Part shown: positions 1 through 64,000 of the stretch, piece by piece | Numbering within the stretch: position 1 is the stretch's first letter | Layout: each line of letters opens with the position of its first letter | Assembly (NCBI RefSeq): GCF_000761545.1 | Contig: NZ_JPMY01000010.1 | Coordinates: forward strand, 62,001 to 126,000 | DNA from: Pseudomonas sp. ML96 | Lineage (GTDB): Bacteria > Pseudomonadota > Gammaproteobacteria > Pseudomonadales > Pseudomonadaceae | DNA: 64,000 nt | Reading direction: 5' to 3' | The notes under the pieces: generated by a model | What the model saw: only the letters and a program-made list of their open reading frames with translations | Databases searched by the model: none | Told to the model about the DNA's origin: nothing | Position numbers and translations under genes: made by a program

Positions 1-1086
1 CAGTTGGGCAAGCGCTTCCCGCACGCCGGCGGCGCGCCGCACCTGATCGGCCGCGCCTTCGGCGGGCGCATGGAGCGGTTGATCGCCTTCCTGTTTCTCG
101 CCGTTCTGCCGGTCGGCCTGCCCGCCGCGCTGAACATCGCCACCGGCTTCTGGCAGGCGCTACTGCCGATCGGCGCGGGTGGCGCACTGCTGATCCAGTT
201 CGCCACCCTCGGCGCCATGCTCCTGCTCGGCCAGCGCCCGGCCCGCGCCAGCGGCATGGTGCAAGGTCTGATCGCCCTGGCGATCCTCGGCACCGTCGGC
301 CTGATCTGGTGGGTTGGCGATCTGCCGCGCGCCAGCCAACCGCTGCTGCCGGCGATCGACGATTCCTGGCAACTGATTCCCGGAGCGCTGGGCGTGATGT
401 TCTGGTGCTTCGTCGGCATTGAGGCCTTCACCCACCTGGGTGAGGAGTTCAAGCGTCCCGAGCGCGACTTTCCTCTGGCCCTGCTGCTCGGCGTGCTGCT
501 GGCCGGCCTGGTGTACTGGGCCTTCTCGGTGGCGGTGCTGAGCTTCGGCGTGTACGGCGACGAGCACAGCGACGCCGCCTCGCTGCCGCGGCTAATGCAC
601 ATGCTGCTCGGCGATGAGGCACGTGCGCTGGTCGCAGTGGTCGGCTACCTGGCCTGCTTCGCCTCGATGAACATCTACGTGCAGGGCTTCGCCCGCCTGA
701 TCTGGAGCCTGGCCGACGAAGGCAAGCTGCCGGCTGCCCTGGCTCCGCTCAACCGCCACGGCGTACCGGCGCGCGCGCTGCTGCTGGTGGTGCTGATCTG
801 CTGCCTGTGCGCCAGCCTCGCCAGCGTGCTACAGCTGTCGGTGGACGACCTGATCCGCTACGCCAACGGCAACTTCATCGTCGTCTACCTGCTCAGCATG
901 GCCGCCGGCTGGGTGCTGCTGCGCGGCGTCTGGCGCTGGATCGCCGGTTTCAGCACCCTGCTCTGCGCCCTGGTGCTGCTGGCCCTCGGTGTGGAAGCGC
1001 TATACGCCCTGGGCCTGCTCGCCGGCTTCGCGGTGATCGGCTACTGGCTGGAGCGCCAGCAGCGGCCGCAGGTCTCACGCAGCTAA
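1..1086 (+). CDS. APC-family amino-acid permease, YjeH-like (5' end outside window)
   Basis: The reading frame is open from the first base, so the start lies upstream and about 361 residues are visible. The protein is almost entirely hydrophobic helices separated by short charged loops, including the stretch FWCFVGIEAFTHLGEEFKRP, which matches the conserved APC-superfamily segment where a Glu-rich loop follows a GxEAF-type helix. Overall similarity is to the YjeH (L-methionine/branched-chain amino-acid efflux) branch, whose members are about 420 residues, so roughly 55 N-terminal residues are missing. It should sit in the inner membrane and exchange or export neutral amino acids. The substrate is inferred from the family, not seen. 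The last base of its TAA stop is also the first base of a structured repeat (1086-1228). Confidence 0.8.
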   Translation, partial: QLGKRFPHAGGAPHLIGRAFGGRMERLIAFLFLAVLPVGLPAALNIATGFWQALLPIGAGGALLIQFATLGAMLLLGQRPARASGMVQGLIALAILGTVGLIWWVGDLPRASQPLLPAIDDSWQLIPGALGVMFWCFVGIEAFTHLGEEFKRPERDFPLALLLGVLLAGLVYWAFSVAVLSFGVYGDEHSDAASLPRLMHMLLGDEARALVAVVGYLACFASMNIYVQGFARLIWSLADEGKLPAALAPLNRHGVPARALLLVVLICCLCASLASVLQLSVDDLIRYANGNFIVVYLLSMAAGWVLLRGVWRWIAGFSTLLCALVLLALGVEALYALGLLAGFAVIGYWLERQQRPQVSRS

Positions 1087-1228
1087 GAACCGGTTTACGA
1101 TCTCGCGAGCTAGAGATAAACGGCGGCGAAAGTGGCCGAGGAAGCGGAGTTTACGAGTGGTAAATGAGCATTCCGAGGGCGCTTTCAACTCCGTTTAGCC
1201 AACGCGCAGCAGATCGTAAACCGGTTCT
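1086..1228 (+). repeat. Structured intergenic repeat, copy 1 (121-nt core plus extended terminal stem)
   Basis: The element begins AGAACCGGTTTACGATCT and ends with the exact reverse complement (1211-1228), an 18-bp perfect terminal inverted repeat. Inside are a second stem (AAACGG with CCGTTT), a third (GAAAG with CTTTC) and an apical hairpin GTTTAC-GAGTG-GTAAAT. Conserved unpaired blocks include GAGCTAGAG, GCCGAGG and CGCGCAGCA. A second copy of the same 143-nt length lies at 37098-37240, and an inverted copy of the 121-nt core lies at 39044-39164. The core here is 1097-1217. No target-site duplication is visible and the element encodes no plausible protein. It fills most of the gap between the permease and the TAXI gene. 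Confidence 0.85.
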
Positions 1229-1276
1229 GACCGGTCAAGGGCTATCCTCTGCCTGAGATAGCCTCAAGGACCGACC

Positions 1277-2608
1277 ATGCGCCGCATTCTCCGCGACCTG
1301 AAAATCCTCATCCTCGCCAACCTGTGGATAGTGCCGGTGCTCGCCGGCCTGGTGGGCGCGCTGTTCTACTTCGTTGCCCCGCCGCCACCGATGCACGCAC
1401 GCATGGCTACCGGCGCCGTGGGCGGTGGCTACCACACCTTCGCCGAGCGCCTGCGCGACGAGCTGGCCGAACAGGGCTTCGAGCTGGAGCTGGTGCAGAG
1501 CCTGGGCTCGCGCGACAACCTGGCCAAGCTGGGTGACGGCTCGGTGGAGCTGGCCCTGATCCAGAGCGGCCAGGAACTGACCCTGGACGACGAGGCACGC
1601 GGCAAGCTGGCCGGCCTCGGCGTGGTCTATCGCGAGCCGCTGTGGCTGTTCACCACGCGCAAGGTCAAGTTCGAACGCCTGGCCGACCTGCTCAAACTGC
1701 GCCTGGCCATCGGCTCGGAAGACAGCGGCACCCAGGCGGTGACCGCCGCGCTGTTCGCCGCCAACCGCATCGAGCCGGGCGCTTATCCCAAACAGTGGCA
1801 ACAGTTGGGCGGCAGCCGCGCCGCCGACGCTCTGGTGGCTGGCGAACTGGACGCCGCCTTCTTCGTCGGCCCGGCGGAGAACCCGCTGATCCAGCGCCTG
1901 GCCGCCGAGCCCAAGCTGCGTCTGGTCAGCCTGCGCCGCACCGAAGCCTACCTGGCGCGCCTGCCCTACCTGAGCCGCCTGGCAGTCGGTGAAGGCATGC
2001 TCGACATGGCACAGAACACTCCGGATCGCGACATCGTCACCCTCGGCCCGGTCGCCACCCTAGTGGCCGGCGAGAGCTTCCACCCGTCGCTGACCCCACT
2101 GATCCTAGAGGCCGCGCGCGAGGTGCTGAAGAACGGCAGCCTGCTCGACCCCGCCGGCAGCTACCCGGCGCGTCCGCCGCTGTCGCTGCACATTCTGGAC
2201 GAGGCCGACTACTACTACGAGAAAGGCCTGCCGATCCTGCAGCGCTACCTGCCGTTCCGCATCGCCTCGCTGGCCGACCGCTACATCATCCTCGCCATCC
2301 CGCTGCTGGTGCTGCTGTTCCCGCTGTTCAAGGCCATCGGGCCGATCTACCAGTGGCGCATCCGCGCGCGTATCTACCGCTGGTACAAGCACCTGCGCGA
2401 GATCGACCAGCAGCTGTACAAGGGCAGCCTCAACGGCGACATCGGCGCCGAGATCGAGCGCCTGGAAAAACTGGAAGACGAGTTGGCGCGGGTCGAGGTG
2501 CCGCTGTCCTACTCCAGCGAGCTGTACGAGCTGCACATGCACCTGCGCTACATGATCGAACGCCTGCACGCCGTGCAACGGCGCAAGGCCGCAGAACCAG
2601 CCGCATGA
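1277..2608 (+). CDS. Membrane-anchored TAXI-family solute-binding protein (orphan of a TRAP transporter)
   Basis: This 443-residue protein has an N-terminal membrane helix (about 10-32). A TAXI/NMT1-like periplasmic binding domain follows (about 38-325), starting with the typical MATGAVGGGYHTFAERL segment. Then come a second helix (about 334-355), a basic stretch (RIRARIYRWYKHLR) and a cytoplasmic tail with a predicted coiled coil (about 390-412). TAXI proteins normally deliver ligands to fused DctQM permeases. No such permease is encoded in the window, and the second helix plus cytosolic tail is not needed for delivery. Start ATG 1277 follows AAGGACCGACC, a purine-rich SD. A strong hairpin terminator (2612-2642) follows the stop. 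A tethered sensor or an adaptor for a permease elsewhere are both possible. Confidence 0.8.
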   Translation: MRRILRDLKILILANLWIVPVLAGLVGALFYFVAPPPPMHARMATGAVGGGYHTFAERLRDELAEQGFELELVQSLGSRDNLAKLGDGSVELALIQSGQELTLDDEARGKLAGLGVVYREPLWLFTTRKVKFERLADLLKLRLAIGSEDSGTQAVTAALFAANRIEPGAYPKQWQQLGGSRAADALVAGELDAAFFVGPAENPLIQRLAAEPKLRLVSLRRTEAYLARLPYLSRLAVGEGMLDMAQNTPDRDIVTLGPVATLVAGESFHPSLTPLILEAAREVLKNGSLLDPAGSYPARPPLSLHILDEADYYYEKGLPILQRYLPFRIASLADRYIILAIPLLVLLFPLFKAIGPIYQWRIRARIYRWYKHLREIDQQLYKGSLNGDIGAEIERLEKLEDELARVEVPLSYSSELYELHMHLRYMIERLHAVQRRKAAEPAA

Positions 2609-2643
2609 AAAAAGCCCCGCCAGGGCGAACCTGGCGGGGCTTC
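2609..2643. terminator. Bidirectional rho-independent terminator
   Basis: AGCCCCGCCAGG and CCTGGCGGGGCT pair around the loop GCGAA. The A-run before the stem serves as a T-run for minus-strand transcripts. It lies between the convergent TAXI gene and aminopeptidase gene. Confidence 0.85.
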
Positions 2644-2657
2644 TGCTCAAGCCGGGG

Positions 2658-4259
2658 TCATTTGACCCAGTGCTTGCCCCAGTGGGTGATGTCGTAAGCC
2701 TTGGCCGCACGTTTCAGGCTGGGCGCCGCCTGGCTCGCCGCGATCTCGTCGTCGATGGCCTTGGTCGAGTGCGACAGCCAGCTGGTGACGAAGGCCATGG
2801 CATCGCCGTTGATCTCCAGCGCGCGCGCGTCGATGTTGCCCAGGTTGTCACAGGCCGCGTGATAGCAGGGATCGAGGGCGATGCCCGCGGTGCCGCCATA
2901 ACGCGCCGCCTGCTCCTCGGTCTTCAGCACCTCGGCGCCGGTGAACAGCCCGCCGAAGGCGATGCCATCGGTGAAGAACTGCGCGTAGTCGGAGCGGAAG
3001 GTAATCTCGTCACCCTCGAACGGCAGGCCGCGCAGCTTGTAGTACTCCTCGAACAACTTCTCGATGGCGGCCGAGCCGGGCGGACCTTCCAGACCGTAGG
3101 CCGAGCCGTCGCCGTCATACACGAAGTAGGCGAAGTTCGGCGAAGCGATCATGTCGAAGTTCAGGTAGGCCTTGATCTTGCTCTTCTGCTCCGGCGGCAG
3201 CTGGGTGACGTAGTAGGTCGAGCCCACTAGCCCCGACTCCTCGGCGCCCCACCAGGCGAAGCGCAGCTTGTTGGTCGGCTTGACCTTGCGCAGTTGCACG
3301 GCCAGCTCCAGCAACGCGGCGCTGCCCGAACCGTTGTCGTTGATGCCCGCGCCCTCGTACACCGAGTCGAGGTGCGCGCCGGCCATCACCACATTGTTCG
3401 GGTTGCCGTGCTTGGACTCGGCCACCAGGTTGTAGGTCTGGGTCCGCTCGCGCACCACATCGGTGACCATGCGCAGGCGCAGCTCGGCGGTCTGCGCCAG
3501 GCTCACACCCACGTCATAGGTGGTGAACAGCACCGGAATGCCACCGGCATAGGCATCGCCCAGGGTGGCGCTGAGCAGGCCCTTGCGGTCCTCGCTGTCG
3601 CCCTGGTTGAACACCACCACGCCACTGGCGCCGGCATTGGCGGCGTTCTCCGCCTTGATCTGGAAGTTGCACGCACCGCGTTGCAGCAGGGCGATGGCAC
3701 CGGCGGGGAAGCCGGCGAAGTCTTCCGCCTCGCAGCCACTGGTGGAGGTGTTGCCAGCACCGAGGGCGATGTCCACCGGCACCACGGCGGCGGTCACGTC
3801 ACCGGCATCGGTCTGCGACAGGTAGGTGAAGTCCACCTCCCACTCGAAGCTGGCGGGTGCCGGAGCCACCGTCTGCAGCACGCCCGGCCCCTGGGGATAG
3901 AAGGCGCTGAACGGGAATGGCTGCAGCGTGACGCGGTAGCCGGCGCGCTCCAGGGTTTCCTTCACGTAGTTGAGCGAGCCGTCGTAGCCCGGCAGGCCGG
4001 CGGCGCGGTTGCCACCGTTGGCCAGGGCCACGTCGTGCAGCATCTGCAGGTGTTGCTGGGTGTTCTGCGCCTGCATGCAGCGCGGCAGCAGCAGCGGCGA
4101 GCTGTTCAGCAGCCCGGCGCGACACTCCAGCGGGCCGAGGCGCGTCGGGCTCCAGAGCTTGTCGAATACCTGCGAGAGATCCTGGGGACCGCCGGCGAGC
4201 GCCGGGGTGGCAGTGGCGGTGAGGAGCGAAGCGAACAGCAGCTTTTTCTTGTAATGCAT
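2658..4259 (-). CDS. Secreted M28 leucine aminopeptidase, PaAP type
   Basis: This 533-residue protein has a signal peptide (1-22, cleavage after TPALA), a protease-associated (PA) domain (about 150-270) and an M28 zinc peptidase domain (about 275-500). The two-zinc ligands and catalytic Glu are all present at H296, D308, E340 (catalytic), E341, D369 and H467, the same positions as in the P. aeruginosa secreted aminopeptidase PaAP. It cleaves N-terminal residues, preferably Leu, from peptides outside the cell. In P. aeruginosa the enzyme leaves by the type II secretion system and is activated by C-terminal trimming. An equivalent short C-terminal tail (ITHWGKHWVK) is seen here. The start has TTGGAG at a suitable distance. 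It is monocistronic and ends at the shared terminator. Confidence 0.93.
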   Translation of the reverse strand: MHYKKKLLFASLLTATATPALAGGPQDLSQVFDKLWSPTRLGPLECRAGLLNSSPLLLPRCMQAQNTQQHLQMLHDVALANGGNRAAGLPGYDGSLNYVKETLERAGYRVTLQPFPFSAFYPQGPGVLQTVAPAPASFEWEVDFTYLSQTDAGDVTAAVVPVDIALGAGNTSTSGCEAEDFAGFPAGAIALLQRGACNFQIKAENAANAGASGVVVFNQGDSEDRKGLLSATLGDAYAGGIPVLFTTYDVGVSLAQTAELRLRMVTDVVRERTQTYNLVAESKHGNPNNVVMAGAHLDSVYEGAGINDNGSGSAALLELAVQLRKVKPTNKLRFAWWGAEESGLVGSTYYVTQLPPEQKSKIKAYLNFDMIASPNFAYFVYDGDGSAYGLEGPPGSAAIEKLFEEYYKLRGLPFEGDEITFRSDYAQFFTDGIAFGGLFTGAEVLKTEEQAARYGGTAGIALDPCYHAACDNLGNIDARALEINGDAMAFVTSWLSHSTKAIDDEIAASQAAPSLKRAAKAYDITHWGKHWVK

Positions 4260-4536
4260 GGGTTTTCTCCAATTCCGTTTTTGGAGCGCATGAATGCGGC
4301 GACACTTGTGGCACCACCGCGGGCCGTCCCTTTACTGCGTCGTGTGGACGCTGCAACAGTAGACGGCGGTTTTCCGGCAAGCGAAGCGGTTAGCTACTTT
4401 TTCTTCGAAATATTGCTGCAGTTCACCGACGATGGCAGCACATCGCCATCATCAAGAATGACGACCGACCCGCCGCGCGGCGTTGTCGGGTAGACTCCTC
4501 GCCCTGTTTCCCGCGAATCACCGAAGACCGATACCC

Positions 4537-5544
4537 ATGCCGATCCGCCACTGCATCGTCCACCTGATCGACAAGAAGCCCGATGGCTCGCCCGCCGTAC
4601 TGCATGCCCGCGACTCGGAGCTCGCCGCGTCCCAGGCCATGGAGAACCTGCTGGCCGACCTCAACGAGAGCTACAACGCCAAGCAGGGCAAGGCCTGGGG
4701 CCTGTTCCACGAGGAATCCGGCGCCTACCCGTTCAGCGGCTGGCTGAAGGCCTACCTGGACGGCGAGCAGGACTTCACCGCCTTCAGCCGTCAGGCCGTC
4801 GAGCAGCTGCAGAAGCTGATGGAAGAGTCCAACCTGTCGACTGGCGGCCACGTGCTGCTGGCCCACTACCAGCAAGGCATGACCGACTACCTGGCCATCG
4901 CCCTGCTGCACCACAGCGAAGGCGTGGCGGTGACCGAGGCGCTGGACGTGGCGCCAGCCAAGCACCTGGACCTCGGCCAGCTGCACCTGGCGGCACGCAT
5001 CAACATCTCCGAGTGGCGCAACAACGCCCACTCCAAGCAGTACATTTCCTTTATCAAGGGCAAGAACGGCAAGAAGGTCTCGGACTACTTCCGCGACTTC
5101 ATCGGCTGCCACGAAGGCGTGGATGCGCCGAGCGAGACGCGCACCCTGCTCAAGGCCTTCAGCGACTTCGTCGAAAGCGAGGACATGGCCGAGGAACAGG
5201 CTCGCGCCAAGACCGAGACGCTGGTCGACTACGCCACCAGCCAGGCCAAGATCGGCGAGCCGATCACCCTCGACGAGCTCTCCGGGCTGATCGACGAAGA
5301 CCGCCCGCGGGCCTTCTTCGAACACATCCGCAACAAGGACTACGGCATGGCCCCGGAATTTCCGGCGGACAAGCGCACCCTCAACCAGTTCCGCCGCTTC
5401 ACCGGCCGCGCCGAGGGCCTGTCGATTAGCTTCGAGGCCCACCTGCTGGGCTCGAAGATCGAATACGATGAGTCGCGCGACATGCTGATCATTCGCCAGG
5501 TACCCACCCAACTGAAGGACCAACTCAAGCGTCGCAAGGAGTGA
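4537..5544 (+). CDS. yejK: Nucleoid-associated protein YejK (NdpA)
   Basis: The 335-residue product starts [14 protein letters not shown] and has the length and end-to-end character of YejK/NdpA, a cytoplasmic protein that associates with the nucleoid. The frame is open upstream to 4483, but ATG 4537 gives the family length and family-like N-terminus. Its molecular role is poorly defined; binding to nucleoids and effects on DNA topology are reported for the family. There is a single base between its stop and the glutaredoxin gene at 5546, so the two are almost certainly co-transcribed. A GC-rich palindrome (CGCCGCGCGGCG, 4471-4482) precedes it. No clear promoter was identified. Confidence 0.9.
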
Positions 5545-5545
5545 C

Positions 5546-5887
5546 ATGGGTAAACGGATTTTCGTCCTGCTGGCGGCACTCGCCGCCTGGCAAAACTGGG
5601 AACGCATCGAGACCTTCACCGGCCTCAAGCCAGCGCCACAGGTAGCCGCCAGCAACGCGGACGCGCCAGTGGTGCTCTACGCCACGACCTGGTGCGGCTA
5701 CTGCGCCAAGACCCGCAGCTTTCTCGCCGAACAGGGCATTCGCTACACCGAGTTCGACATCGAGAAGTCCAGCGAAGGCCGCCGCGCCTATGATGCGCTG
5801 GGTGGCAAGGGCATTCCGCTGATGACCATCGGCGATACCGTGATCCGCGGCTACAACCCGGAAGGGATCAAGGCGGCGCTGCGCTAG
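5546..5887 (+). CDS. Membrane-anchored glutaredoxin-family protein
   Basis: This 113-residue protein has a short N-terminal hydrophobic segment (about 4-18) and one thioredoxin-fold domain with the active-site motif TTWCGYCAKTR (CxxC about 53-56) and a cis-Pro region GKGIPLMTIG. It is probably a small thiol-disulfide reductase anchored in or exported across the inner membrane, because the leader is weakly hydrophobic but followed by a Pro/Ala-rich linker. The CGYC motif is closer to DsbC/GrxC-like sites than to the CPYC of classical glutaredoxins. It is translationally adjacent to yejK (1-nt gap). Its substrate is unknown. Confidence 0.8.
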   Translation: MGKRIFVLLAALAAWQNWERIETFTGLKPAPQVAASNADAPVVLYATTWCGYCAKTRSFLAEQGIRYTEFDIEKSSEGRRAYDALGGKGIPLMTIGDTVIRGYNPEGIKAALR

Positions 5888-5905
5888 CGCCGCCCTGCTA
5901 TCCGC

Positions 5906-6841
5906 TTACAGCGCTTCGATACGGAAGCCCAGGCGCGGGAAGTGCACATGCACGACGCCCGCGCGCTCGTCCTCACGGCGCAGGATCAGCTCCTCGGCGC
6001 CGGCGAACACCAGCTCACCTTCCACCGGATCGACGCCATAGTCGGTCGCAGCGATCTTCACCCGCTGGCCAGCCTGGAAGCCATTGGGCTCGGCGAAAGA
6101 CTCGTCAGGTAGTGCTGCCGGGGTGGCCGCACGGGCGATCTCGATGGCCTCGGCGGCGCTCAGCTCGCTCGGCGCGCCATGGCCGAAGCCCAGCACGCGG
6201 CCAAGCCAGGCGCTGACATTGGGGTAGGCATCGACCAACGGCGCGGTGACCGGCGTGCCCTTGAGGAACCACAGGCAGTGGGCCAGGGAGAAGTCGGCCA
6301 CCGACGGCTCGCCGAACAGGAAGTCGCCCTGCTCGCGCGCCAGCTGCTGCTCGACGCGGGCCATGATGCTCGGCCAGTTGTGCTTGGCCACATCGGCCGG
6401 AATGCGCGTCGCGGTGCCACCGCTGAACAGTCCGGCGCGGTCGGCAATGAACGCCTTGACCGCTTCCGGCGGCAGCTTGGCGAAGCGCAGCGCCACCGAC
6501 TCAGGCTGGAACACCAGGCTCACCGCGTGCTGGAACACCACCGAGTCGACCCACTGGGCGAAGCTGGCGACGACGAATTCCTGGCCTTCCGGGAACAGCG
6601 CCGGAACGTTCTTCTCGGCCTCCAGGCGACGGGCGATCAGCGCGGTGTCGCAATAGATATCAGCGCCGATCTGCAGCACCGGGGTCTTGCGGTAGCCGCC
6701 GGTCAGCGCGGTCAGATCGGGCTTGGGCATCACCGGCGGGATCATCACCGAGCGCCAGGACAGCTGCTTGAAGCCCAGCAGCAGGCGCGCCTTCTCGGCG
6801 AACGGTGAAGTCGGGTAATGGTGCAGGATCAACTCGTGCAT
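5906..6841 (-). CDS. Glutathione S-transferase family protein with C-terminal beta extension
   Basis: The protein has 311 residues. An N-terminal thioredoxin-like GST domain (1-80, HHYPTSPFAEKARLLLG, with the cis-Pro region RKTPVLQIGADIYCDT) and an all-helical GST C-domain (about 90-220) are followed by an extra segment of about 75 residues (237-311: FQAGQRVKIAATDYGVDPV...). That segment looks like a small all-beta domain and is not part of a normal GST of about 210 residues. It may conjugate or reduce electrophiles with glutathione. No substrate can be inferred. The gene stands alone, convergent with the glutaredoxin gene, and the 18-nt gap leaves no room for a classical terminator. Confidence 0.8.
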   Translation of the reverse strand: MHELILHHYPTSPFAEKARLLLGFKQLSWRSVMIPPVMPKPDLTALTGGYRKTPVLQIGADIYCDTALIARRLEAEKNVPALFPEGQEFVVASFAQWVDSVVFQHAVSLVFQPESVALRFAKLPPEAVKAFIADRAGLFSGGTATRIPADVAKHNWPSIMARVEQQLAREQGDFLFGEPSVADFSLAHCLWFLKGTPVTAPLVDAYPNVSAWLGRVLGFGHGAPSELSAAEAIEIARAATPAALPDESFAEPNGFQAGQRVKIAATDYGVDPVEGELVFAGAEELILRREDERAGVVHVHFPRLGFRIEAL

Positions 6842-6907
6842 GACGGGCTCCGCGTCGGTGGCAGTGGAAGGGCAGCTTACCCTTGGGCAGCCACGCAGCC
6901 TACCCGT

Positions 6908-7207
6908 TCAGACTGATAGCGGGCTATCAGTTTTCTCCATGGCAAAAGCCTGCACCAGGCGCTCCTTGGCGACCTTGGCCAGCGCCTTGATCGCCCGCTC
7001 GCGGCGCAGCGCGGCGCTCTTGTCCACGCAACTCTCGATGTACACCAGCGCCTGCGCCGGACTGGAGTGGAAGAAGCGCGCGCCCTTGCCGCTGCAGTGC
7101 TGGGCGAAACGCCGCTCCGGATCGTCACTGATGCCGCAGTACAGCGCGCCGTTCTCGGCGCGGACCAGGTAGACGGACCAGGGCTTGGCAGGAGGCGTAT
7201 CGGTCAT
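6908..7207 (-). CDS. GIY-YIG nuclease-superfamily protein (UPF0213/YhbQ type)
   Basis: This 99-residue protein is a single GIY-YIG domain: the two signature strands appear as [11 protein letters not shown] and [17 protein letters not shown], followed by the conserved RRERAIKAL helix. Stand-alone proteins of this size (YhbQ-like) are widespread, and their cellular role is unclear, with DNA-damage-related nuclease activity proposed. The frame is open upstream to 7336, but ATG 7207 gives the family length; the extension is Arg/Pro-rich and lacks family character. It lies 40 nt downstream of the NTF2-like gene on the same strand. Confidence 0.82.
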
Positions 7208-7247
7208 GGCTCGGCAGCACAATGAAGGGCCGACGAGCTTACGCCAG

Positions 7248-7718
7248 TCAGCGCCCGCCCTGCCAGGCGCGCAGCCCGGCCATGGCCTGCTTGCGGATGG
7301 CGTCCTGTACCGGCGCCAGCCAGCCGAGCAGCACACCCTTGGTGCCCAGGGCCTGGCGCGCCCAGCGCCACAGGTCGAAGCGGTCGTGGTGCTCGACGAT
7401 CTTGCCGCCGGCGAAGCGGAAGCTGGCCTCGATATGGTTCTCCACCATGCGCCCGGTCTGGCTGAACAGGTAGGTTGCCACCCAGCGCGCGCGGCCCTGC
7501 TCGTCGTCCGCCTCCAGCACTTCGTAGGTCAGGGAGAACTGCTTGGCGCGGGCACAGAGCATGCGCCACATATCGCCGGCGTCCGTGCCCTTGAGGTCAC
7601 GGAACACCGGGTCGGAAAACGCCACATCGGCGGCGTAGCAGGCGGCCATGGTCTCGGCGTCCTGACGCTGGAAGGCCTGGTAGAAGCGGTCGATCAGTTC
7701 GGCATTGGGGTGGGCCAT
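7248..7718 (-). CDS. SnoaL/NTF2-like domain protein
   Basis: The 156-residue protein begins with the typical NTF2-like opening ([18 protein letters not shown], then [14 protein letters not shown]) and has a cone-shaped alpha+beta fold pattern, ending in [20 protein letters not shown], the conserved strand pair of the SnoaL group. Members include polyketide cyclases, ketosteroid isomerases and many uncharacterised small-molecule binders. No substrate can be assigned. The gene is divergent from the GlxA-type regulator at 7813 across a 94-bp gap, so it may be a target of that regulator; this is inferred from position only. Confidence 0.78.
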
Positions 7719-7812
7719 GAAGGCTGCTCCGGGTTGGGATGGGCAGAGTATGGTCGCCTAGGCGACGCCCGGCGATTGGCGATAAAGACAACTTTGTGTC
7801 AATAATCGCCAG

Positions 7813-8772
7813 ATGATTCGCATCGCCCTCTACACCTGCCCGCAAACCGTGCTCTCCAGCCTGAGCATGGCCGACGACGCCTTTCGCCTGGCCAACCAGT
7901 TCGCCGGCGAAACCCTGTTCGAGCTGCAGCGGGTCAGCGCCGATGGCCAACCGGTGCAGCTGGGCTACGCACAGCTGCGAGTGAATGGCGACCTGAGCCT
8001 GGCCGAACAGGCCGACCTGCTGCTGATCCCCGCCACCGGCAGCGCCTTCGACCGTACCCTGGAAGGCAATACCGCCCTGCTCGCCTGGCTGGCCGCACGA
8101 CCGCAGCACCAGCAGTTGGCCAGTCTGTGCAGCAGCGCCTGTCTACTGGCCGCCTCCGGCGTGCTGGACGGCCGCCGCGCCACCACCCACTGGGCCCTGG
8201 CGGATAACTTCCGCCAGCGCTTCCCACGGGTGCGCCTGCAGATCGACCAGCTGTTCACCGAGGACGGCAACCGCTTCTGTTCCGGCGGCGCCCAGGCCGG
8301 CCTCGACCTGTGCCTACACCTGATCGCCGTGCATGGCGGCGACTGGCTGGCCCAGCGCGTGGCCGGCGCCCTGGTGGTGGAGCGCGAGCGCGGCGGGCAG
8401 AGCCGCTTCGCCCCGCTGCTGCCAATGGCCGGGCAGGACGACCCGCTGATCGCCCCGCTGCTGCGCTGGCTGCAACAGCACCACGCCCAGGCCATCGACC
8501 TGCCACTGCTGGCCGAGCGCGCCAACTGCTCCACCCGCACCCTGCTACGGCGCTTCAAGGCAGCCACCGGGCTGACGCCCAACGACTATCTGCAGCGCCT
8601 GCGCATCAGCGCCGCGCAGAGCGCCCTGCGCAATCCGGCGCGTTCGCTGGAACAGGTGGCCGCGCAGGTGGGCTATGCCGACCGCGCCACCTTCGCCAAG
8701 CTGTTCAAGCAGCTCTGCGGCGAAACCCCAGGCGCCTTCCGCAAGCGCCTGCGTCAGCCGGCCACCGAATAA
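7813..8772 (+). CDS. GlxA-type transcriptional regulator (DJ-1/PfpI domain plus AraC HTH)
   Basis: The protein has 319 residues. Residues 1-165 form a DJ-1/PfpI-like sensor domain with a nucleophile-elbow-like segment (SLCSSACLLAASGVLDGRRA). Residues about 220-310 form an AraC double helix-turn-helix ending in VGYADRATFAKLFKQ. Family members such as GlxA, ArgR of Pseudomonas and GbdR control amino-acid and quaternary-amine catabolism. The ligand here is not deducible. It reads divergently from the NTF2-like gene. The shared gap holds a dyad GACA-N6-TGTC (7787-7800) close to the start, a possible operator. A hairpin terminator follows (8784-8805). Confidence 0.85.
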   Translation: MIRIALYTCPQTVLSSLSMADDAFRLANQFAGETLFELQRVSADGQPVQLGYAQLRVNGDLSLAEQADLLLIPATGSAFDRTLEGNTALLAWLAARPQHQQLASLCSSACLLAASGVLDGRRATTHWALADNFRQRFPRVRLQIDQLFTEDGNRFCSGGAQAGLDLCLHLIAVHGGDWLAQRVAGALVVERERGGQSRFAPLLPMAGQDDPLIAPLLRWLQQHHAQAIDLPLLAERANCSTRTLLRRFKAATGLTPNDYLQRLRISAAQSALRNPARSLEQVAAQVGYADRATFAKLFKQLCGETPGAFRKRLRQPATE

Positions 8773-8780
8773 CGCGCAAA

Positions 8781-8810
8781 GAAAAAGGAGCCCGAGGACT
8801 CCTTTCTTTT
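8781..8810. terminator. Bidirectional terminator between GlxA-type gene and aapP
   Basis: AAAGGAG and CTCCTTT pair around an 8-nt loop. TTTCTTTT follows on the plus strand and an A-rich run precedes it for the minus strand. Confidence 0.7.
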
Positions 8811-8823
8811 ACCGCTGCGCCGA

Positions 8824-9585
8824 TCAGTGCAGGATCTGGCCGAGGAACAGCTTGGTCCGCTCGTTCTGCGGGTTGTCGAAGAACGCGTTGGGCTCGTTCT
8901 GTTCGACGATCTCGCCGCGGTCCATGAAGATCACCCGATCCGCCACGGTGCGGGCGAAGCCCATCTCGTGGGTCACGCAGAGCATGGTCATGCCGTCCTG
9001 GGCCAGGCCAACCATGGTGTCCAGCACCTCCTTGACCATTTCCGGGTCGAGGGCCGAGGTCGGCTCGTCGAACAGCATGATCTTCGGCTTCATGCACAGG
9101 GCACGGGCGATGGCCACACGCTGCTGCTGGCCGCCGGAGAGCTGGCCCGGGTACTTGTGCGCCTGCTCGGGGATGCGCACGCGCTCGAGGAAGTGCATGG
9201 CGATCTCTTCGGCCTTGCGCTTGGGCATCTTGCGTACCCACATCGGCGCCAGGGTGCAGTTCTGCAGCACGGTCAGGTGCGGGAACAGGTTGAAGTGCTG
9301 GAACACCATGCCCACTTCGCTGCGGATCGCCTCGATGTGCTTGAGGTCACTGGTCAGCTCGGTGCCATCGACGATGATGCGCCCCTGCTGGTGCTCCTCC
9401 AGGCGGTTGATGCAGCGAATGGTGGTGGACTTGCCGGAACCCGACGGGCCGCAGAGGACGATGCGCTCGCCCTGCTGCACGTTGAGGTTGATGTCCTTGA
9501 GCACGTGGAACTGGCCGTACCACTTGTTCACGCCCTGCAGCTGAATGATCGGCTCGGCCGCGGCTTCTTTCTTAACTTCGGTCAT
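8824..9585 (-). CDS. aapP: General L-amino-acid ABC transporter, ATPase AapP
   Basis: The 253-residue ATPase has Walker [11 protein letters not shown]-loop region [16 protein letters not shown], signature [15 protein letters not shown], Walker [15 protein letters not shown] and H-loop CVTHEMGFA. This is the polar-amino-acid (HisP/GlnQ/AapP) subfamily. It powers uptake of a broad range of L-amino acids from the periplasm together with AapQ, AapM and AapJ. It is the last gene of the minus-strand operon aapJ-aapQ-aapM-aapP, 12 nt after aapM, and has a consensus-like SD. The operon ends at the hairpin at 8781-8810. Confidence 0.93.
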
Positions 9586-9597
9586 GGTCTATGACTC

Positions 9598-10695
9598 CTA
9601 ACGCTTGTGGCCGGTGTCCAGCTTGCGCTCCAGGCGCATGGAATAGCGGGACATGCCGAAACAGAAGATCCAGAACACCAGGGCGGCGAACACGTAGCCC
9701 TCGGTAGCCATACCCAGCCAGGCCGGGTCGGTGGTGGCTTGCTTGATGCTGTTGAGCAGGTCGAACAGGCCGATGATGATCACCAGGCTGGTGTCCTTGA
9801 ACAGGGCGATGAAGGTATTGACGATGCCCGGGATCACCAGCTTGAGCGCCTGCGGCAGGATCACCAGACCCATCATCCGCCAGTAGCCCAGGCCCATGGC
9901 CGAAGCCGCCTCGTACTGCCCCTTGGGAATCGCCTGCAGGCCACCACGCACCACCTCAGCGATGTAGGCGGACTGGAACAGGATCACCCCGATCAGGGCA
10001 CGCAGCAGCTTGTCGAAATGCAGCCCCTCGGGCAGGAACAGCGGCAGCATCACCGAGGACATGAACAGCACGGTGATCAGCGGCACGCCGCGCCAGAACT
10101 CGATGAAGGTCACGCAGATCACGCGGATCGCCGGCATCTTCGAGCGTCGGCCCAGCGCCAGCAGGATGCCCAGCGGCAAAGCGCCGGAGATACCGACGGC
10201 GGCGATCACCAGGGTCAGCATCAAGCCGCCCCATTGGCTGGTGGAGACCGTGGACAGACCGAGGAAGCCACCGTGCAGCAGCCAGTAGGCCAGCAGCGGG
10301 TAGATCACCAGGAACGCCAGACCATAGACGGCCTTGCGCGGCATCGCCGGGACGAACAGGGGCGCCGCGCCGATCACCGCCAGCCACACGGTGAGGTCGA
10401 CGCGCCAGCGCAGCTCTTCCGGGTAGAAGCCGTACATGAACTGGCTGAAGCGCTCCTTGATGAACACCCAGCAGGCGCCTTCGCTGGTGCAGTCGGCGCG
10501 GGTAGTGCCGGTCCAGTCGGCCTCGAAGATCGCCCACTTCAAAAGCGGCGGGATGATCAGCCAGACCAGGTAGATGGCCAGCAGGGTCAACAGGGTGTTG
10601 AACCAGCTGGAGAACAGGTTGGATCGCAACCAGCCGACCACGCCCACGCTCATGCGTGGCGGCGGCAGGCTGGGGCGAAATTGATGAACTTCCAT
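9598..10695 (-). CDS. aapM: General L-amino-acid ABC transporter permease AapM
   Basis: This 365-residue permease has several hydrophobic helices before the HisM-type transmembrane domain and the EAA-like coupling loop EAASAMGLGYWRMMGLVILP that contacts AapP. The large periplasmic insert between the first helices (about residues 55-85, with DWTGTTRADCTSEGACW) is typical of AapM and BztC. TAAGGAG sits upstream of ATG 10695. It is the third gene of the aap operon, separated by 10 nt from aapQ, and forms the heterodimeric channel with AapQ. Confidence 0.92.
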   Translation of the reverse strand: MEVHQFRPSLPPPRMSVGVVGWLRSNLFSSWFNTLLTLLAIYLVWLIIPPLLKWAIFEADWTGTTRADCTSEGACWVFIKERFSQFMYGFYPEELRWRVDLTVWLAVIGAAPLFVPAMPRKAVYGLAFLVIYPLLAYWLLHGGFLGLSTVSTSQWGGLMLTLVIAAVGISGALPLGILLALGRRSKMPAIRVICVTFIEFWRGVPLITVLFMSSVMLPLFLPEGLHFDKLLRALIGVILFQSAYIAEVVRGGLQAIPKGQYEAASAMGLGYWRMMGLVILPQALKLVIPGIVNTFIALFKDTSLVIIIGLFDLLNSIKQATTDPAWLGMATEGYVFAALVFWIFCFGMSRYSMRLERKLDTGHKR

Positions 10696-10705
10696 GCGCT
10701 TCTCC

Positions 10706-11890
10706 TTACCGCTCGATCAGCGCGATGCGCTTGTTGTACCAGTTCATCAGGATCGAAATGCTGATGCTAATGGCCAGGTACACACTCATGGTGATGGCGA
10801 TGGCCTCGATGGCCTGGCCGGTCTGGTTCAGGGTCGTGCCGGCGAACAACGAGACCATGTCCGGATAGCCGATGCCGGCGGCCAGCGACGAGTTCTTCGC
10901 CAGGTTCAGGTACTGGCTGGTCAGCGGCGGGATGATCACGCGCAGGGCCTGCGGGATGATCACCAGACGCAGGGTCTTGCCGGCCGGCAGGCCGAGCGAA
11001 CGAGCCGCCTCGGTCTGACCGTGGCTGACCGACTGGATGCCGGAGCGCACGATCTCGGCGATGAAGGCCGCGGTGTACACGGTCAGGGCCAGAGTCAGCG
11101 CCATCAGCTCAGGGATCATTACCCAGCCACCACGGAAGTTGAAACCCGTGAGCGCCGGCACCGTCCAGTGGAAGGGATCGCCGAACACCAGCATGGCCAG
11201 GCCCGGCAACGCGACGATCAGCAGCAGGCTGCTGATCAGGGTCGGGAAGCCCTGGCCGGTGGATTCGAAGCGCTGGCGCGCCCAGCGGGCGATGAACCAG
11301 ATCGCCACCAGGGCGATGATCACGGCAATGAAGAACGGCCAGAAACCTTCGGCGATGGTCGGCGACGGCATGTTCAGGCCGCGGTTGCTGAGGAAGAAGG
11401 TGTCACCGATGTTGACGCTCTGCCGCGGACCGGGCAGTGGCAGGAACACGGCGAAATACCAGAAGAAGATCTGCAGCAGCGGCGGGATGTTGCGGAAGGT
11501 CTCGATATAGATCGTGGCCAACTTGTTGATCATCCAGTTTGGCGACAGCCGCGCCACCCCGAGAATAAAGCCGAGGATCGTCGCGAGCACGATGCCGATC
11601 CCAGCCACCAACAAGGTATTGAGCAGACCGATGACGAAGACGCGACCATAGGTGTCGCTCTCCTTGTAATCGATCAGGTGCTGGGAGATACCGAAGCCTG
11701 CGCTGTGATCAAGGAAACCGAAACCGGAGATGATCCCGCGCTGGGCGAGGTTGTGCTGGGTGTTGTGGAACAGGTACCAGCCGATCGCCACGACAGCGAC
11801 CACGGCTATGAGCTGGAATAGCCAGCCGCGCACCTGCGGATCGGTCCAGACCGATGTCCGCGGGCGCGAAGAAATAGGGGGATTTTGCAT
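10706..11890 (-). CDS. aapQ: General L-amino-acid ABC transporter permease AapQ
   Basis: This 394-residue inner-membrane permease has the AapQ/BztB layout: an N-terminal helix (about 28-45), a long periplasmic segment, then the core transmembrane domain with coupling loop TEAARSLGLPAGKTLRLVIIPQ. ATG 11890 (MQNPP) is chosen over ATG 11902. Both have SD-like purines (AGGG or GGAG), but the shorter form matches the start style of Pseudomonas AapQ. The gap to aapJ is 99 nt, larger than elsewhere in the operon, as is common after a highly expressed binding-protein gene. Confidence 0.9.
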   Translation of the reverse strand: MQNPPISSRPRTSVWTDPQVRGWLFQLIAVVAVVAIGWYLFHNTQHNLAQRGIISGFGFLDHSAGFGISQHLIDYKESDTYGRVFVIGLLNTLLVAGIGIVLATILGFILGVARLSPNWMINKLATIYIETFRNIPPLLQIFFWYFAVFLPLPGPRQSVNIGDTFFLSNRGLNMPSPTIAEGFWPFFIAVIIALVAIWFIARWARQRFESTGQGFPTLISSLLLIVALPGLAMLVFGDPFHWTVPALTGFNFRGGWVMIPELMALTLALTVYTAAFIAEIVRSGIQSVSHGQTEAARSLGLPAGKTLRLVIIPQALRVIIPPLTSQYLNLAKNSSLAAGIGYPDMVSLFAGTTLNQTGQAIEAIAITMSVYLAISISISILMNWYNKRIALIER

Positions 11891-11989
11891 AACGGCCCTC
11901 ATGGAAACTCCGCGCCCATGAATTGCGGCGCGGAGTTCGCGAAATCAGGAACACCATCGCCCCTCACACGAGGGGCGATGGCATGGCGG

Positions 11990-13018
11990 TCAGCGCACCG
12001 GCGGTGCGTACTGCAGACCACCCTTGTTCCACAGGGCATTGAGACCACGCTCAATCTTCAGCTCGCTGCCGGCACCGACGTTGCGCTCGAAGATTTCGGC
12101 ATAGTTACCGACTTGCTTGACGATCTGTACGGCCCAGTCCTTCGGCAGTTTCAGATCCTTGCCGAAATCACCCTCGGCGCCCAGCAGGCGGGCGATGTCC
12201 GGGTTCTTGGTGCTCTTGGCCATTTCTTCCACGTTGGCGGAAGTCACGCCCAGTTCCTCGGCGTTGAGCTGCGCGAACAGGCTCCAGCGCACGATATCGA
12301 ACCACTCCTCGTCACCCTGACGTACGGATGGGCCGAGCGGCTCCTTGGAGATCACTTCCGGCAGAACGACGTAGTCGTCCGGCGCGGCCAGCTTGATGCG
12401 CTGGGCGTACAGCTGCGACTGGTCGGAAGTCAGCACGTCGCAACGGCCGGACTCCAGGGACTTGGCGCTCTCGTCGGAGGTGTCGTAAGTGATGGGGGTG
12501 TACTTCAGGCCATTGGCGCGGAAGTAGTCAGCCAGGTTCAGCTCGGTGGTGGTACCGGCCTGGATGCACACGGTGGCGCCGTCCAGTTCCTTGGCGCTGG
12601 AAACGCCGAGCTTCTTGTTCACCAGGAAGCCTTGACCGTCGTAGTAGGTCACACCGGTGAAGTTCAGGCCCATGGCCGCATCACGCGAGCTGGTCCAGGT
12701 GGTGTTGCGCGACAGCATGTCGACTTCGCCGGACTGCAGCGCGGTGAAGCGCTCCTTGGCGGTCAGCGGGCTGTATTTGACCTTGGAGGCGTCGCCGAAT
12801 ACGGCGGCGGCGACGGCGCGGCACACGTCCACGTCGATACCCAGGTAGTTGCCCTTGGCGTCGGCGTAGGAGAAGCCCGGCAGACCGTCACTGATACCGC
12901 ACTGCACGAAGCCCTTCTTCTTCACCGCATCCAGGGTCGCACCGGCATGAGCGAAGCCGCTCACCCCGAGAACTGCGGCCGTGGTCAGTACTGCCAGGGT
13001 GGATTTCACCATCTTCAT
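11990..13018 (-). CDS. aapJ: General L-amino-acid ABC transporter, periplasmic binding protein AapJ
   Basis: The 342-residue protein has a signal peptide (about 1-25, cleavage near GFAHA-GATLD) and a type-3 solute-binding fold. The first segment GATLDAVKKKGFVQCGISD and the fragment SRDAAMGLNFTGVTYYDGQGF are characteristic of AapJ/BztA. It captures diverse L-amino acids for AapQMP. ATG 13018 has GGAGG five bases upstream; the open frame reaching 13111 is not used because it would bury the signal peptide. It is the first gene of the operon. The upstream 390-nt gap carries several dyads but no sigma-54 (TGGCAC-N5-TTGC) site that could be recognised. Confidence 0.93.
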   Translation of the reverse strand: MKMVKSTLAVLTTAAVLGVSGFAHAGATLDAVKKKGFVQCGISDGLPGFSYADAKGNYLGIDVDVCRAVAAAVFGDASKVKYSPLTAKERFTALQSGEVDMLSRNTTWTSSRDAAMGLNFTGVTYYDGQGFLVNKKLGVSSAKELDGATVCIQAGTTTELNLADYFRANGLKYTPITYDTSDESAKSLESGRCDVLTSDQSQLYAQRIKLAAPDDYVVLPEVISKEPLGPSVRQGDEEWFDIVRWSLFAQLNAEELGVTSANVEEMAKSTKNPDIARLLGAEGDFGKDLKLPKDWAVQIVKQVGNYAEIFERNVGAGSELKIERGLNALWNKGGLQYAPPVR

Positions 13019-14068
<1,050 letters not shown>

Positions 14069-14086
14069 GCGCCGCGTCAAGCAGCC

Positions 14087-14171
14087 GTCGCAAGCAACGC
14101 GGATCGCTCTAAGTAGAGGCTGAAAGGTCAAGCGAATGGCATTGGTCACAACCCCGTCCATCGCTTGCGAC
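14087..14171. repeat. 85-nt segment bounded by a 9-bp inverted repeat
   Basis: GTCGCAAGC (14087-14095) and GCTTGCGAC (14163-14171) are perfect inverted arms around a 67-nt non-coding interior, within the 246-nt gap between the esterase and the diguanylate cyclase gene. It could be a remnant of a small repeat element or a leader structure. There is only one copy in the window. Confidence 0.4.
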
Positions 14172-14314
14172 CGCCGGTCGGGAGGCTCTGGGCTGAGCAT
14201 TGCGTAGCCGATGTGGCCAAGCATATGGTCGCGGCAGGTGTTCGCCCTAAACAGGGAGTGTTACGCGATGCCCAGCTCAACCAGCAGCAGCCGGACAGGT
14301 CATTCATTTTCCCG

Positions 14315-15253
14315 ATGAAAAACACCGACTGGCAGCAGGATCTCCAGCAGATCAGCCAATTGCGGCTGTTCCAGAACGTCGCGGCCAGCAATCTGCAACA
14401 GCTGCTGGAGGAGTTCCGCGCCTGCGAGCTGGAAGCCAGCGAGATCCTCCTCTCCCCCTTCAACCGCAACCAGCACCTCTACCTGCTGCTGGAAGGCGAG
14501 CTGAAGGTCTATCTCGGCTCACTCGACAACCAGCCAGTGAGCACCCTGCTCCCCGGCGACTGCGCCGGCGAAATCAGCTTCATCGACAACGACCGGCCTT
14601 CGGCCTATGTGGTCGCCACCCAGCCATCGCTGGTGTTGCGCCTGCACCGTGAGTCGCTGATCAAGCTGTTCAACCAGTCGCCCGAGCTGATGCAGAACCT
14701 GCTGGAGCTGCTTTGCGACCGCGTGCGCCAGGGCAATCGGCTGATCCTCGACAGCGAGCAGAGCGCCAACGTCGACATCCTCACCGGCTGCTTCAACCGC
14801 CGCTGGCTGGAGCATGTCTACGAGCGCGAGAGCACCCGCTGCGCCTTCAACGGCCAGCCGATGAGCATGCTGATGCTCGATGTCGACCACTTCAAGGCGT
14901 ACAACGACCAGCACGGCCACCTGGCTGGCGACTATGCCCTGTGCCTGGTGGCGCATACCCTGCGCAACCAGCTGCGCCCCAAGGACAGCCTGGTGCGCTA
15001 TGGCGGCGAGGAGTTCGTCATCCTCCTGCCGGAGCTGGACGCCATGGCCGCCCGCACCATCGGCGAACGCCTGCGCCAGAGCCTGGAGCAGATCGGCTCG
15101 TTCTACTCGCCGGTGGGCATTCTGCCAGGCGTCACCGTGTCCATCGGCATGACCCAGATGCAGGACAAGGACGGCCTCGAAAGCCTGATCGCCCGCGCCG
15201 ACTCGGCGCTGTACAAGGCCAAGCAACAAGGGCGCAATCGCCTGTTCGGCTGA
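14315..15253 (+). CDS. Diguanylate cyclase with N-terminal CRP-like cyclic-nucleotide-binding domain
   Basis: The 312-residue protein has a cyclic-nucleotide-binding beta-roll at residues about 15-130. Its phosphate-binding cassette (GDCAGEISFIDNDRPSAYVV) keeps the Gly-Glu and Arg-x-Ser/Ala features of ligand-competent domains. Residues about 145-310 form a GGDEF domain with the active-site motif GGEEF (about 230-234) and an inhibitory-site RxxD (RPKD) five residues upstream, so it should make c-di-GMP and be product-inhibited. No DNA-binding or membrane segment is present. ATG 14315 (MKNTDW) is preferred; the upstream SD is weak (GGACAGG 14 nt away). The fusion suggests c-di-GMP output gated by cAMP or another small ligand. 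Confidence 0.88.
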   Translation: MKNTDWQQDLQQISQLRLFQNVAASNLQQLLEEFRACELEASEILLSPFNRNQHLYLLLEGELKVYLGSLDNQPVSTLLPGDCAGEISFIDNDRPSAYVVATQPSLVLRLHRESLIKLFNQSPELMQNLLELLCDRVRQGNRLILDSEQSANVDILTGCFNRRWLEHVYERESTRCAFNGQPMSMLMLDVDHFKAYNDQHGHLAGDYALCLVAHTLRNQLRPKDSLVRYGGEEFVILLPELDAMAARTIGERLRQSLEQIGSFYSPVGILPGVTVSIGMTQMQDKDGLESLIARADSALYKAKQQGRNRLFG

Positions 15254-15358
15254 GCACGACAACCCCGCCAAAATCCCCGGCGAATCCGCCACCCCGGCAC
15301 TACCGCAGGACTCGCCTTGTTAGAGTCAGGCGCATAACAACAACGACTGGATGTCTCC

Positions 15359-16519
15359 ATGCGCAAGCTGCTGCTCGCCCTGCTGATCCTCGTGCCAGTG
15401 GGCGCGGGAATCTTCTTCACCGTGCCCACCCTGCTCGACCGCGCCATGAACGGCGTGACCAACCCCGCGCCCTACCCGGCCAGCGACAAGGCCGAGCAGC
15501 TGCACCAGCGCCTGTTCGTCGCCGACCTGCACGACGATGCCCTGCTCTGGCAGCGCGACCTGCTCGAACGCCACGACTACGGCCACTCCGACCTGCCGCG
15601 CCTGCTGGAAGGCCACGTCGGCCTGCAGGTGTTCTCCACCGTGACCAAGACCCCGCGCGGCATCAACTACGAGAGCAACCCCAGCGACACCGACAACATC
15701 ACCATCCTGGCCATGGCCCAACGCTGGCCGAAAGAAACCTGGGGCAGCCTGCTGGCCCGCGCCTTGTACCAGGCCGACAAGCTGAAGCAGGCCGCGGCCG
15801 CCAGCGAAGGGAAACTGGTGCTGGTCCGCAACCGCGGCGAACTGGCTCGCTACCTCAAAGACTGGCAACGCGACCCGCAGCGCCTGGCCACCGTACTGGC
15901 CACCGAGGGCCTGCAGCCCATCGAGGGCAAGCTGGAGAACATCGACGTCCTGTACGACGCCGGCTTCCGCATCGCCGGCCTGACCCACTTCTTCGATAAC
16001 GAAATCGGCGGCTCGGCCCACGGTCTGGACAAGGGTGGCCTGACCCCGCTGGGTCGCCAGGTGATCACCCGCCTGGAAGAGAAGCGCATGCTGGTCGACC
16101 TGGCCCACGCCTCCAAGCCGCTGATCGACGACGTACTGGCCATGGCCAAGCGCCCCGTGCTGGTCTCCCACACCGGTGTCGCCGGCACCTGCCCCGGCCC
16201 GCGCAACCTCACCGACGACCACCTGCAACGCATCGCCGCCACCGGCGGGGTGATTGGTATCGGCTACTGGGACGCCGCGGTCTGCGAGACCTCGGTCGGC
16301 GCCATCGTCCGCGCCATCCGCTACGCCGCGGACAAGGTCGGCGTGGCCCACGTGGCCCTGGGCTCGGACTTCAACGGCACGATCACCGCGCCCTTTGACA
16401 GCACCGGCCTGGCGCAGATCACCGAGGGGCTGCAGCGCGCCGGCTTCAGCGACGCCGACATCGCCGCGATCATGGGCGGCAACGTGCGCGACCTGCTCTT
16501 GGCCAACCTGCCCGATTGA
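15359..16519 (+). CDS. Membrane dipeptidase, M19 (renal dipeptidase) family
   Basis: The 386-residue protein has an N-terminal hydrophobic anchor or signal (about 5-25) and a TIM-barrel M19 peptidase with metal-binding DLHDDAL, the bridging-Glu region LATEGLQPIEG, MLVDLAHAS, VLVSHTGVAG and a late LGSDFNGTI. These enzymes are dizinc hydrolases of dipeptides, including D-residue-containing ones. Bacterial homologues act in the periplasm and may recycle peptides. It begins 105 nt after the GGDEF gene and is followed after 87 nt by rhlB. No operon link is evident. Confidence 0.88.
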   Translation: MRKLLLALLILVPVGAGIFFTVPTLLDRAMNGVTNPAPYPASDKAEQLHQRLFVADLHDDALLWQRDLLERHDYGHSDLPRLLEGHVGLQVFSTVTKTPRGINYESNPSDTDNITILAMAQRWPKETWGSLLARALYQADKLKQAAAASEGKLVLVRNRGELARYLKDWQRDPQRLATVLATEGLQPIEGKLENIDVLYDAGFRIAGLTHFFDNEIGGSAHGLDKGGLTPLGRQVITRLEEKRMLVDLAHASKPLIDDVLAMAKRPVLVSHTGVAGTCPGPRNLTDDHLQRIAATGGVIGIGYWDAAVCETSVGAIVRAIRYAADKVGVAHVALGSDFNGTITAPFDSTGLAQITEGLQRAGFSDADIAAIMGGNVRDLLLANLPD

Positions 16520-16606
16520 CCGGCTGCAGCCCGCGCAGCACTTCGCCGCGCGGGCTTCTTGCTTTACACTGGCGACCGTTCATTCCTTGACCAATACGAG
16601 ACGGCC

Positions 16607-18028
16607 GTGCTCAAAGCACTCAAGAAAATCTTCAGCAAGGGCGAAGCCGAACAGCCCGCCAGCAGCATTCCCGCCACGCCTCCCAGCGCTCCCGCCAAAC
16701 AGGACGGCCAGCGCGATGCCAAGCCAAAGCAGGCCAACGAGCCCCGCCCGGGCAAAGACACCAAGCCACGCACCGACAAGCCGCGCCGCGAACGCCCGGC
16801 CAAACCGGTGGATACCTGGAAGCTGGAAGACTTCGTGGTCGAGCCGCAGGAAGGCAAGACGCGCTTCCACGACTTCAAGCTGGCTCCCGAGCTGATGCAC
16901 GCCATCCACGACCTCGGCTTCCCTTACTGCACGCCGATCCAGGCCCAGGTCCTCGGCCACACCCTGCGGGGCAAGGATGCCATCGGCCGCGCCCAGACCG
17001 GCACCGGCAAGACCGCCGCCTTCCTTATCTCGACCATCACCCAGCTGTTGCAGACCCAGGTGCCGAAAGAGCGCTACATGGGCGAGCCGCGCGCGCTGAT
17101 CATCGCGCCGACCCGTGAGCTGGTGGTGCAGATCGCCAAGGACGCCGAGGCCCTGACCAAGTACACCGGCCTCAACGTCATGCAGTTCGTCGGCGGCATG
17201 GACTTCGACAAGCAACTCAAGCAGCTCGAGTCGCGCTACTGCGACATCCTGGTCGCCACTCCCGGCCGCCTGCTGGACTTCAACCAGCGCGGCGAAGTGC
17301 ACCTGGACATGGTCGAAGTGATGGTGCTGGACGAAGCCGACCGCATGCTCGACATGGGCTTCATCCCGCAGGTGCGCCAGATCATCCGCCAGACCCCGAT
17401 GAAGGGTGATCGCCAGACCCTGCTGTTCTCCGCCACCTTCACCGAAGACGTGATGAACCTGGCGCGGCAGTGGACGGTGAACCCGGCCATCGTCGAGATC
17501 GAGCCGGAAAACGTCGCCAGCGACACCGTCGAGCAGCACGTCTACGCCGTGTCCAGCCAGGACAAGTACAAACTGCTGTACAACCTGGTGACGCAGAACG
17601 ACTGGCAGCGGGTGATGGTGTTCGCCAACCGCCGCGACGAAGTACGCCGTATCGAGGAGAAGCTGATCCGCGACGGCGTCAGCGCCGCGCAGATGTCCGG
17701 CGACGTGCCGCAGCACAAGCGGATCAAGACCCTGGAAGGCTTCCGCGAAGGCAAGATCCGCGTGATGGTCGCCACCGACGTCGCCGGCCGCGGCATCCAC
17801 GTCGACGGCATCAGCCACGTGATCAACTTCACCCTGCCGGAAGTGCCGGACGACTACGTGCACCGCATCGGCCGTACCGGCCGCGCCGGCGCCAGCGGCA
17901 CCTCGATCAGCTTCGCCGGCGAGGACGACGCCTTCGCCCTGCCGCCGATCGAAGAACTGCTCGGCCGCAAGATCAATTGCGAGATGCCACCGGAAGAACT
18001 GCTCAAACCGGTGCCACGCAAGCACTGA
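16607..18028 (+). CDS. rhlB: ATP-dependent RNA helicase RhlB
   Basis: This 473-residue DEAD-box helicase has a low-complexity Lys/Ala/Pro-rich N-terminal extension (about 10-75) before the helicase core. The Q-motif region is [12 protein letters not shown], motif [13 protein letters not shown], Ia [49 protein letters not shown] and [12 protein letters not shown]. RhlB unwinds structured RNA for the degradosome. The start chosen is GTG 16607 ([11 protein letters not shown]), which matches Pseudomonas RhlB N-termini; the SD is weak. A strong terminator follows at 18040-18068. Confidence 0.9.
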
Positions 18029-18039
18029 TTGGCAGCCAT

Positions 18040-18070
18040 AAAAAAGCCCGCTCGACGCGGGCTTTTTTAT
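18040..18070. terminator. Bidirectional rho-independent terminator after rhlB
   Basis: AAAAAAGCCCGC and GCGGGCTTTTTT pair around TCGAC, with T-runs on both strands. It lies between rhlB and the convergent RHH gene. Confidence 0.9.
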
Positions 18071-18080
18071 GGGCGCTCAC

Positions 18081-18383
18081 TTAGCGCGACTGCACCAGAC
18101 TGAGCACCTCGGCGCTCGGCTGCGGGCGCTGCGCCAGGAAACGCGTGCAGCTGACGCGCAGGAAGGAGGCGAAGTTGACCACTTCGCCGCGGTAGTCCAT
18201 GACCTCCTCATACAGCTTGGTGATCAGCTGATTGGTGGTCATGCCGTCGACCTCGGCGATCTCGCGCAGGATGTCCCAGAACTGATTTTCTAAACGCAGG
18301 GTGGTGACCACCCCGCGGATGCGCAGGGAGCGCGAGCGCGACTCGTAGAGGATCGGATCGGCCTTTACATACAACTCGCACAT
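18081..18383 (-). CDS. Ribbon-helix-helix domain protein
   Basis: The 100-residue protein contains the RHH_4-type core RSLRIRGVVTTLRLENQFWD followed by ILREIAEVDGMTTNQLITKL, i.e. a short basic strand and two helices as in MetJ/Arc-like DNA-binding folds. The C-terminal third (RGEVVNFASFLRVSCTRFL) is conserved in the family. Members are often misnamed as sulfotransferases. It is probably a dimeric DNA-binding regulator, with target unknown. It lies 16 nt downstream of the PfpI-like gene on the same strand, so the two are likely co-transcribed. Confidence 0.8.
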   Translation of the reverse strand: MCELYVKADPILYESRSRSLRIRGVVTTLRLENQFWDILREIAEVDGMTTNQLITKLYEEVMDYRGEVVNFASFLRVSCTRFLAQRPQPSAEVLSLVQSR

Positions 18384-18399
18384 TCCCTGCTCTCCTCTC

Positions 18400-18966
18400 T
18401 CAGCCCAGCACTTTCAGGAACGCCGCCAGCCAGGCCGGATGCGCCGGCCAGGCCGGGGCAGTGACCAGGTTGCCGTCGACGTGCACGCCATCCATCGGCA
18501 CCTCCACGTACTCGCCACCGGCCAGACGCACTTCCGGCGCGCAGGCCGGATAGGCGCTGCAGCCGCGGCCCTTGAGCACATCGGCGGCGGCCAGCAGCTG
18601 GGCGCCGTGGCACACCGCGGCAATCGGCTTGCCGGCCTTGGCGAAGGCCTGTACCAGGGCGATCACCTCGCCATTCAGGCGCAGGTATTCGGGGGCGCGG
18701 CCACCGGGAATCAGCAGGCCGTCGTAGGCACCTTCCGTGACCTTGGCGAAGTCGAAGTTGAGGGCGAAATTATGCCCCGGTTTCTCGCTGTAGGTCTGGT
18801 CGCCCTCGAAGTCGTGGATCGCGGTGCGCACGCTCTGCCCGGCGCTCTTGCCGGGGCAGACCGCATGCACGGTGTGGCCGACCATCTGCAGGGCCTGGAA
18901 CGGCACCATGGTCTCGTAGTCTTCGACGTAGTCGCCGACCAGCATCAGGATCTTCTTCGCCGTCAT
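18400..18966 (-). CDS. DJ-1/PfpI family protein
   Basis: The 188-residue cytoplasmic protein begins [19 protein letters not shown] and contains the nucleophile elbow [18 protein letters not shown] with the conserved Cys, plus the acidic GGRAPEYLR segment. This is the PfpI-like group, which includes proteases, deglycase/glyoxalase III-like enzymes and chaperones. The exact activity is not determinable. ATG 18966 has AGGAGG upstream; the open frame continuing to 19095 is ignored. It is followed closely by the RHH gene. Confidence 0.85.
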
Positions 18967-19060
18967 GACAGCAGCCTCCTCTGTGAATGTGGCGCCAGTC
19001 TGCGCCGCCTCACCCGAGCCAGGGTAACAGCTGGCTACTACAGGGCCATGCGCCGCCCAT

Positions 19061-19089
19061 AAAAAAGCCCCGCACCAGGCGGGGCTCTT
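19061..19089 (-). terminator. thrC terminator
   Basis: AGCCCCGC and GCGGGGCT pair around ACCAG. On the minus strand the stem is followed by TTTTTT, as expected for the thrC transcript that ends at 19105. Confidence 0.88.
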
Positions 19090-19104
19090 CATCACGGTGC
19101 AGCC

Positions 19105-20514
19105 TTACAGCGGCTTGCCGCGATTGCCGTGGGCGGCGACGAACTGCTGTACGGTCTTCAGGTCGTTGGCCAGCACGGTGCAGCGCTCGTCGCGCTGGAA
19201 CAGGTCGGTCAGGTGCGGCGGCAGGGCCGGAACCGCGTCGATGCCGGCCTTCTCCACCGCTTCCGGGAACTTGACCGGGTGCGCGGTACCCAGGGTGACC
19301 ATCGGCACCGCCAGGCTGCGACGGCACTCACGCGCGGCACGCACGCCGATGGCGGTGTGCGGGTCGAGCAGCTCGCCGCACTCCTGGTACACCTCGGCGA
19401 TGGTCTCGCAGGTCTGCTCGTCGTTGACGGCCAGGGAATCGAACAGCTTGCGCGCCTCGGTCCAGCGGTCTTCCTCGACGCTGAAACCGCCGCCCAGCTT
19501 GAAGGTGTCCATCAGGTTGGCGATGGCGGCGCCGTTGCGGCCGTGCAGGTCGAACAGCAGGCGCTCGAAGTTGGACGAAACCATGATGTCCATCGACGGC
19601 GACAGGGTCGGGTGCAGGGTGTCCTTCACATACTGATTGCCGCTCATGAAGCGGTGCAGGATGTCGTTGCGGTTGGTGGCGACGATCAGCTGGCTGATCG
19701 GCAGGCCCATGTTGCGTGCCAGGTAGCCGGCGAAGATGTCGCCGAAGTTGCCAGTCGGCACCGAGAACGCGATGGAGCGCGCCGGGCCACCCAGCTGCAG
19801 AGCAGCGTGGAAGTAGTAGACGATCTGGGCCATGATCCGCGCCCAGTTGATCGAGTTGACTGCCACCAGACGGGTGCCCTTGAGGAAGCTCTGGTCGGCG
19901 AAGCTGGCCTTGACCATCTCCTGGCAATCATCGAAGTTGCCTTCGATGGCAATGTTGTGGATGTTCTCGCCGAGGATGGTGGTCATCTGCCGGCGCTGCA
20001 CCTCGGACACACGGTTGTGCGGGTGCATGATGAAGATATCGACGTGCTCGCAGGCCTTGCAGCCTTCGATGGCGGCCGAACCGGTGTCACCGGAGGTGGC
20101 GCCCATGATCACCACGCGCTCGCCGCGCTTGCTCAGCACATGGTCGAGCAGGCGGCCGAGCAGCTGCAGGGCGAAGTCCTTGAAGGCCAGGGTCGGGCCG
20201 TGGAACAGCTCCAGTACCCACTCGTTGCCGTTGAGCTGGCGCAGCGGCGCCACGGCGTTGTGGGCGAACACGCCGTAGGTTTCTTCGAGGATCTTCTTGA
20301 AGTCGGCATCGGCGATCGAGCCGGCGACGAACGGGCGCATCACGCGGAAGGCCAGCTCGTGGTATGGCAGGCCGGCCCAGGAGGCGATCTCCTCCTGGGT
20401 GAAGCGCGGCAGGTTTTCCGGAACGTAGAGGCCGCCGTCGCTGGCCAGGCCAGCGAGCAGGACGTCTTCGAAGTTGAGGGCCGGGGCCTGGCCGCGGGTG
20501 CTGATATAACGCAT
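19105..20514 (-). CDS. thrC: Threonine synthase
   Basis: The 469-residue PLP enzyme converts O-phospho-L-homoserine to L-threonine. The N-terminal MRYISTRGQAP, the PLP-lysine segment HGPTLAFKDFALQ and the phosphate-binding GATSGDTGSAA are all typical. The length fits the longer, class I (fungal and Gram-negative) threonine synthases. It is the terminal gene after hom (12-nt gap), so the last two committed steps to threonine are co-expressed. A strong terminator follows. Confidence 0.96.
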   Translation of the reverse strand: MRYISTRGQAPALNFEDVLLAGLASDGGLYVPENLPRFTQEEIASWAGLPYHELAFRVMRPFVAGSIADADFKKILEETYGVFAHNAVAPLRQLNGNEWVLELFHGPTLAFKDFALQLLGRLLDHVLSKRGERVVIMGATSGDTGSAAIEGCKACEHVDIFIMHPHNRVSEVQRRQMTTILGENIHNIAIEGNFDDCQEMVKASFADQSFLKGTRLVAVNSINWARIMAQIVYYFHAALQLGGPARSIAFSVPTGNFGDIFAGYLARNMGLPISQLIVATNRNDILHRFMSGNQYVKDTLHPTLSPSMDIMVSSNFERLLFDLHGRNGAAIANLMDTFKLGGGFSVEEDRWTEARKLFDSLAVNDEQTCETIAEVYQECGELLDPHTAIGVRAARECRRSLAVPMVTLGTAHPVKFPEAVEKAGIDAVPALPPHLTDLFQRDERCTVLANDLKTVQQFVAAHGNRGKPL

Positions 20515-20526
20515 GACTTTCTTACC

Positions 20527-21831
20527 TCAGACCAGTTGCTCGACGCGGATACGCACGACTTTACCGACCACGTCGGCCAGCCCTTCGAGGGCGGCGATGG
20601 CGTCGTCGATGCGCGATTCGACGACCCGGTGGGTGACCAGGATCATCGGTACCAGACCGTCTTGCTCTTCGGCCTCTTTCTGCATGATCGATTCAATGTT
20701 GATGCCGCGCTCGGACAGGATGCTCGCCACCTGGGCCAGTACGCCCGGATGGTCCTTGGCCTGGATGCGCAGGTAGTAGGCGCTCTCGCTCTCGGCGATC
20801 GGCAGGATCGGGTGGTCGCTCAGGGCATCCGGCTGGAAGGCCAGGTGCGGCACGCGGTTGGTCGGATCGCTGGTCAGGGCACGCACCACGTCGACCAGGT
20901 CGGCCACCACGGCGGACGCGGTGGCGTCCATGCCGGCGCCGGCGCCGTAGTAGAGGGTCGAACCGGAGGCGTCACCGTTGACCATCACCGCGTTCATCAC
21001 GCCGTTGACGTTGGCGATCAGGCGGTCGGCCGGGATCAGGGTCGGGTGCACGCGCAACTCGATGCCAGCCTCGGTGCGGCGAGCCACGCCGAGGTGCTTG
21101 ATGCGGTAGCCCAGGGCCTCGGCGTAGTTCACGTCAGCGCTGGTCAGCTTGCTGATGCCTTCGGTGTAGGCCTTGTCGAACTGCAGCGGGATGCCGAAGG
21201 CGATGGACGCGAGGATGGTCAGCTTGTGCGCGGCGTCGATGCCTTCCACGTCGAAGGTCGGATCAGCCTCGGCGTAGCCCAGAGCCTGGGCCTCCTTGAG
21301 CACGTCCTCGAAGGCACGGCCTTTCTCGCGCATCTCGGTGAGGATGAAGTTGCCGGTGCCGTTGATGATGCCGGCCAGCCAGTTGATACGGTTGCCGGCC
21401 AGGCCCTCGCGGATCGCCTTGATCACCGGGATGCCACCGGCCACGGCGGCTTCGAAGGCGACGATCACGCCCTTCTCGCGGGCCTTGGCGAAGATCTCGT
21501 TGCCGTGCACGGCGATCAGCGCCTTGTTGGCGGTGACCACGTGCTTGCCGTTCTCGATGGCCTTGAGCACCAGCTCGTGGGCCAGGGTGTAGCCACCGAT
21601 CAGCTCGATGACCACGTCGATTTCCGGGTTGTTGGCCACGTCGAAGATGTCGGCGGTGATGGGGGTGGCACCGGTTTCACACTTCGGGTTGGGGCGACGA
21701 GCGGCAATCTGCGCGACTTCGATTCCACGCCCGGCACGGCGGGCAATCTCCTCGGCGTTGCGCTTGAGTACGTTGAAGGTACCGCCACCGACGGTACCCA
21801 GCCCACAGATGCCCACTTTCACCGGTTTCAC
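20527..21831 (-). CDS. hom: Homoserine dehydrogenase
   Basis: The 434-residue enzyme reduces aspartate semialdehyde to homoserine. It has an N-terminal NAD(P)-binding motif VGICGLGTVGGGT, a catalytic domain with AFEAAVAGGIPVIKAIREGL, and a C-terminal ACT domain (about 350-430, SAYYLRIQAKDHPGVLAQVA) for feedback by threonine. The start is GTG 21831, giving VKPVKVGICG. A purine-rich SD (GGGGA) lies about 7 nt upstream. The frame is open to 21885, but the extra residues are Arg/Gly-rich and not family-like. It sits between dsbC and thrC in an order conserved in Pseudomonas. Confidence 0.95.
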   Translation of the reverse strand: MKPVKVGICGLGTVGGGTFNVLKRNAEEIARRAGRGIEVAQIAARRPNPKCETGATPITADIFDVANNPEIDVVIELIGGYTLAHELVLKAIENGKHVVTANKALIAVHGNEIFAKAREKGVIVAFEAAVAGGIPVIKAIREGLAGNRINWLAGIINGTGNFILTEMREKGRAFEDVLKEAQALGYAEADPTFDVEGIDAAHKLTILASIAFGIPLQFDKAYTEGISKLTSADVNYAEALGYRIKHLGVARRTEAGIELRVHPTLIPADRLIANVNGVMNAVMVNGDASGSTLYYGAGAGMDATASAVVADLVDVVRALTSDPTNRVPHLAFQPDALSDHPILPIAESESAYYLRIQAKDHPGVLAQVASILSERGINIESIMQKEAEEQDGLVPMILVTHRVVESRIDDAIAALEGLADVVGKVVRIRVEQLV

Positions 21832-21941
21832 GTTGTTTTCCCCATCTGCTACACGAAACGGCCGGGGCACGCCCCGGCCGCACAAAAGAGCCGCACTTTA
21901 CGAAGCGCCAGTACCTTAGGTCAATCGGCGCGCAGGCCGAA

Positions 21942-22670
21942 TTACTGGGCCTTCAGGGCAATTTCGGCCAGTTGCGGGGCCGGCTGATAGCCCGGAATCA
22001 TCTCGCCATTGCCGAGAATGATCGAAGGGGTGCCGCTGACGCCGACCATCTGGCCCAATTCGTACTGCTTGGCCACCGGGTTGGTGCAGGTCGCCGCCGG
22101 TACATCCTCACGCGACTTGGCCAGGTTCATGGCCGCCTGGCGGTCCTTGGCGCACCAGACGCTGACCAGGGTGTTGTAACCGTGGCTGCCGATACCCTGA
22201 CGCGGGAAAGCCATGTAACGCACCTCGATGCCACGGCGATTGAGCTCCGGCACTTCGCTGTGCAGCTTCTGGCAGTAGCCGCAGTCGGTATCGGTGAACA
22301 CGGTGATATGCGCCTTGGCCGGCTCTTTGGGCGAGAACACCACCATCTCGCTGGTAGGAATCGCGTTGATTTCCTTGGCGATGCCTTTGCTCTCGGCCTG
22401 GCGAGTCAGGTTGACTGCCTCGTCGCCCTTCATCTGATAGAGATTGCCCTGCATCAGGAACTGGCCATCGGCGCTGGCATACAGCAGGCGACCGCCCTTG
22501 AGGTGAACCTGAAACAGACCGGTGAACGGGCTCTCGGCGATGGCCTCGATCGGCATGTCGGGCTGCAGCTTGGTCAGGCTGGCGCGGATGGCCTGATCGG
22601 GATCGGCGGCCAGGGCAACGGAAGCAGCGAGGCCGAGAATGGCACCACTCAGTACACGGAAAGCGGACAT
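21942..22670 (-). CDS. dsbC: Thiol:disulfide interchange protein DsbC
   Basis: The 242-residue periplasmic disulfide isomerase has a signal peptide (1-20, ASVALA-AD), an N-terminal dimerisation domain (about 25-80) and a thioredoxin-fold catalytic domain with FTDTDCGYCQKLHSEV and the cis-Pro loop VSGTPSII. It reshuffles wrong disulfides and is kept reduced by DsbD. ATG 22670 has AGGAG upstream; the open frame continuing to 22898 is not used because the signal peptide would be internal. It lies between xerD and hom. Confidence 0.95.
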   Translation of the reverse strand: MSAFRVLSGAILGLAASVALAADPDQAIRASLTKLQPDMPIEAIAESPFTGLFQVHLKGGRLLYASADGQFLMQGNLYQMKGDEAVNLTRQAESKGIAKEINAIPTSEMVVFSPKEPAKAHITVFTDTDCGYCQKLHSEVPELNRRGIEVRYMAFPRQGIGSHGYNTLVSVWCAKDRQAAMNLAKSREDVPAATCTNPVAKQYELGQMVGVSGTPSIILGNGEMIPGYQPAPQLAEIALKAQ

Positions 22671-22868
22671 GAAGTACTCCTGTGACAGTGGCGCCAGACT
22701 ACCACAGCAGGCCCGCAGCGCCGACCGCAGACGCTGGGCGGCCATCTCAGACGGATGGACGCGTAGAACTCGCACTACGCGGTATTCCGCAACCGTGATG
22801 ACATCCCTGTCGAGATAGCGTGGCACCACCAATCCCCGGCCCGGCCATCCATGGCCGGTCGTTCGCCT

Positions 22869-22889
22869 TTGCGACGCAGTGCGTCGCAA
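22869..22889. repeat. 21-nt near-perfect palindrome after xerD
   Basis: TTGCGACGCA and TGCGTCGCAA flank a single G, five bases beyond the xerD stop. A second small hairpin, CGGCCAT-CC-ATGGCCG, lies just beyond it. Neither is followed by a T-run, so they are weak terminators at best. They may be mRNA-stabilising or REP-like structures. Confidence 0.55.
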
Positions 22890-22894
22890 GAGGC

Positions 22895-23791
22895 TCACCC
22901 CCTCGGGTGATGCTGAGCGTGCAGTTCCTGCAGGCGCGCACGGGCGATATGGGTGTAGATCTGCGTGGTGGACAGGTCGCTGTGACCCAGCAGCATCTGC
23001 ACCACGCGCAGGTCGGCGCCATGGTTGAGCAGGTGGGTGGCGAAGGCGTGACGCAGAGTATGCGGCGACAGCGGCTTGAGAATGCCCGCCACCCTGGCCT
23101 GGTGCTTGATGCGGTGCCAGAAGGTCTGCCGCGTCATCTGCTCGCCGCGCAGGCTGGGAAACAGCACGTCGCTGGGCTTGCCGTCGAGCAGGAATGGCCG
23201 CGCCTCGCGGGTATAGCGCTCGACCCAGGCGATGGCCTCCTCGCCCAGCGGCACCAGGCGCTCCTTGCTGCCCTTGCCGAACACCCGCAGCACGCCCTGG
23301 CGCAGGTTGACCTGCTCCAGGGTCAGCGACACCAACTCGGTGACGCGTAGACCGCAGGCATAGAGGACCTCGAGCATGGCGCGGTCGCGCAGGCCGATCG
23401 GGTCCTCCAGCTCCGGCGCCGCCAGCAGCGCCTCGACGTCGGCCTCGGACAACGACTTAGGCAGCGGCCTGCCGAGCTGCGGCAACTCCACCTGCAGGGT
23501 CGGGTCCTCGCCGATCAGCCCCTCGCGCAGCAGGTAGCGATAGAAGCCGCGCAGCCCCGACAGCAGGCGCGCCGTGGAACGCGCCTTGTAGCCCTGCTCC
23601 AGGCGCCAGCCAAGGTGATCGAGGATGCTCTCGCGCCCGGCGTGCTGCAGTTCGCCGCCACGCGCCTGCAGCCAGACGTGGAAGTGGCCGAGATCGCTGC
23701 GGTAGGCGGAACGCGTGTGCGGCGACAGGCCCTTCTCCAGCCACAGGGCATCGAGAAAGCGGTCGATCAGGGGGTGGTCTAGGACAGGCAT
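22895..23791 (-). CDS. xerD: Site-specific tyrosine recombinase XerD
   Basis: The 298-residue protein has an N-terminal SAM-like core-binding domain (1-90, LEKGLSPHTRSAYRSDL) and a catalytic domain with Arg in YACGLRVTELVSL, Lys in GKGSKERLVPLG, the H-x-x-R box SPHTLRHAFATHLL and the nucleophile region GHSDLSTTQIYTHI. With XerC it resolves chromosome dimers at dif. Its position upstream of dsbC and divergent from the Na+/H+ antiporter is the usual Pseudomonas arrangement. The 224-nt gap to dsbC suggests separate expression. Confidence 0.96.
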   Translation of the reverse strand: MPVLDHPLIDRFLDALWLEKGLSPHTRSAYRSDLGHFHVWLQARGGELQHAGRESILDHLGWRLEQGYKARSTARLLSGLRGFYRYLLREGLIGEDPTLQVELPQLGRPLPKSLSEADVEALLAAPELEDPIGLRDRAMLEVLYACGLRVTELVSLTLEQVNLRQGVLRVFGKGSKERLVPLGEEAIAWVERYTREARPFLLDGKPSDVLFPSLRGEQMTRQTFWHRIKHQARVAGILKPLSPHTLRHAFATHLLNHGADLRVVQMLLGHSDLSTTQIYTHIARARLQELHAQHHPRG

Positions 23792-23868
23792 CGAAGCACT
23801 TTGAACGGACGAAACTCGGGCTAGTCTTCCATAGCCTCCCCCGCCTTCACCAGAGATAAGGACTCCTG

Positions 23869-25671
23869 ATGAGCGAAACCCACATCCTGCTCGGTCTCGG
23901 CGGCATCGGTGCCGCCGCGCTGCTCAGCCAGTGGCTGGCCTGGCGCCTGCGCCTGCCGGCAATCCTCTTCCTGCTGCTCTGCGGTATCGGCGCAGGCCCA
24001 GTGCTGGGCTGGCTGCAGCCGGAGCAGCTGTTCGGCCCACTGCTGTTCCCGCTGGTCTCGCTGTCGGTAGCGATCATCCTGTTCGAGGGCAGCCTGACCC
24101 TCAAGCTCGCCGAATGGCGCGAAATCGGCAGCGTTGTGCAGCGCATGGTGACCGTGGGTGCCCTCGCCACCTGGATAGTGATCACCCTGAGCACCCACTA
24201 CCTGCTGAACTTCCCCTGGGACATGGCGGTACTGTTCGGCAGCCTGACCCTGGTCACCGGCCCGACGGTGATCGTGCCCATGCTACGGGTCATGCGCCCC
24301 AATGCCGCGGTGGCCAACATCCTGCGCTGGGAAGGCATCGTCATCGATCCTATCGGCGCGCTGCTGGCGGTGGTGGTGTTCAGCTTCATCGTCAGCCAGG
24401 ACGGCCATGGCGGCGCCGTGAGCGCAGGCCTCTCGACCTTCGCCGCGGTGATTGCCTGCGGCTGCCTGCTGGGTGCAGCCGGTGGCTGGCTGTTCGGCGT
24501 TGCCCTGCGCCGCCACTGGCTGCCGGAATATCTGCAGAACCTGGCAGCCCTGGCGGCGGTGCTGGGCATCTTCATCGCCGCCAACCTGCTGGTCAGCGAG
24601 TCCGGCCTGCTGGCGGTGACGGTGATGGGCATGTGGCTGGCCAACATGCGTGGCGTCGATGTGCAGCACATCCTGCACTTCAAGGAGAACCTCAGCGTGC
24701 TGCTGATCTCCGGCCTGTTCATCCTGCTCGCAGCGCGCCTGGACCTGGACGCGCTGATCGCCCTCGGCCCCGTCACCCTGGCAGTGCTGGCGATCATCCA
24801 GCTGATCGCCCGCCCGCTGTGCGTGGCTCTGAGCACAGCCGGCTCGAGCCTGAACTGGCGCGAGCGCGCCCTGCTGTCCTGGATCGCCCCGCGTGGCATT
24901 GTCGCGGCGGCGGTCTCGGCCATCTTCGCCGAGCGCCTGGCGCACCACGGCTACAGTCAGGCGCACCTGCTGGTACCGCTGACCTTCCTGGTGATCATCG
25001 GCACCGTGGTGCTGCAGAGCGCCACCGCACGCCCGCTGGCCCATTTGCTGAAAGTCTCCGAGCCATCTCCGCGCGGTTTCCTGATCATCGGTGCCAACCC
25101 GCTGGCCAGGGCGGTCGGCAAGGCCCTGCAGCAGCGCGAACAGCGCGTGCTGTTGACCGACTCCAGCTGGGAGAACATCAGCGCCGCGCGCATGGACGGC
25201 CTGCCGACCTATTTCGGCAACCCGGCCTCGCAGCATGCCGACGCCCACCTGGACATGGTCGGCCTCGGCCAGCTGCTCGCCCTGTCACCCTCCAGCGAAC
25301 AGAACAGCCTGGCCTGCACGCGCTTTCGCCCGGACTTCGGCAAGGCCAATCTGTACTACCTGCCGAGCCAGCGCGAACAGCGCCTGAGCGAGAAACACAG
25401 AACCAGCGACAAACACCGCGGCCAGCCCCTCGGCTACCCGTCGCAGACCTACGGCCAGTTGGCCAGCGCCCTGGCCCGTGGCGCCGAGATCCGCAGCACC
25501 ACGCTGTCGGAGAGCTTCACCTGGGGGCACTACCGCAGCCTGCACGGAGATGCCGCCACCCTGCTGATGGCCTTCGATACCCGTGGCTGGTTCCACATCG
25601 CCAGCGCCACGCTGGACTTCACCCCCGGGCCGGGCTGGACCCTGCTCGCCCTGATCGACGCCGAGGAATGA
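23869..25671 (+). CDS. CPA1-type cation:proton antiporter with C-terminal nucleotide-binding-like domain
   Basis: This 600-residue protein has about 12 transmembrane helices (1-400) with the antiporter core: FEGSLTLKLAEWR, TGPTVIVPMLRVMRP and EGIVIDPIGALLA, where the Asp and charged positions match Na+/H+ exchangers of the NhaP/CPA1 family. Residues about 405-600 are cytosolic and begin with PRGFLIIGANPLARAVGKAL, a TrkA-N-like Rossmann motif probably sensing nucleotide. It exports Na+ or K+ in exchange for protons at the inner membrane. ATG 23869 follows AAGGA. A short hairpin terminator overlaps its stop codon. Confidence 0.9.
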   Translation: MSETHILLGLGGIGAAALLSQWLAWRLRLPAILFLLLCGIGAGPVLGWLQPEQLFGPLLFPLVSLSVAIILFEGSLTLKLAEWREIGSVVQRMVTVGALATWIVITLSTHYLLNFPWDMAVLFGSLTLVTGPTVIVPMLRVMRPNAAVANILRWEGIVIDPIGALLAVVVFSFIVSQDGHGGAVSAGLSTFAAVIACGCLLGAAGGWLFGVALRRHWLPEYLQNLAALAAVLGIFIAANLLVSESGLLAVTVMGMWLANMRGVDVQHILHFKENLSVLLISGLFILLAARLDLDALIALGPVTLAVLAIIQLIARPLCVALSTAGSSLNWRERALLSWIAPRGIVAAAVSAIFAERLAHHGYSQAHLLVPLTFLVIIGTVVLQSATARPLAHLLKVSEPSPRGFLIIGANPLARAVGKALQQREQRVLLTDSSWENISAARMDGLPTYFGNPASQHADAHLDMVGLGQLLALSPSSEQNSLACTRFRPDFGKANLYYLPSQREQRLSEKHRTSDKHRGQPLGYPSQTYGQLASALARGAEIRSTTLSESFTWGHYRSLHGDAATLLMAFDTRGWFHIASATLDFTPGPGWTLLALIDAEE

Positions 25672-25697
25672 AAAAGGCGCCTCGCGGCGCCTTCTCC
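25671..25697. terminator. Terminator between antiporter and thioesterase genes
   Basis: AAGGCGCC and GGCGCCTT pair around TCGC (25674-25693). The A-run at 25671-25675 serves minus-strand transcripts. The plus-strand tail is only weakly T-rich. Confidence 0.75.
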
Positions 25698-26108
25698 TTA
25701 CTCGATGCCCGGCAGGACCGGCACCGGCTTCTTGTCGTCGCCGATGGCGACGAAGCTGAACACGCCACTGATAGCCTTCTCGCGATCGCCGCAGTACATG
25801 CCCTCGACATACACCTCGACCTCGACCTTGAGGCTGGTGTTGCCCACGGCGATCACCCGGCCGATCAGTTCGACCAGTGAGCCGGCAGGGATCGCATGCT
25901 TGAAGTCGATGCGGTCGCTGGACACGGTCACCAGCGGCAAACGGCAGAAACGCGTGGCGGCGATGAAGGACACTTCGTCCATCCAGGCCAGCGCGGTGCC
26001 GCCGAACAGGGTGTTGTGGTGATTGGTGGTCGGCGGGAACACCGCCTTGACGACGCGGGTTTCCGACAGCTCGGTACGGCGCTGGATCTCTTGCTCTCTG
26101 GGGGTCAT
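25698..26108 (-). CDS. Hotdog-fold acyl-CoA thioesterase (YciA/BACH type)
   Basis: The 136-residue cytoplasmic protein contains the hotdog helix segment HHNTLFGGTALAWMDEVSF with the catalytic acidic residue, and the strand VSSDRIDFKHAIPAGSLVEL conserved in acyl-CoA hydrolases. It releases free fatty acids and CoA from acyl-CoA esters; chain-length preference is unknown. The terminator beyond its stop is shared with the convergent antiporter gene. The 110-nt gap upstream holds two hairpins (CTGCC-CGTAC-GGCAG at 26169-26183 and GACCCG-N8-CGGGTC at 26191-26210) before the rplS terminator. Confidence 0.88.
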   Translation of the reverse strand: MTPREQEIQRRTELSETRVVKAVFPPTTNHHNTLFGGTALAWMDEVSFIAATRFCRLPLVTVSSDRIDFKHAIPAGSLVELIGRVIAVGNTSLKVEVEVYVEGMYCGDREKAISGVFSFVAIGDDKKPVPVLPGIE

Positions 26109-26218
26109 GCCACTACTGCTCCAAGGGAATGTGGCCGCCTGTGCCGCGCTCTTGTCTTTGTTGTCACGCTGCCCGTACGGCAGGGCTCTGGACCCGTCGG
26201 TCAGCGGGTCCCGAAAAC

Positions 26219-26246
26219 GAAAAAAGCAGCCCGGAGGCTGCTTCTT
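26219..26246 (-). terminator. rplS operon terminator
   Basis: AAGCAGCC and GGCTGCTT pair around CGGA. On the minus strand TTTTTTC follows the stem, placing it correctly after rplS. Confidence 0.88.
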
Positions 26247-26267
26247 TCAGGTCGGAAGACCGTCCTA

Positions 26268-26618
26268 TCAGGACAGTTTTTCCTTGATACGAGCTGCCTT
26301 GCCGGACAGGTCGCGGAGGTAGTACAGCTTGGCCTTGCGCACGTCGCCGCGACGCTTGACGCTCACGCTGTCGATCAGCGGAGAGTAGGTCTGGAAGGTA
26401 CGCTCAACGCCAACGCCGTTGGAGATTTTACGCACGGTGAAAGCGCTGTTCAGGCCGCGGTTACGCTTGCCGATTACCACGCCTTCGAAGGCCTGCAGAC
26501 GCGAACGGTCGCCTTCCTTTACCTTCACCTGAACGATGATGGTGTCACCCGGGGCGAAAGCCGGGATTTCTTTGTTCATCTGCTCGGCTTCGAGCATCTG
26601 GATAATTTTGTTGGTCAT
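26268..26618 (-). CDS. rplS: 50S ribosomal protein L19
   Basis: The 116-residue protein starts [14 protein letters not shown] and contains the conserved [20 protein letters not shown] and [16 protein letters not shown]19 sits at the 30S-50S interface of the large subunit. It is the last gene of rpsP-rimM-trmD-rplS. The 39-nt gap after trmD contains a hairpin AGACAG-ACT-CTGTCT (26631-26645) immediately before the SD. This could uncouple L19 translation from the poorly translated rimM-trmD, as is known to happen in this operon in E. coli. Confidence 0.97.
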
Positions 26619-26657
26619 GCTGCGCTCCTAAGACAGACTCTGTCTGCCATCGATACG

Positions 26658-27401
26658 TTAACTATCGTCCCGCTGGCGGATGTACTCCTCCAGCAGCTTC
26701 TTCTCTTCTCCAGAAAGCGAGCGGCTATCCAGAAGATCGACACGGCGTTCCCAGGTTCGCCCGAGGGCTTGCTGCAGGCGCCAGCGCCGGATGTGTTCAT
26801 GGTTGCCGCTAAGCAGCACGTCCGGAACACGCTTGCCTTCGTACACCTCAGGTCGGGTGTAGTGCGGGCAATCGAGGAGGCCATCGCTGAACGAGTCCTC
26901 CTCGGCGGAATCTGCATGCCCGAGCGCACCCGGGAGCAGCCGCGTAACAGCATCGATCAGCACCATCGCCGGAAGCTCACCGCCGGAGAGGACGTAATCG
27001 CCGATCGACCATTCCTCATCGACATGCGTCTCGATGAAACGCTCGTCGATGCCTTCGTAGCGGCCGGCGATGAGAATCAGCGCCTGCTCGCTAGCCAGTT
27101 CACGAACCCCCTGCTGAGACAGCTGGCGGCCCTGCGGCGACAGGTAGATGACCTTCGCCGCCTCCCCGGCAGCTGCCTTGGCCGTAGCCAGTGCAAGTTC
27201 CAGGGGCTTGATCTTCATCACCATGCCGGGGCCACCGCCGAAGGGGCGATCGTCCACCGTCTGATGACGGTCGTCGGTGAAATCACGCAGCTGGTGGCAG
27301 TTCAACTGCAACAAGCCCTGCTTCACTGCACGACTGGTAATACCGTACTGACTGATAGCGGCGAACATCTCCGGGAAGATGCTGATGACTTCGACACGCA
27401 T
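26658..27401 (-). CDS. trmD: tRNA (guanine-N1)-methyltransferase TrmD
   Basis: The 247-residue SPOUT methyltransferase makes m1G37 in tRNAs with G36. It starts [13 protein letters not shown] and shows the knot-forming SAM-binding loops: [23 protein letters not shown] and [16 protein letters not shown], with the later [20 protein letters not shown]. The open frame extends upstream into rimM (to 27527), but ATG 27401 is the family start and leaves a 28-nt gap to the rimM stop. It is the third gene of the rpsP operon. Confidence 0.96.
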
Positions 27402-27429
27402 GGCACTCGCTCGGGCAAGAGCCTGGGGC

Positions 27430-27963
27430 TCAGAAATCCGCGTCCCAGTCGACCCGCATCTCGCCGGCGGCCAGGTCGATCTGCTGCACACACTGCTCGG
27501 TATAGGGCAGTAGGCGCTCGCGATCATCCAGGCTGCCCGGACAGGGCTTGACCACCATCACATCGTTGGAGCCGGTTTCCAGCAGGTGATCGAGGCGCCC
27601 GAGCAGTTGCCCTTGCAGATCGATCACTTTCAGTCCTTCCAGCTGGTGCCAGTAGAACTCGCCATCTTCCAGGTCGGGTAGCAATGCACGCGGCACGCAA
27701 ATATCGAAACCCGCAAAGGTACGTGCTACCTCGCGGTCATCGAGCCCCTTGAGCTTGGCCACCAGGACTTTGCCCTGGAGGCGGCCGCTGACCAGCTCCA
27801 CCTGCTTGACCTCACCCTCGCGCTTGAGCGTCCAGGGGCTGTAATCGAGCAGGTTGTCGATCGGGTCGGTGAAGGAATAGATCTTCACTTCCCCACGCAC
27901 GCCGTGCACCGAAGTGATCTTGCCGAGGACGATCAGGTCCTCAGCGGACGGCGTAGCGTTCAT
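27430..27963 (-). CDS. rimM: Ribosome maturation factor RimM
   Basis: The 177-residue protein has the N-terminal RimM domain ([20 protein letters not shown]) and the C-terminal PRC-barrel ([14 protein letters not shown] through [14 protein letters not shown]). RimM binds ribosomal protein S19 and helps mature the 30S head. It lies 5 nt after rpsP and precedes trmD. The C-terminal motif [10 protein letters not shown] is conserved. Confidence 0.96.
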
Positions 27964-27968
27964 ATTGC

Positions 27969-28220
27969 TTAGGCAGCAGCCTTGGCAGCTTCCTTCAGCA
28001 GCTGAGCAACGCGCTCAGACGGCTGGGCGCCCTGGCTCAGCCAGTAGGTAGCGCGCTCTTGGTTCACGGAGAGCTTCACTTCGGCACCAGTGGCGACCGG
28101 GTTGAAGAAACCGATGCGCTCAACAAAGCGACCGTCGCGCGCATTGCGGCTGTTGGTCACGGTCAGGTGGTAGAAGGGGCGCTTCTTGGAGCCGCCACGA
28201 GCAAGACGGATGGTTACCAT
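27969..28220 (-). CDS. rpsP: 30S ribosomal protein S16
   Basis: The 83-residue protein begins [20 protein letters not shown] and contains [16 protein letters not shown], both diagnostic for S16, a small-subunit assembly protein. It is the first gene of the minus-strand operon with rimM, trmD and rplS. A good sigma-70 promoter lies about 70-100 nt upstream (28294-28321). Confidence 0.97.
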
Positions 28221-28293
28221 TGAACTTCGTTCCTGTAATCGGTGCTAACTTAAAGGCACACACTTTGATGGGCCTAGGCCCGAAAGGCCGCAT

Positions 28294-28321
28294 ATTCTAA
28301 GGATTATCCGGCCATTTGCAA
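28294..28321 (-). promoter_or_regulatory. Sigma-70 promoter of rpsP operon
   Basis: On the minus strand TTGCAA (28321-28316) and TAGAAT (28299-28294) are separated by 16 nt, reading toward rpsP. The leader includes a GGCC-rich hairpin (28271-28289). Confidence 0.6.
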
Positions 28322-28354
28322 ATCTCTTTTTCGGGCCATCCATCGGCCCCGGGC

Positions 28355-29728
<1,374 letters not shown>

Positions 29729-29871
29729 GCGCGATCCTTTGAGCGGGGTACTTGCAGCAAGCCGCGGAGTATAACGAACTGACCGAGCCGCCGACACCGC
29801 CGGCGGTCTTTCGTGAAACGCTTCTTATGTGCCACACTCACGACCTTTCGGGCCCAGCCATACACGGATTT

Positions 29872-30672
29872 ATGCACCCTCTGCTGCCCAGTCTCGCCGC
29901 CGCCGGCCTGTATGCCGGTGCCACCCTTTATCACGGGTTGCGCTTCTCCCGCCGCCAGGCGCCGGACAAACGCCTGCTAGGCCTGCTCGGCGGCCTCGCC
30001 CTGATCGCCCACATCCTCAGCCTGGGCATCCAGCTGCTGCCGGGCAGCGGCCTCAACCTGGACTTCTTCAACGCCTCCAGCCTGATCGCCTGCGCGGTCA
30101 TCGCGCTGATCCTGATTGGCACCACGCGCATCCCGGTGGAAAACCTGCTGCTGCCGCTGTTCCCACTTGGCGCGCTGACCGTACTGCTGGCGCAGTTCGC
30201 CCCGGCCGGCACCAGCCAGCCGATCAACGAGGCGCCAGGCATCCTCGCGCACATTCTGCTGTCGATCCTCGCCTACGGCCTGCTGACCATCGCCATGGTC
30301 CAGGCCCTGCTGCTGTCACTGCAGGACCACCAGCTCAAGCACAAGCACCCGTCCGGACTGATCCGCAACTTCCCGCCGCTGCAGACCATGGAAAGCCTGC
30401 TGTTCGGCTTCCTCTGGGCTGGCTGGCTGCTGCTGTCGCTGTCGCTACTGTCCGGCTGGCTGTTCTTCGAGGACCTGTTCGCCCAGCACCTGGTGCACAA
30501 GACCGTGCTGTCGTGCATCGCCTGGGTGGTGTTCGCCGTGCTCCTGTGGGGCCGCCACCAGCTCGGCTGGCGCGGGCACAAGGCTATCCGCTGGACCCTG
30601 GCCGGCTTCTGCCTGCTGATGCTGGCCTACTTCGGCAGCAAGCTGGTCCGCGAATTCATCCTGCACATCTGA
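29872..30672 (+). CDS. CcsA/YpjD-like cytochrome c assembly-family membrane protein
   Basis: The 266-residue inner-membrane protein has about eight hydrophobic helices and belongs to the CcmC/CcmF/CcsA superfamily: INEAPGILAHILLSILAYGL corresponds to the region before the family heme-handling segment, and WAGWLLLSLSLLSGWLFFED to the conserved late helix. The stand-alone YpjD group next to ffh is of unknown function, and a role in heme or redox cofactor traffic is only inferred. ATG 29872 (MHPLLPS) is preferred over the open extension to 29752. The CBS-pair gene follows 7 nt downstream, so they form an operon. Confidence 0.85.
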   Translation: MHPLLPSLAAAGLYAGATLYHGLRFSRRQAPDKRLLGLLGGLALIAHILSLGIQLLPGSGLNLDFFNASSLIACAVIALILIGTTRIPVENLLLPLFPLGALTVLLAQFAPAGTSQPINEAPGILAHILLSILAYGLLTIAMVQALLLSLQDHQLKHKHPSGLIRNFPPLQTMESLLFGFLWAGWLLLSLSLLSGWLFFEDLFAQHLVHKTVLSCIAWVVFAVLLWGRHQLGWRGHKAIRWTLAGFCLLMLAYFGSKLVREFILHI

Positions 30673-30679
30673 CCTCGAC

Positions 30680-31561
30680 ATGAACCTCGCCCCCTTCGAG
30701 TGGTGGCTCGGCGCCGCAATACTGCTGGCCGGCGCCCTGCTCCTGCTGCGCGAGCGCAATCTGCTGCCCTCCTCCATGCGCCGCACCAGCCGCCAGGACC
30801 GCGCCGCCGGTGCGCCGCGCATCGAGCGCCGGCGCACACCGCGCAACGGCACGCCGCAGGAAGGACGCCTGCAACGCCAGCACGCCCTGTTGCAGCTGCT
30901 GGAACTGGAGCGGGTTACGGTCGACGACATCATGATCCCGCGCAGCGAGATCGTCGGCATCGACCTGGACGACGAACTGCCACAGCTGATCGAGCAACTG
31001 CGCGGCGTCAGCCACACCCGCCTGCCGGTGTACCGCGGCGACATCAACCAGATCGAAGGCATCACCCACATGCGCCGCCTGGCCGCCCTGCTGACACAGA
31101 ACCGGCTGAGCCACGCGACCCTGCAGGAAAGCTGCATCGCCCCCTACTTCGTGCCCAAGGGCACGCCGCTGGGCACCCAGCTGATGAACTTCCAGAAGGA
31201 GAAGCGCCGCCTCGGCCTGGTGGTCGACGAGTATGGCGACGTGCAGGGTGTGGTCACTCTGGAGGACCTGCTGGACGAGATCATCGGCGACTTCAGCCAC
31301 ATCGAGGGCGAAGAGAACCCGGATATCCACACCCAGGAAGATGGCTCGCGCATCATCGACGGCACCGCGAGCATCCGCGAGATCAACAAGGCCCTCGGCT
31401 GGCACCTGCCCAGCGAAGGCCCGAAGACGCTCAACGGCCTGGTCACCGAGGCCCTGGAGAGCATTCCGGACAGCCCGGTGTGCCTGAAGATCGGCCCCTA
31501 CCGCCTGGAAATCCTCGAAGCCAGCGAGAACCGCGTACTGCGCGTACGCGCCTGGCACTAG
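30680..31561 (+). CDS. CorB/CorC-like CBS-pair protein with single N-terminal helix (DUF21 absent)
   Basis: In this 293-residue protein, residues 8-25 form one hydrophobic helix, followed by an Arg-rich linker (about 30-60). A CBS pair follows (about 70-200, DDIMIPRSEIVGID and VVDEYGDVQGVVTLEDLLDE), then a CorC_HlyC transporter-associated domain (about 215-290). The CBS sequence resembles CorB/YfjD, which normally carries a DUF21 domain of three to four helices and is about 420 residues long. Here DUF21 is missing and only one helix remains; no frame encoding DUF21 exists just upstream, because the preceding gene ends 7 nt away. It may act with a separate membrane partner in Mg2+ efflux or signalling. 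Confidence 0.85.
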   Translation: MNLAPFEWWLGAAILLAGALLLLRERNLLPSSMRRTSRQDRAAGAPRIERRRTPRNGTPQEGRLQRQHALLQLLELERVTVDDIMIPRSEIVGIDLDDELPQLIEQLRGVSHTRLPVYRGDINQIEGITHMRRLAALLTQNRLSHATLQESCIAPYFVPKGTPLGTQLMNFQKEKRRLGLVVDEYGDVQGVVTLEDLLDEIIGDFSHIEGEENPDIHTQEDGSRIIDGTASIREINKALGWHLPSEGPKTLNGLVTEALESIPDSPVCLKIGPYRLEILEASENRVLRVRAWH

Positions 31562-31584
31562 CGGAAAGTCGTAGCGCGCGGCGG

Positions 31585-31614
31585 TTGTCCGCGCTTTGCG
31601 CCGCTTCCTATAAT
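31585..31614 (+). promoter_or_regulatory. Sigma-70 promoter of the MHS-type transporter gene
   Basis: TTGTCC (31585-31590), an 18-nt spacer and TATAAT (31609-31614). It would give a leader of about 175 nt before ATG 31797, in which no convincing gene is seen. Confidence 0.6.
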
Positions 31615-31796
31615 CGCCGCACCGCTTATCCAGCCTCCCGCCTGCCGATCCGCTACCCGCGGCCATCGCGCCGGCATTTAGGGACCCTGCGCGCGCCTCA
31701 TCTCGCCACGCGCAGCCTGCATGCCTTTCCCGCCTACCCGGCAGCACTCCCCCGCCGTTTTCCGCTCCTGCGCGAGCGACAGTCCGGGAATACCAG

Positions 31797-33116
31797 ATGA
31801 CCAGCTCCACCTACGACAGCCCGCTCGAAGCGCCTGCCGCGCCGACCAATTCACCGGCGCGCGTGGCCACCGCCAGCTTCATCGGCACCGCCATCGAGTT
31901 CTATGATTTCTACGTCTACGCCACCGCCGCCGCGCTGGTGATCGGCCCGGTGTTCTTTCCGCAGGGTTCGGGCACCGCGCAGATGCTCGCCTCGTTCATC
32001 ACCTTCGGCATCGCCTTCCTCGCCCGCCCGCTGGGTTCGGTGCTGTTCGGCCACTTCGGCGACCGCATCGGGCGCAAGTCGACGCTGGTCGCCTCACTGC
32101 TGCTGATGGGCATCTCCACCACCCTGATCGGCGTGCTGCCCGGCTACGACAGCATCGGCTTCTGGGCCCCCTTGCTGCTCTGTGTGCTGCGCTTCGGCCA
32201 GGGCCTGGGCCTGGGTGGCGAATGGGGTGGTGCGGCGCTGCTGGCCACCGAGAACGCGCCGCCGGGCAAGCGCGCCTGGTTCGGCATGTTCCCCCAGCTC
32301 GGCCCGTCGATCGGCTTCCTCGCCGCCAACGGCCTGTTCCTCGGTCTGGCCATGGTCCTCGATGACCAGCAGTTCCGCGACTGGGGCTGGCGCATTCCCT
32401 TCCTGCTCAGCGCCGCACTGGTGGTGGTCGGCCTCTATGTACGCCTGAAGCTGGAAGAGTCGCCGGTATTCGCCGAGGCGGCCGCGCGCGAGGAGCGCAC
32501 CAAGCTGCCACTGGTGGAGACCTTCGCCCACTACTGGCTGCCGGTGACTCTCGGCGCCCTGGCGATGGTGGTGTGCTACGCGCTGTTCTACATCTCCACC
32601 GTGTTCTCGCTCAGCCACGGCACCAGCGTGCTCGGCTACAGCCGCGAGAGCTTCCTCGGCATGCTGTGCTTCGCCGTGCTGTTCATGGCCCTGGCCACGC
32701 CGATTTCGGCCTGGCTCAGCGACCGCTACGGGCGCAAGCCGGTGTTGCTGTTCGGCTGCGTGCTGGCGATCCTCTCCGGTTTCACCATGCAGCCGCTGCT
32801 GAGCCACGGCACGCCGGAAGCGGTGGCGCTGTTCCTGGCCATCGAGCTGTTCCTCATGGGCTTCACCTTCGCCCCCATGGGCGCGCTGCTGCCGGAGCTG
32901 TTCCCCACCCGCGTGCGCTACACCGGCGCCTCGGCGGCCTACAACCTGGGCGGCATCATCGGCGCCTCGGCGGCGCCCTTCTTCGCCCAGAAGCTGGTGA
33001 CCCTGGGCGGCCTCGGTTATGTCGGTGGTTATGTATCGGTGGCGGCGGCGCTGAGCCTGGGCGCCGTGCTGTTCATCCGCGAGACCCGCGACCAGTCGCT
33101 CAGCGAGATTCGCTGA
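31797..33116 (+). CDS. MFS transporter, metabolite:H+ symporter (MHS) family
   Basis: This 439-residue, 12-helix inner-membrane protein opens with ASFIGTAIEFYDFYVYATAA, the MHS-family signature of ProP/ShiA/KgtP-like symporters. It has the MFS motif FGHFGDRIGRKSTLV between helices 2 and 3 and its repeat WLSDRYGRKPVLL after helix 8. It probably takes up a small carboxylate, betaine or similar metabolite with protons; the substrate is not assignable. Its 3' end overlaps the convergent SGNH hydrolase gene by 17 nt. Confidence 0.9.
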   Translation: MTSSTYDSPLEAPAAPTNSPARVATASFIGTAIEFYDFYVYATAAALVIGPVFFPQGSGTAQMLASFITFGIAFLARPLGSVLFGHFGDRIGRKSTLVASLLLMGISTTLIGVLPGYDSIGFWAPLLLCVLRFGQGLGLGGEWGGAALLATENAPPGKRAWFGMFPQLGPSIGFLAANGLFLGLAMVLDDQQFRDWGWRIPFLLSAALVVVGLYVRLKLEESPVFAEAAAREERTKLPLVETFAHYWLPVTLGALAMVVCYALFYISTVFSLSHGTSVLGYSRESFLGMLCFAVLFMALATPISAWLSDRYGRKPVLLFGCVLAILSGFTMQPLLSHGTPEAVALFLAIELFLMGFTFAPMGALLPELFPTRVRYTGASAAYNLGGIIGASAAPFFAQKLVTLGGLGYVGGYVSVAAALSLGAVLFIRETRDQSLSEIR

Positions 33117-33828
33117 GGCGCTCGGCCAACTGCTCGGCCCACACGCGATAGCCCAGGGCCGAGGGGTGGTAGCCGTCGCGCGCCAGGTAATCGGGGCTGA
33201 AACGCAGCGCCACCGGCGCATAGCTGGCGCGTTCCTCGGCACTGACCCGGCGCAGCTCGGCGTCGAGCAGCGCGGCACGCCGCCCGAGTAGCTGGCGCAG
33301 CAGCCAGGGCAAGGCGCTGAAATGCTGGATCGGCGGCACGCCGGTGAACGCCACCCGCTCGCCTCGCGCGCTCAAGGCCCGGCTCAGCGCACGCAGCGAC
33401 TGCTGCCAGCGCGCCAGCGAGCTGAGATGGGTAGTGTCGTTGACGCCGAATACCAGCAGCACCAGGTCCGCCGACTCGCTCAGGGCCAGCGGCAGCAGGC
33501 GCTCGCAAGCCTCGCCTGCGGTAATGCCGTTCTCGCCGCAGGCGCGCCAGGCCACCGGGCGCTGCAGACGTGCAGACAATGCCTGCGCCAGTTGCCCAGC
33601 CAGGGCAGCCTCCTGCACTTCGACACCGACACCGGCCACCGTCGACTCACCGATCAGCAGCAGCCGCAGCGGCTCACTCGCTAGCTCGACACCGACCAGA
33701 CCACTCTGCGCGCCCGCCGCCTCCGGCAGGCGCAGCGCCGTGCGCCGGGTCCACAGGGCCTGCGGCAGGGCAATCGGCGCCAGGGCCAGCAGCAGCCCCC
33801 ACCACAGCCCTGCGCGCAGGCGGCTCAC
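33100..33828 (-). CDS. SGNH/GDSL-family hydrolase
   Basis: The 242-residue protein has an N-terminal hydrophobic signal or anchor (about 7-25). The SGNH blocks are present: block [14 protein letters not shown] with the nucleophilic Ser, block II Gly/Asn in [10 protein letters not shown], block [14 protein letters not shown], and block [11 protein letters not shown] with the Asp-x-x-His dyad. It is probably a periplasmic esterase or deacylase. It overlaps purT by 4 nt (ATGA), implying translational coupling, and its end overlaps the convergent MFS gene by 17 nt. Confidence 0.85.
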
Positions 33829-35006
33829 AGCTCGACCTTGACCGCCTCGGACGCGCGCACGGCCTTGGCCCGCGCCGCCTCGATGCTCTCGTCGCGGGCC
33901 AGGGTCACGCCCATGCGCCGTTGGCCGCTGACCTCCGGCTTGCCGAACAGGCGCAGCGCGGTATCTGGCTCGGCCAGAACCGCACCGAGATTGGCGAAGG
34001 CCACCTGGCGCGACTCACCCTCGACCAGGATCACCGAGGAGGCGGACGGACCGAACTGGCGAATGCTCGGGATCGGCAGGCCGAGGATGGCCCGCGCATG
34101 CAGGGCGAACTCGGACAGGTCCTGGGAGATCAGGGTGACTAGGCCGGTGTCGTGCGGGCGCGGCGAGACTTCGCTGAACCACACCTGATCGCCTTTGACG
34201 AACAGCTCCACGCCGAACAGACCGCGGCCACCGAGGGCCTCGGTCACCGCCAGCGCCACGCGCTCGGACTCGGCCAGGGCCTTGGCGCTCATCGCCTGTG
34301 GCTGCCAGGACTCGTGGTAGTCGCCCTTGACCTGGCGGTGGCCGACCGGCGCGCAGAACGAGGTGCCGCCAATGTGGCGCACGGTGAGCAGGGTGATCTC
34401 GTAATCGAAGTCGATGAAGCCCTCGACTATCACCCGGCCCTTGCCGGCACGACCGCCTTCCTGGGCGTAATCCCAGGAAGCCTGCAGGTCGGCGTCGCTC
34501 TTCAGCACGCTCTGGCCCTTGCCGGAGGAGCTCATGATCGGCTTGACCACGCAGGGATAGCCGACCGACTGCACTGCCTCGGCGTAGGCCTCGTAGGTAT
34601 CGGCAAAGTGGTAAGGCGAGGTCGGAAGACCCAGCTCTTCGGCGGCCAGGCGGCGGATGCCCTCGCGGTTCATGGTCAGCTTGGCGGCGCGCGCGGTGGG
34701 CACCACGGTGAAGCCTTCGGCCTCCAGCTCGACCAGGGTGTCGGTGGCGATCGCCTCGATCTCCGGCACGATGTAGTGCGGTTTTTCCGCCTCGATCACC
34801 GCGCGCAGGGCGGCGCCGTCGAGCATGCTGATCACGTGACTGCGGTGCGCCACCTGCATGGCCGGAGCATCGGCGTAACGGTCGACGGCGATCACTTCGC
34901 AGCCCAGGCGCTGCAGTTCTATCACCACTTCCTTGCCCAGCTCGCCGGAGCCACAGAGCAGGACGCGGGTCGCGGTAGGCGACAAGGGGGTACCGATACG
35001 GGGCAT
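33825..35006 (-). CDS. purT: Formate-dependent phosphoribosylglycinamide formyltransferase PurT
   Basis: The 393-residue ATP-grasp enzyme makes formyl-GAR from GAR, formate and ATP, an alternative to folate-dependent PurN in purine synthesis. The N-terminal preATP-grasp segment [20 protein letters not shown], the glycine loop [11 protein letters not shown] and the metal-ligand region [14 protein letters not shown] are conserved. The 3' end overlaps the start of the SGNH hydrolase gene (ATGA). It is the first gene of this pair, with a 32-nt gap upstream to DUF1289. Confidence 0.95.
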
Positions 35007-35038
35007 GCGGATGTCCTCGGAGAAGGGAGAAAAGGAAT

Positions 35039-35245
35039 TCAGTGGCGCGCAGGCTGCTGCAAAAACTGCCCGGCGGCGCGTGTGCGCTCGATGCAGTGCT
35101 GCAGCACTTCACGGCGCTCGTCGTTGCTCATGCGGCCCCAGCGGGTGATCTCGTCCGCCGTGCGCTGGCAGCCGATGCAGATGTCGTGGTCGTCCAGCGC
35201 GCAGACGCTGACGCAGGGCGACTTGACCGGGCGTTCGTCGCTCAC
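35039..35245 (-). CDS. DUF1289-domain small cysteine-rich protein
   Basis: The 68-residue protein has four conserved cysteines in CVSVC-x6-CIGC followed by the family motif [20 protein letters not shown]. It is probably a small metal-binding cytoplasmic protein of unknown function. Its start overlaps the stop of the gamma-carbonic-anhydrase gene by 4 nt, so the two are translated together, an association seen in other pseudomonads. Confidence 0.88.
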
Positions 35246-35766
35246 GCGTCGTCCTCGACCAGGTCGCGAGCGTAGCGCTGAGCGTTGTGCACGTAATGGG
35301 CGGCGCTGCCTTCGAGCATCTTCTTCTGCTGCTCGGTGAGTTCGCGCACCACCTTGCCTGGGCTGCCCATCACCAGGCTGCCGTCGGGAATGACCTTGCC
35401 TTCGGGGATCAGGCTGTTGGCGCCGATGATGCAGTACTTGCCGATCTTGGCGCCGTTGAGGATCACCGCGTTGATGCCGATCAGGCTGTAATCGTCCACG
35501 CTGCAGCCGTGCATCATCACGTTGTGACCAACGGTGACGCCCTTGCCGAGAGTCAGCGGGAAGCCCATGTCGGTGTGCATCACGGTGCCGTCCTGCACGT
35601 TGCTGTTCTCACCGATGTGGATCAGCTCGTTGTCGCCACGCAGCACGGCGCCGAACCAGACGTTGGCGCCTTGGTCCAGGCGCACCTTGCCGATCACCGC
35701 CGCAGTCGGGGCAATCCAGCTCTCGGGATGGGCTTCGACGCGGACGTCACCCAGGCGATATTTCAT
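35242..35766 (-). CDS. Gamma-class carbonic anhydrase-like protein (YrdA/PaaY type)
   Basis: The 174-residue protein consists of left-handed beta-helix hexapeptide repeats (for example [19 protein letters not shown] and [19 protein letters not shown]). The metal-binding histidines are in VMHTD and GHNVMMHGC. It forms trimers with zinc at subunit interfaces. Catalysis as a carbonic anhydrase is not assured for this YrdA-like branch. It overlaps the DUF1289 gene by 4 nt and follows the CoA-pyrophosphatase gene by 12 nt. Confidence 0.9.
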
Positions 35767-35778
35767 CGGGAAATCCTC

Positions 35779-36387
35779 TCAGACCTTGATGATCCGGACC
35801 GAAGGCTGCGGTGGCCGCTCCAGGTCGATGCCGGCGTCGAACGCCAGGTTGACCAGTTCGACGATCATCACCGCCGTCAGGCCCCAGATCTTGTAGTTGT
35901 CGTAGTGGTAGCAGGGCACGTACCAGCTGCGCCCCTCGTAATCGATGCGGTGGGTGACCTCGCGCGGACTGTCGAGGAAGAAGCGCAGCGGCACGGAGAA
36001 CACCGCGGCGATCTCGTCGTCGTTGGGCCGGTACTCGACGTAGTCCGGCACCACGCCGACCCAGGGCGTGACCTGGATACCGAAGCGCGACACCAGCGGG
36101 CTGAGCGGGCCGACCATTTCCACCAGGCCGGGCGGCAGGCCCACCTCCTCCTCCGCCTCGCGCAGGGCGGTGAAGGCCAGGTCGGGGTCGGTGGCATCGC
36201 GGCGGCCACCGGGGAAGGCCACCTCGCCGCCGTGGGTGGACAAGCCGCTGGCGCGCAGGGTCAGCACCAGTTCCGGCTCGTCACTGCGGGTCAGCGGCAC
36301 CAGCACGGCCGCCTCGGGATGGCGCTGGTCGGTCTCCAGGATGCGCGGGCTGTGGCCGCGCACACGCTGCAGGAGCTCGTCGAGCAT
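35779..36387 (-). CDS. NUDIX CoA pyrophosphatase (YeaB/NudL type)
   Basis: The 202-residue protein has a NUDIX box LREAEEEVGL preceded by the CoA-specific pattern HGGEVAFPGGRRDATDPD, typical of enzymes that cleave CoA to 4'-phosphopantetheine and 3',5'-ADP. ATG 36387 (MLDELLQRV) gives the family length; the upstream open frame overlaps the divergent NUDIX gene. It is first in a minus-strand run with the gamma carbonic anhydrase and DUF1289 genes. It is divergent, with a 136-nt gap, from a second NUDIX gene. Confidence 0.88.
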   Translation of the reverse strand: MLDELLQRVRGHSPRILETDQRHPEAAVLVPLTRSDEPELVLTLRASGLSTHGGEVAFPGGRRDATDPDLAFTALREAEEEVGLPPGLVEMVGPLSPLVSRFGIQVTPWVGVVPDYVEYRPNDDEIAAVFSVPLRFFLDSPREVTHRIDYEGRSWYVPCYHYDNYKIWGLTAVMIVELVNLAFDAGIDLERPPQPSVRIIKV

Positions 36388-36523
36388 GATCGTTCTCGGT
36401 TCTTTTCTTCTGCCCGGCATCATGGCACGAAGGCGCAGCCTGCCCAAGACCCGCAGATCGTCGATGCGCTTGCCGCCGTCCCGACGCGGCGCCAAGATGG
36501 GCGACGATCCAGGAGAAATCGAC

Positions 36524-37069
36524 ATGAAGTTCTGCAGCCAGTGCGGCGGCCCGGTGGAGCAGCGTATTCCCCAGGGCGACAACCGCCTGCGCTTCGTCTG
36601 CCCGCAGTGCCAGACCATCCACTACCAGAACCCGCGCATCGTCGCCGGCTGCCTGCCGGTGTGGGGCGAGCAGGTGCTGCTGTGCCGCCGCGCCATCGAG
36701 CCGCGCCGCGGCTACTGGACGCTGCCGGCCGGCTTCATGGAGAACGGCGAGACCATGGCCGAGGCGGCCATGCGCGAGACCGACGAGGAAGCCTGCGCGC
36801 GGGTGCGCGACCTGCACCTATATACCCTGTTCGACCTGCCGCACATCAGCCAGCTCTACGTGTTCTTCCGTGCCGAACTGGTCGACCTGGACTTCTGCGC
36901 CGGCGAGGAGAGCCTGGAGGTACAGCTGTTCCACGAGCATGAAGTGCCGTGGAAGGAACTGGCCTTCCCCACCGTGGGTCGGACCCTTAAGTGCTACTTC
37001 GCCGATCGCCGCGAGCAGCACTATCCGATCCGCAACGAAGGGATGGCAGCGCTGCGCCCAGGCAACTGA
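36524..37069 (+). CDS. Zinc-ribbon NUDIX hydrolase
   Basis: The 181-residue protein starts with a zinc ribbon (FCSQCGGPV and FVCPQCQTIHYQNP; four Cys within residues 4-28) followed by a NUDIX domain with box GFMENGETMAEAAMRETDEE (about 68-90), in which the catalytic REtdEE glutamates are intact. This layout resembles NADH pyrophosphatase-like and ADP-ribose pyrophosphatase-like enzymes, but it is shorter than NudC (about 260) and lacks its N-terminal domain. The substrate is uncertain. ATG 36524 has AGGAG at 9 nt. The gene is followed after 28 nt by repeat copy 2. Confidence 0.88.
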   Translation: MKFCSQCGGPVEQRIPQGDNRLRFVCPQCQTIHYQNPRIVAGCLPVWGEQVLLCRRAIEPRRGYWTLPAGFMENGETMAEAAMRETDEEACARVRDLHLYTLFDLPHISQLYVFFRAELVDLDFCAGEESLEVQLFHEHEVPWKELAFPTVGRTLKCYFADRREQHYPIRNEGMAALRPGN

Positions 37070-37097
37070 CGGCGTCTATAGTCCTTTCTGCAGCGTC

Positions 37098-37240
37098 AGA
37101 ACCTGTTCAAGGTCTCGCGAGCTAGAGCCAAAGGGTGGCGGAAAGGGCCGAGGAAGCGGAGTTTACGAGTGGTAAATGAGCATTCCGAGGCTGTTTCCAA
37201 CGCCGTTTAGCCGACGCGCAGCAGACCTTGAGCAGGTTCT
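37098..37240 (+). repeat. Structured intergenic repeat, copy 2
   Basis: It has the same 143-nt length as copy 1. The terminal arms AGAACCTGTTCAAGGTCT (37098-37115) and AGACCTTGAGCAGGTTCT (37223-37240) form 17 Watson-Crick pairs and one T.G pair. Four arm positions differ from copy 1, and each is matched by a change in the opposite arm. The internal stem GGAAA/TTTCC replaces GAAAG/CTTTC of copy 1. The apical hairpin and the blocks GAGCTAGAG and CGCGCAGCA are identical. It lies between the zinc-ribbon NUDIX gene and the DUF2789 gene. Confidence 0.85.
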
Positions 37241-37266
37241 CAGATCGACCACACCGGGAGGGACTC

Positions 37267-37497
37267 ATGGACACCAGCAAGCACAACTTCAGCGGCCTGT
37301 TCAAACAGCTCGGCCTGCCCAACGGTAAGGCCGATATCGAGACCTTCCTGCGCGAGCACCGCCTGGCCGAGGGTCAGGCCCTGCCCAAGGCGCCGTTCTG
37401 GAACAAGGCCCAGTCGCAGTTCCTCAGCGAGGCCCTGGCCAACGACTCGGACTGGGCGGAGGTCGTCGACGAGCTGGCCGTACTGCTCTCGCCCTGA
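37267..37497 (+). CDS. DUF2789-domain protein
   Basis: The 76-residue protein starts MDTSKHNFSGLFKQLGLPN and continues IETFLREHRLAEGQALPKAPFW, matching the all-helical DUF2789 family found in gammaproteobacteria. No enzymatic motif is seen and the function is unknown. ATG 37267 has GGGAGG about 6 nt upstream. The structured repeat copy 2 ends 26 nt before the start, so it would lie in or near the leader. Confidence 0.87.
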   Translation: MDTSKHNFSGLFKQLGLPNGKADIETFLREHRLAEGQALPKAPFWNKAQSQFLSEALANDSDWAEVVDELAVLLSP

Positions 37498-37498
37498 G

Positions 37499-38383
37499 TC
37501 AGAGCTCCAGGGGCAGGCGCAACAGGCTGGCGGCGACCTGCGGGTCGTCGGCGTCGGTGACCAGCAGCAGGCTGCCGTCTTGCGCCAGGGCAATGCCCTC
37601 CACCTTCCACTGCCCATCCAGCTGCGCCAGGCATCGCACCTGGCCATCGTGCTCCACCAGGCCGATCATCGCGCCCAGACAGGCGCCATCGTTGTAGCTG
37701 TCCGCCGTATTCTCGGCCACCGCACTGAACAGCCAGCGGCCATCGGCCAGTGCCGCACCATCGGTGAAACCCAGAGCTACGCCGTTCAGCTCACCCAGTT
37801 GCAGCGGCTGGATGGCTCGCGGCAACGGCGCAGCAGCGCGCCCCAGCAGCCAGTCGCGCAACTCGCTCCAGCCATATTGCACGGCGGCATTGCTCGCCTG
37901 GCCCTGGTTACCGCGCTGCAGCAGGAGGAACTCCTCGCCGAGCAGGAAGCCGCCCTCGATATTCAGCTCGCTGAAGTGCGTGTGCAGCGGCTGGTAGAGA
38001 GGCGCCAGGTCGATCAGCCGTGACTGGCTACTCGCCTCCAGCCCCAGCAGCACGCCACGCTGGCGCCCCTCCGTGGAGCCAGACCCTAGAGCTAGCAACG
38101 CCCCCGCCGCAAAGCCATCCATGGCCGGCAGCAGCGCCAGCACCTCAAGATCCGGCTTGGCCGCCTTGCGCGCCTTCTTCTCCGCGGGCAGCTCGCCCTC
38201 GAACAGGCGCAGCAGGCTGCCGCCGTGCATATCGTCGAGGTTGAACTGGCCCAGGTGCAGTTCGTCGTCGGCCACCACGAACAGGTTACGGTCCACACGC
38301 ACCAGGGCGCTGGCTGCGCTCAGATGATCGCCCTGCGCCCCAGGGGGCAGACGCAGGTGACGCAGCAGTTCGGGTTGGGACAT
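37499..38383 (-). CDS. Conserved hypothetical protein (DUF6929-like)
   Basis: This 294-residue, acidic, probably cytoplasmic protein has no signal peptide. The sequence alternates short hydrophobic strands with Asp/Gly turns (for example LFVVADDELHLGQFNLDD, and later WKVEGIALAQDGSLLLVTDA), suggesting a beta-propeller or similar repeat-strand fold, as in the family annotated DUF6929. No catalytic residues could be recognised. It is convergent with the DUF2789 gene, with a single base between the stops. Confidence 0.7.
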   Translation of the reverse strand: MSQPELLRHLRLPPGAQGDHLSAASALVRVDRNLFVVADDELHLGQFNLDDMHGGSLLRLFEGELPAEKKARKAAKPDLEVLALLPAMDGFAAGALLALGSGSTEGRQRGVLLGLEASSQSRLIDLAPLYQPLHTHFSELNIEGGFLLGEEFLLLQRGNQGQASNAAVQYGWSELRDWLLGRAAAPLPRAIQPLQLGELNGVALGFTDGAALADGRWLFSAVAENTADSYNDGACLGAMIGLVEHDGQVRCLAQLDGQWKVEGIALAQDGSLLLVTDADDPQVAASLLRLPLEL

Positions 38384-38540
38384 CGCCTACTCCTTGGGCA
38401 GATTGCTCTTCGCGGCTGATCCTAACCAGCACACCATCCGACTGGCGAGGATTGAACATCACCGGCGGCATAGGCAGACTCTCGCGCTATAACAACCTGA
38501 TCCATCAGGGCCAACACTGATACACCCCCGGAACATCGCA

Positions 38541-39044
38541 ATGCGCTGGCTGCTCGCCCTACTCTGCATCACCCTCACCGGCCTGTCCCAGGCCACCCCG
38601 GCCCCCGCGCCCAGCGGCAAGCCGGTGGACAAGGTGCTGGTCGTCAAATCCGAACGCAAGCTGCACCTGATGGGGCGCGGCGAGGTGCTCAAGTCCTACC
38701 GCATCTCGCTGGGCAAAATCCCCACCGGCGCCAAGGTGCGCGAGGGCGACCTGCGCACGCCGGAAGGCTTCTACTGGATCGACTGGCGCAAGACCAGCGA
38801 CAAGTACAACCTGTCCATGCACATCTCCTACCCCAACGCCCGCGATGCCGCCAATGCGCGCAAGAAAGGCGTCTCGGCTGGCGGCATGATCATGATCCAC
38901 GGCACCCCGCTGGACGATGAGTACCCCGAGTGGTTCTTCAACACCTTGGACTGGACCGAGGGCTGCATCGCCATGCGCAACGCCGACATGCGCGAAGTCT
39001 GGAGCATGGTGCAGGACGGCACGCTGATCGAGATCCGCCCCTGA
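38541..39044 (+). CDS. L,D-transpeptidase (YkuD domain), periplasmic
   Basis: The 167-residue protein has a signal peptide (1-20, ITLTGLSQA-TP) and one YkuD domain. The catalytic motif reads MIHGTPLDDE... and WTEGCIAMRNADM, with the nucleophilic Cys in TEGC; the usual [S/T]-x-GC[I/V]R Arg is replaced by Ala, with an Arg two positions later. It acts on peptidoglycan by making or remodelling 3-3 crosslinks or attaching lipoprotein. It is a short ErfK-like enzyme without a LysM domain. The last A of its stop codon is the first base of repeat copy 3. Confidence 0.88.
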   Translation: MRWLLALLCITLTGLSQATPAPAPSGKPVDKVLVVKSERKLHLMGRGEVLKSYRISLGKIPTGAKVREGDLRTPEGFYWIDWRKTSDKYNLSMHISYPNARDAANARKKGVSAGGMIMIHGTPLDDEYPEWFFNTLDWTEGCIAMRNADMREVWSMVQDGTLIEIRP

Positions 39045-39164
39045 CGATTTGCTGCGCGTCGGCCGGGCGTTGTTGGGAGAAGGCCTCGGGTGCTCATTTA
39101 CCCTATGTAAACTCCGCGCCCTCGGCCTCCTCCCGCCTAGCCCGGCTCTAGCTCGCAGAATCGT
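39044..39164 (-). repeat. Structured intergenic repeat, copy 3 (121-nt core, inverted)
   Basis: Read on the minus strand it aligns along its whole length to the 121-nt core of copy 1 (1097-1217): GAGCTAGAG, GCCGAGG, GGAGTTTAC-N5-GTAAATGAGCA, CCGAGG and CGCGCAGCA are all present. The terminal stem is ACGATT/AATCGT instead of ACGATC/GATCGT, a compensated change. The inner stems are GCCGGGC/GCCCGGC and GGGAG/CTCCC. The extra 11-bp outer arms of copies 1 and 2 are missing. It begins on the last base of the TGA stop of the L,D-transpeptidase gene. Confidence 0.8.
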
Positions 39165-39190
39165 GTAGTCCCTGCGTCCAGTAACGAATG

Positions 39191-39213
39191 AGGCGCCTAC
39201 GGGCGCCTTTTTC
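39191..39213 (+). terminator. Terminator downstream of the L,D-transpeptidase gene
   Basis: GGCGCC and GGCGCC pair around TACG, followed by TTTTT (39208-39212) on the plus strand. It lies beyond repeat copy 3, so the repeat would be part of the transcript. Confidence 0.8.
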
Positions 39214-39238
39214 ATGCGCGGGATTTGCCGGAAGATAA

Positions 39239-39263
39239 TTTGCGCGATAAATTATTGTGCAAA
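39239..39263. promoter_or_regulatory. Candidate OhrR operator upstream of ohrR
   Basis: A 25-bp imperfect palindrome, TTTGCGCGATAA...TTATTGTGCAAA, in which all mismatches are G/T type. It lies 21 nt before the ohrR start, suiting autoregulation. It shares the TTGCGCG core with the two sites upstream of ohr. Confidence 0.65.
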
Positions 39264-39284
39264 TATTGAACAGAGGTACCCGTC

Positions 39285-39734
39285 ATGAAAGCTCCACAGT
39301 CCTGTGCAGCCCTGCAGCTGGACAACCAGCTCTGCTTCGCCCTGCACTCCACCTCGCTGCTGATGACCAAGGCCTACAAGCCCTTGTTGCAGAGCATCGG
39401 CCTGACCTACCCGCAATACCTGGCCATGCTGGTGCTGTGGGAAGGCGACGGCATCACCGTGGGCGAGATCAGCGCGCGCCTGCTCACCGACCCCGGCTCG
39501 CTGACGCCGCTGCTCAAGCGCCTTGAAGCCGAAGGCATGATCACCCGCACCCGCAGCAGCGCCGACGAGCGCGTGGTGGAACTGCGCCTGACCGACAAGG
39601 GCCGCAGTCTGCAGCAGGAGGCCGAACGCTTCCCCGCCTGCATCCTCGAAGCCAGTGGCCAGACCCTGGAGCAGATTGGCGCCCTCAAGGACCAGATCGT
39701 CGCCCTGCGTAGCGAGCTACAGAAGTCCGTCTGA
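39285..39734 (+). CDS. ohrR: Organic hydroperoxide-sensing repressor OhrR (MarR family)
   Basis: The 149-residue winged-helix protein has the reactive Cys at C17 within LDNQLCFALHST, the position of the peroxide-sensing Cys of OhrR, and a second Cys at C119 (FPACILEAS). This suggests the two-Cys, intersubunit-disulfide type. The recognition region DPGSLTPLLKRLEAEGMI and wing RTRSSADERVVEL are standard. Oxidation by organic peroxide releases DNA and derepresses ohr. The gene lies upstream of ohr in the same direction with its own operator-like palindrome. Confidence 0.92.
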   Translation: MKAPQSCAALQLDNQLCFALHSTSLLMTKAYKPLLQSIGLTYPQYLAMLVLWEGDGITVGEISARLLTDPGSLTPLLKRLEAEGMITRTRSSADERVVELRLTDKGRSLQQEAERFPACILEASGQTLEQIGALKDQIVALRSELQKSV

Positions 39735-39833
39735 CCCCCGCTGCCGCCCGCTCGGGCGGCACCTGGCGCCCATCGCCGCCTCGCTTATTTCCAATCGATC
39801 GAATCTTCAGAGCTAATTCATCTAACAATTAAC

Positions 39834-39890
39834 TTGCGCGCAAAATTAAATCGCACTAGATTTCTCATCACGCACTTACTTGGCGCGCAA
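39834..39890. promoter_or_regulatory. Pair of candidate OhrR sites upstream of ohr
   Basis: ACTTGCGCGCAAAATT (core TTGCGCGCAA, 39834-39843) and ACTTGGCGCGCAAAACTT (core 39880-39890) are spaced about 46 bp apart in an AT-rich stretch, within 95 nt of the ohr start. The palindromic TTGCGCGCAA core matches the palindrome before ohrR. Confidence 0.6.
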
Positions 39891-39924
39891 AACTTTAGAC
39901 AGCAAGCTACCAGGAGATACCACC

Positions 39925-40350
39925 ATGCAAACCATCAAAGCTCTCTACACCGCTACCGCTACTGCCACCGGAGGCCGCGACGGCCGTGCCGTTTCCTCCG
40001 ACGGTTTCCTCGACGTCAAGCTGACCACCCCGCGTGAACTGGGCGGCGCCGGCGGCGAAGCCACCAACCCCGAGCAACTGTTTGCCGCCGGCTACTCGGC
40101 CTGCTTCATCGGCGCCCTGAAGTTTGTCGCCAGCCAGAAGAAACAAGCCTTCCCGGCTGACGCCTCGATCACCGGCAAAGTCGGCATCGGCCAGATCCCC
40201 GGCGGTTTCGGTCTGGAAGTAGAACTGAACATCAGCCTGCCGGGCATCGAGCGCACCACCGCCGAAGAACTGATCGCCGCAGCCCACCAGGTCTGCCCTT
40301 ACTCCAACGCCACCCGCGGCAACATCGACGTCCGCCTGGTACTGGTCTGA
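39925..40350 (+). CDS. ohr: Organic hydroperoxide reductase Ohr
   Basis: This 141-residue OsmC-fold peroxidase has the catalytic pair C60 (YSACFIGAL) and C124 ([11 protein letters not shown]). It reduces fatty-acid and peroxynitrite-derived hydroperoxides with lipoylated proteins as reductant. The start [17 protein letters not shown] is the usual Ohr N-terminus, with AGGAG upstream. It is followed by DUF2790 after 25 nt and by an exported esterase after a further 43 nt, with no terminator until 41713, so all three may be peroxide-inducible. Confidence 0.95.
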
Positions 40351-40375
40351 GCCAGCACTCAATAGGAGAACAGCC

Positions 40376-40633
40376 ATGAACATTCGTCATATCGCCAGCA
40401 GCAGCCTCGCCGCACTCGCCCTCGTCGCCAGCTCGCTGACCTTCGCCGGGCAGCCGGCCAGCGAATACCGCTACGGCCAGGCGCTGGATGTCAAAGAAGT
40501 GATCAGCCTGCAGGAAGCCGATGCGCGCTACTGCGAAGTGGTTGAGGCGCGCATGGTCTACCTCGATTCCGCCGGTGCCGTGCAAGCCGTGACCTACCTC
40601 AAGCAAGCCGACAACTGCCACAACCAGGGCTGA
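40376..40633 (+). CDS. DUF2790-family periplasmic protein
   Basis: The 85-residue protein has a clear signal peptide (1-24, TFA-GQ) and a mature domain of about 60 residues with the DUF2790 pattern (YRYGQALDVKEVISLQ, YCEVVEARMVYLDSAG, AVTYLKQADNC), including two Cys that may form a disulfide. The family is common in Pseudomonas and its function is unknown; some members are metal- or stress-regulated. It lies in the probable ohr operon. AGGAG precedes the ATG. Confidence 0.85.
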   Translation: MNIRHIASSSLAALALVASSLTFAGQPASEYRYGQALDVKEVISLQEADARYCEVVEARMVYLDSAGAVQAVTYLKQADNCHNQG

Positions 40634-40676
40634 GGCCCTGGTTCACCCCCAAATTCGATTCGCCAGGAGAATGATC

Positions 40677-41696
40677 ATGAACATCAAGCAACTCGTTGGA
40701 AGCGGCCTGCTCACCCTGGCCATCACTCAAGCCTTCGCCGCCGGCAGCCCCGGCGTGGAACACAACACCCAGGCCTTCCTCCAGGCCCTGGAAGCCGGCG
40801 GCGGCAAGCCGCTGGAAACCCTCAGCCCGCAAGACGCCCGCGCCGTGCTGGTCGGCGCCCAGGCCTCGGTCAAGGTCGATCTGTCCGGCGTGAGCGTGTC
40901 GGAGAAGACCGTCCAGGCTGGCGGCCAGTCGATCGCCCTGACCATCGTCCGCCCCGAGGGCGTGAAGGGTGAGCTGCCGGTATTCATGTTCTTCCACGGC
41001 GGCGGCTGGGTGCTGGGTGACTATCCGACCCATGCCCGCCTGATCCGCGACCTGGTAGTGAACTCCGGAGCCGTGGCCGTCTACGTCGGCTACACGCCGT
41101 CGCCGGAAGCCAAGTACCCGACTGCCATCGACCAGGCCTACGCGGCGACCAAATGGGTCGGCGAACACGGCAAGGAAATCAACGTGGACAGCTCGCGCCT
41201 GGCCGTGGCCGGCAACAGCGTCGGCGGCAACATGGCCGCGGTGGTCGCGCTCAAGGCGAAAGAGGCCGGCGTGCCGAAACTGCGCTTCCAGCTGCTGCTG
41301 TGGCCGGTGACCGATGCAAGCTTCGAGACGGCGTCCTACAACCAGTTCGCCCAGGGCCACTTCCTGACCAAGCCGATGATGCAATGGTTCTGGGACAGCT
41401 ACACCACCGACCCAAAACAGCGTGCCGAACGTTTCGCCTCACCGCTGCGCGCCACCCCGGAACAGCTGAAAGGACTTCCGCCGACCCTGATCCAGACCGC
41501 CGAGTTCGACGTGCTGCGTGACGAGGGCGAGGCCTACGCGCGCAAACTGGACGCCGCCGGAGTCACCGTCACCGCGGTGCGCTACAACGGCATGATCCAC
41601 GACTACGGCCTGCTCAACCCGCAGGCCCATGTTCCGGCCGTGCAGGCCGCCATGCGTCAGGCCGGTGTCGAGCTGAAGCAGCACCTGCAGAAGTAA
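40677..41696 (+). CDS. Exported HSL-type alpha/beta hydrolase
   Basis: The 339-residue protein has a signal peptide (1-21, ITQAFA-AG) and an alpha/beta-hydrolase_3 domain: oxyanion motif FFHGGGWVLGDY, nucleophile elbow AGNSVGGNMA, catalytic Asp in AEFDVLRDEGE and His in NGMIHDYGLL. This is the hormone-sensitive-lipase family of carboxylesterases, but periplasmic, which is less common. ATG 40677 is chosen because the SD AGGAGA directly touches the earlier ATG at 40671. It is last in the ohr-DUF2790-hydrolase run; its link to peroxide defence is inferred from position. Confidence 0.87.
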   Translation: MNIKQLVGSGLLTLAITQAFAAGSPGVEHNTQAFLQALEAGGGKPLETLSPQDARAVLVGAQASVKVDLSGVSVSEKTVQAGGQSIALTIVRPEGVKGELPVFMFFHGGGWVLGDYPTHARLIRDLVVNSGAVAVYVGYTPSPEAKYPTAIDQAYAATKWVGEHGKEINVDSSRLAVAGNSVGGNMAAVVALKAKEAGVPKLRFQLLLWPVTDASFETASYNQFAQGHFLTKPMMQWFWDSYTTDPKQRAERFASPLRATPEQLKGLPPTLIQTAEFDVLRDEGEAYARKLDAAGVTVTAVRYNGMIHDYGLLNPQAHVPAVQAAMRQAGVELKQHLQK

Positions 41697-41712
41697 TCCA
41701 CAGGCGCAAAAC

Positions 41713-41744
41713 AAAAGCCCCGGTCATTGGCCGGGGCTTTTTTA
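41713..41744. terminator. Bidirectional terminator after the ohr operon
   Basis: AAAAGCCCCGG and CCGGGGCTTTT pair around TCATTGG, with T-runs on both strands. It lies between the hydrolase gene and the convergent NIF3-like gene. Confidence 0.9.
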
Positions 41745-41755
41745 TGGGCAGCTTG

Positions 41756-42073
41756 CTAAAACTGCAGGTCGGACAGGCGCCACACATCGAAGGCCGGCGT
41801 CTCGTAGGGATGGGCCTTCTTCATGGCCTTGACCGTGTCGTGGATCAGCTCATCGGCCACCACCATCTCCACCTTCCACTCCGCCACTTCCTCGACGCGC
41901 TCGAGCTGGCCGAGGAACGGGTTGCTGCCGGCCAGGGCGCGGAACTGGCCCTTGCCCAGGGTCTGCCAGCAGCAGCTGTCGTATTGCCCAATGCGTCCTG
42001 CACCCGCCGCGAACACCGCGGCCTTCACTTCATCCAGATGACTTTCCGGTACGTAGAAACAGAACTTGTACAT
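41756..42073 (-). CDS. Small NIF3/YqfO-like protein
   Basis: The 105-residue protein consists of the small alpha/beta domain found inserted in YqfO-type NIF3 proteins: MYKFCFYVPESHLDEVKAA, GAGRIGQYDSCCWQTLGKGQ, then HPYETPAFDVWRL at the end. It lacks the metal-binding halves of full NIF3 (GTP cyclohydrolase 1 type 2 homologue). The function of the stand-alone form is unknown. ATG 42073 is the family start. It lies two genes downstream of purL, as in P. aeruginosa. A hairpin TGCCAG-N7-CTGGCA (42119-42137) lies in its leader region. Confidence 0.85.
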   Translation of the reverse strand: MYKFCFYVPESHLDEVKAAVFAAGAGRIGQYDSCCWQTLGKGQFRALAGSNPFLGQLERVEEVAEWKVEMVVADELIHDTVKAMKKAHPYETPAFDVWRLSDLQF

Positions 42074-42247
42074 CCAGCCCCTCCGAGCTTCGACGAATAC
42101 AGCGACACGCAGGCCGCACTGCCAGGGAGATACTGGCATTTTGCCTCAACCCTGTTACACGGCCTAGCTCGTGACTTGTGCTTGGAGTACGGCGCCAGCG
42201 ATTCGTCCCATGACCGGCTAGAGCCTTTAGCCATAAAACGAAGCGGC

Positions 42248-42511
42248 TTAATCACCCTTGGAGAAGCGCTGCCAGCGCGCCTTGAGGCCCACTGCAGGCG
42301 GATTGTGGCTACCGTCGCAATAGGGCATGCGCGCGGACAAACCACAGCGGCACAGCAGCACGAACTGCTGACGAACGGGCTGCAGGAGCAGACCATCGGT
42401 GCAGCCAGCGGAGCAATCGGGAAGGGCGGAAGAGCGTCCGCAGCGGCACAGCAGATGAGTCTCGCCGGGAGAAACCTGGCGGACTTCAGGAAGGAGGGGA
42501 TCGTCGGCCAT
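42248..42511 (-). CDS. Tandem CDGSH-type iron-sulfur protein with an altered first site
   Basis: The 87-residue protein carries two CDGSH-like motifs. The second is canonical: C54-x-C56-x2-S59-x3-P63-x-C65-D-G-S-H69. The first has the same spacing, C22-x-C24-x2-S27-x3-P31-x-C33, but ends S-A-G-C37, so the His ligand is replaced by Cys and a four-Cys [2Fe-2S] site is possible. It would be a small cytoplasmic redox or cluster-transfer protein. ATG 42511 is chosen (MADDPLL); a GTG at 42514 is an alternative, and the SD is weak with a palindrome (42512-42527) over the initiation region. It lies 48 nt downstream of purL. Confidence 0.85.
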   Translation of the reverse strand: MADDPLLPEVRQVSPGETHLLCRCGRSSALPDCSAGCTDGLLLQPVRQQFVLLCRCGLSARMPYCDGSHNPPAVGLKARWQRFSKGD

Positions 42512-42553
42512 CACGCCGCACGGCGTGCCCCTCCCCCGTGCGGGAGAGGGGCG
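42512..42553 (-). other. Two GC-rich hairpins between purL and the CDGSH gene
   Basis: CACGCCG-CA-CGGCGTG (42512-42527) and CCCCTC...GAGGGG with inner CCCG/CGGG (42530-42553) are adjacent. Neither is followed by a T-run on the minus strand, so they are probably not efficient terminators. The first covers the CDGSH start region and could modulate its translation. Confidence 0.5.
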
Positions 42554-42559
42554 CAGCCA

Positions 42560-45500
42560 TCAGTCGACCCAGACGCGCGCGTTGCGGAACATGCGCATCC
42601 AGCCGGCATCTTCCTGCCACTCATCCGGGCGCCAGGAGTTCTGCACGGCGCGGAACACCCGCTCCGGGTGCGGCATCATGATGGTCACGCGGCCGTCGCG
42701 GCTGCACAGACCGGTGATACCACGCGGCGAGCCGTTCGGGTTGGCCGGGTAGGTCTCGGTGACCTTGCCGTGGTTGTCGATGAAACGCAGGGCCACGGTG
42801 CCGGACAGGTCCGACTCCAGCAGTGCCTCCTCGCTCTCGAACTCGGCATGGCCTTCGCCGTGGGCGATGGCGATCGGCATGCGCGAACCGGCCATGCCCT
42901 GCAGGAAGATCGACGCCGACTCCTGCACCTGGACCATGGCTACACGCGCCTCGAACTGCTCCGAGCGGTTGCGCACGAAGTGCGGCCAGAACTCGGTACC
43001 CGGAATCAGCTCGTGCAGGTTGCTCATCATCTGGCAGCCGTTGCACACGCCGAGGGCGAAGCTGTCCTTGCGCTCGAAGAAGGCCTGGAAGCCATCACGG
43101 GCGCGGCTGTTGAACAGCACCGACTTGGCCCAGCCCTCACCGGCGCCGAGCACGTCGCCGTAGGAGAAGCCACCGCAGGCCACCAGGCCCTTGAAGTCTT
43201 CCAGGCTGATGCGGCCGGCGAGGATGTCGCTCATGTGCACGTCGATGGCCGAGAAGCCGGCGCGGTCGAAGGCCGCGGCCATTTCCACCTGGCCGTTGAC
43301 GCCCTGCTCACGCAGGATCGCAACCTGCGGACGCACACCCTTTTTGATGTAGGGCGCGGCGATGTCCTGGTTGACGTCGAACGACAGCTTGGTCGACAGG
43401 CCCGGGTTGTCCTCGTCGAGGATCAGGTCGAATTCCTGGTCGGCGCAGTCGGCGTTGTCGCGCAGGCGCTGGATCTGGTAGCTGGTCTCGGCCCACTGAC
43501 GCTGCAGCAGACGGCGCTGGCCGCCGAACACCGGCTCGCCATTGAAGCTGATGGCCACGTCGCTGCCGTTGATCGGCTGGCCGATCACCGCCACGCAATC
43601 GCCGAGGCCGGCGGCGCTGAACTGGGCGAGGATTTCCGGGGTAGCGTCCTGACGCACCTGGATCACCGCACCCAGCTCCTCGTTGAACAGCACGGCGGCC
43701 AGTTCGGAGGCGTCGTCGGCCAGACCGTCGAGGAACAGGTTGAGGCCGCAGTGGCCGGCGAAGGCCATTTCCAGGGCAGTGGTCAGCAGGCCACCGTCGG
43801 AGCGGTCGTGGTAGGACAGGATATGGCCGTCGGCATTCAGCCCCTGGATCACGGCGAAGAAGGCCTTGAGGTCTTCGGCGTCGTCGACGTCCGGCACGCT
43901 TTGGCCGAGCTGGGCAAAGGTCTGCGCCAGGATCGAGCCGCCCAGGCGGTTCTGCCCGCGGCCGAGGTCGATCAGGATCAGGTCAGTCTCGCCCTTGTCC
44001 AGGCGCAGCTGCGGAGTCAGGGTCTGACGAATGTCGGCGACCGGTGCGAAGCCTGTGATCACCAGCGACAGCGGCGAGGTCACGCTCTTCTCTGCGCCCT
44101 CCTCGCTCCACTTGGTCTTCATCGACATCGAGTCCTTGCCCACCGGAATGGTGATGCCCAGCGCCGGGCACAGCTCCATGCCGACCGCTTTCACGGTGTC
44201 GTACAGGCGCGCGTCTTCGCCCGGGTGGCCGGCGGCGGCCATCCAGTTGGCGGACAGTTTGATGTCGGACAGCTTCTCGATGCGCGAAGCGGCCAGGTTG
44301 GTAATGGTCTCGCCGACCGCCATGCGCCCGGAGGCCGGAGCGTCGAGCAGGGCCAGCGGGGTGCGCTCGCCCATGGCCATGGCTTCACCGGTGTAGACGT
44401 CGAAGCTGGTGGCGGTCACGGCGCAGTCGGCCACCGGCACCTGCCACGGGCCAACCATCTGGTCGCGGTTGACCAGGCCAGTGATGGTGCGGTCGCCGAT
44501 GGTGATCAGGAAGCTCTTGCTGGCCACGGCCGGGTGACGCAGCACGCGGGTCGCCGCTTCTTCGATATCGATGGTGGAAGCGTCGAAGTCATCGCCCTGC
44601 TCCGCCTCGCGAGCCACGCTGCGGTGCATGCGCGGCGGCTTGCCGAGCAGCACTTCCAGCGGCATGTCCACCGGCTTGTTGCCGAAGTGGCTGTCGGACA
44701 CGGTCAGGTGCGGCTCGGCGATGGCCTCGCCGACCACGGCGAACGGGCAGCGTTCACGCTCGCAGATGGCCTTGAAGCGCTCGAAGTCCGCGGCGTCCAC
44801 GCTCATCACGTAGCGTTCCTGCGACTCGTTGCACCAGATCTCGTGCGGGGCCATGCCCGGCTCGTCGTTCGGCACGGCGCGCAGCTCGAAGCGACCACCA
44901 CGGCCGCCGTCGTTGATCAGCTCCGGCAGGGCGTTGGAGATGCCGCCGGCGCCGACGTCGTGAATGAACTTGATCGGGTTGTCGGCGCCCAGCTGCCAGC
45001 AGCGGTCGATCACTTCCTGGCAGCGACGCTCCATTTCCGGGTTGTCGCGCTGTACCGAGGCGAAGTCCAGGTCGGCGGAGCTGGCACCGGTAGCCATCGA
45101 GGAAGCGGCGCCGCCGCCCAGGCCGATAAGCATGGCCGGGCCGCCGAGCACGATCAGCTTGGCGCCGACCGAGATCTCACCCTTCTGCACATGATCTTCA
45201 CGGATGTTACCCATGCCACCGGCCAGCATGATCGGCTTGTGGTAGCCGCGGACTTCTTCGCCACGCGGGCTCTGCACCGCCTGCTCGAAGGTACGGAAGT
45301 AGCCGTTCAGCGCCGGGCGACCGAATTCGTTGTTGAACGCGGCGCCGCCCAGCGGGCCCTCGATCATGATGTCCAGCGCGGTAACGATGCGCTCGGGCTT
45401 GCCGTAGGGCTTCTCCCAGGGCTGCACGAAACCGGGGATGTTCAGGTTGGACACGGTGAAACCGGTCAGGCCGGCCTTCGGCTTGGCGCCGCGGCCGGTA

Positions 45501-46456
45501 GCACCTTCGTCGCGAATCTCGCCGCCGGAGCCGGTGGAGGCGCCAGGGAACGGGGCGATGGCGGTCGGGTGGTTGTGGGTTTCCACCTTCATCAGGATGT
45601 GCACCGGCTCGACGGTCGCGCCGTATTCGCGGGTGGCCGGGTTGGGGAAGAAACGCCCGGCCTGGTGGCCGACGATCACCGAGGCGTTGTCCTTGTAGGC
45701 GGACAGCACGCCGTCGCTGTGCATCTGGTAGGTGTTCTTGATCATGCCGAACAGCGACTTGTCCTGGCTCTCGCCGTCGATGTCCCAGCTGGCATTGAAG
45801 ATCTTGTGGCGGCAGTGCTCGGAGTTGGCCTGGGCGAACATCATCAGTTCGACGTCGTGCGGGTTGCGGCCCAGGGCGGTGAAGTTCTTCACCAGGTAGT
45901 CGATCTCGTCTTCGGCCAGGGCCAGGCCCAGCTGCACGTTGGCCTGCTCCAGGGCGGCGCGGCCGCCACCGAGCACGTCCACCGCGGTCAGCGGCTTGGG
46001 CTGGGCATGGCTGAACAGGCCGGCGGCCTCTTCCTGGCTGCCCAGCACCAGCTGGGTCATGCGGTCGTGCAGCACGGCGGCGACGGCCTGGCGGTCGGTT
46101 TCGCTCAACTCACCGCTGACGTAATAGGCGATGCCGCGCTCAAGGCGTTCGATCTTGGCCAGGCCGCAGTTACGGGCGATGTCGGTAGCCTTGCTCGACC
46201 AGGGCGAAATGGTGCCGAAGCGCGGAATGACCAGGAACAGCTGGCCGCTGGGTTCCTGCACCGGAACACTCGGGCCGTACTTCAGCAGCCGGGCCAGTAC
46301 CTGCTCTTCGCTGGCGTCGAGCAGGCCGGTCACTTCGGCGAAGTGGGCGAACTCGGCGTACAGCCCGGTCACGGCAGGGACCTTGGTGGTCAGTTGCGAA
46401 AGCAGTTTGCCGTGGCGGAAGGCGGAAAGAGCGGGCGTGCCGCGCAGGATCAACAT
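42560..46456 (-). CDS. purL: Phosphoribosylformylglycinamidine synthase PurL (large single-chain form)
   Basis: The 1298-residue enzyme converts FGAR, Gln and ATP to FGAM in purine synthesis. It has an N-terminal PurS-like domain (1-150), a linker, two AIRS-like ATP-binding halves (about 170-980, with the metal-binding [15 protein letters not shown]), and a C-terminal class I glutaminase with the nucleophile in [13 protein letters not shown] and the closing GHAEF and [11 protein letters not shown] segments. This is the long Gram-negative type. It is divergent from mltF over 146 nt. Two GC-rich hairpins (42512-42553) separate it from the CDGSH gene and may attenuate read-through. Confidence 0.97.
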
Positions 46457-46509
46457 CGTGAACAGCCTCTGGGAAGGGGTGTGCTTAGAGGCCGTGCATT
46501 CTAGCCTAA

Positions 46510-48075
<1,566 letters not shown>

Positions 48076-48543
48076 TCAGCGCACCCGCTGGTTGCCCTTG
48101 GTGCAATGCTGACGCGCCTGCTCCGCGGCGGACAGGCTGCGATACGCGCCCATGCAAGCGGCCATGTTGTCCATCGGCTGCACACTCAGGCGCGACTCCG
48201 CGTCGACCCCGACCAGATAGGCATGGTCATAGCGCGAGCGCTCGTACCAGGGCTCGATCTCCTGCGCGCTGGTCACGCAGTGGTACTGCATCTGCACGCT
48301 GAAGCCCTTCATCTTGTCCTTGCGCAGGATGTGGTGGTACTTCAGCCAGTCGCCATCGCGCTGGCCCTGGCGCAACGCCTCCTGGCAACCCGCCAGGTCG
48401 GTGATGTCCGGTTCGTTGAGGAAGATGGTCTGCGCCATGGTGCTGGCATTGAGCCCCGCGGTCGCCAGCAGATAGACCTTGTCCTGCTCGGCCTGCGCCG
48501 CAGAACCGAGCAACAGCAGCGACAACCACAATCCCTGTTTCAC
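48076..48543 (-). CDS. Conserved hypothetical exported protein
   Basis: The 155-residue protein has a signal peptide (about 1-18, LWLSLLLLGSAAQA) followed by a mature domain with four Cys (for example LAGCQEALRQGQ, MQYHCVTS, MAACMGAYRSL and ARQHCTKGNQ), probably two disulfides in the periplasm. No known domain is recognised; the gene has a positional counterpart beside mltF/tadA in other pseudomonads. The start is unclear. GTG 48543 gives a typical signal peptide with GGAG upstream; TTG 48558 is an alternative. It is convergent with mltF with no gap. Confidence 0.7.
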   Translation of the reverse strand: MKQGLWLSLLLLGSAAQAEQDKVYLLATAGLNASTMAQTIFLNEPDITDLAGCQEALRQGQRDGDWLKYHHILRKDKMKGFSVQMQYHCVTSAQEIEPWYERSRYDHAYLVGVDAESRLSVQPMDNMAACMGAYRSLSAAEQARQHCTKGNQRVR

Positions 48544-48612
48544 AGACACGCTCTCCAATAGTCACGATGCGCCGCAGCCTAGCAGCATGGCGGCGCCGAA
48601 AGAACAATTGCG

Positions 48613-49089
48613 CTAGGCGCGGCGCGCCTTGAAGAAGGCGCTGAGCATCTCGCTGCACTCCGCAGCCAGCACACCACCCTCGATCAGCACGCGGTGATTG
48701 AGGAAGCTCTGCTCGAAGAACTGGCCGCGACTGATCGCCACCCCGGCCTTGGGCTCAGTGGTGCCGTAGACCACCCGCCCCACTCGCGAGTGCACGATCA
48801 AACCCGCGCACATACTGCAGGGCTCCAGGGTCACGTACAGGGTGCTGCCGGGCAGGCGGTAGTTCTGCAGGGCGGCGGCGGCGGCGCGGATCGCCACCAT
48901 CTCGGCATGGGCGCTGGGATCACTGGTCGAGATCGGGCAGTTGAAGCCGCGCCCTATCACCTCGCCATCCTGCACCAGTACTGCGCCCACCGGCACCTCG
49001 CCGCGCTGCGCGCCTTCGGCGGCCAGCGTCAGGGCCTCACGCATGAAGCGCTCATCCTGGCTGCGGTCGATGATCTTCGGTTGGCGCAT
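48613..49089 (-). CDS. tadA: tRNA-specific adenosine deaminase TadA
   Basis: The 158-residue zinc deaminase converts A34 to inosine in tRNA-Arg(ACG). The active site SAHAEMVAIRAA supplies the His ligand and catalytic Glu, and LEPCSMCAGLIVHSRVGRVV supplies the two Cys ligands. ATG 49089 overlaps the TGA of the multicopper oxidase gene (TGATG), so translation is coupled; the open frame reaching 49158 is not used. It is the downstream partner of the oxidase gene, the same order as in P. aeruginosa. Confidence 0.95.
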   Translation of the reverse strand: MRQPKIIDRSQDERFMREALTLAAEGAQRGEVPVGAVLVQDGEVIGRGFNCPISTSDPSAHAEMVAIRAAAAALQNYRLPGSTLYVTLEPCSMCAGLIVHSRVGRVVYGTTEPKAGVAISRGQFFEQSFLNHRVLIEGGVLAAECSEMLSAFFKARRA

Positions 49090-50459
49090 CAGACCACCTC
49101 GATGGCGGCCATCAGGCCGGTCTCCATGTGATCGATCACATGGCAGTGGAACATCCATACCCCGGGATTATCGGCGACCAGCGCGATGCGCGCCGTCTCG
49201 TTCTTACCCAGCAGGTAGGTATCGGTGTAGTACGGGATGATCTGCTTGCGATCGGAATCCAGCACCTTGAAGGTCATGCCGTGCAGGTGGATCGGGTGCA
49301 GGTACTGCGCCATGTTGCGCAGTTCGAAGATGTAGCTGCCGCCCTTGCGCAGGGTGGCGATGGGCCGCTCCGCGCAGCGCTTGTCGTTGATGTCCCAGGC
49401 CTGGCCGTTGATCTGCCAATAGCTCGCCGGCCCCTGCTGCTGCGGGCTGGCCAGCAGCGCCGACCATTCGAAGTTGAAACGCAGGCTTTCCGCAGCAGCC
49501 AGATCGGGCTCTGCCACCGGATTGGCGGGCAGCGCGGCCGGCCAGTCTCCAGGCGCCTCGGCGCTGGCCACACTGCGCAGGGTGGCCAGGCGCAGCGGGC
49601 CGTTGCGCAGGGCGATCTCCTCGCTCGCGGCCGGCACCTTGATCGCCAGGTCGATGCGCATGCCGGCGCCGAGCAGATACTCCTTACCCAACGGGCGCGG
49701 CGCCACCGGATGGCCGTCCAGCGCGTAGATGCGCGCCTCGCCAGCGCCCTTGAGGTTGAGCCGGTAGCTGATGGTGTTGTCCAGGTTGAGCAGGCGCAGA
49801 CGCACCACCTGCCCCGCCGGCAGATCAAGCACCGGCAGGCTCTGCCCGTTGATGGTCGACAGGCGGCCACGCGTGCCCTCGCGCGCAGCCAGGCGCGGCA
49901 CCGAGAAGGCGGTGAAGGCGCCCTGTTCGTCCACGTGCCAGGACTTCAGGCTCAGCGTGCGTTCATGGCGAAAGCCCGTAGGCTGGCGCTCCTCGACGAT
50001 CAGCGGGCCGACCAGGCCGCGGCCGAGCTGCTCGGAACTGGCGGTGTGCGGGTGATACCAGAAGCTGCCGGCGTCATGGCAGACGAACTGGTAGTCGAAG
50101 AACTCGCCCGGCTTGACCGGCAATTGCGAAACATAAGGCACGCCGTCCATGTCCAGCGGCAGGCGGATGCCGTGCCAGTGGATGGTGGTCTCCACCTCGA
50201 GGCGGTTGATGAAGCGCACGCGCAGCATGTCGCCCTGGCGCACGCGCAGCTCAAGGCCAGGCGCCTGGCCGCCATAGGCCCAGACCGGGGTCTTGTGGCC
50301 GGGCACCAGCTCCATGTCGAGCGGCGCGGCGATCAGTTCGTAGTCGTGGGTCGCGACGTTCTCCGGGCGGCCCAGCCAGTAGCGCACGCCACCAGCACCG
50401 AGGCCGACCACACCGAGACCGGCGAGGCCGGCGAGAACTTGTCTGCGGGTGAAGCTCAT
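49089..50459 (-). CDS. Multicopper oxidase with Tat signal (CumA/CopA-like)
   Basis: The 456-residue protein has a twin-arginine signal (FTRRQVLAGLAGLGVVG, about 3-25) and three cupredoxin domains. All copper motifs are present: TIHWHGIRL, SFWYHPHT, HPIHLHGMTF and the C-terminal HCHVIDHMETGLM with the type-1 Cys. It is exported folded and oxidises a metal (Cu+, Fe2+, Mn2+) or phenolic substrate with O2; the real substrate is not determinable. It is coupled to tadA by a TGATG overlap. The next genes upstream are an iron-type ABC transporter set, which may be a coincidence of insertion or a functional link with ferroxidation. Confidence 0.9.
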   Translation of the reverse strand: MSFTRRQVLAGLAGLGVVGLGAGGVRYWLGRPENVATHDYELIAAPLDMELVPGHKTPVWAYGGQAPGLELRVRQGDMLRVRFINRLEVETTIHWHGIRLPLDMDGVPYVSQLPVKPGEFFDYQFVCHDAGSFWYHPHTASSEQLGRGLVGPLIVEERQPTGFRHERTLSLKSWHVDEQGAFTAFSVPRLAAREGTRGRLSTINGQSLPVLDLPAGQVVRLRLLNLDNTISYRLNLKGAGEARIYALDGHPVAPRPLGKEYLLGAGMRIDLAIKVPAASEEIALRNGPLRLATLRSVASAEAPGDWPAALPANPVAEPDLAAAESLRFNFEWSALLASPQQQGPASYWQINGQAWDINDKRCAERPIATLRKGGSYIFELRNMAQYLHPIHLHGMTFKVLDSDRKQIIPYYTDTYLLGKNETARIALVADNPGVWMFHCHVIDHMETGLMAAIEVV

Positions 50460-50591
50460 GATTCAGGCTCCTGAAGCGGAAACGGCACGGGCGCTAATCA
50501 GGTGGGCGGCGCGCCTCTGCGGGCACTGCCCCGGCGCGCACGATAACGCGTCGGGCCGGCCGCGGCGGCGGACAATTCGTCGCACCGTTTG

Positions 50592-52169
50592 TCAGGCACC
50601 GCGCCGCGCATAGGCGCGGGTGGTCAGCAGGTACACCGGCAGGCCGGACACCAGCACCAGCAGCGCGGCATAGGGCGCCGCCGCGGCATATTCGAGATTG
50701 CCGGTGTGCGACCACACAGCGGTGGCCAGGGTATCCAGACCGGTCGGGCCGAGGATCAGCGTGGCGGTCAGCTCCTTCATGCAGTCGAGGAACACCAGCA
50801 CGAAACCGGCGCCAATGGCCGGGAAGATGATTGGCAGGGTGACCTTGAAGAAGGTCGCCAGCGGCGTGTGGCCGAGAGTGCGTGAGGCCTCCTCCAGCTG
50901 CGGCGAAGCCTTTTCCAATGCGGTGCGGATCGAGCCCTGAGCCATCGGCATGAACAGCAGCGCGTAACACACCAGCAGCAACAGGCTGGTCTGGTACAGC
51001 GCCGGCACGTAGCCGAGGGCGAAGAACACCAGCGACAGGGCGATCACCAGGCCCGGCAGCGCATGCAGCAGGTACGGCAGGCGATCAGCCAGCCAGGCCA
51101 TGCGCCCGTAGTAGCGCACCACTACCAGGCACACCGGCAGCGCCAGCAGGCAGCTGAGCAGCGCGCCACCGAAGGACAGCGACAACGACGACCACAGGGC
51201 GCTGAGGATGTCCTCCACCGGGAAGCTGGCCGAGCTGCCGTCGACGATCCAGAAGCCGAGCATGCTCAGCGGCGTGCCACAGCCCACCGCCACCAGCACC
51301 AGCAGCAGCGCCTGCAGCGGCCAGCCCCAGGCGCCCAGGCGCACGCGCGGCGCCTGGCGTGCCACGCCCTGGCCGGTACGCGCATAGCCGCGGCCACGCA
51401 GGCGGAACTCGCCCCACAGCATGATCAGGCACAGGCCCAGCAGCAGCGCCGAAAGCATGGCCGCGTTGGTATTGGAGAACTCCAGCTCGAACTGCTGGTA
51501 GATCGCCGTGGTGAAGGTCTGGTAACGCATGATCGACGGCGCGCCGAACTCCACCAACATGTGCACCGCCACCAGCAAGCTGGTGGCCATCAGCACCGGG
51601 CGCACCAGCGGCAAGGTCACCTTCCAGAAGATCTGCCGGCGGTTGTAGCCGAGCATGCGTGCCGACTCTTCCAGGGCCGGGTCGAGGCTGCGCAGGGTAG
51701 CGGCCACCGGCAGGTACACCAGCGGATACTTCGACAGGATCATCACCAGCACCGTGCCACCCAGGCCCTCGAACATCGGCCCGATGGAGATCCAGGTGAA
51801 GCCGGCGACGAAGGACGGAATGGCGAACGGCAGGCACAGCAGCACGTTCCACTGCCGGCGCCAGCGCAGGTCGCTGCGCTCGATCAGCCAGGCCAGCGCC
51901 ATGCCGATCACCGCGCAGCCGACGGTGACCAGCACCATCAGCTTCATGGTGTTGGCCAGCAGGCCGAATACGAAGGGACGCCAGAGCAGGTGCCAGGCCT
52001 CGTGCCAGCCGGCCTGGGCGGTGCGCGCCACCACGTAGAACAGCGGCAGCGCGGCGACCAGCAGCAACGCCAGCACCGGCAGCTGCAGCCACAGCGGCGG
52101 CGCCTTGCGCCGGCGGCGGCCGACATACAGCGGCGCCGGCAGCTCCTGCTCGAGCACATCCACCTGCAT
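50592..52169 (-). CDS. Fe3+-type ABC transporter permease (FbpB/HitB family)
   Basis: This 525-residue inner-membrane protein contains two fused permease halves, each with an EAA-type coupling loop (ALEESARMLGYNRRQIFWKV at about 165-185, and QLEEASRTLGHTPLATFFKV in the second half) and about 12 helices in total. This is the FbpB/SfuB/HitB arrangement for ferric-iron uptake. It follows the binding-protein gene by 1 nt. No cognate ATPase (FbpC) gene adjoins; downstream lies a 132-nt gap and then the multicopper oxidase gene. The ATPase must come from elsewhere or the set is incomplete. Confidence 0.9.
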   Translation of the reverse strand: MQVDVLEQELPAPLYVGRRRRKAPPLWLQLPVLALLLVAALPLFYVVARTAQAGWHEAWHLLWRPFVFGLLANTMKLMVLVTVGCAVIGMALAWLIERSDLRWRRQWNVLLCLPFAIPSFVAGFTWISIGPMFEGLGGTVLVMILSKYPLVYLPVAATLRSLDPALEESARMLGYNRRQIFWKVTLPLVRPVLMATSLLVAVHMLVEFGAPSIMRYQTFTTAIYQQFELEFSNTNAAMLSALLLGLCLIMLWGEFRLRGRGYARTGQGVARQAPRVRLGAWGWPLQALLLVLVAVGCGTPLSMLGFWIVDGSSASFPVEDILSALWSSLSLSFGGALLSCLLALPVCLVVVRYYGRMAWLADRLPYLLHALPGLVIALSLVFFALGYVPALYQTSLLLLVCYALLFMPMAQGSIRTALEKASPQLEEASRTLGHTPLATFFKVTLPIIFPAIGAGFVLVFLDCMKELTATLILGPTGLDTLATAVWSHTGNLEYAAAAPYAALLVLVSGLPVYLLTTRAYARRGA

Positions 52170-52170
52170 A

Positions 52171-53190
52171 TCAGTTCATCCCGGCTTCGCGCTGCAGGTC
52201 CAGGGCGTCCTCGGCCAGGCCGATTTCGGAGGCGGTGATGGCCGGCGGCTTGAGCTGATCGAGCGGCTTGAGCAGCGGGTCGGCGGCCACGGCCTTGTTC
52301 ACCGGGTACTCCGGCGACTTGCTCAGCACCACCTTCTGCCCTTCTTCACTGATCATGAAGGCGAGGAACTGCTGGGCTTCCTTGGGATGCTTGGTCGACT
52401 TCACCACTGCCGCACCGGAGACGCTGGCCAGGCCGCCGGCATCACCGTCGGCGAAGTAGTGCAACTTGGACTTTAGCTCGCCCTTCTCGCGCTTGAGCGC
52501 CATCCAGTAGTAGCTGTTGATCAGCGCCGCACCGACCTCACCGTTTTCCACCGCCTTCATGGCGATGACGTTGTTGGTGTAGGTGGAGCCGAACGCCTTC
52601 AGCCCGACCAGCCACTCCTCGGCGGCTTCGCGGCCGTTGAGGCGGATCACCGCAGCCGTCTGGCCGACGAATTCGCCGCTGCTGGGGACGAAGGCGATCT
52701 TGCCGTCCCACTCTGGCTCGGCCACTTCCAGCACGCTCTTCGGCAGCTCGGCCTCGCTGACCAGCTCCGGGTTAAAGGCCAGCACCCGCACGCGGGTGGT
52801 GATGCCCAGCCAGCGACCCTGGTCATCCGACAGCTTGGGGTCGATCTGCGCAAGAGTGGCCGGGTCGACCTGGGCCAGCAGGCCCTGGCTGGCCAGCTTG
52901 ACCAGCGGCGGAGCTTCTTCGGTGTAGATCACGTCAGCCGGCGAGCGCTCGCCTTCCTCGGCGATCTGGTTGGCCAGTTGGCCGCCACCGCCCTTGCGGA
53001 TCAGTACCTTGATCCCGGTCTTCTTCTCGAAGGCCGCCGCCACCGCCTTGCCGGTAGCCTCGTGCTGGCCGTTGTAGAGGGTCAGGGTCACCGGGTCGTC
53101 GGCGCGCGCGCCACAGGCGAACAGCATGCCGCAGGACAGAACGGCGGCGCCGATCGCGCGCGCCAACCCGGTTACTCGATGTGCCGACAT
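52171..53190 (-). CDS. Periplasmic Fe3+-binding protein of an ABC transporter (FbpA/HitA-like)
   Basis: The 339-residue protein has a signal peptide (about 1-30, GMLFACGARA-DD) and a type-2 periplasmic binding fold: VTLTLYNGQHEATGKAV, IRKGGGGQLANQI, ADVIYTEEAPPL and the paired tyrosines INSYYWMAL that coordinate iron in FbpA homologues. ATG 53190 (MSAHRV) is chosen, with AGAGGAAAG upstream. The promoter region just upstream combines TTGAGA/TATAAT with a Fur-box-like sequence, consistent with an iron-repressed uptake operon with the permease gene. Confidence 0.88.
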   Translation of the reverse strand: MSAHRVTGLARAIGAAVLSCGMLFACGARADDPVTLTLYNGQHEATGKAVAAAFEKKTGIKVLIRKGGGGQLANQIAEEGERSPADVIYTEEAPPLVKLASQGLLAQVDPATLAQIDPKLSDDQGRWLGITTRVRVLAFNPELVSEAELPKSVLEVAEPEWDGKIAFVPSSGEFVGQTAAVIRLNGREAAEEWLVGLKAFGSTYTNNVIAMKAVENGEVGAALINSYYWMALKREKGELKSKLHYFADGDAGGLASVSGAAVVKSTKHPKEAQQFLAFMISEEGQKVVLSKSPEYPVNKAVAADPLLKPLDQLKPPAITASEIGLAEDALDLQREAGMN

Positions 53191-53227
53191 AAGCCACTTT
53201 CCTCTGAAACAAACAGTTACCGGGACG

Positions 53228-53258
53228 ATTATACGGACCAATTGCATCTGATTCTCAA
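53228..53258 (-). promoter_or_regulatory. Promoter with Fur-box-like operator upstream of the iron-binding-protein gene
   Basis: On the minus strand TTGAGA (53258-53253) and a perfect TATAAT (53233-53228) are 19 nt apart. The sequence TGAGAATCAGATGCA (53257-53243) overlaps the -35 box and matches 10 of 14 informative positions of the 7-1-7 Fur consensus TGATAATNATTATCA, with a strong left half. Confidence 0.55.
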
Positions 53259-53289
53259 GAAATGGCTGCGACAGATCGCGCAGCCCGGC

Positions 53290-53904
53290 TCAGCGAGTCA
53301 GCGCGAGCTTCAGTCCGAAGCCCACCAGGCACAGCCCAGCCAGGCGTTCCAGCGCCTTGCCCAACTGCGGACGAGCACGCATGCGCTCGATCAGTTGACG
53401 GGTCAGCAGGGTCACCACCAGGCCGTAGACGAAGGTCAGCAGGGCCACCGTCAGCGCCATCACGGCGAAGGTCAGCAGCCCCTGGTGCCGCGCCGGGTCG
53501 ATGAACAGCGGGAAGAAGGCCATGTAGAAGACGATGGCCTTGGGATTGAACAGGGTGATCACCGCCGTCTGGCGCAGATAGTGGCCGGCGCTGATATGCA
53601 CCGCCGGGGCGCTGCCCGGCTTGGCCAGCAGCATGCGCGCACCGAGCCAGACCAGATAGCCCGCGCCCAGCCACTGCACGGCATGGAAGGCCGTCGGGTA
53701 AGCAGCCAGCAGCGCCGCCACGCCGGCCACTGCCAGCCACATCAGCACCTGATCGCCGAGGATGATGCCGAAGGTCGAGGCCAATCCACCGCGCACACCG
53801 CCCTTGCCGGTAGAGGTGATCAGCGCCAGATTACCCGGCCCCGGAATCATCAGCAGCACCACGAAGGCGACCACGAAGGCGCCGTAGTCGGTGATCCCGA
53901 ACAT
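53290..53904 (-). CDS. LysE/RhtB-family amino-acid exporter
   Basis: The 204-residue inner-membrane protein has about six helices and the family signature LLMIPGPGNLALITSTGKGG near the N-terminus, then FGIILGDQVLMWLAVAG and ITLFNPKAIVFYMAFFP, all typical of RhtB-like exporters of homoserine, threonine or similar amino acids. The substrate is not assignable. ATG 53904 has AAGGAG upstream. It lies downstream of guaA on the same strand but after a strong terminator, so it is probably a separate unit. Confidence 0.88.
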   Translation of the reverse strand: MFGITDYGAFVVAFVVLLMIPGPGNLALITSTGKGGVRGGLASTFGIILGDQVLMWLAVAGVAALLAAYPTAFHAVQWLGAGYLVWLGARMLLAKPGSAPAVHISAGHYLRQTAVITLFNPKAIVFYMAFFPLFIDPARHQGLLTFAVMALTVALLTFVYGLVVTLLTRQLIERMRARPQLGKALERLAGLCLVGFGLKLALTR

Positions 53905-53934
53905 CGCGCTTCTCCTTATCAACTGTCAGATACG

Positions 53935-53957
53935 AAAAGGGCAGCCATGGCTGCCCT
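53935..53957 (-). terminator. guaBA operon terminator
   Basis: The perfect palindrome GGGCAGCC-AT-GGCTGCCC (53939-53956) is followed on the minus strand by TTTT. It lies 13 nt after the guaA stop. Confidence 0.85.
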
Positions 53958-53969
53958 CTGCGTCGCGGA

Positions 53970-55547
53970 TCACTCCCACTCGATGGTGGCAGGCGGCTTG
54001 CTCGACACGTCGTAGGTGACGCGGGAGATGCCGGAGATCTCGTTGATGATGCGGTTGGAGACCTTCTCCAGCAGCTCGTAGGGCAGGTGTGCCCAGCGTG
54101 CGGTCATGAAGTCGATGGTTTCCACGGCGCGCAGGGCCACGACCCAGGCGTAGCGACGGCCGTCGCCGACCACGCCGACCGATTTCACCGGCTGGAACAC
54201 CACGAAGGCCTGGCTGGTCTTGTGGTACCAGTCGAAGTTGCGCAGCTCCTCGATGAAGATGTGGTCGGCCAGGCGCAGCAGGTCGGCGTACTCCTTCTTC
54301 ACCTCGCCGAGGATGCGCACGCCCAGGCCCGGGCCCGGGAAGGGGTGGCGGTAGACCATGTCGTAGGGCAGGCCCAGCTCCAGGCCGATCTTGCGCACCT
54401 CGTCCTTGAACAGCTCGCGCAGCGGCTCGACCAGGGAGAACTGCATGTCCTCCGGCAGGCCGCCGACGTTGTGGTGGGACTTGATCACGTGGGCCTTGCC
54501 GGTCTTGGCGCCGGCCGACTCGATCACGTCCGGGTAGATGGTGCCCTGGGCGAGGAACTTCACGTCCTTGAGCTTGGTGGCTTCCTCATCGAACACTTCG
54601 ATGAAGCTGCGGCCGATGATCTTGCGCTTCTCTTCCGGATCGCTGACGCCGGCCAGGCGGCCGAGGAACAGCTCTTCGGCGTTGGCGCGGATCACCTTGA
54701 CACCCATGTTCTCGGCGAACATGGCCATCACCTGGTCGCCTTCCTTGTGGCGCAGCAGGCCGTTGTCGACGAACACGCAGGTCAGCTGGTCGCCGATGGC
54801 CTTGTGCAGCAGGGCTGCGACCACCGAGGAGTCGACGCCGCCGGACAGGCCCAGCAGCACCTTGTTCGAGCCGACCTGGGCACGCACGGTGGCGATGGCG
54901 TCTTCGACGATGTTGGCCGGGGTCCACAGGGCTTCGCAGCCGCAGATGTCGAGGATGAAGCGCGAGAGGATGCGACCACCCTGCTTGGTGTGGGTCACTT
55001 CCGGGTGGAACTGCACGCCGTAGTAGGCGCGGCTGTCGTCAGCCATGGCGGCGATCGGGCAGCTCGGGGTGCTGGCCAGGATATGGAAGCCGGCAGGCAT
55101 GGCGGTGACCTTGTCGCCGTGGCTCATCCACACGTCCAGACCCAGTACACCGTCGGTGTCCACGTGGTCTTCGATACCGTCGAGCAGGCGGGCCTTGCCG
55201 ACCACGTCGACGCGGGCGTAGCCGAACTCACGCAGGTCGGAACCCTCGACCTTGCCGCCGAGCTGCTCGGCCATGGTCTGCATGCCGTAGCAGATGCCGA
55301 ACAGCGGCACGTTGAGGTCAAACACCGCCTGCGGCGCGCGCGGGCTGTTGGCTTCATGCACCGACTCCGGGCCGCCGGCGAGGATGATGCCGCGCGGGGC
55401 GAAGGCGCGGATCGCCTCGTTGTCCATGTCGAACGGGTGGATTTCGCAGTACACACCGATCTCGCGCACGCGGCGGGCGATCAGCTGGGTGTACTGGGAA
55501 CCGAAGTCGAGGATGAGGATGCGGTGGGCGTGAATGTCGTGGGCCAT
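53970..55547 (-). CDS. guaA: GMP synthase (glutamine-hydrolysing)
   Basis: The 525-residue enzyme converts XMP to GMP. It has an N-terminal class I glutaminase (1-200: [18 protein letters not shown], nucleophile in [26 protein letters not shown]), an ATP-pyrophosphatase domain with the P-loop [17 protein letters not shown] (about 225-240), and a dimerisation domain ending in [12 protein letters not shown] 55547 (MAHDIHAH) is the family start. It follows guaB by 76 nt and ends at a strong terminator. Confidence 0.97.
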
Positions 55548-55623
55548 GGCCGTCTCTCGTAGCGAAGTCACAAATGACACGGGGCTGGTTAGTCAGCCCC
55601 GTGTTTACAGCGTCTTTCTGGAA

Positions 55624-57715
<2,092 letters not shown>

Positions 57716-57814
57716 GGGCCTAGCCTGACATGGAAAGGTCGCGCAGCTTAATCGCGCCGACGGAGCGGTCAAGTGCGCCTATGGCCGGCCGGGCAAAGCC
57801 TTTATCATGCGGCC

Positions 57815-59194
57815 ATGCTCAACGATCCCTTCCAGCGCCTCGGTCTCGACCGCGAAGCGCTCAGCGTCAGCCAACTGAACAACCGCGCCCGCCTGCTGCT
57901 GGAGGACGTGTTCGCCCAGGTCTGGGTCGAAGGCGAGATCTCCAACCTGGCGCGGCCGGCCTCCGGCCACCTCTATTTCACCCTCAAGGACAGCCAGGCC
58001 CAGGTGCGCTGTGCGCTGTTCCGGCAGAACGCCGCCCGCGTGCGCCAGGCCCTGCGTGATGGCCTGGCGGTGAAGGTACGCGGCAAGGTTTCGCTGTTCG
58101 AGGGCCGTGGCGACTACCAGCTGATCCTCGACACCGTGGAGCCGGCCGGCGACGGCGCCCTGCGCCTGGCCTTCGAGGCGCTCAAGGAGAAGCTCGCCGC
58201 CGAGGGCCTGTTCGCCAGCGAGCGCAAGCGCGCCCTGCCCGCCCACCCGCAGCGCATCGGCATCGTCAGCTCGCCGACCGGCGCGGTGATTCGCGACATC
58301 ATCAGCGTGTTCCGCCGCCGCGCACCGCAGGTGGCGCTGACCCTGATCCCCACTGCCGTGCAGGGCCGCGAGGCCACCGCGCAGATCGTCCGAGGCCTGC
58401 AGCTGGCCGACCGCGCCGGCTTCGACGCGATCATCCTGGCTCGCGGCGGCGGCTCGCTGGAAGACCTGTGGTGCTTCAACGAGGAGGCCGTGGCACGCGC
58501 GGTGGCCGCCTGCGTCACGCCGTTGGTCAGCGCTGTCGGCCACGAGACCGACGTATCGATCAGCGACTTCGTCGCCGACGTGCGCGCGCCGACGCCCTCG
58601 GCCGCCGCCGAGCTGCTGGCCCCGGACAGTTCCGATCTGCAACGCCGCCTGGACGGCCTCACCCGCCGCCTGGCGCTGAGCCTGCAAAGCCGCCTGAGCC
58701 GCGAGCAGCTGCGCCTGGGAGGCCTGACCCGGCGCCTGCGCCACCCTGGCGAGCGCCTGCGCCAGCAGGCCCAGCGCCTGGACGACCTGGATATGCGTCT
58801 GCGTCGCGCCTTCGCCCAGCAGTCCACCAGCCGTCACGAACGCCTGGCGCGCCTCGACGGCCGCCTGCACGCGCAGCATCCGGGCCGCGCCCTGGCCCTG
58901 CTGCGCCAACGCCTGGACAGCCTGGGCGAGCGCCTGCCGCGCGCCATCGAGCTGCAGCTGCGCCAACAGCGCCAGCAACTCGCAGCTCTCGGCCAGCAAC
59001 TGCACATCGTCAGCCCGCTGGCCACCCTCGGCCGCGGCTACAGCATCCTCCTCGACGAACGCGGCCAAGCCATACGTAACGCCAGCCAGACCCACCCTGG
59101 CCAGCGCCTCAAGGCGCGCCTGGGCGAAGGCGAGCTGGATGTGCGCGTCGAAGACAATCACCTCACCCCGGTCACCCTCTCGCTGCTGGACTGA
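57815..59194 (+). CDS. xseA: Exodeoxyribonuclease VII large subunit
   Basis: The 459-residue protein has an N-terminal OB fold (about 20-110, VWVEGEISNLARPASGHLYF and AQVRCALFRQ), a catalytic central domain (PQRIGIVSSPTGAVIRDI, then ILARGGGSLEDLWCFNEE with invariant Asp and Arg residues and SAVGHETDVSISDFVADVRA), and a long C-terminal coiled-coil region rich in Leu/Arg/Gln (about 270-400). With XseB it degrades single-stranded DNA from both ends. ATG 57815 (MLNDPFQRL) is the family start. The M23 peptidase gene starts 3 nt later. Confidence 0.95.
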   Translation: MLNDPFQRLGLDREALSVSQLNNRARLLLEDVFAQVWVEGEISNLARPASGHLYFTLKDSQAQVRCALFRQNAARVRQALRDGLAVKVRGKVSLFEGRGDYQLILDTVEPAGDGALRLAFEALKEKLAAEGLFASERKRALPAHPQRIGIVSSPTGAVIRDIISVFRRRAPQVALTLIPTAVQGREATAQIVRGLQLADRAGFDAIILARGGGSLEDLWCFNEEAVARAVAACVTPLVSAVGHETDVSISDFVADVRAPTPSAAAELLAPDSSDLQRRLDGLTRRLALSLQSRLSREQLRLGGLTRRLRHPGERLRQQAQRLDDLDMRLRRAFAQQSTSRHERLARLDGRLHAQHPGRALALLRQRLDSLGERLPRAIELQLRQQRQQLAALGQQLHIVSPLATLGRGYSILLDERGQAIRNASQTHPGQRLKARLGEGELDVRVEDNHLTPVTLSLLD

Positions 59195-59197
59195 CAC

Positions 59198-60016
59198 GTG
59201 CGCCCGCTTATCGCCCTGCTGCTCTGCCTCGCCCTCCCCGCTCATGCTGATGGCTTCATCACCCGCCTGCTGAACAAGCCGGTGCCTGGCGGCGTGGCCG
59301 TGCTCGACCTGGGTGACGGCCCTGCTGCACCGCAGGCGCGCTACCAGGGCAAGCCGGTGCTGGTGGTCAAGGAGGAAGGCAAGCGCTGGATCGCCATCGT
59401 CGGCATCCCGCTGACGGTCAAACCGGGCCAGCAGCAGATCGAGGCGAACGGCCAGACGCTGAGCTTCCAGGTCGGCGCCAAGCACTATCGCGAGCAGCGC
59501 ATCACCCTGAAGAACCAGGAGCAGGTCAATCCGAGCGCGAAGAACCTGGGGCGCATCGAGCGCGAGCTGGCCGAGCAGACCCGCGCCTACCAGCAGTTCA
59601 GCGCCCGCCAGCCGAGCAACCTGCTGTTCGACAAGCCGGTCAACGGCCCGCTGTCCTCGCCCTTCGGCCTGCGCCGCTTCTTCAACGGCGAGGAACGCAA
59701 TCCGCACTCCGGGCTGGACTTCGCCGTCGGCGCCGGCACACCAATCAAGGCTCCGGCGGCTGGCAAGGTGATTCTGATCGGCGACTATTTCTTCAATGGC
59801 AAGACGGTGTTCGTCGACCACGGCCAGGGCCTGATCAGCATGTTCTGCCATATGTCCAAGATCGACGTGCAGCTGGGCCAGGAGCTGCCGCGCGGCGGAG
59901 TGGTCGGCAAGGTCGGCGCCACCGGCCGTGCTACCGGGCCGCACATGCACTGGAATGTCAGCCTCAACGACGCGCGGGTCGACCCGGCGATCTTCATCGG
60001 CGCGTTCAAGCCCTGA
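59198..60016 (+). CDS. M23-family metallopeptidase, periplasmic
   Basis: The 272-residue protein has a signal peptide (1-17, LCLALPAHA) and a C-terminal LytM/M23 domain with the zinc ligands in NPHSGLDFAVG and GPHMHWNV, both intact, so it is probably an active endopeptidase that cuts stem peptides in peptidoglycan. Residues about 25-130 form an N-terminal beta domain seen in related Pseudomonas proteins. GTG 59198 starts 3 nt after the xseA stop, so the two genes are probably co-transcribed. A terminator follows. Confidence 0.9.
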   Translation: MRPLIALLLCLALPAHADGFITRLLNKPVPGGVAVLDLGDGPAAPQARYQGKPVLVVKEEGKRWIAIVGIPLTVKPGQQQIEANGQTLSFQVGAKHYREQRITLKNQEQVNPSAKNLGRIERELAEQTRAYQQFSARQPSNLLFDKPVNGPLSSPFGLRRFFNGEERNPHSGLDFAVGAGTPIKAPAAGKVILIGDYFFNGKTVFVDHGQGLISMFCHMSKIDVQLGQELPRGGVVGKVGATGRATGPHMHWNVSLNDARVDPAIFIGAFKP

Positions 60017-60041
60017 AGGCATACGCCAGCAGAGCCCCAAT

Positions 60042-60078
60042 AAAAAAGACCGCCGGGTTGCCCCAGGCGGTCTTTTCA
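60042..60078. terminator. Terminator between the M23 peptidase and TonB-receptor genes
   Basis: AAAAGACCGCC (60044-60054) and GGCGGTCTTTT (60066-60076) pair around an 11-nt loop, T-rich on both sides. It serves convergent genes. Confidence 0.88.
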
Positions 60079-60121
60079 TTTCACGGCATCGCGCGCTACC
60101 CGAGGGCAGCGCGTCGCCGGC

Positions 60122-62539
60122 TTACCAGTTGTAGCTCACCTTGGCCGTGATCTCGCGACCCGGGTTGTAATAGTCCGCGCTACCGCGGCCGACCACATGC
60201 TGCTCATCAAACAGGTTGCTGACGTTGATGGCCAGGTCAGTGCCCTTGACGATCTGGTAGTTGAACGCGGCGTCGAACAGCGTGGTGGCATCGCTCTTGC
60301 CGGTATTATTGAAGTCGCCGAAGTAGTAGGCGCCGACATAACGGGCGCCCAGGCCGACACTGACATCGGTGCCCGGCACGCTGTAATAGCTCCACAGCGA
60401 GGCCGAATGCTTGGGCGCCGAAACCATCTCGTTACCCTTGATAGATACAGCTTCATACGCCAACTTCGTCGGCGACCATGACTGCAGCGCACCACGCAGC
60501 ACTTCGGTGTCCATGTAGGAGTAGCCGCCGACCAGGATGAGGTTCTCGGTCAGCTCGGCCTTGGCCTCCAGGTCGAGGCCGCGCACGCGCTGCTCGCCCA
60601 CGGTCTGCTGATCGATCAGTCCGTTCGACTGCACGACAGCAGTGGAGATGTCTTCCTGGGTCAGCTCGTAGATGGCGGCGGAGAACAGCGCATTCATCTC
60701 CAGCGGCGAATACTTCACGCCCACTTCGTACTGCTTGCCGCGCTCCGGGGTCACACCGACTTCAGGCGGGGACACCGACTCCACCATGCTGACGTAGGTG
60801 GAAACCTCGTCGTTGACGATGTAGGTCAACGCGCCGCGGAAAGAGTTTTCCGAGAAATTATCCGAAGCCTTGGTGCTGTACAGGTGGTCGGTCTCGGAGA
60901 CGTCCATCGAGTCATGACGCATGCCGGCCGTGACGATGAAACGCTCGTAGAACGACAGGTTCTGCTGCAGGAATACCGATTTGGTGGTGTTATCCCGATC
61001 CTTGTCCTCGTAGACGATCGCCGGCGAAACGCCACGGTAGACCGGGTTGGTCACGTCGATGGGATCGGCGTCGCCATAGACCGAGACGTTCTCGGCGGAT
61101 GCATCGAGATACTCCACGCCGACGATGCTGCTGCTGTCGATATTTTCGAAGCGCGCGTCGTACTGCAGCATCACGTTGCCGTTGAACTGCTCGGCTTCGC
61201 TATCGGAGCCCAGGTAGCCACGATTGACCACGTTGCCGACATGCCCGGCAGCATCGCTGATATAGACGTAGCCGTACTCATCGCTCAGATCGCTGTGGCG
61301 CATGTTGCTGCGCAGGGTGAAGCCGTTGTCGAAGTCGTGGCTGAAGTTGGCGCTGACGTTGGTGCGCTCGACATCGTGGAAGTTGTAGCTCGGCTCGCCG
61401 AAGAACTCGTCGCGGTCGTACTCGCGGTCCATCGGGTAACCGCCGCTGTTGGGCGTGTTGTCCTGTCGCAGGTGGTCCACCACCAGGGTGGCCGAGGTAT
61501 AGGCCGTCGGCGCCCAGGTCAGGCCGCCCATCAAGAAGTTGTTGTCGTCCTGGGAGTGGTCGTACTCGCGATCGCTGTCCTGGAACTTGCCGGTGAAGCG
61601 GTAGGCCAGGGTCTGTTCCTCGTTCGCATCACCGGTATCCAGGCCAGATTCCATGTGGTTGAACGAGCCGTAGGTGGCATAGACCTGGCCGAACTTGCTG
61701 AAGCGCGGCTGCTTGGTCACGAAGTTCACCGAGCCGCCCGGGTCGGCCGGGCCGAACAGCGTGGAGTTGGCGCCACGCAGCACTTCGACACGCTCGTAGG
61801 CGAACGGCTCCTCGCGCACACCGCGCATCGAGCCCAGGGTCAGGCCGTCACGGTAGGTGGTGGCCTGGAAGCCGCGAATCTGGAAGTAGTCGTTACGGTC
61901 ATCGGTGCCGTAGTAGTCGGTGATCACACCCGGGGTGTACTGCAGGATCTCCTCGGTGGTGCTGGCGCTGCGCTGCTCGACTTCCTTCTGGGTCACCACG
62001 GAAACCGACGCCGGGGTGTTGAGGATGTTGGTCGCCACCTTGCCGCCGACCCACAGCTCCTGGGTCACCACCGAGGCAGCAGGGTCCTCTGCGGCCGCCT
62101 GGGAGTTGATCAGGATGGGCGCCAGGCGATAGGTCTCCTCGGCTTGCGCCACCTGCAACCCGTAGCTGCCATCGTCCTGCTGCACCGCCACCAGGCCGGT
62201 ACCGGACAGCAGCGCGGCCAGGCCGTCCGCTACCGCATAGCTGCCCTGCAGGCCTGGGCTGGTCACGCCCTCGGCCAGGCTGCCGGCGCCAACCAGGTAC
62301 ACGCCCGCCTCGCGGGAGAAGCGCGTCAGCGCGCTGGCCAGCGGACCTGCCGGAATGTCGTAGCTGCGCTCGGCGGCAACTGCGGCGCTGTCTTCGGCCA
62401 TGGCGAGCGGCGACCAGCTGGCCAGGCTCACGGCACTGCCCAACAGCGCCAGGTGAAGCGCCAGGCTCAGCGGGCGCAGGGCAAAGACGTGTGCGGCGAC
62501 ACCCGGACGGGCAACGCGCTGGTGACAGCGGTGGGACAT
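60122..62539 (-). CDS. TonB-dependent siderophore-type transducer (FpvA/FecA-like)
   Basis: The 805-residue protein has a signal peptide (about 1-48), an N-terminal STN signalling domain (about 58-115, SYDIPAGPLASALTRFSREAG), a plug (about 165-275, NDYFQIRGFQATTYRDGL and FGPADPGGSVNFVTKQP) and a C-terminal 22-strand beta-barrel ending in AKVSYNW with the terminal aromatic. The STN domain contacts FecR in the periplasm, so the protein both imports a ferric siderophore and signals its presence. ATG 62539 is preferred because GAGG is about 10 nt upstream; ATG 62548 has the SD too close. It is downstream of fecI-fecR-type genes, in the classical order. Confidence 0.92.
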   Translation of the reverse strand: MSHRCHQRVARPGVAAHVFALRPLSLALHLALLGSAVSLASWSPLAMAEDSAAVAAERSYDIPAGPLASALTRFSREAGVYLVGAGSLAEGVTSPGLQGSYAVADGLAALLSGTGLVAVQQDDGSYGLQVAQAEETYRLAPILINSQAAAEDPAASVVTQELWVGGKVATNILNTPASVSVVTQKEVEQRSASTTEEILQYTPGVITDYYGTDDRNDYFQIRGFQATTYRDGLTLGSMRGVREEPFAYERVEVLRGANSTLFGPADPGGSVNFVTKQPRFSKFGQVYATYGSFNHMESGLDTGDANEEQTLAYRFTGKFQDSDREYDHSQDDNNFLMGGLTWAPTAYTSATLVVDHLRQDNTPNSGGYPMDREYDRDEFFGEPSYNFHDVERTNVSANFSHDFDNGFTLRSNMRHSDLSDEYGYVYISDAAGHVGNVVNRGYLGSDSEAEQFNGNVMLQYDARFENIDSSSIVGVEYLDASAENVSVYGDADPIDVTNPVYRGVSPAIVYEDKDRDNTTKSVFLQQNLSFYERFIVTAGMRHDSMDVSETDHLYSTKASDNFSENSFRGALTYIVNDEVSTYVSMVESVSPPEVGVTPERGKQYEVGVKYSPLEMNALFSAAIYELTQEDISTAVVQSNGLIDQQTVGEQRVRGLDLEAKAELTENLILVGGYSYMDTEVLRGALQSWSPTKLAYEAVSIKGNEMVSAPKHSASLWSYYSVPGTDVSVGLGARYVGAYYFGDFNNTGKSDATTLFDAAFNYQIVKGTDLAINVSNLFDEQHVVGRGSADYYNPGREITAKVSYNW

Positions 62540-62660
62540 GGACGGCATTCCTCTGGAGCAAGGGTTGATGAGCGAAGACCCTCAACAGGCAATGCCACGC
62601 GGCCGCTCGAGGCGCCGATTCGGCGATGTTTCATGTCTTCTTACTGGGTAAACCAGCGAG

Positions 62661-62700
62661 CAGACAAAACCCGGAACCCCTTTCCTGAAATTTTTCTGGC
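62661..62700 (-). promoter_or_regulatory. Candidate iron-starvation (FecI-type) promoter before the transducer
   Basis: The 166-nt gap between the FecR gene and the receptor has an AT-rich block AAAAATTTCAGGAAAGGGG, then a GTTTTGTCTG segment, on the minus strand, as expected where a FecI-type sigma factor drives its receptor gene. No exact -35/-10 assignment is possible from one sequence. Confidence 0.3.
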
Positions 62701-62705
62701 CTGGC

Positions 62706-63695
62706 TCAGCGCCGGGCTTCGATGCTCGCCCACCAAGGCATGGGCTGCTCGATACGGATCGGCAACGCCGAGGCCAGCATGCGCAGCACGCGCTCGGAAT
62801 CCTGGATGGGGAAGTTGCCGTACACCCGCAGCTCGGCCACCTCGTCGGCCACGCCGAGGTGGCCGTGGCGATAGCGACGCAGCTCCTGCACCACCTCGCG
62901 CAGGGAGATGTTGTCGGCCAGCAGCGTGCCCTGGGTCCAGGCTTCGCGGGCCGCATCAGCGGCCAGACTGTCGCCGATGCGCTCGGCGTCGAACTGGGCC
63001 TGCTGGCCGGCGCCGACCACGCGGACTTCTCCACTGGCAGTGCGGATTTCCACGGCGCCTTCATAGACGGCCAGCCAGGTGCGTTCACTATCACCGCGTA
63101 CGTTGAAACGCGTGCCCAGGGCCTGCAGGCGCCCGTGCTCGGTCTCGACATAGAAGGGCCGCGCGTCCTTGGCGGTGGCGATGAACACCTCGCCGCGCAG
63201 CAGCGTGACGACACGCGCACGGGCGCTGAAGGTAAGGTCGATGGCGCTGGCGGTGTTGAGCCAGGCGCGCGAGCCATCGGCCAGGGTCATTTCACGCTGC
63301 TCGCCAGTGACGGTACGGTGATCCGCGCCCATGGCCATCAGGCTCGACGGCAGCAGCGCTTCGCGCCAGCCCAACCAGCCGCACAGGCTGCCGGTGGTAA
63401 TGACCGCCATCCCGGTCAGCAAACGGCGCCGCGAGTGCATGCGCCCGGCGGCGATATCCAGCGCATCGGCAGCCAGGCGCGTATCGGGCCGGCCACGCAG
63501 CGGTTCGAAATCACGGCTGATGCCTTCGACATAGCGCCAGGCCTGCTCGTGCAGCAGGTCCTCGCCCAACCAGGCCTGCCAGTGGGCACGCTGCTGGGCA
63601 CTGGCCTGGCCGTCACGCAGGGTGGCGTACCAGTAGGCCGCCTGCTCCAGCACGGCATGCGACGGCAAGCTTGGCTCGTAGGCACGGCTCTCCAT
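62706..63695 (-). CDS. FecR-family anti-sigma/sigma-regulator protein
   Basis: In this 329-residue protein, residues 15-60 form the cytoplasmic DUF4880 anti-sigma region (AAYWYATLRDGQASAQQRAH, then WQAWL). A single membrane helix follows (about 93-110), then a periplasmic FecR domain (about 120-215, TVTGEQREMTLADGSRAWLN) and a C-terminal STN-like DUF4974 region (about 255-325) that receives the receptor's STN domain. It relays siderophore binding to the FecI-type sigma factor. Its ATG overlaps the sigma stop by one base (TGATG), so translation is coupled. No Tat motif is seen in the signal region. Confidence 0.92.
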   Translation of the reverse strand: MESRAYEPSLPSHAVLEQAAYWYATLRDGQASAQQRAHWQAWLGEDLLHEQAWRYVEGISRDFEPLRGRPDTRLAADALDIAAGRMHSRRRLLTGMAVITTGSLCGWLGWREALLPSSLMAMGADHRTVTGEQREMTLADGSRAWLNTASAIDLTFSARARVVTLLRGEVFIATAKDARPFYVETEHGRLQALGTRFNVRGDSERTWLAVYEGAVEIRTASGEVRVVGAGQQAQFDAERIGDSLAADAAREAWTQGTLLADNISLREVVQELRRYRHGHLGVADEVAELRVYGNFPIQDSERVLRMLASALPIRIEQPMPWWASIEARR

Positions 63696-64000
63696 CAGCC
63701 GAGCGGCTCCTGGCGCAACGCGGCGACCGTTGCACTGGCGCGCAGGGTCAGACAGGCGAGCATGGCCTGGGCCACGTACTTGCGCACCATGCGCCCGGAA
63801 ACCCCCAGCTCTGCCCCAACCTCGTCGTCGGTCATCTCGCACACCACGGCCAGGATGAAGCCGCGCGCGGCCTTGGCCGACAGCGTCTGCAGCATGCCGC
63901 TGATTTCTTCCAGGGCTTGCAGCACCGCAGCCTGGCGCTCGGCGGAGGGGTATTGGTCTTCCGGCAACGCGGCCAGGGTGTCGAGCCAGGCGCGTTCGAT
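63695..64000 (-). CDS. FecI-type ECF sigma factor (5' end outside window)
   Basis: The visible 101 residues are the C-terminal part: the frame runs from IERAWLDTLAALPEDQYPSA into sigma region 4, with LSAKAARGFILAVVCEMTDD and the helix-turn-helix DDEVGAELGVSGRMVRKYVA. The N-terminal region 2 lies beyond the window. Genes of this type direct transcription of the cognate transducer gene under iron starvation. It overlaps the FecR gene by one base. Region 4 follows the usual pattern of Pseudomonas iron-starvation sigma factors. Confidence 0.85.
   Translation of the reverse strand: MERAWLDTLAALPEDQYPSAERQAAVLQALEEISGMLQTLSAKAARGFILAVVCEMTDDEVGAELGVSGRMVRKYVAQAMLACLTLRASATVAALRQEPLG

Follow-up and report, generated by a model that had tools for sequence, protein, structure and literature searches.

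The repeats described here, of which three copies lie in the window (the whole 64,000-nucleotide stretch of the Pseudomonas sp. ML96 genome that was analysed), are best read as MITEs that IS5-type transposases would mobilise in trans and that combine interchangeable ends with a retained folded core. We put the probability of this reading at roughly three in four. As expected of MITEs, the repeats have no transposase gene, are about 141 bp long and occur as intergenic copies. The evidence comes from covariation between copies, from the types of mismatch tolerated on each strand, from empty sites in a sister species and from the identity between element arms and the terminal repeats of insertion sequences (IS) in two sister genomes.

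Sequence inspection located three copies in the window, each of which folds into a single long hairpin with bulges, about 141 bases in length, and the exact apical motif has three matches there against 0.00 expected. The original prediction of three structured copies therefore stands, with limits refined by a covariance model, R1, built from 26 copies of the window's own genome. The first copy runs from arm to arm over positions 1087-1227 of the plus strand between the flanks TAA and TGA (R1 match at window 1085-1228, C10:63085-63228, plus strand, 145.5 bits), and is directly preceded by the TAA stop codon of the upstream open reading frame (1084-1086). Its left outer arm, which resembles a terminal inverted repeat, occupies plus-strand positions 1087-1103 (GAACCGGTTTACGATCT), its right outer arm 1211-1227 (AGATCGTAAACCGGTTC), and its near-invariant apical hairpin 1147-1170 (GAGTTTAC-N5-GTAAATGAGCA). 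The second copy, also on the plus strand, extends over 37099-37239 (R1 match at 37097-37240, C10:99097-99240, 145.4 bits) with its apical hairpin, located by motif match, at 37159-37182. This copy (L045) lies between plus-strand TCA direct repeats at 37096-37098 and 37240-37242, which represent a target duplication. The third copy is inverted, has degenerate outer arms and covers 39034-39176 of the minus strand (R1 match at 39033-39176, C10:101033-101176, 115 bits); its apical hairpin matches the motif at 39091-39114, and it overlaps the 3' end of an open reading frame at 38541-39044. When folding is compared with dinucleotide shuffles, copy 2 gives a z of -8.75 and copy 3 a z of -4.9. The differences that had been described between the left arms of copies 1 and 2, compensated at positions 7, 11, 13 and 15 and producing a T-G pair at position 9, are correct base by base. 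A hairpin that resembles an intrinsic terminator (AGGCGCCTACGGGCGCCTTTTT) is present just past copy 3, at 39190-39215.

In a structure-agnostic MAFFT alignment of 26 own-genome copies, two-sided changes occur in 35 of the 46 pairs and 94% of the cells are paired; among 57 copies from across the class such changes are found in 44 of the 46 pairs. The class-wide covariation score is 0.693, compared with 0.193 for shuffled and about 0.1 for slid alignments, and in both alignments the observed covariation exceeds 500 of 500 shuffles as well as all slid controls. Covariation extends through the outer arms, middle stems and apical stem alike. A long bulged hairpin forms the inner core, its apex being AGTTTAC-N5-GTAAATGA and its internal loops AAGGC // AACGC, and the unpaired blocks AAGGC, GA, AA, TGAGCA and AACGC are nearly invariant across the class. 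Stems that covary between copies, together with an apical hairpin and single-stranded blocks that hardly change, had been proposed from the three window copies; we recover both features, the near-invariant apical hairpin in the own-genome and class-wide alignments alike.

Covariation of this kind could in principle be mutational, if template switching during replication corrected quasi-palindromes by copying one arm to the other with no selection on the fold. Such a process would fit the near-perfect arms, a G-U share of only about 6.5% among all paired cells, and the fact that two-sided changes are far more numerous than one-sided ones. However, palindrome correction is strand-symmetric and should leave G-T and A-C mismatches in equal numbers, whereas the plus-strand departures from Watson-Crick-majority pairs show G-T to A-C ratios of 65:18, 102:37 and 171:65 in three alignments, as counted with shared ancestry ignored and with alignments A2 and A3 fitted to the model. 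For single-step departures the excess of G-T reaches significance at AT-majority pairs in every alignment and at GC-majority pairs in two of the three; its presence in AT-majority pairs also argues against a simple C-to-T bias. Palindrome correction would furthermore wipe out internal loops, and here AAGGC//AACGC, GA..AA and TGAGCA have hardly changed throughout the class. Mutational correction by itself does not explain the fold, and we consider it unlikely to be the source of the covariation. G-T pairs and A-C does not, and the plus-strand excess of G-T over A-C therefore indicates that the fold is selected in one strand. The strand with GAGTTTAC..GTAAATGAGCA is the one under selection to fold, as RNA or as single-stranded DNA. 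Selection on a folded RNA or single-stranded DNA, as the original prediction had it, is thus supported both by the covariation and by the wobble tolerance of one strand.

The family is widespread and its copy number is uneven. In the window's own genome we found about 40 copies by BLAST and 62 by covariance model, and the model-based search of related genomes that had been suggested for this element gave matches in 31 of 38 relatives, with 0-79 copies per genome among congeners. In wider searches the covariance model matched 103 of 274 genomes of the class and 107 of 299 of the phylum, and the family ranges over Gammaproteobacteria, other classes of Pseudomonadota and Bacteroidota of the ruminant gut. 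The exact core pattern, a search that by its design favours conserved cores, is present in Nitrosomonadales and Desulfobacterales and, within Bacteroidota, in Alistipes, Rikenellaceae and Bacteroidaceae; the model agrees, scoring these matches at about 47-75 bits. The phages searched contain no match to the element and the plasmids contain few copies, on which grounds a phage or plasmid origin was ruled out. Membership in a known Rfam family, which would have removed the novelty claimed for the element, finds no support either, as an Rfam scan of the window returned nothing at gathering score. Below threshold, the only match was to sX9 (RF02228), a Xanthomonas sRNA, with 26.7 bits against a gathering score of 44 (L001:1507-1580, minus strand, corresponding to window 1092-1165). 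Here the minus strand of the left half of copy 1 aligns along the entire sX9 model, and sX9 may be a transcribed half of a relative of the element. The 20 other loci with copies gave no match to sX9.

In order to locate empty sites, the joined flanks of own copies were searched against four relatives. The sister species G013 has clean empty sites at L033, L037, L038 and L042, with flanks 84-95% identical; it also lacks the element at L034 and L039, where the junctions are less clean, and its site orthologous to L035 is occupied. The empty targets read CTAAG, CTTAG and CTCAG. Exact flanking repeats were scored in 21 own copies, with TCA/TCA in eight, TA/TA in two and no clear direct repeat in 11; two further TCA/TCA pairs (L052 and L056) were judged by eye, and overall a TCA or TA direct repeat flanks about 10 of the 23 own copies that have arms. 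Among RCAGG-armed copies from several genomes, TA/TA flanks were found in 26 of 32 rows, some of which represent one element from both ends. The element is mobile. According to statistics from a home-made and rough codon scorer, copies lie in operon gaps or near the ends of genes and take both orientations relative to genes. By rough gene calling, the copies at L031, L042, L048, L049, L053, L054, L056 and L060 adjoin the stop codon of a neighbour, the T(N)A target being TGA or TAA on one strand.

Such positions beside genes and inside operons would also suit regulatory RNAs or 3'-UTR modules that benefit the host, acting as mRNA stabilisers or processing sites, with mobility being incidental. 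Selection on the fold of one strand agrees with such a role, as do the sX9-like minus strand and the effect on mRNA stability reported for ERIC in Yersinia (PMC2229807). However, a copy number that varies from 0 to 79 within one genus and sister sites that are empty at high identity are difficult to reconcile with a host function, and the copies lie in both orientations to genes (on rough calls) that, where inspected, are unrelated to each other. We consider this explanation improbable. The original prediction had offered it beside a second option, in which a transposase acting elsewhere in the genome moves the repeat as a non-autonomous element; the regulatory option loses ground to the same observations, and the transposed-element option gains support because of the empty sites, the short target duplications and the identity of arms and IS5-family terminal repeats in sister genomes.

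This identity concerns the outer arms, which a clade has in common and which bear no relation to those of other clades, although left and right arm remain complementary. Arms of the type GAACCTGTTTACGATCT characterize the window's clade, and GCAGGCTGTTGAAAAAGTC, GGGTCTGTACGAAAAG, GGAACCTCTGATTTATTC, GAGGTTGAATAAAAAG and others are found in other clades; the window-clade arms (GAACCTGTT) have the end type TNA-GAACCTGTTTACGATC / T(N)A-GARCCTGTTYAYGATC. A 1.34-kb IS5-family IS with a transposase gene and the ends CTAGCAGGCCGTTGAAAAA is present in Pseudomonas genomes G012, G347 and G365, and a variant of it in G351. In G365 and G347 its terminal repeats are identical to the arms of the core elements over 18-20 nt at both ends, with TA flanks, and in these two genomes MITE and autonomous IS therefore have their terminal inverted repeats in common. 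The terminal repeat is all that an IS of the G012/G365 type shares with the element. Annotated IS5-family elements (Thiolapillus pTBH10 and ISAzs10) likewise carry RCAGGnnGTTGAAAAA as their terminal repeat, and together with the G012/G365 IS have the same terminal-repeat type as core elements. Genome G242 contains a broken IS5-like remnant whose end is the same as that of the elements in that genome, and P. mendocina EF27 contains both an RCAGG-type core element and the IS, the terminal repeat of this IS copy being slightly different.

The window's own partner IS is missing, because no IS with TNA-GAACCTGTTTACGATC arms was found in the window genome (G000) or its four close relatives (G001, G008, G012 and G013), and no relative of the IS5 transposase in G000; the search of the window genome thus gave no autonomous IS that matches the element. 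Arm-like matches in it at C10:390670, C3:180314 and C42:39818 were ruled out as autonomous IS for want of a transposase, and the sequences with own-type arms in the four relatives were rejected as partner IS, being only longer composite elements. Those of G001 (L258-L267, for example L259:264-785, L260, L261 and L262) are about 175-505 bp long and have the same GARCCTGTTCACGATC arms. Several carry a CAAGGC-AAAAGCGG inner flank, but in place of the apex they have different sequence, with REP-like palindromes (TGTGGGAACGGGC / GTAGGAGCGGC) among it.

Movement of a folded single strand by a hairpin-reading recombinase, either attC-like or of the HUH/RAYT type as for REP/REPIN, would be a different route. 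Bulged hairpins with conserved unpaired bases are the architecture of attC and REP, to which the element may be likened by analogy, and the fold of one strand is selected here. However, ends identical to those of a DDE IS5-family element and the TA duplication suffice to explain movement, and no arrays were seen; we regard this route as very improbable. By inspection, the window element also differs in size and ends from REP/REPIN, a 20-40 bp palindrome with a GTAG-type tag and a RAYT gene.

For MITEs with borrowed IS5-type ends we infer the following mechanism. IS5-family (DDE) transposases, acting in trans, would use the outer arms of about 18 bp as terminal inverted repeats and insert the element at T(N)A targets with duplication of TA or TNA, mostly TCA in the own genome; such targets would often be stop codons, and copies would persist where genes stay unbroken. 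Arms would be exchanged between clades to match an IS5-type element that is, or formerly was, resident, so that the core could follow different transposases. The core would owe its retention to a need for the plus strand to fold when single-stranded, either as RNA when co-transcribed or as DNA during movement or replication. Its role may be to fold within transcripts of flanking genes, comparable to ERIC in Yersinia (PMC2229807), or to provide a folded strand in transposition.

ERIC (also IRU or RU-1), known from Enterobacteriaceae and Vibrionaceae (PMC10969869), resembles the window element in being a long bulged intergenic hairpin, with a YTTAC..GTAAR apex between GGAG and TGA and a loop AAGGCG // CAACGC. 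TA at its ends and target duplication have been reported (PMC2229807). It differs in its arms (ATACTC..GAGTAT, compared with GAACCTGTTTACGATCT), in its length (about 127 bp, compared with about 141 bp) and in its shorter middle stems. We ran the class-wide covariance model, R2, on seven ERIC copies. Six were matched at full length and on the expected strand, that is, the one with GGAGCTTAC..GTAAGTGA: Pantoea (35.7 bits), Klebsiella aerogenes (27.6), an E. coli IncN plasmid (26.7), Rahnella (19.0), Providencia (19.0) and E. coli (15.9). The seventh scored 6.1 bits only, and coreless hairpin controls reached about 11 bits or less. The alignment to R2 places AAGGCG, GGAGYTTAC, GTAARTGA and CAACGC in register. 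Because the family model matches ERIC at full length, ERIC probably belongs, as a distant member, to one superfamily with these repeats. The sequence-only model R3 detects no ERIC, so the link rests on structure and short motifs and is probable, not proven.

A wider proposal, to which we hold tentatively and at somewhat less than even odds, is that ERIC, the Pseudomonas repeat and the relatives in other Pseudomonadota and in Bacteroidota belong to a single superfamily of passengers that switch transposases, in which the folded core lasts, the terminal repeats are swapped and the core has a single-stranded function of its own (recognition in transposition, or rendering insertions in transcripts harmless). 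No partner IS for ERIC is identified in the literature consulted on it, and a 2007 review noted that transposase action on such repeats was without experimental support and left it to future work (PMC2229807). We found no description of a cross-phylum family or of a tie between ERIC and IS5 in literature outside subscription journals. The IS5-family transposases whose 18-20 nt terminal repeats equal element arms offer a testable partner for ERIC-like repeats in tractable Pseudomonas genomes, and the borrowed IS5-type ends suggest a route by which such repeats move. The family joins repeats of other Pseudomonadota and of Bacteroidota in one structural family that is absent from Rfam, and provides an example of a MITE whose ends change and whose folded core is constant. 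If true, this reading could be used for annotating thousands of unexplained intergenic hairpins.

Two further Pseudomonas repeats invite comparison. MITEPsy1 of P. syringae is an IS5-like MITE for which transposition was demonstrated (PMC3189936). It is small, like the element, and has IS5-like ends (GGAAGGTCTGAAAAAGCC), with CTAG or YTAA as targets; we rejected it as a family member because the core is absent, its 10.4 bits coming from the arms alone. The R178 repeat of P. fluorescens is intergenic, 101 bp long, with an internal 11-bp inverted repeat and low tens of copies (PMC2718517), and may be this family under a local name.

Several variants were also observed. A second hairpin family in G059 (L199, L205 and L211) is coreless and has TAGCAGGATGTTGAAAAAGTC ends with an IS5-type terminal repeat and TA flanks. 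Several own copies, namely L010, L016, L025, L030 and model matches of 154-168 nt, have about 14-25 nt extra, either in the AAGGC loop or on the side facing it, and some of these inserts are similar to one another (CCTRGGCGGCCCCGC). Finally, L153:4227-4317 (G000:C22:15226-15316) is a 91-bp deletion derivative that has kept both arms and lost the apex, located 1.6 kb from a full copy.
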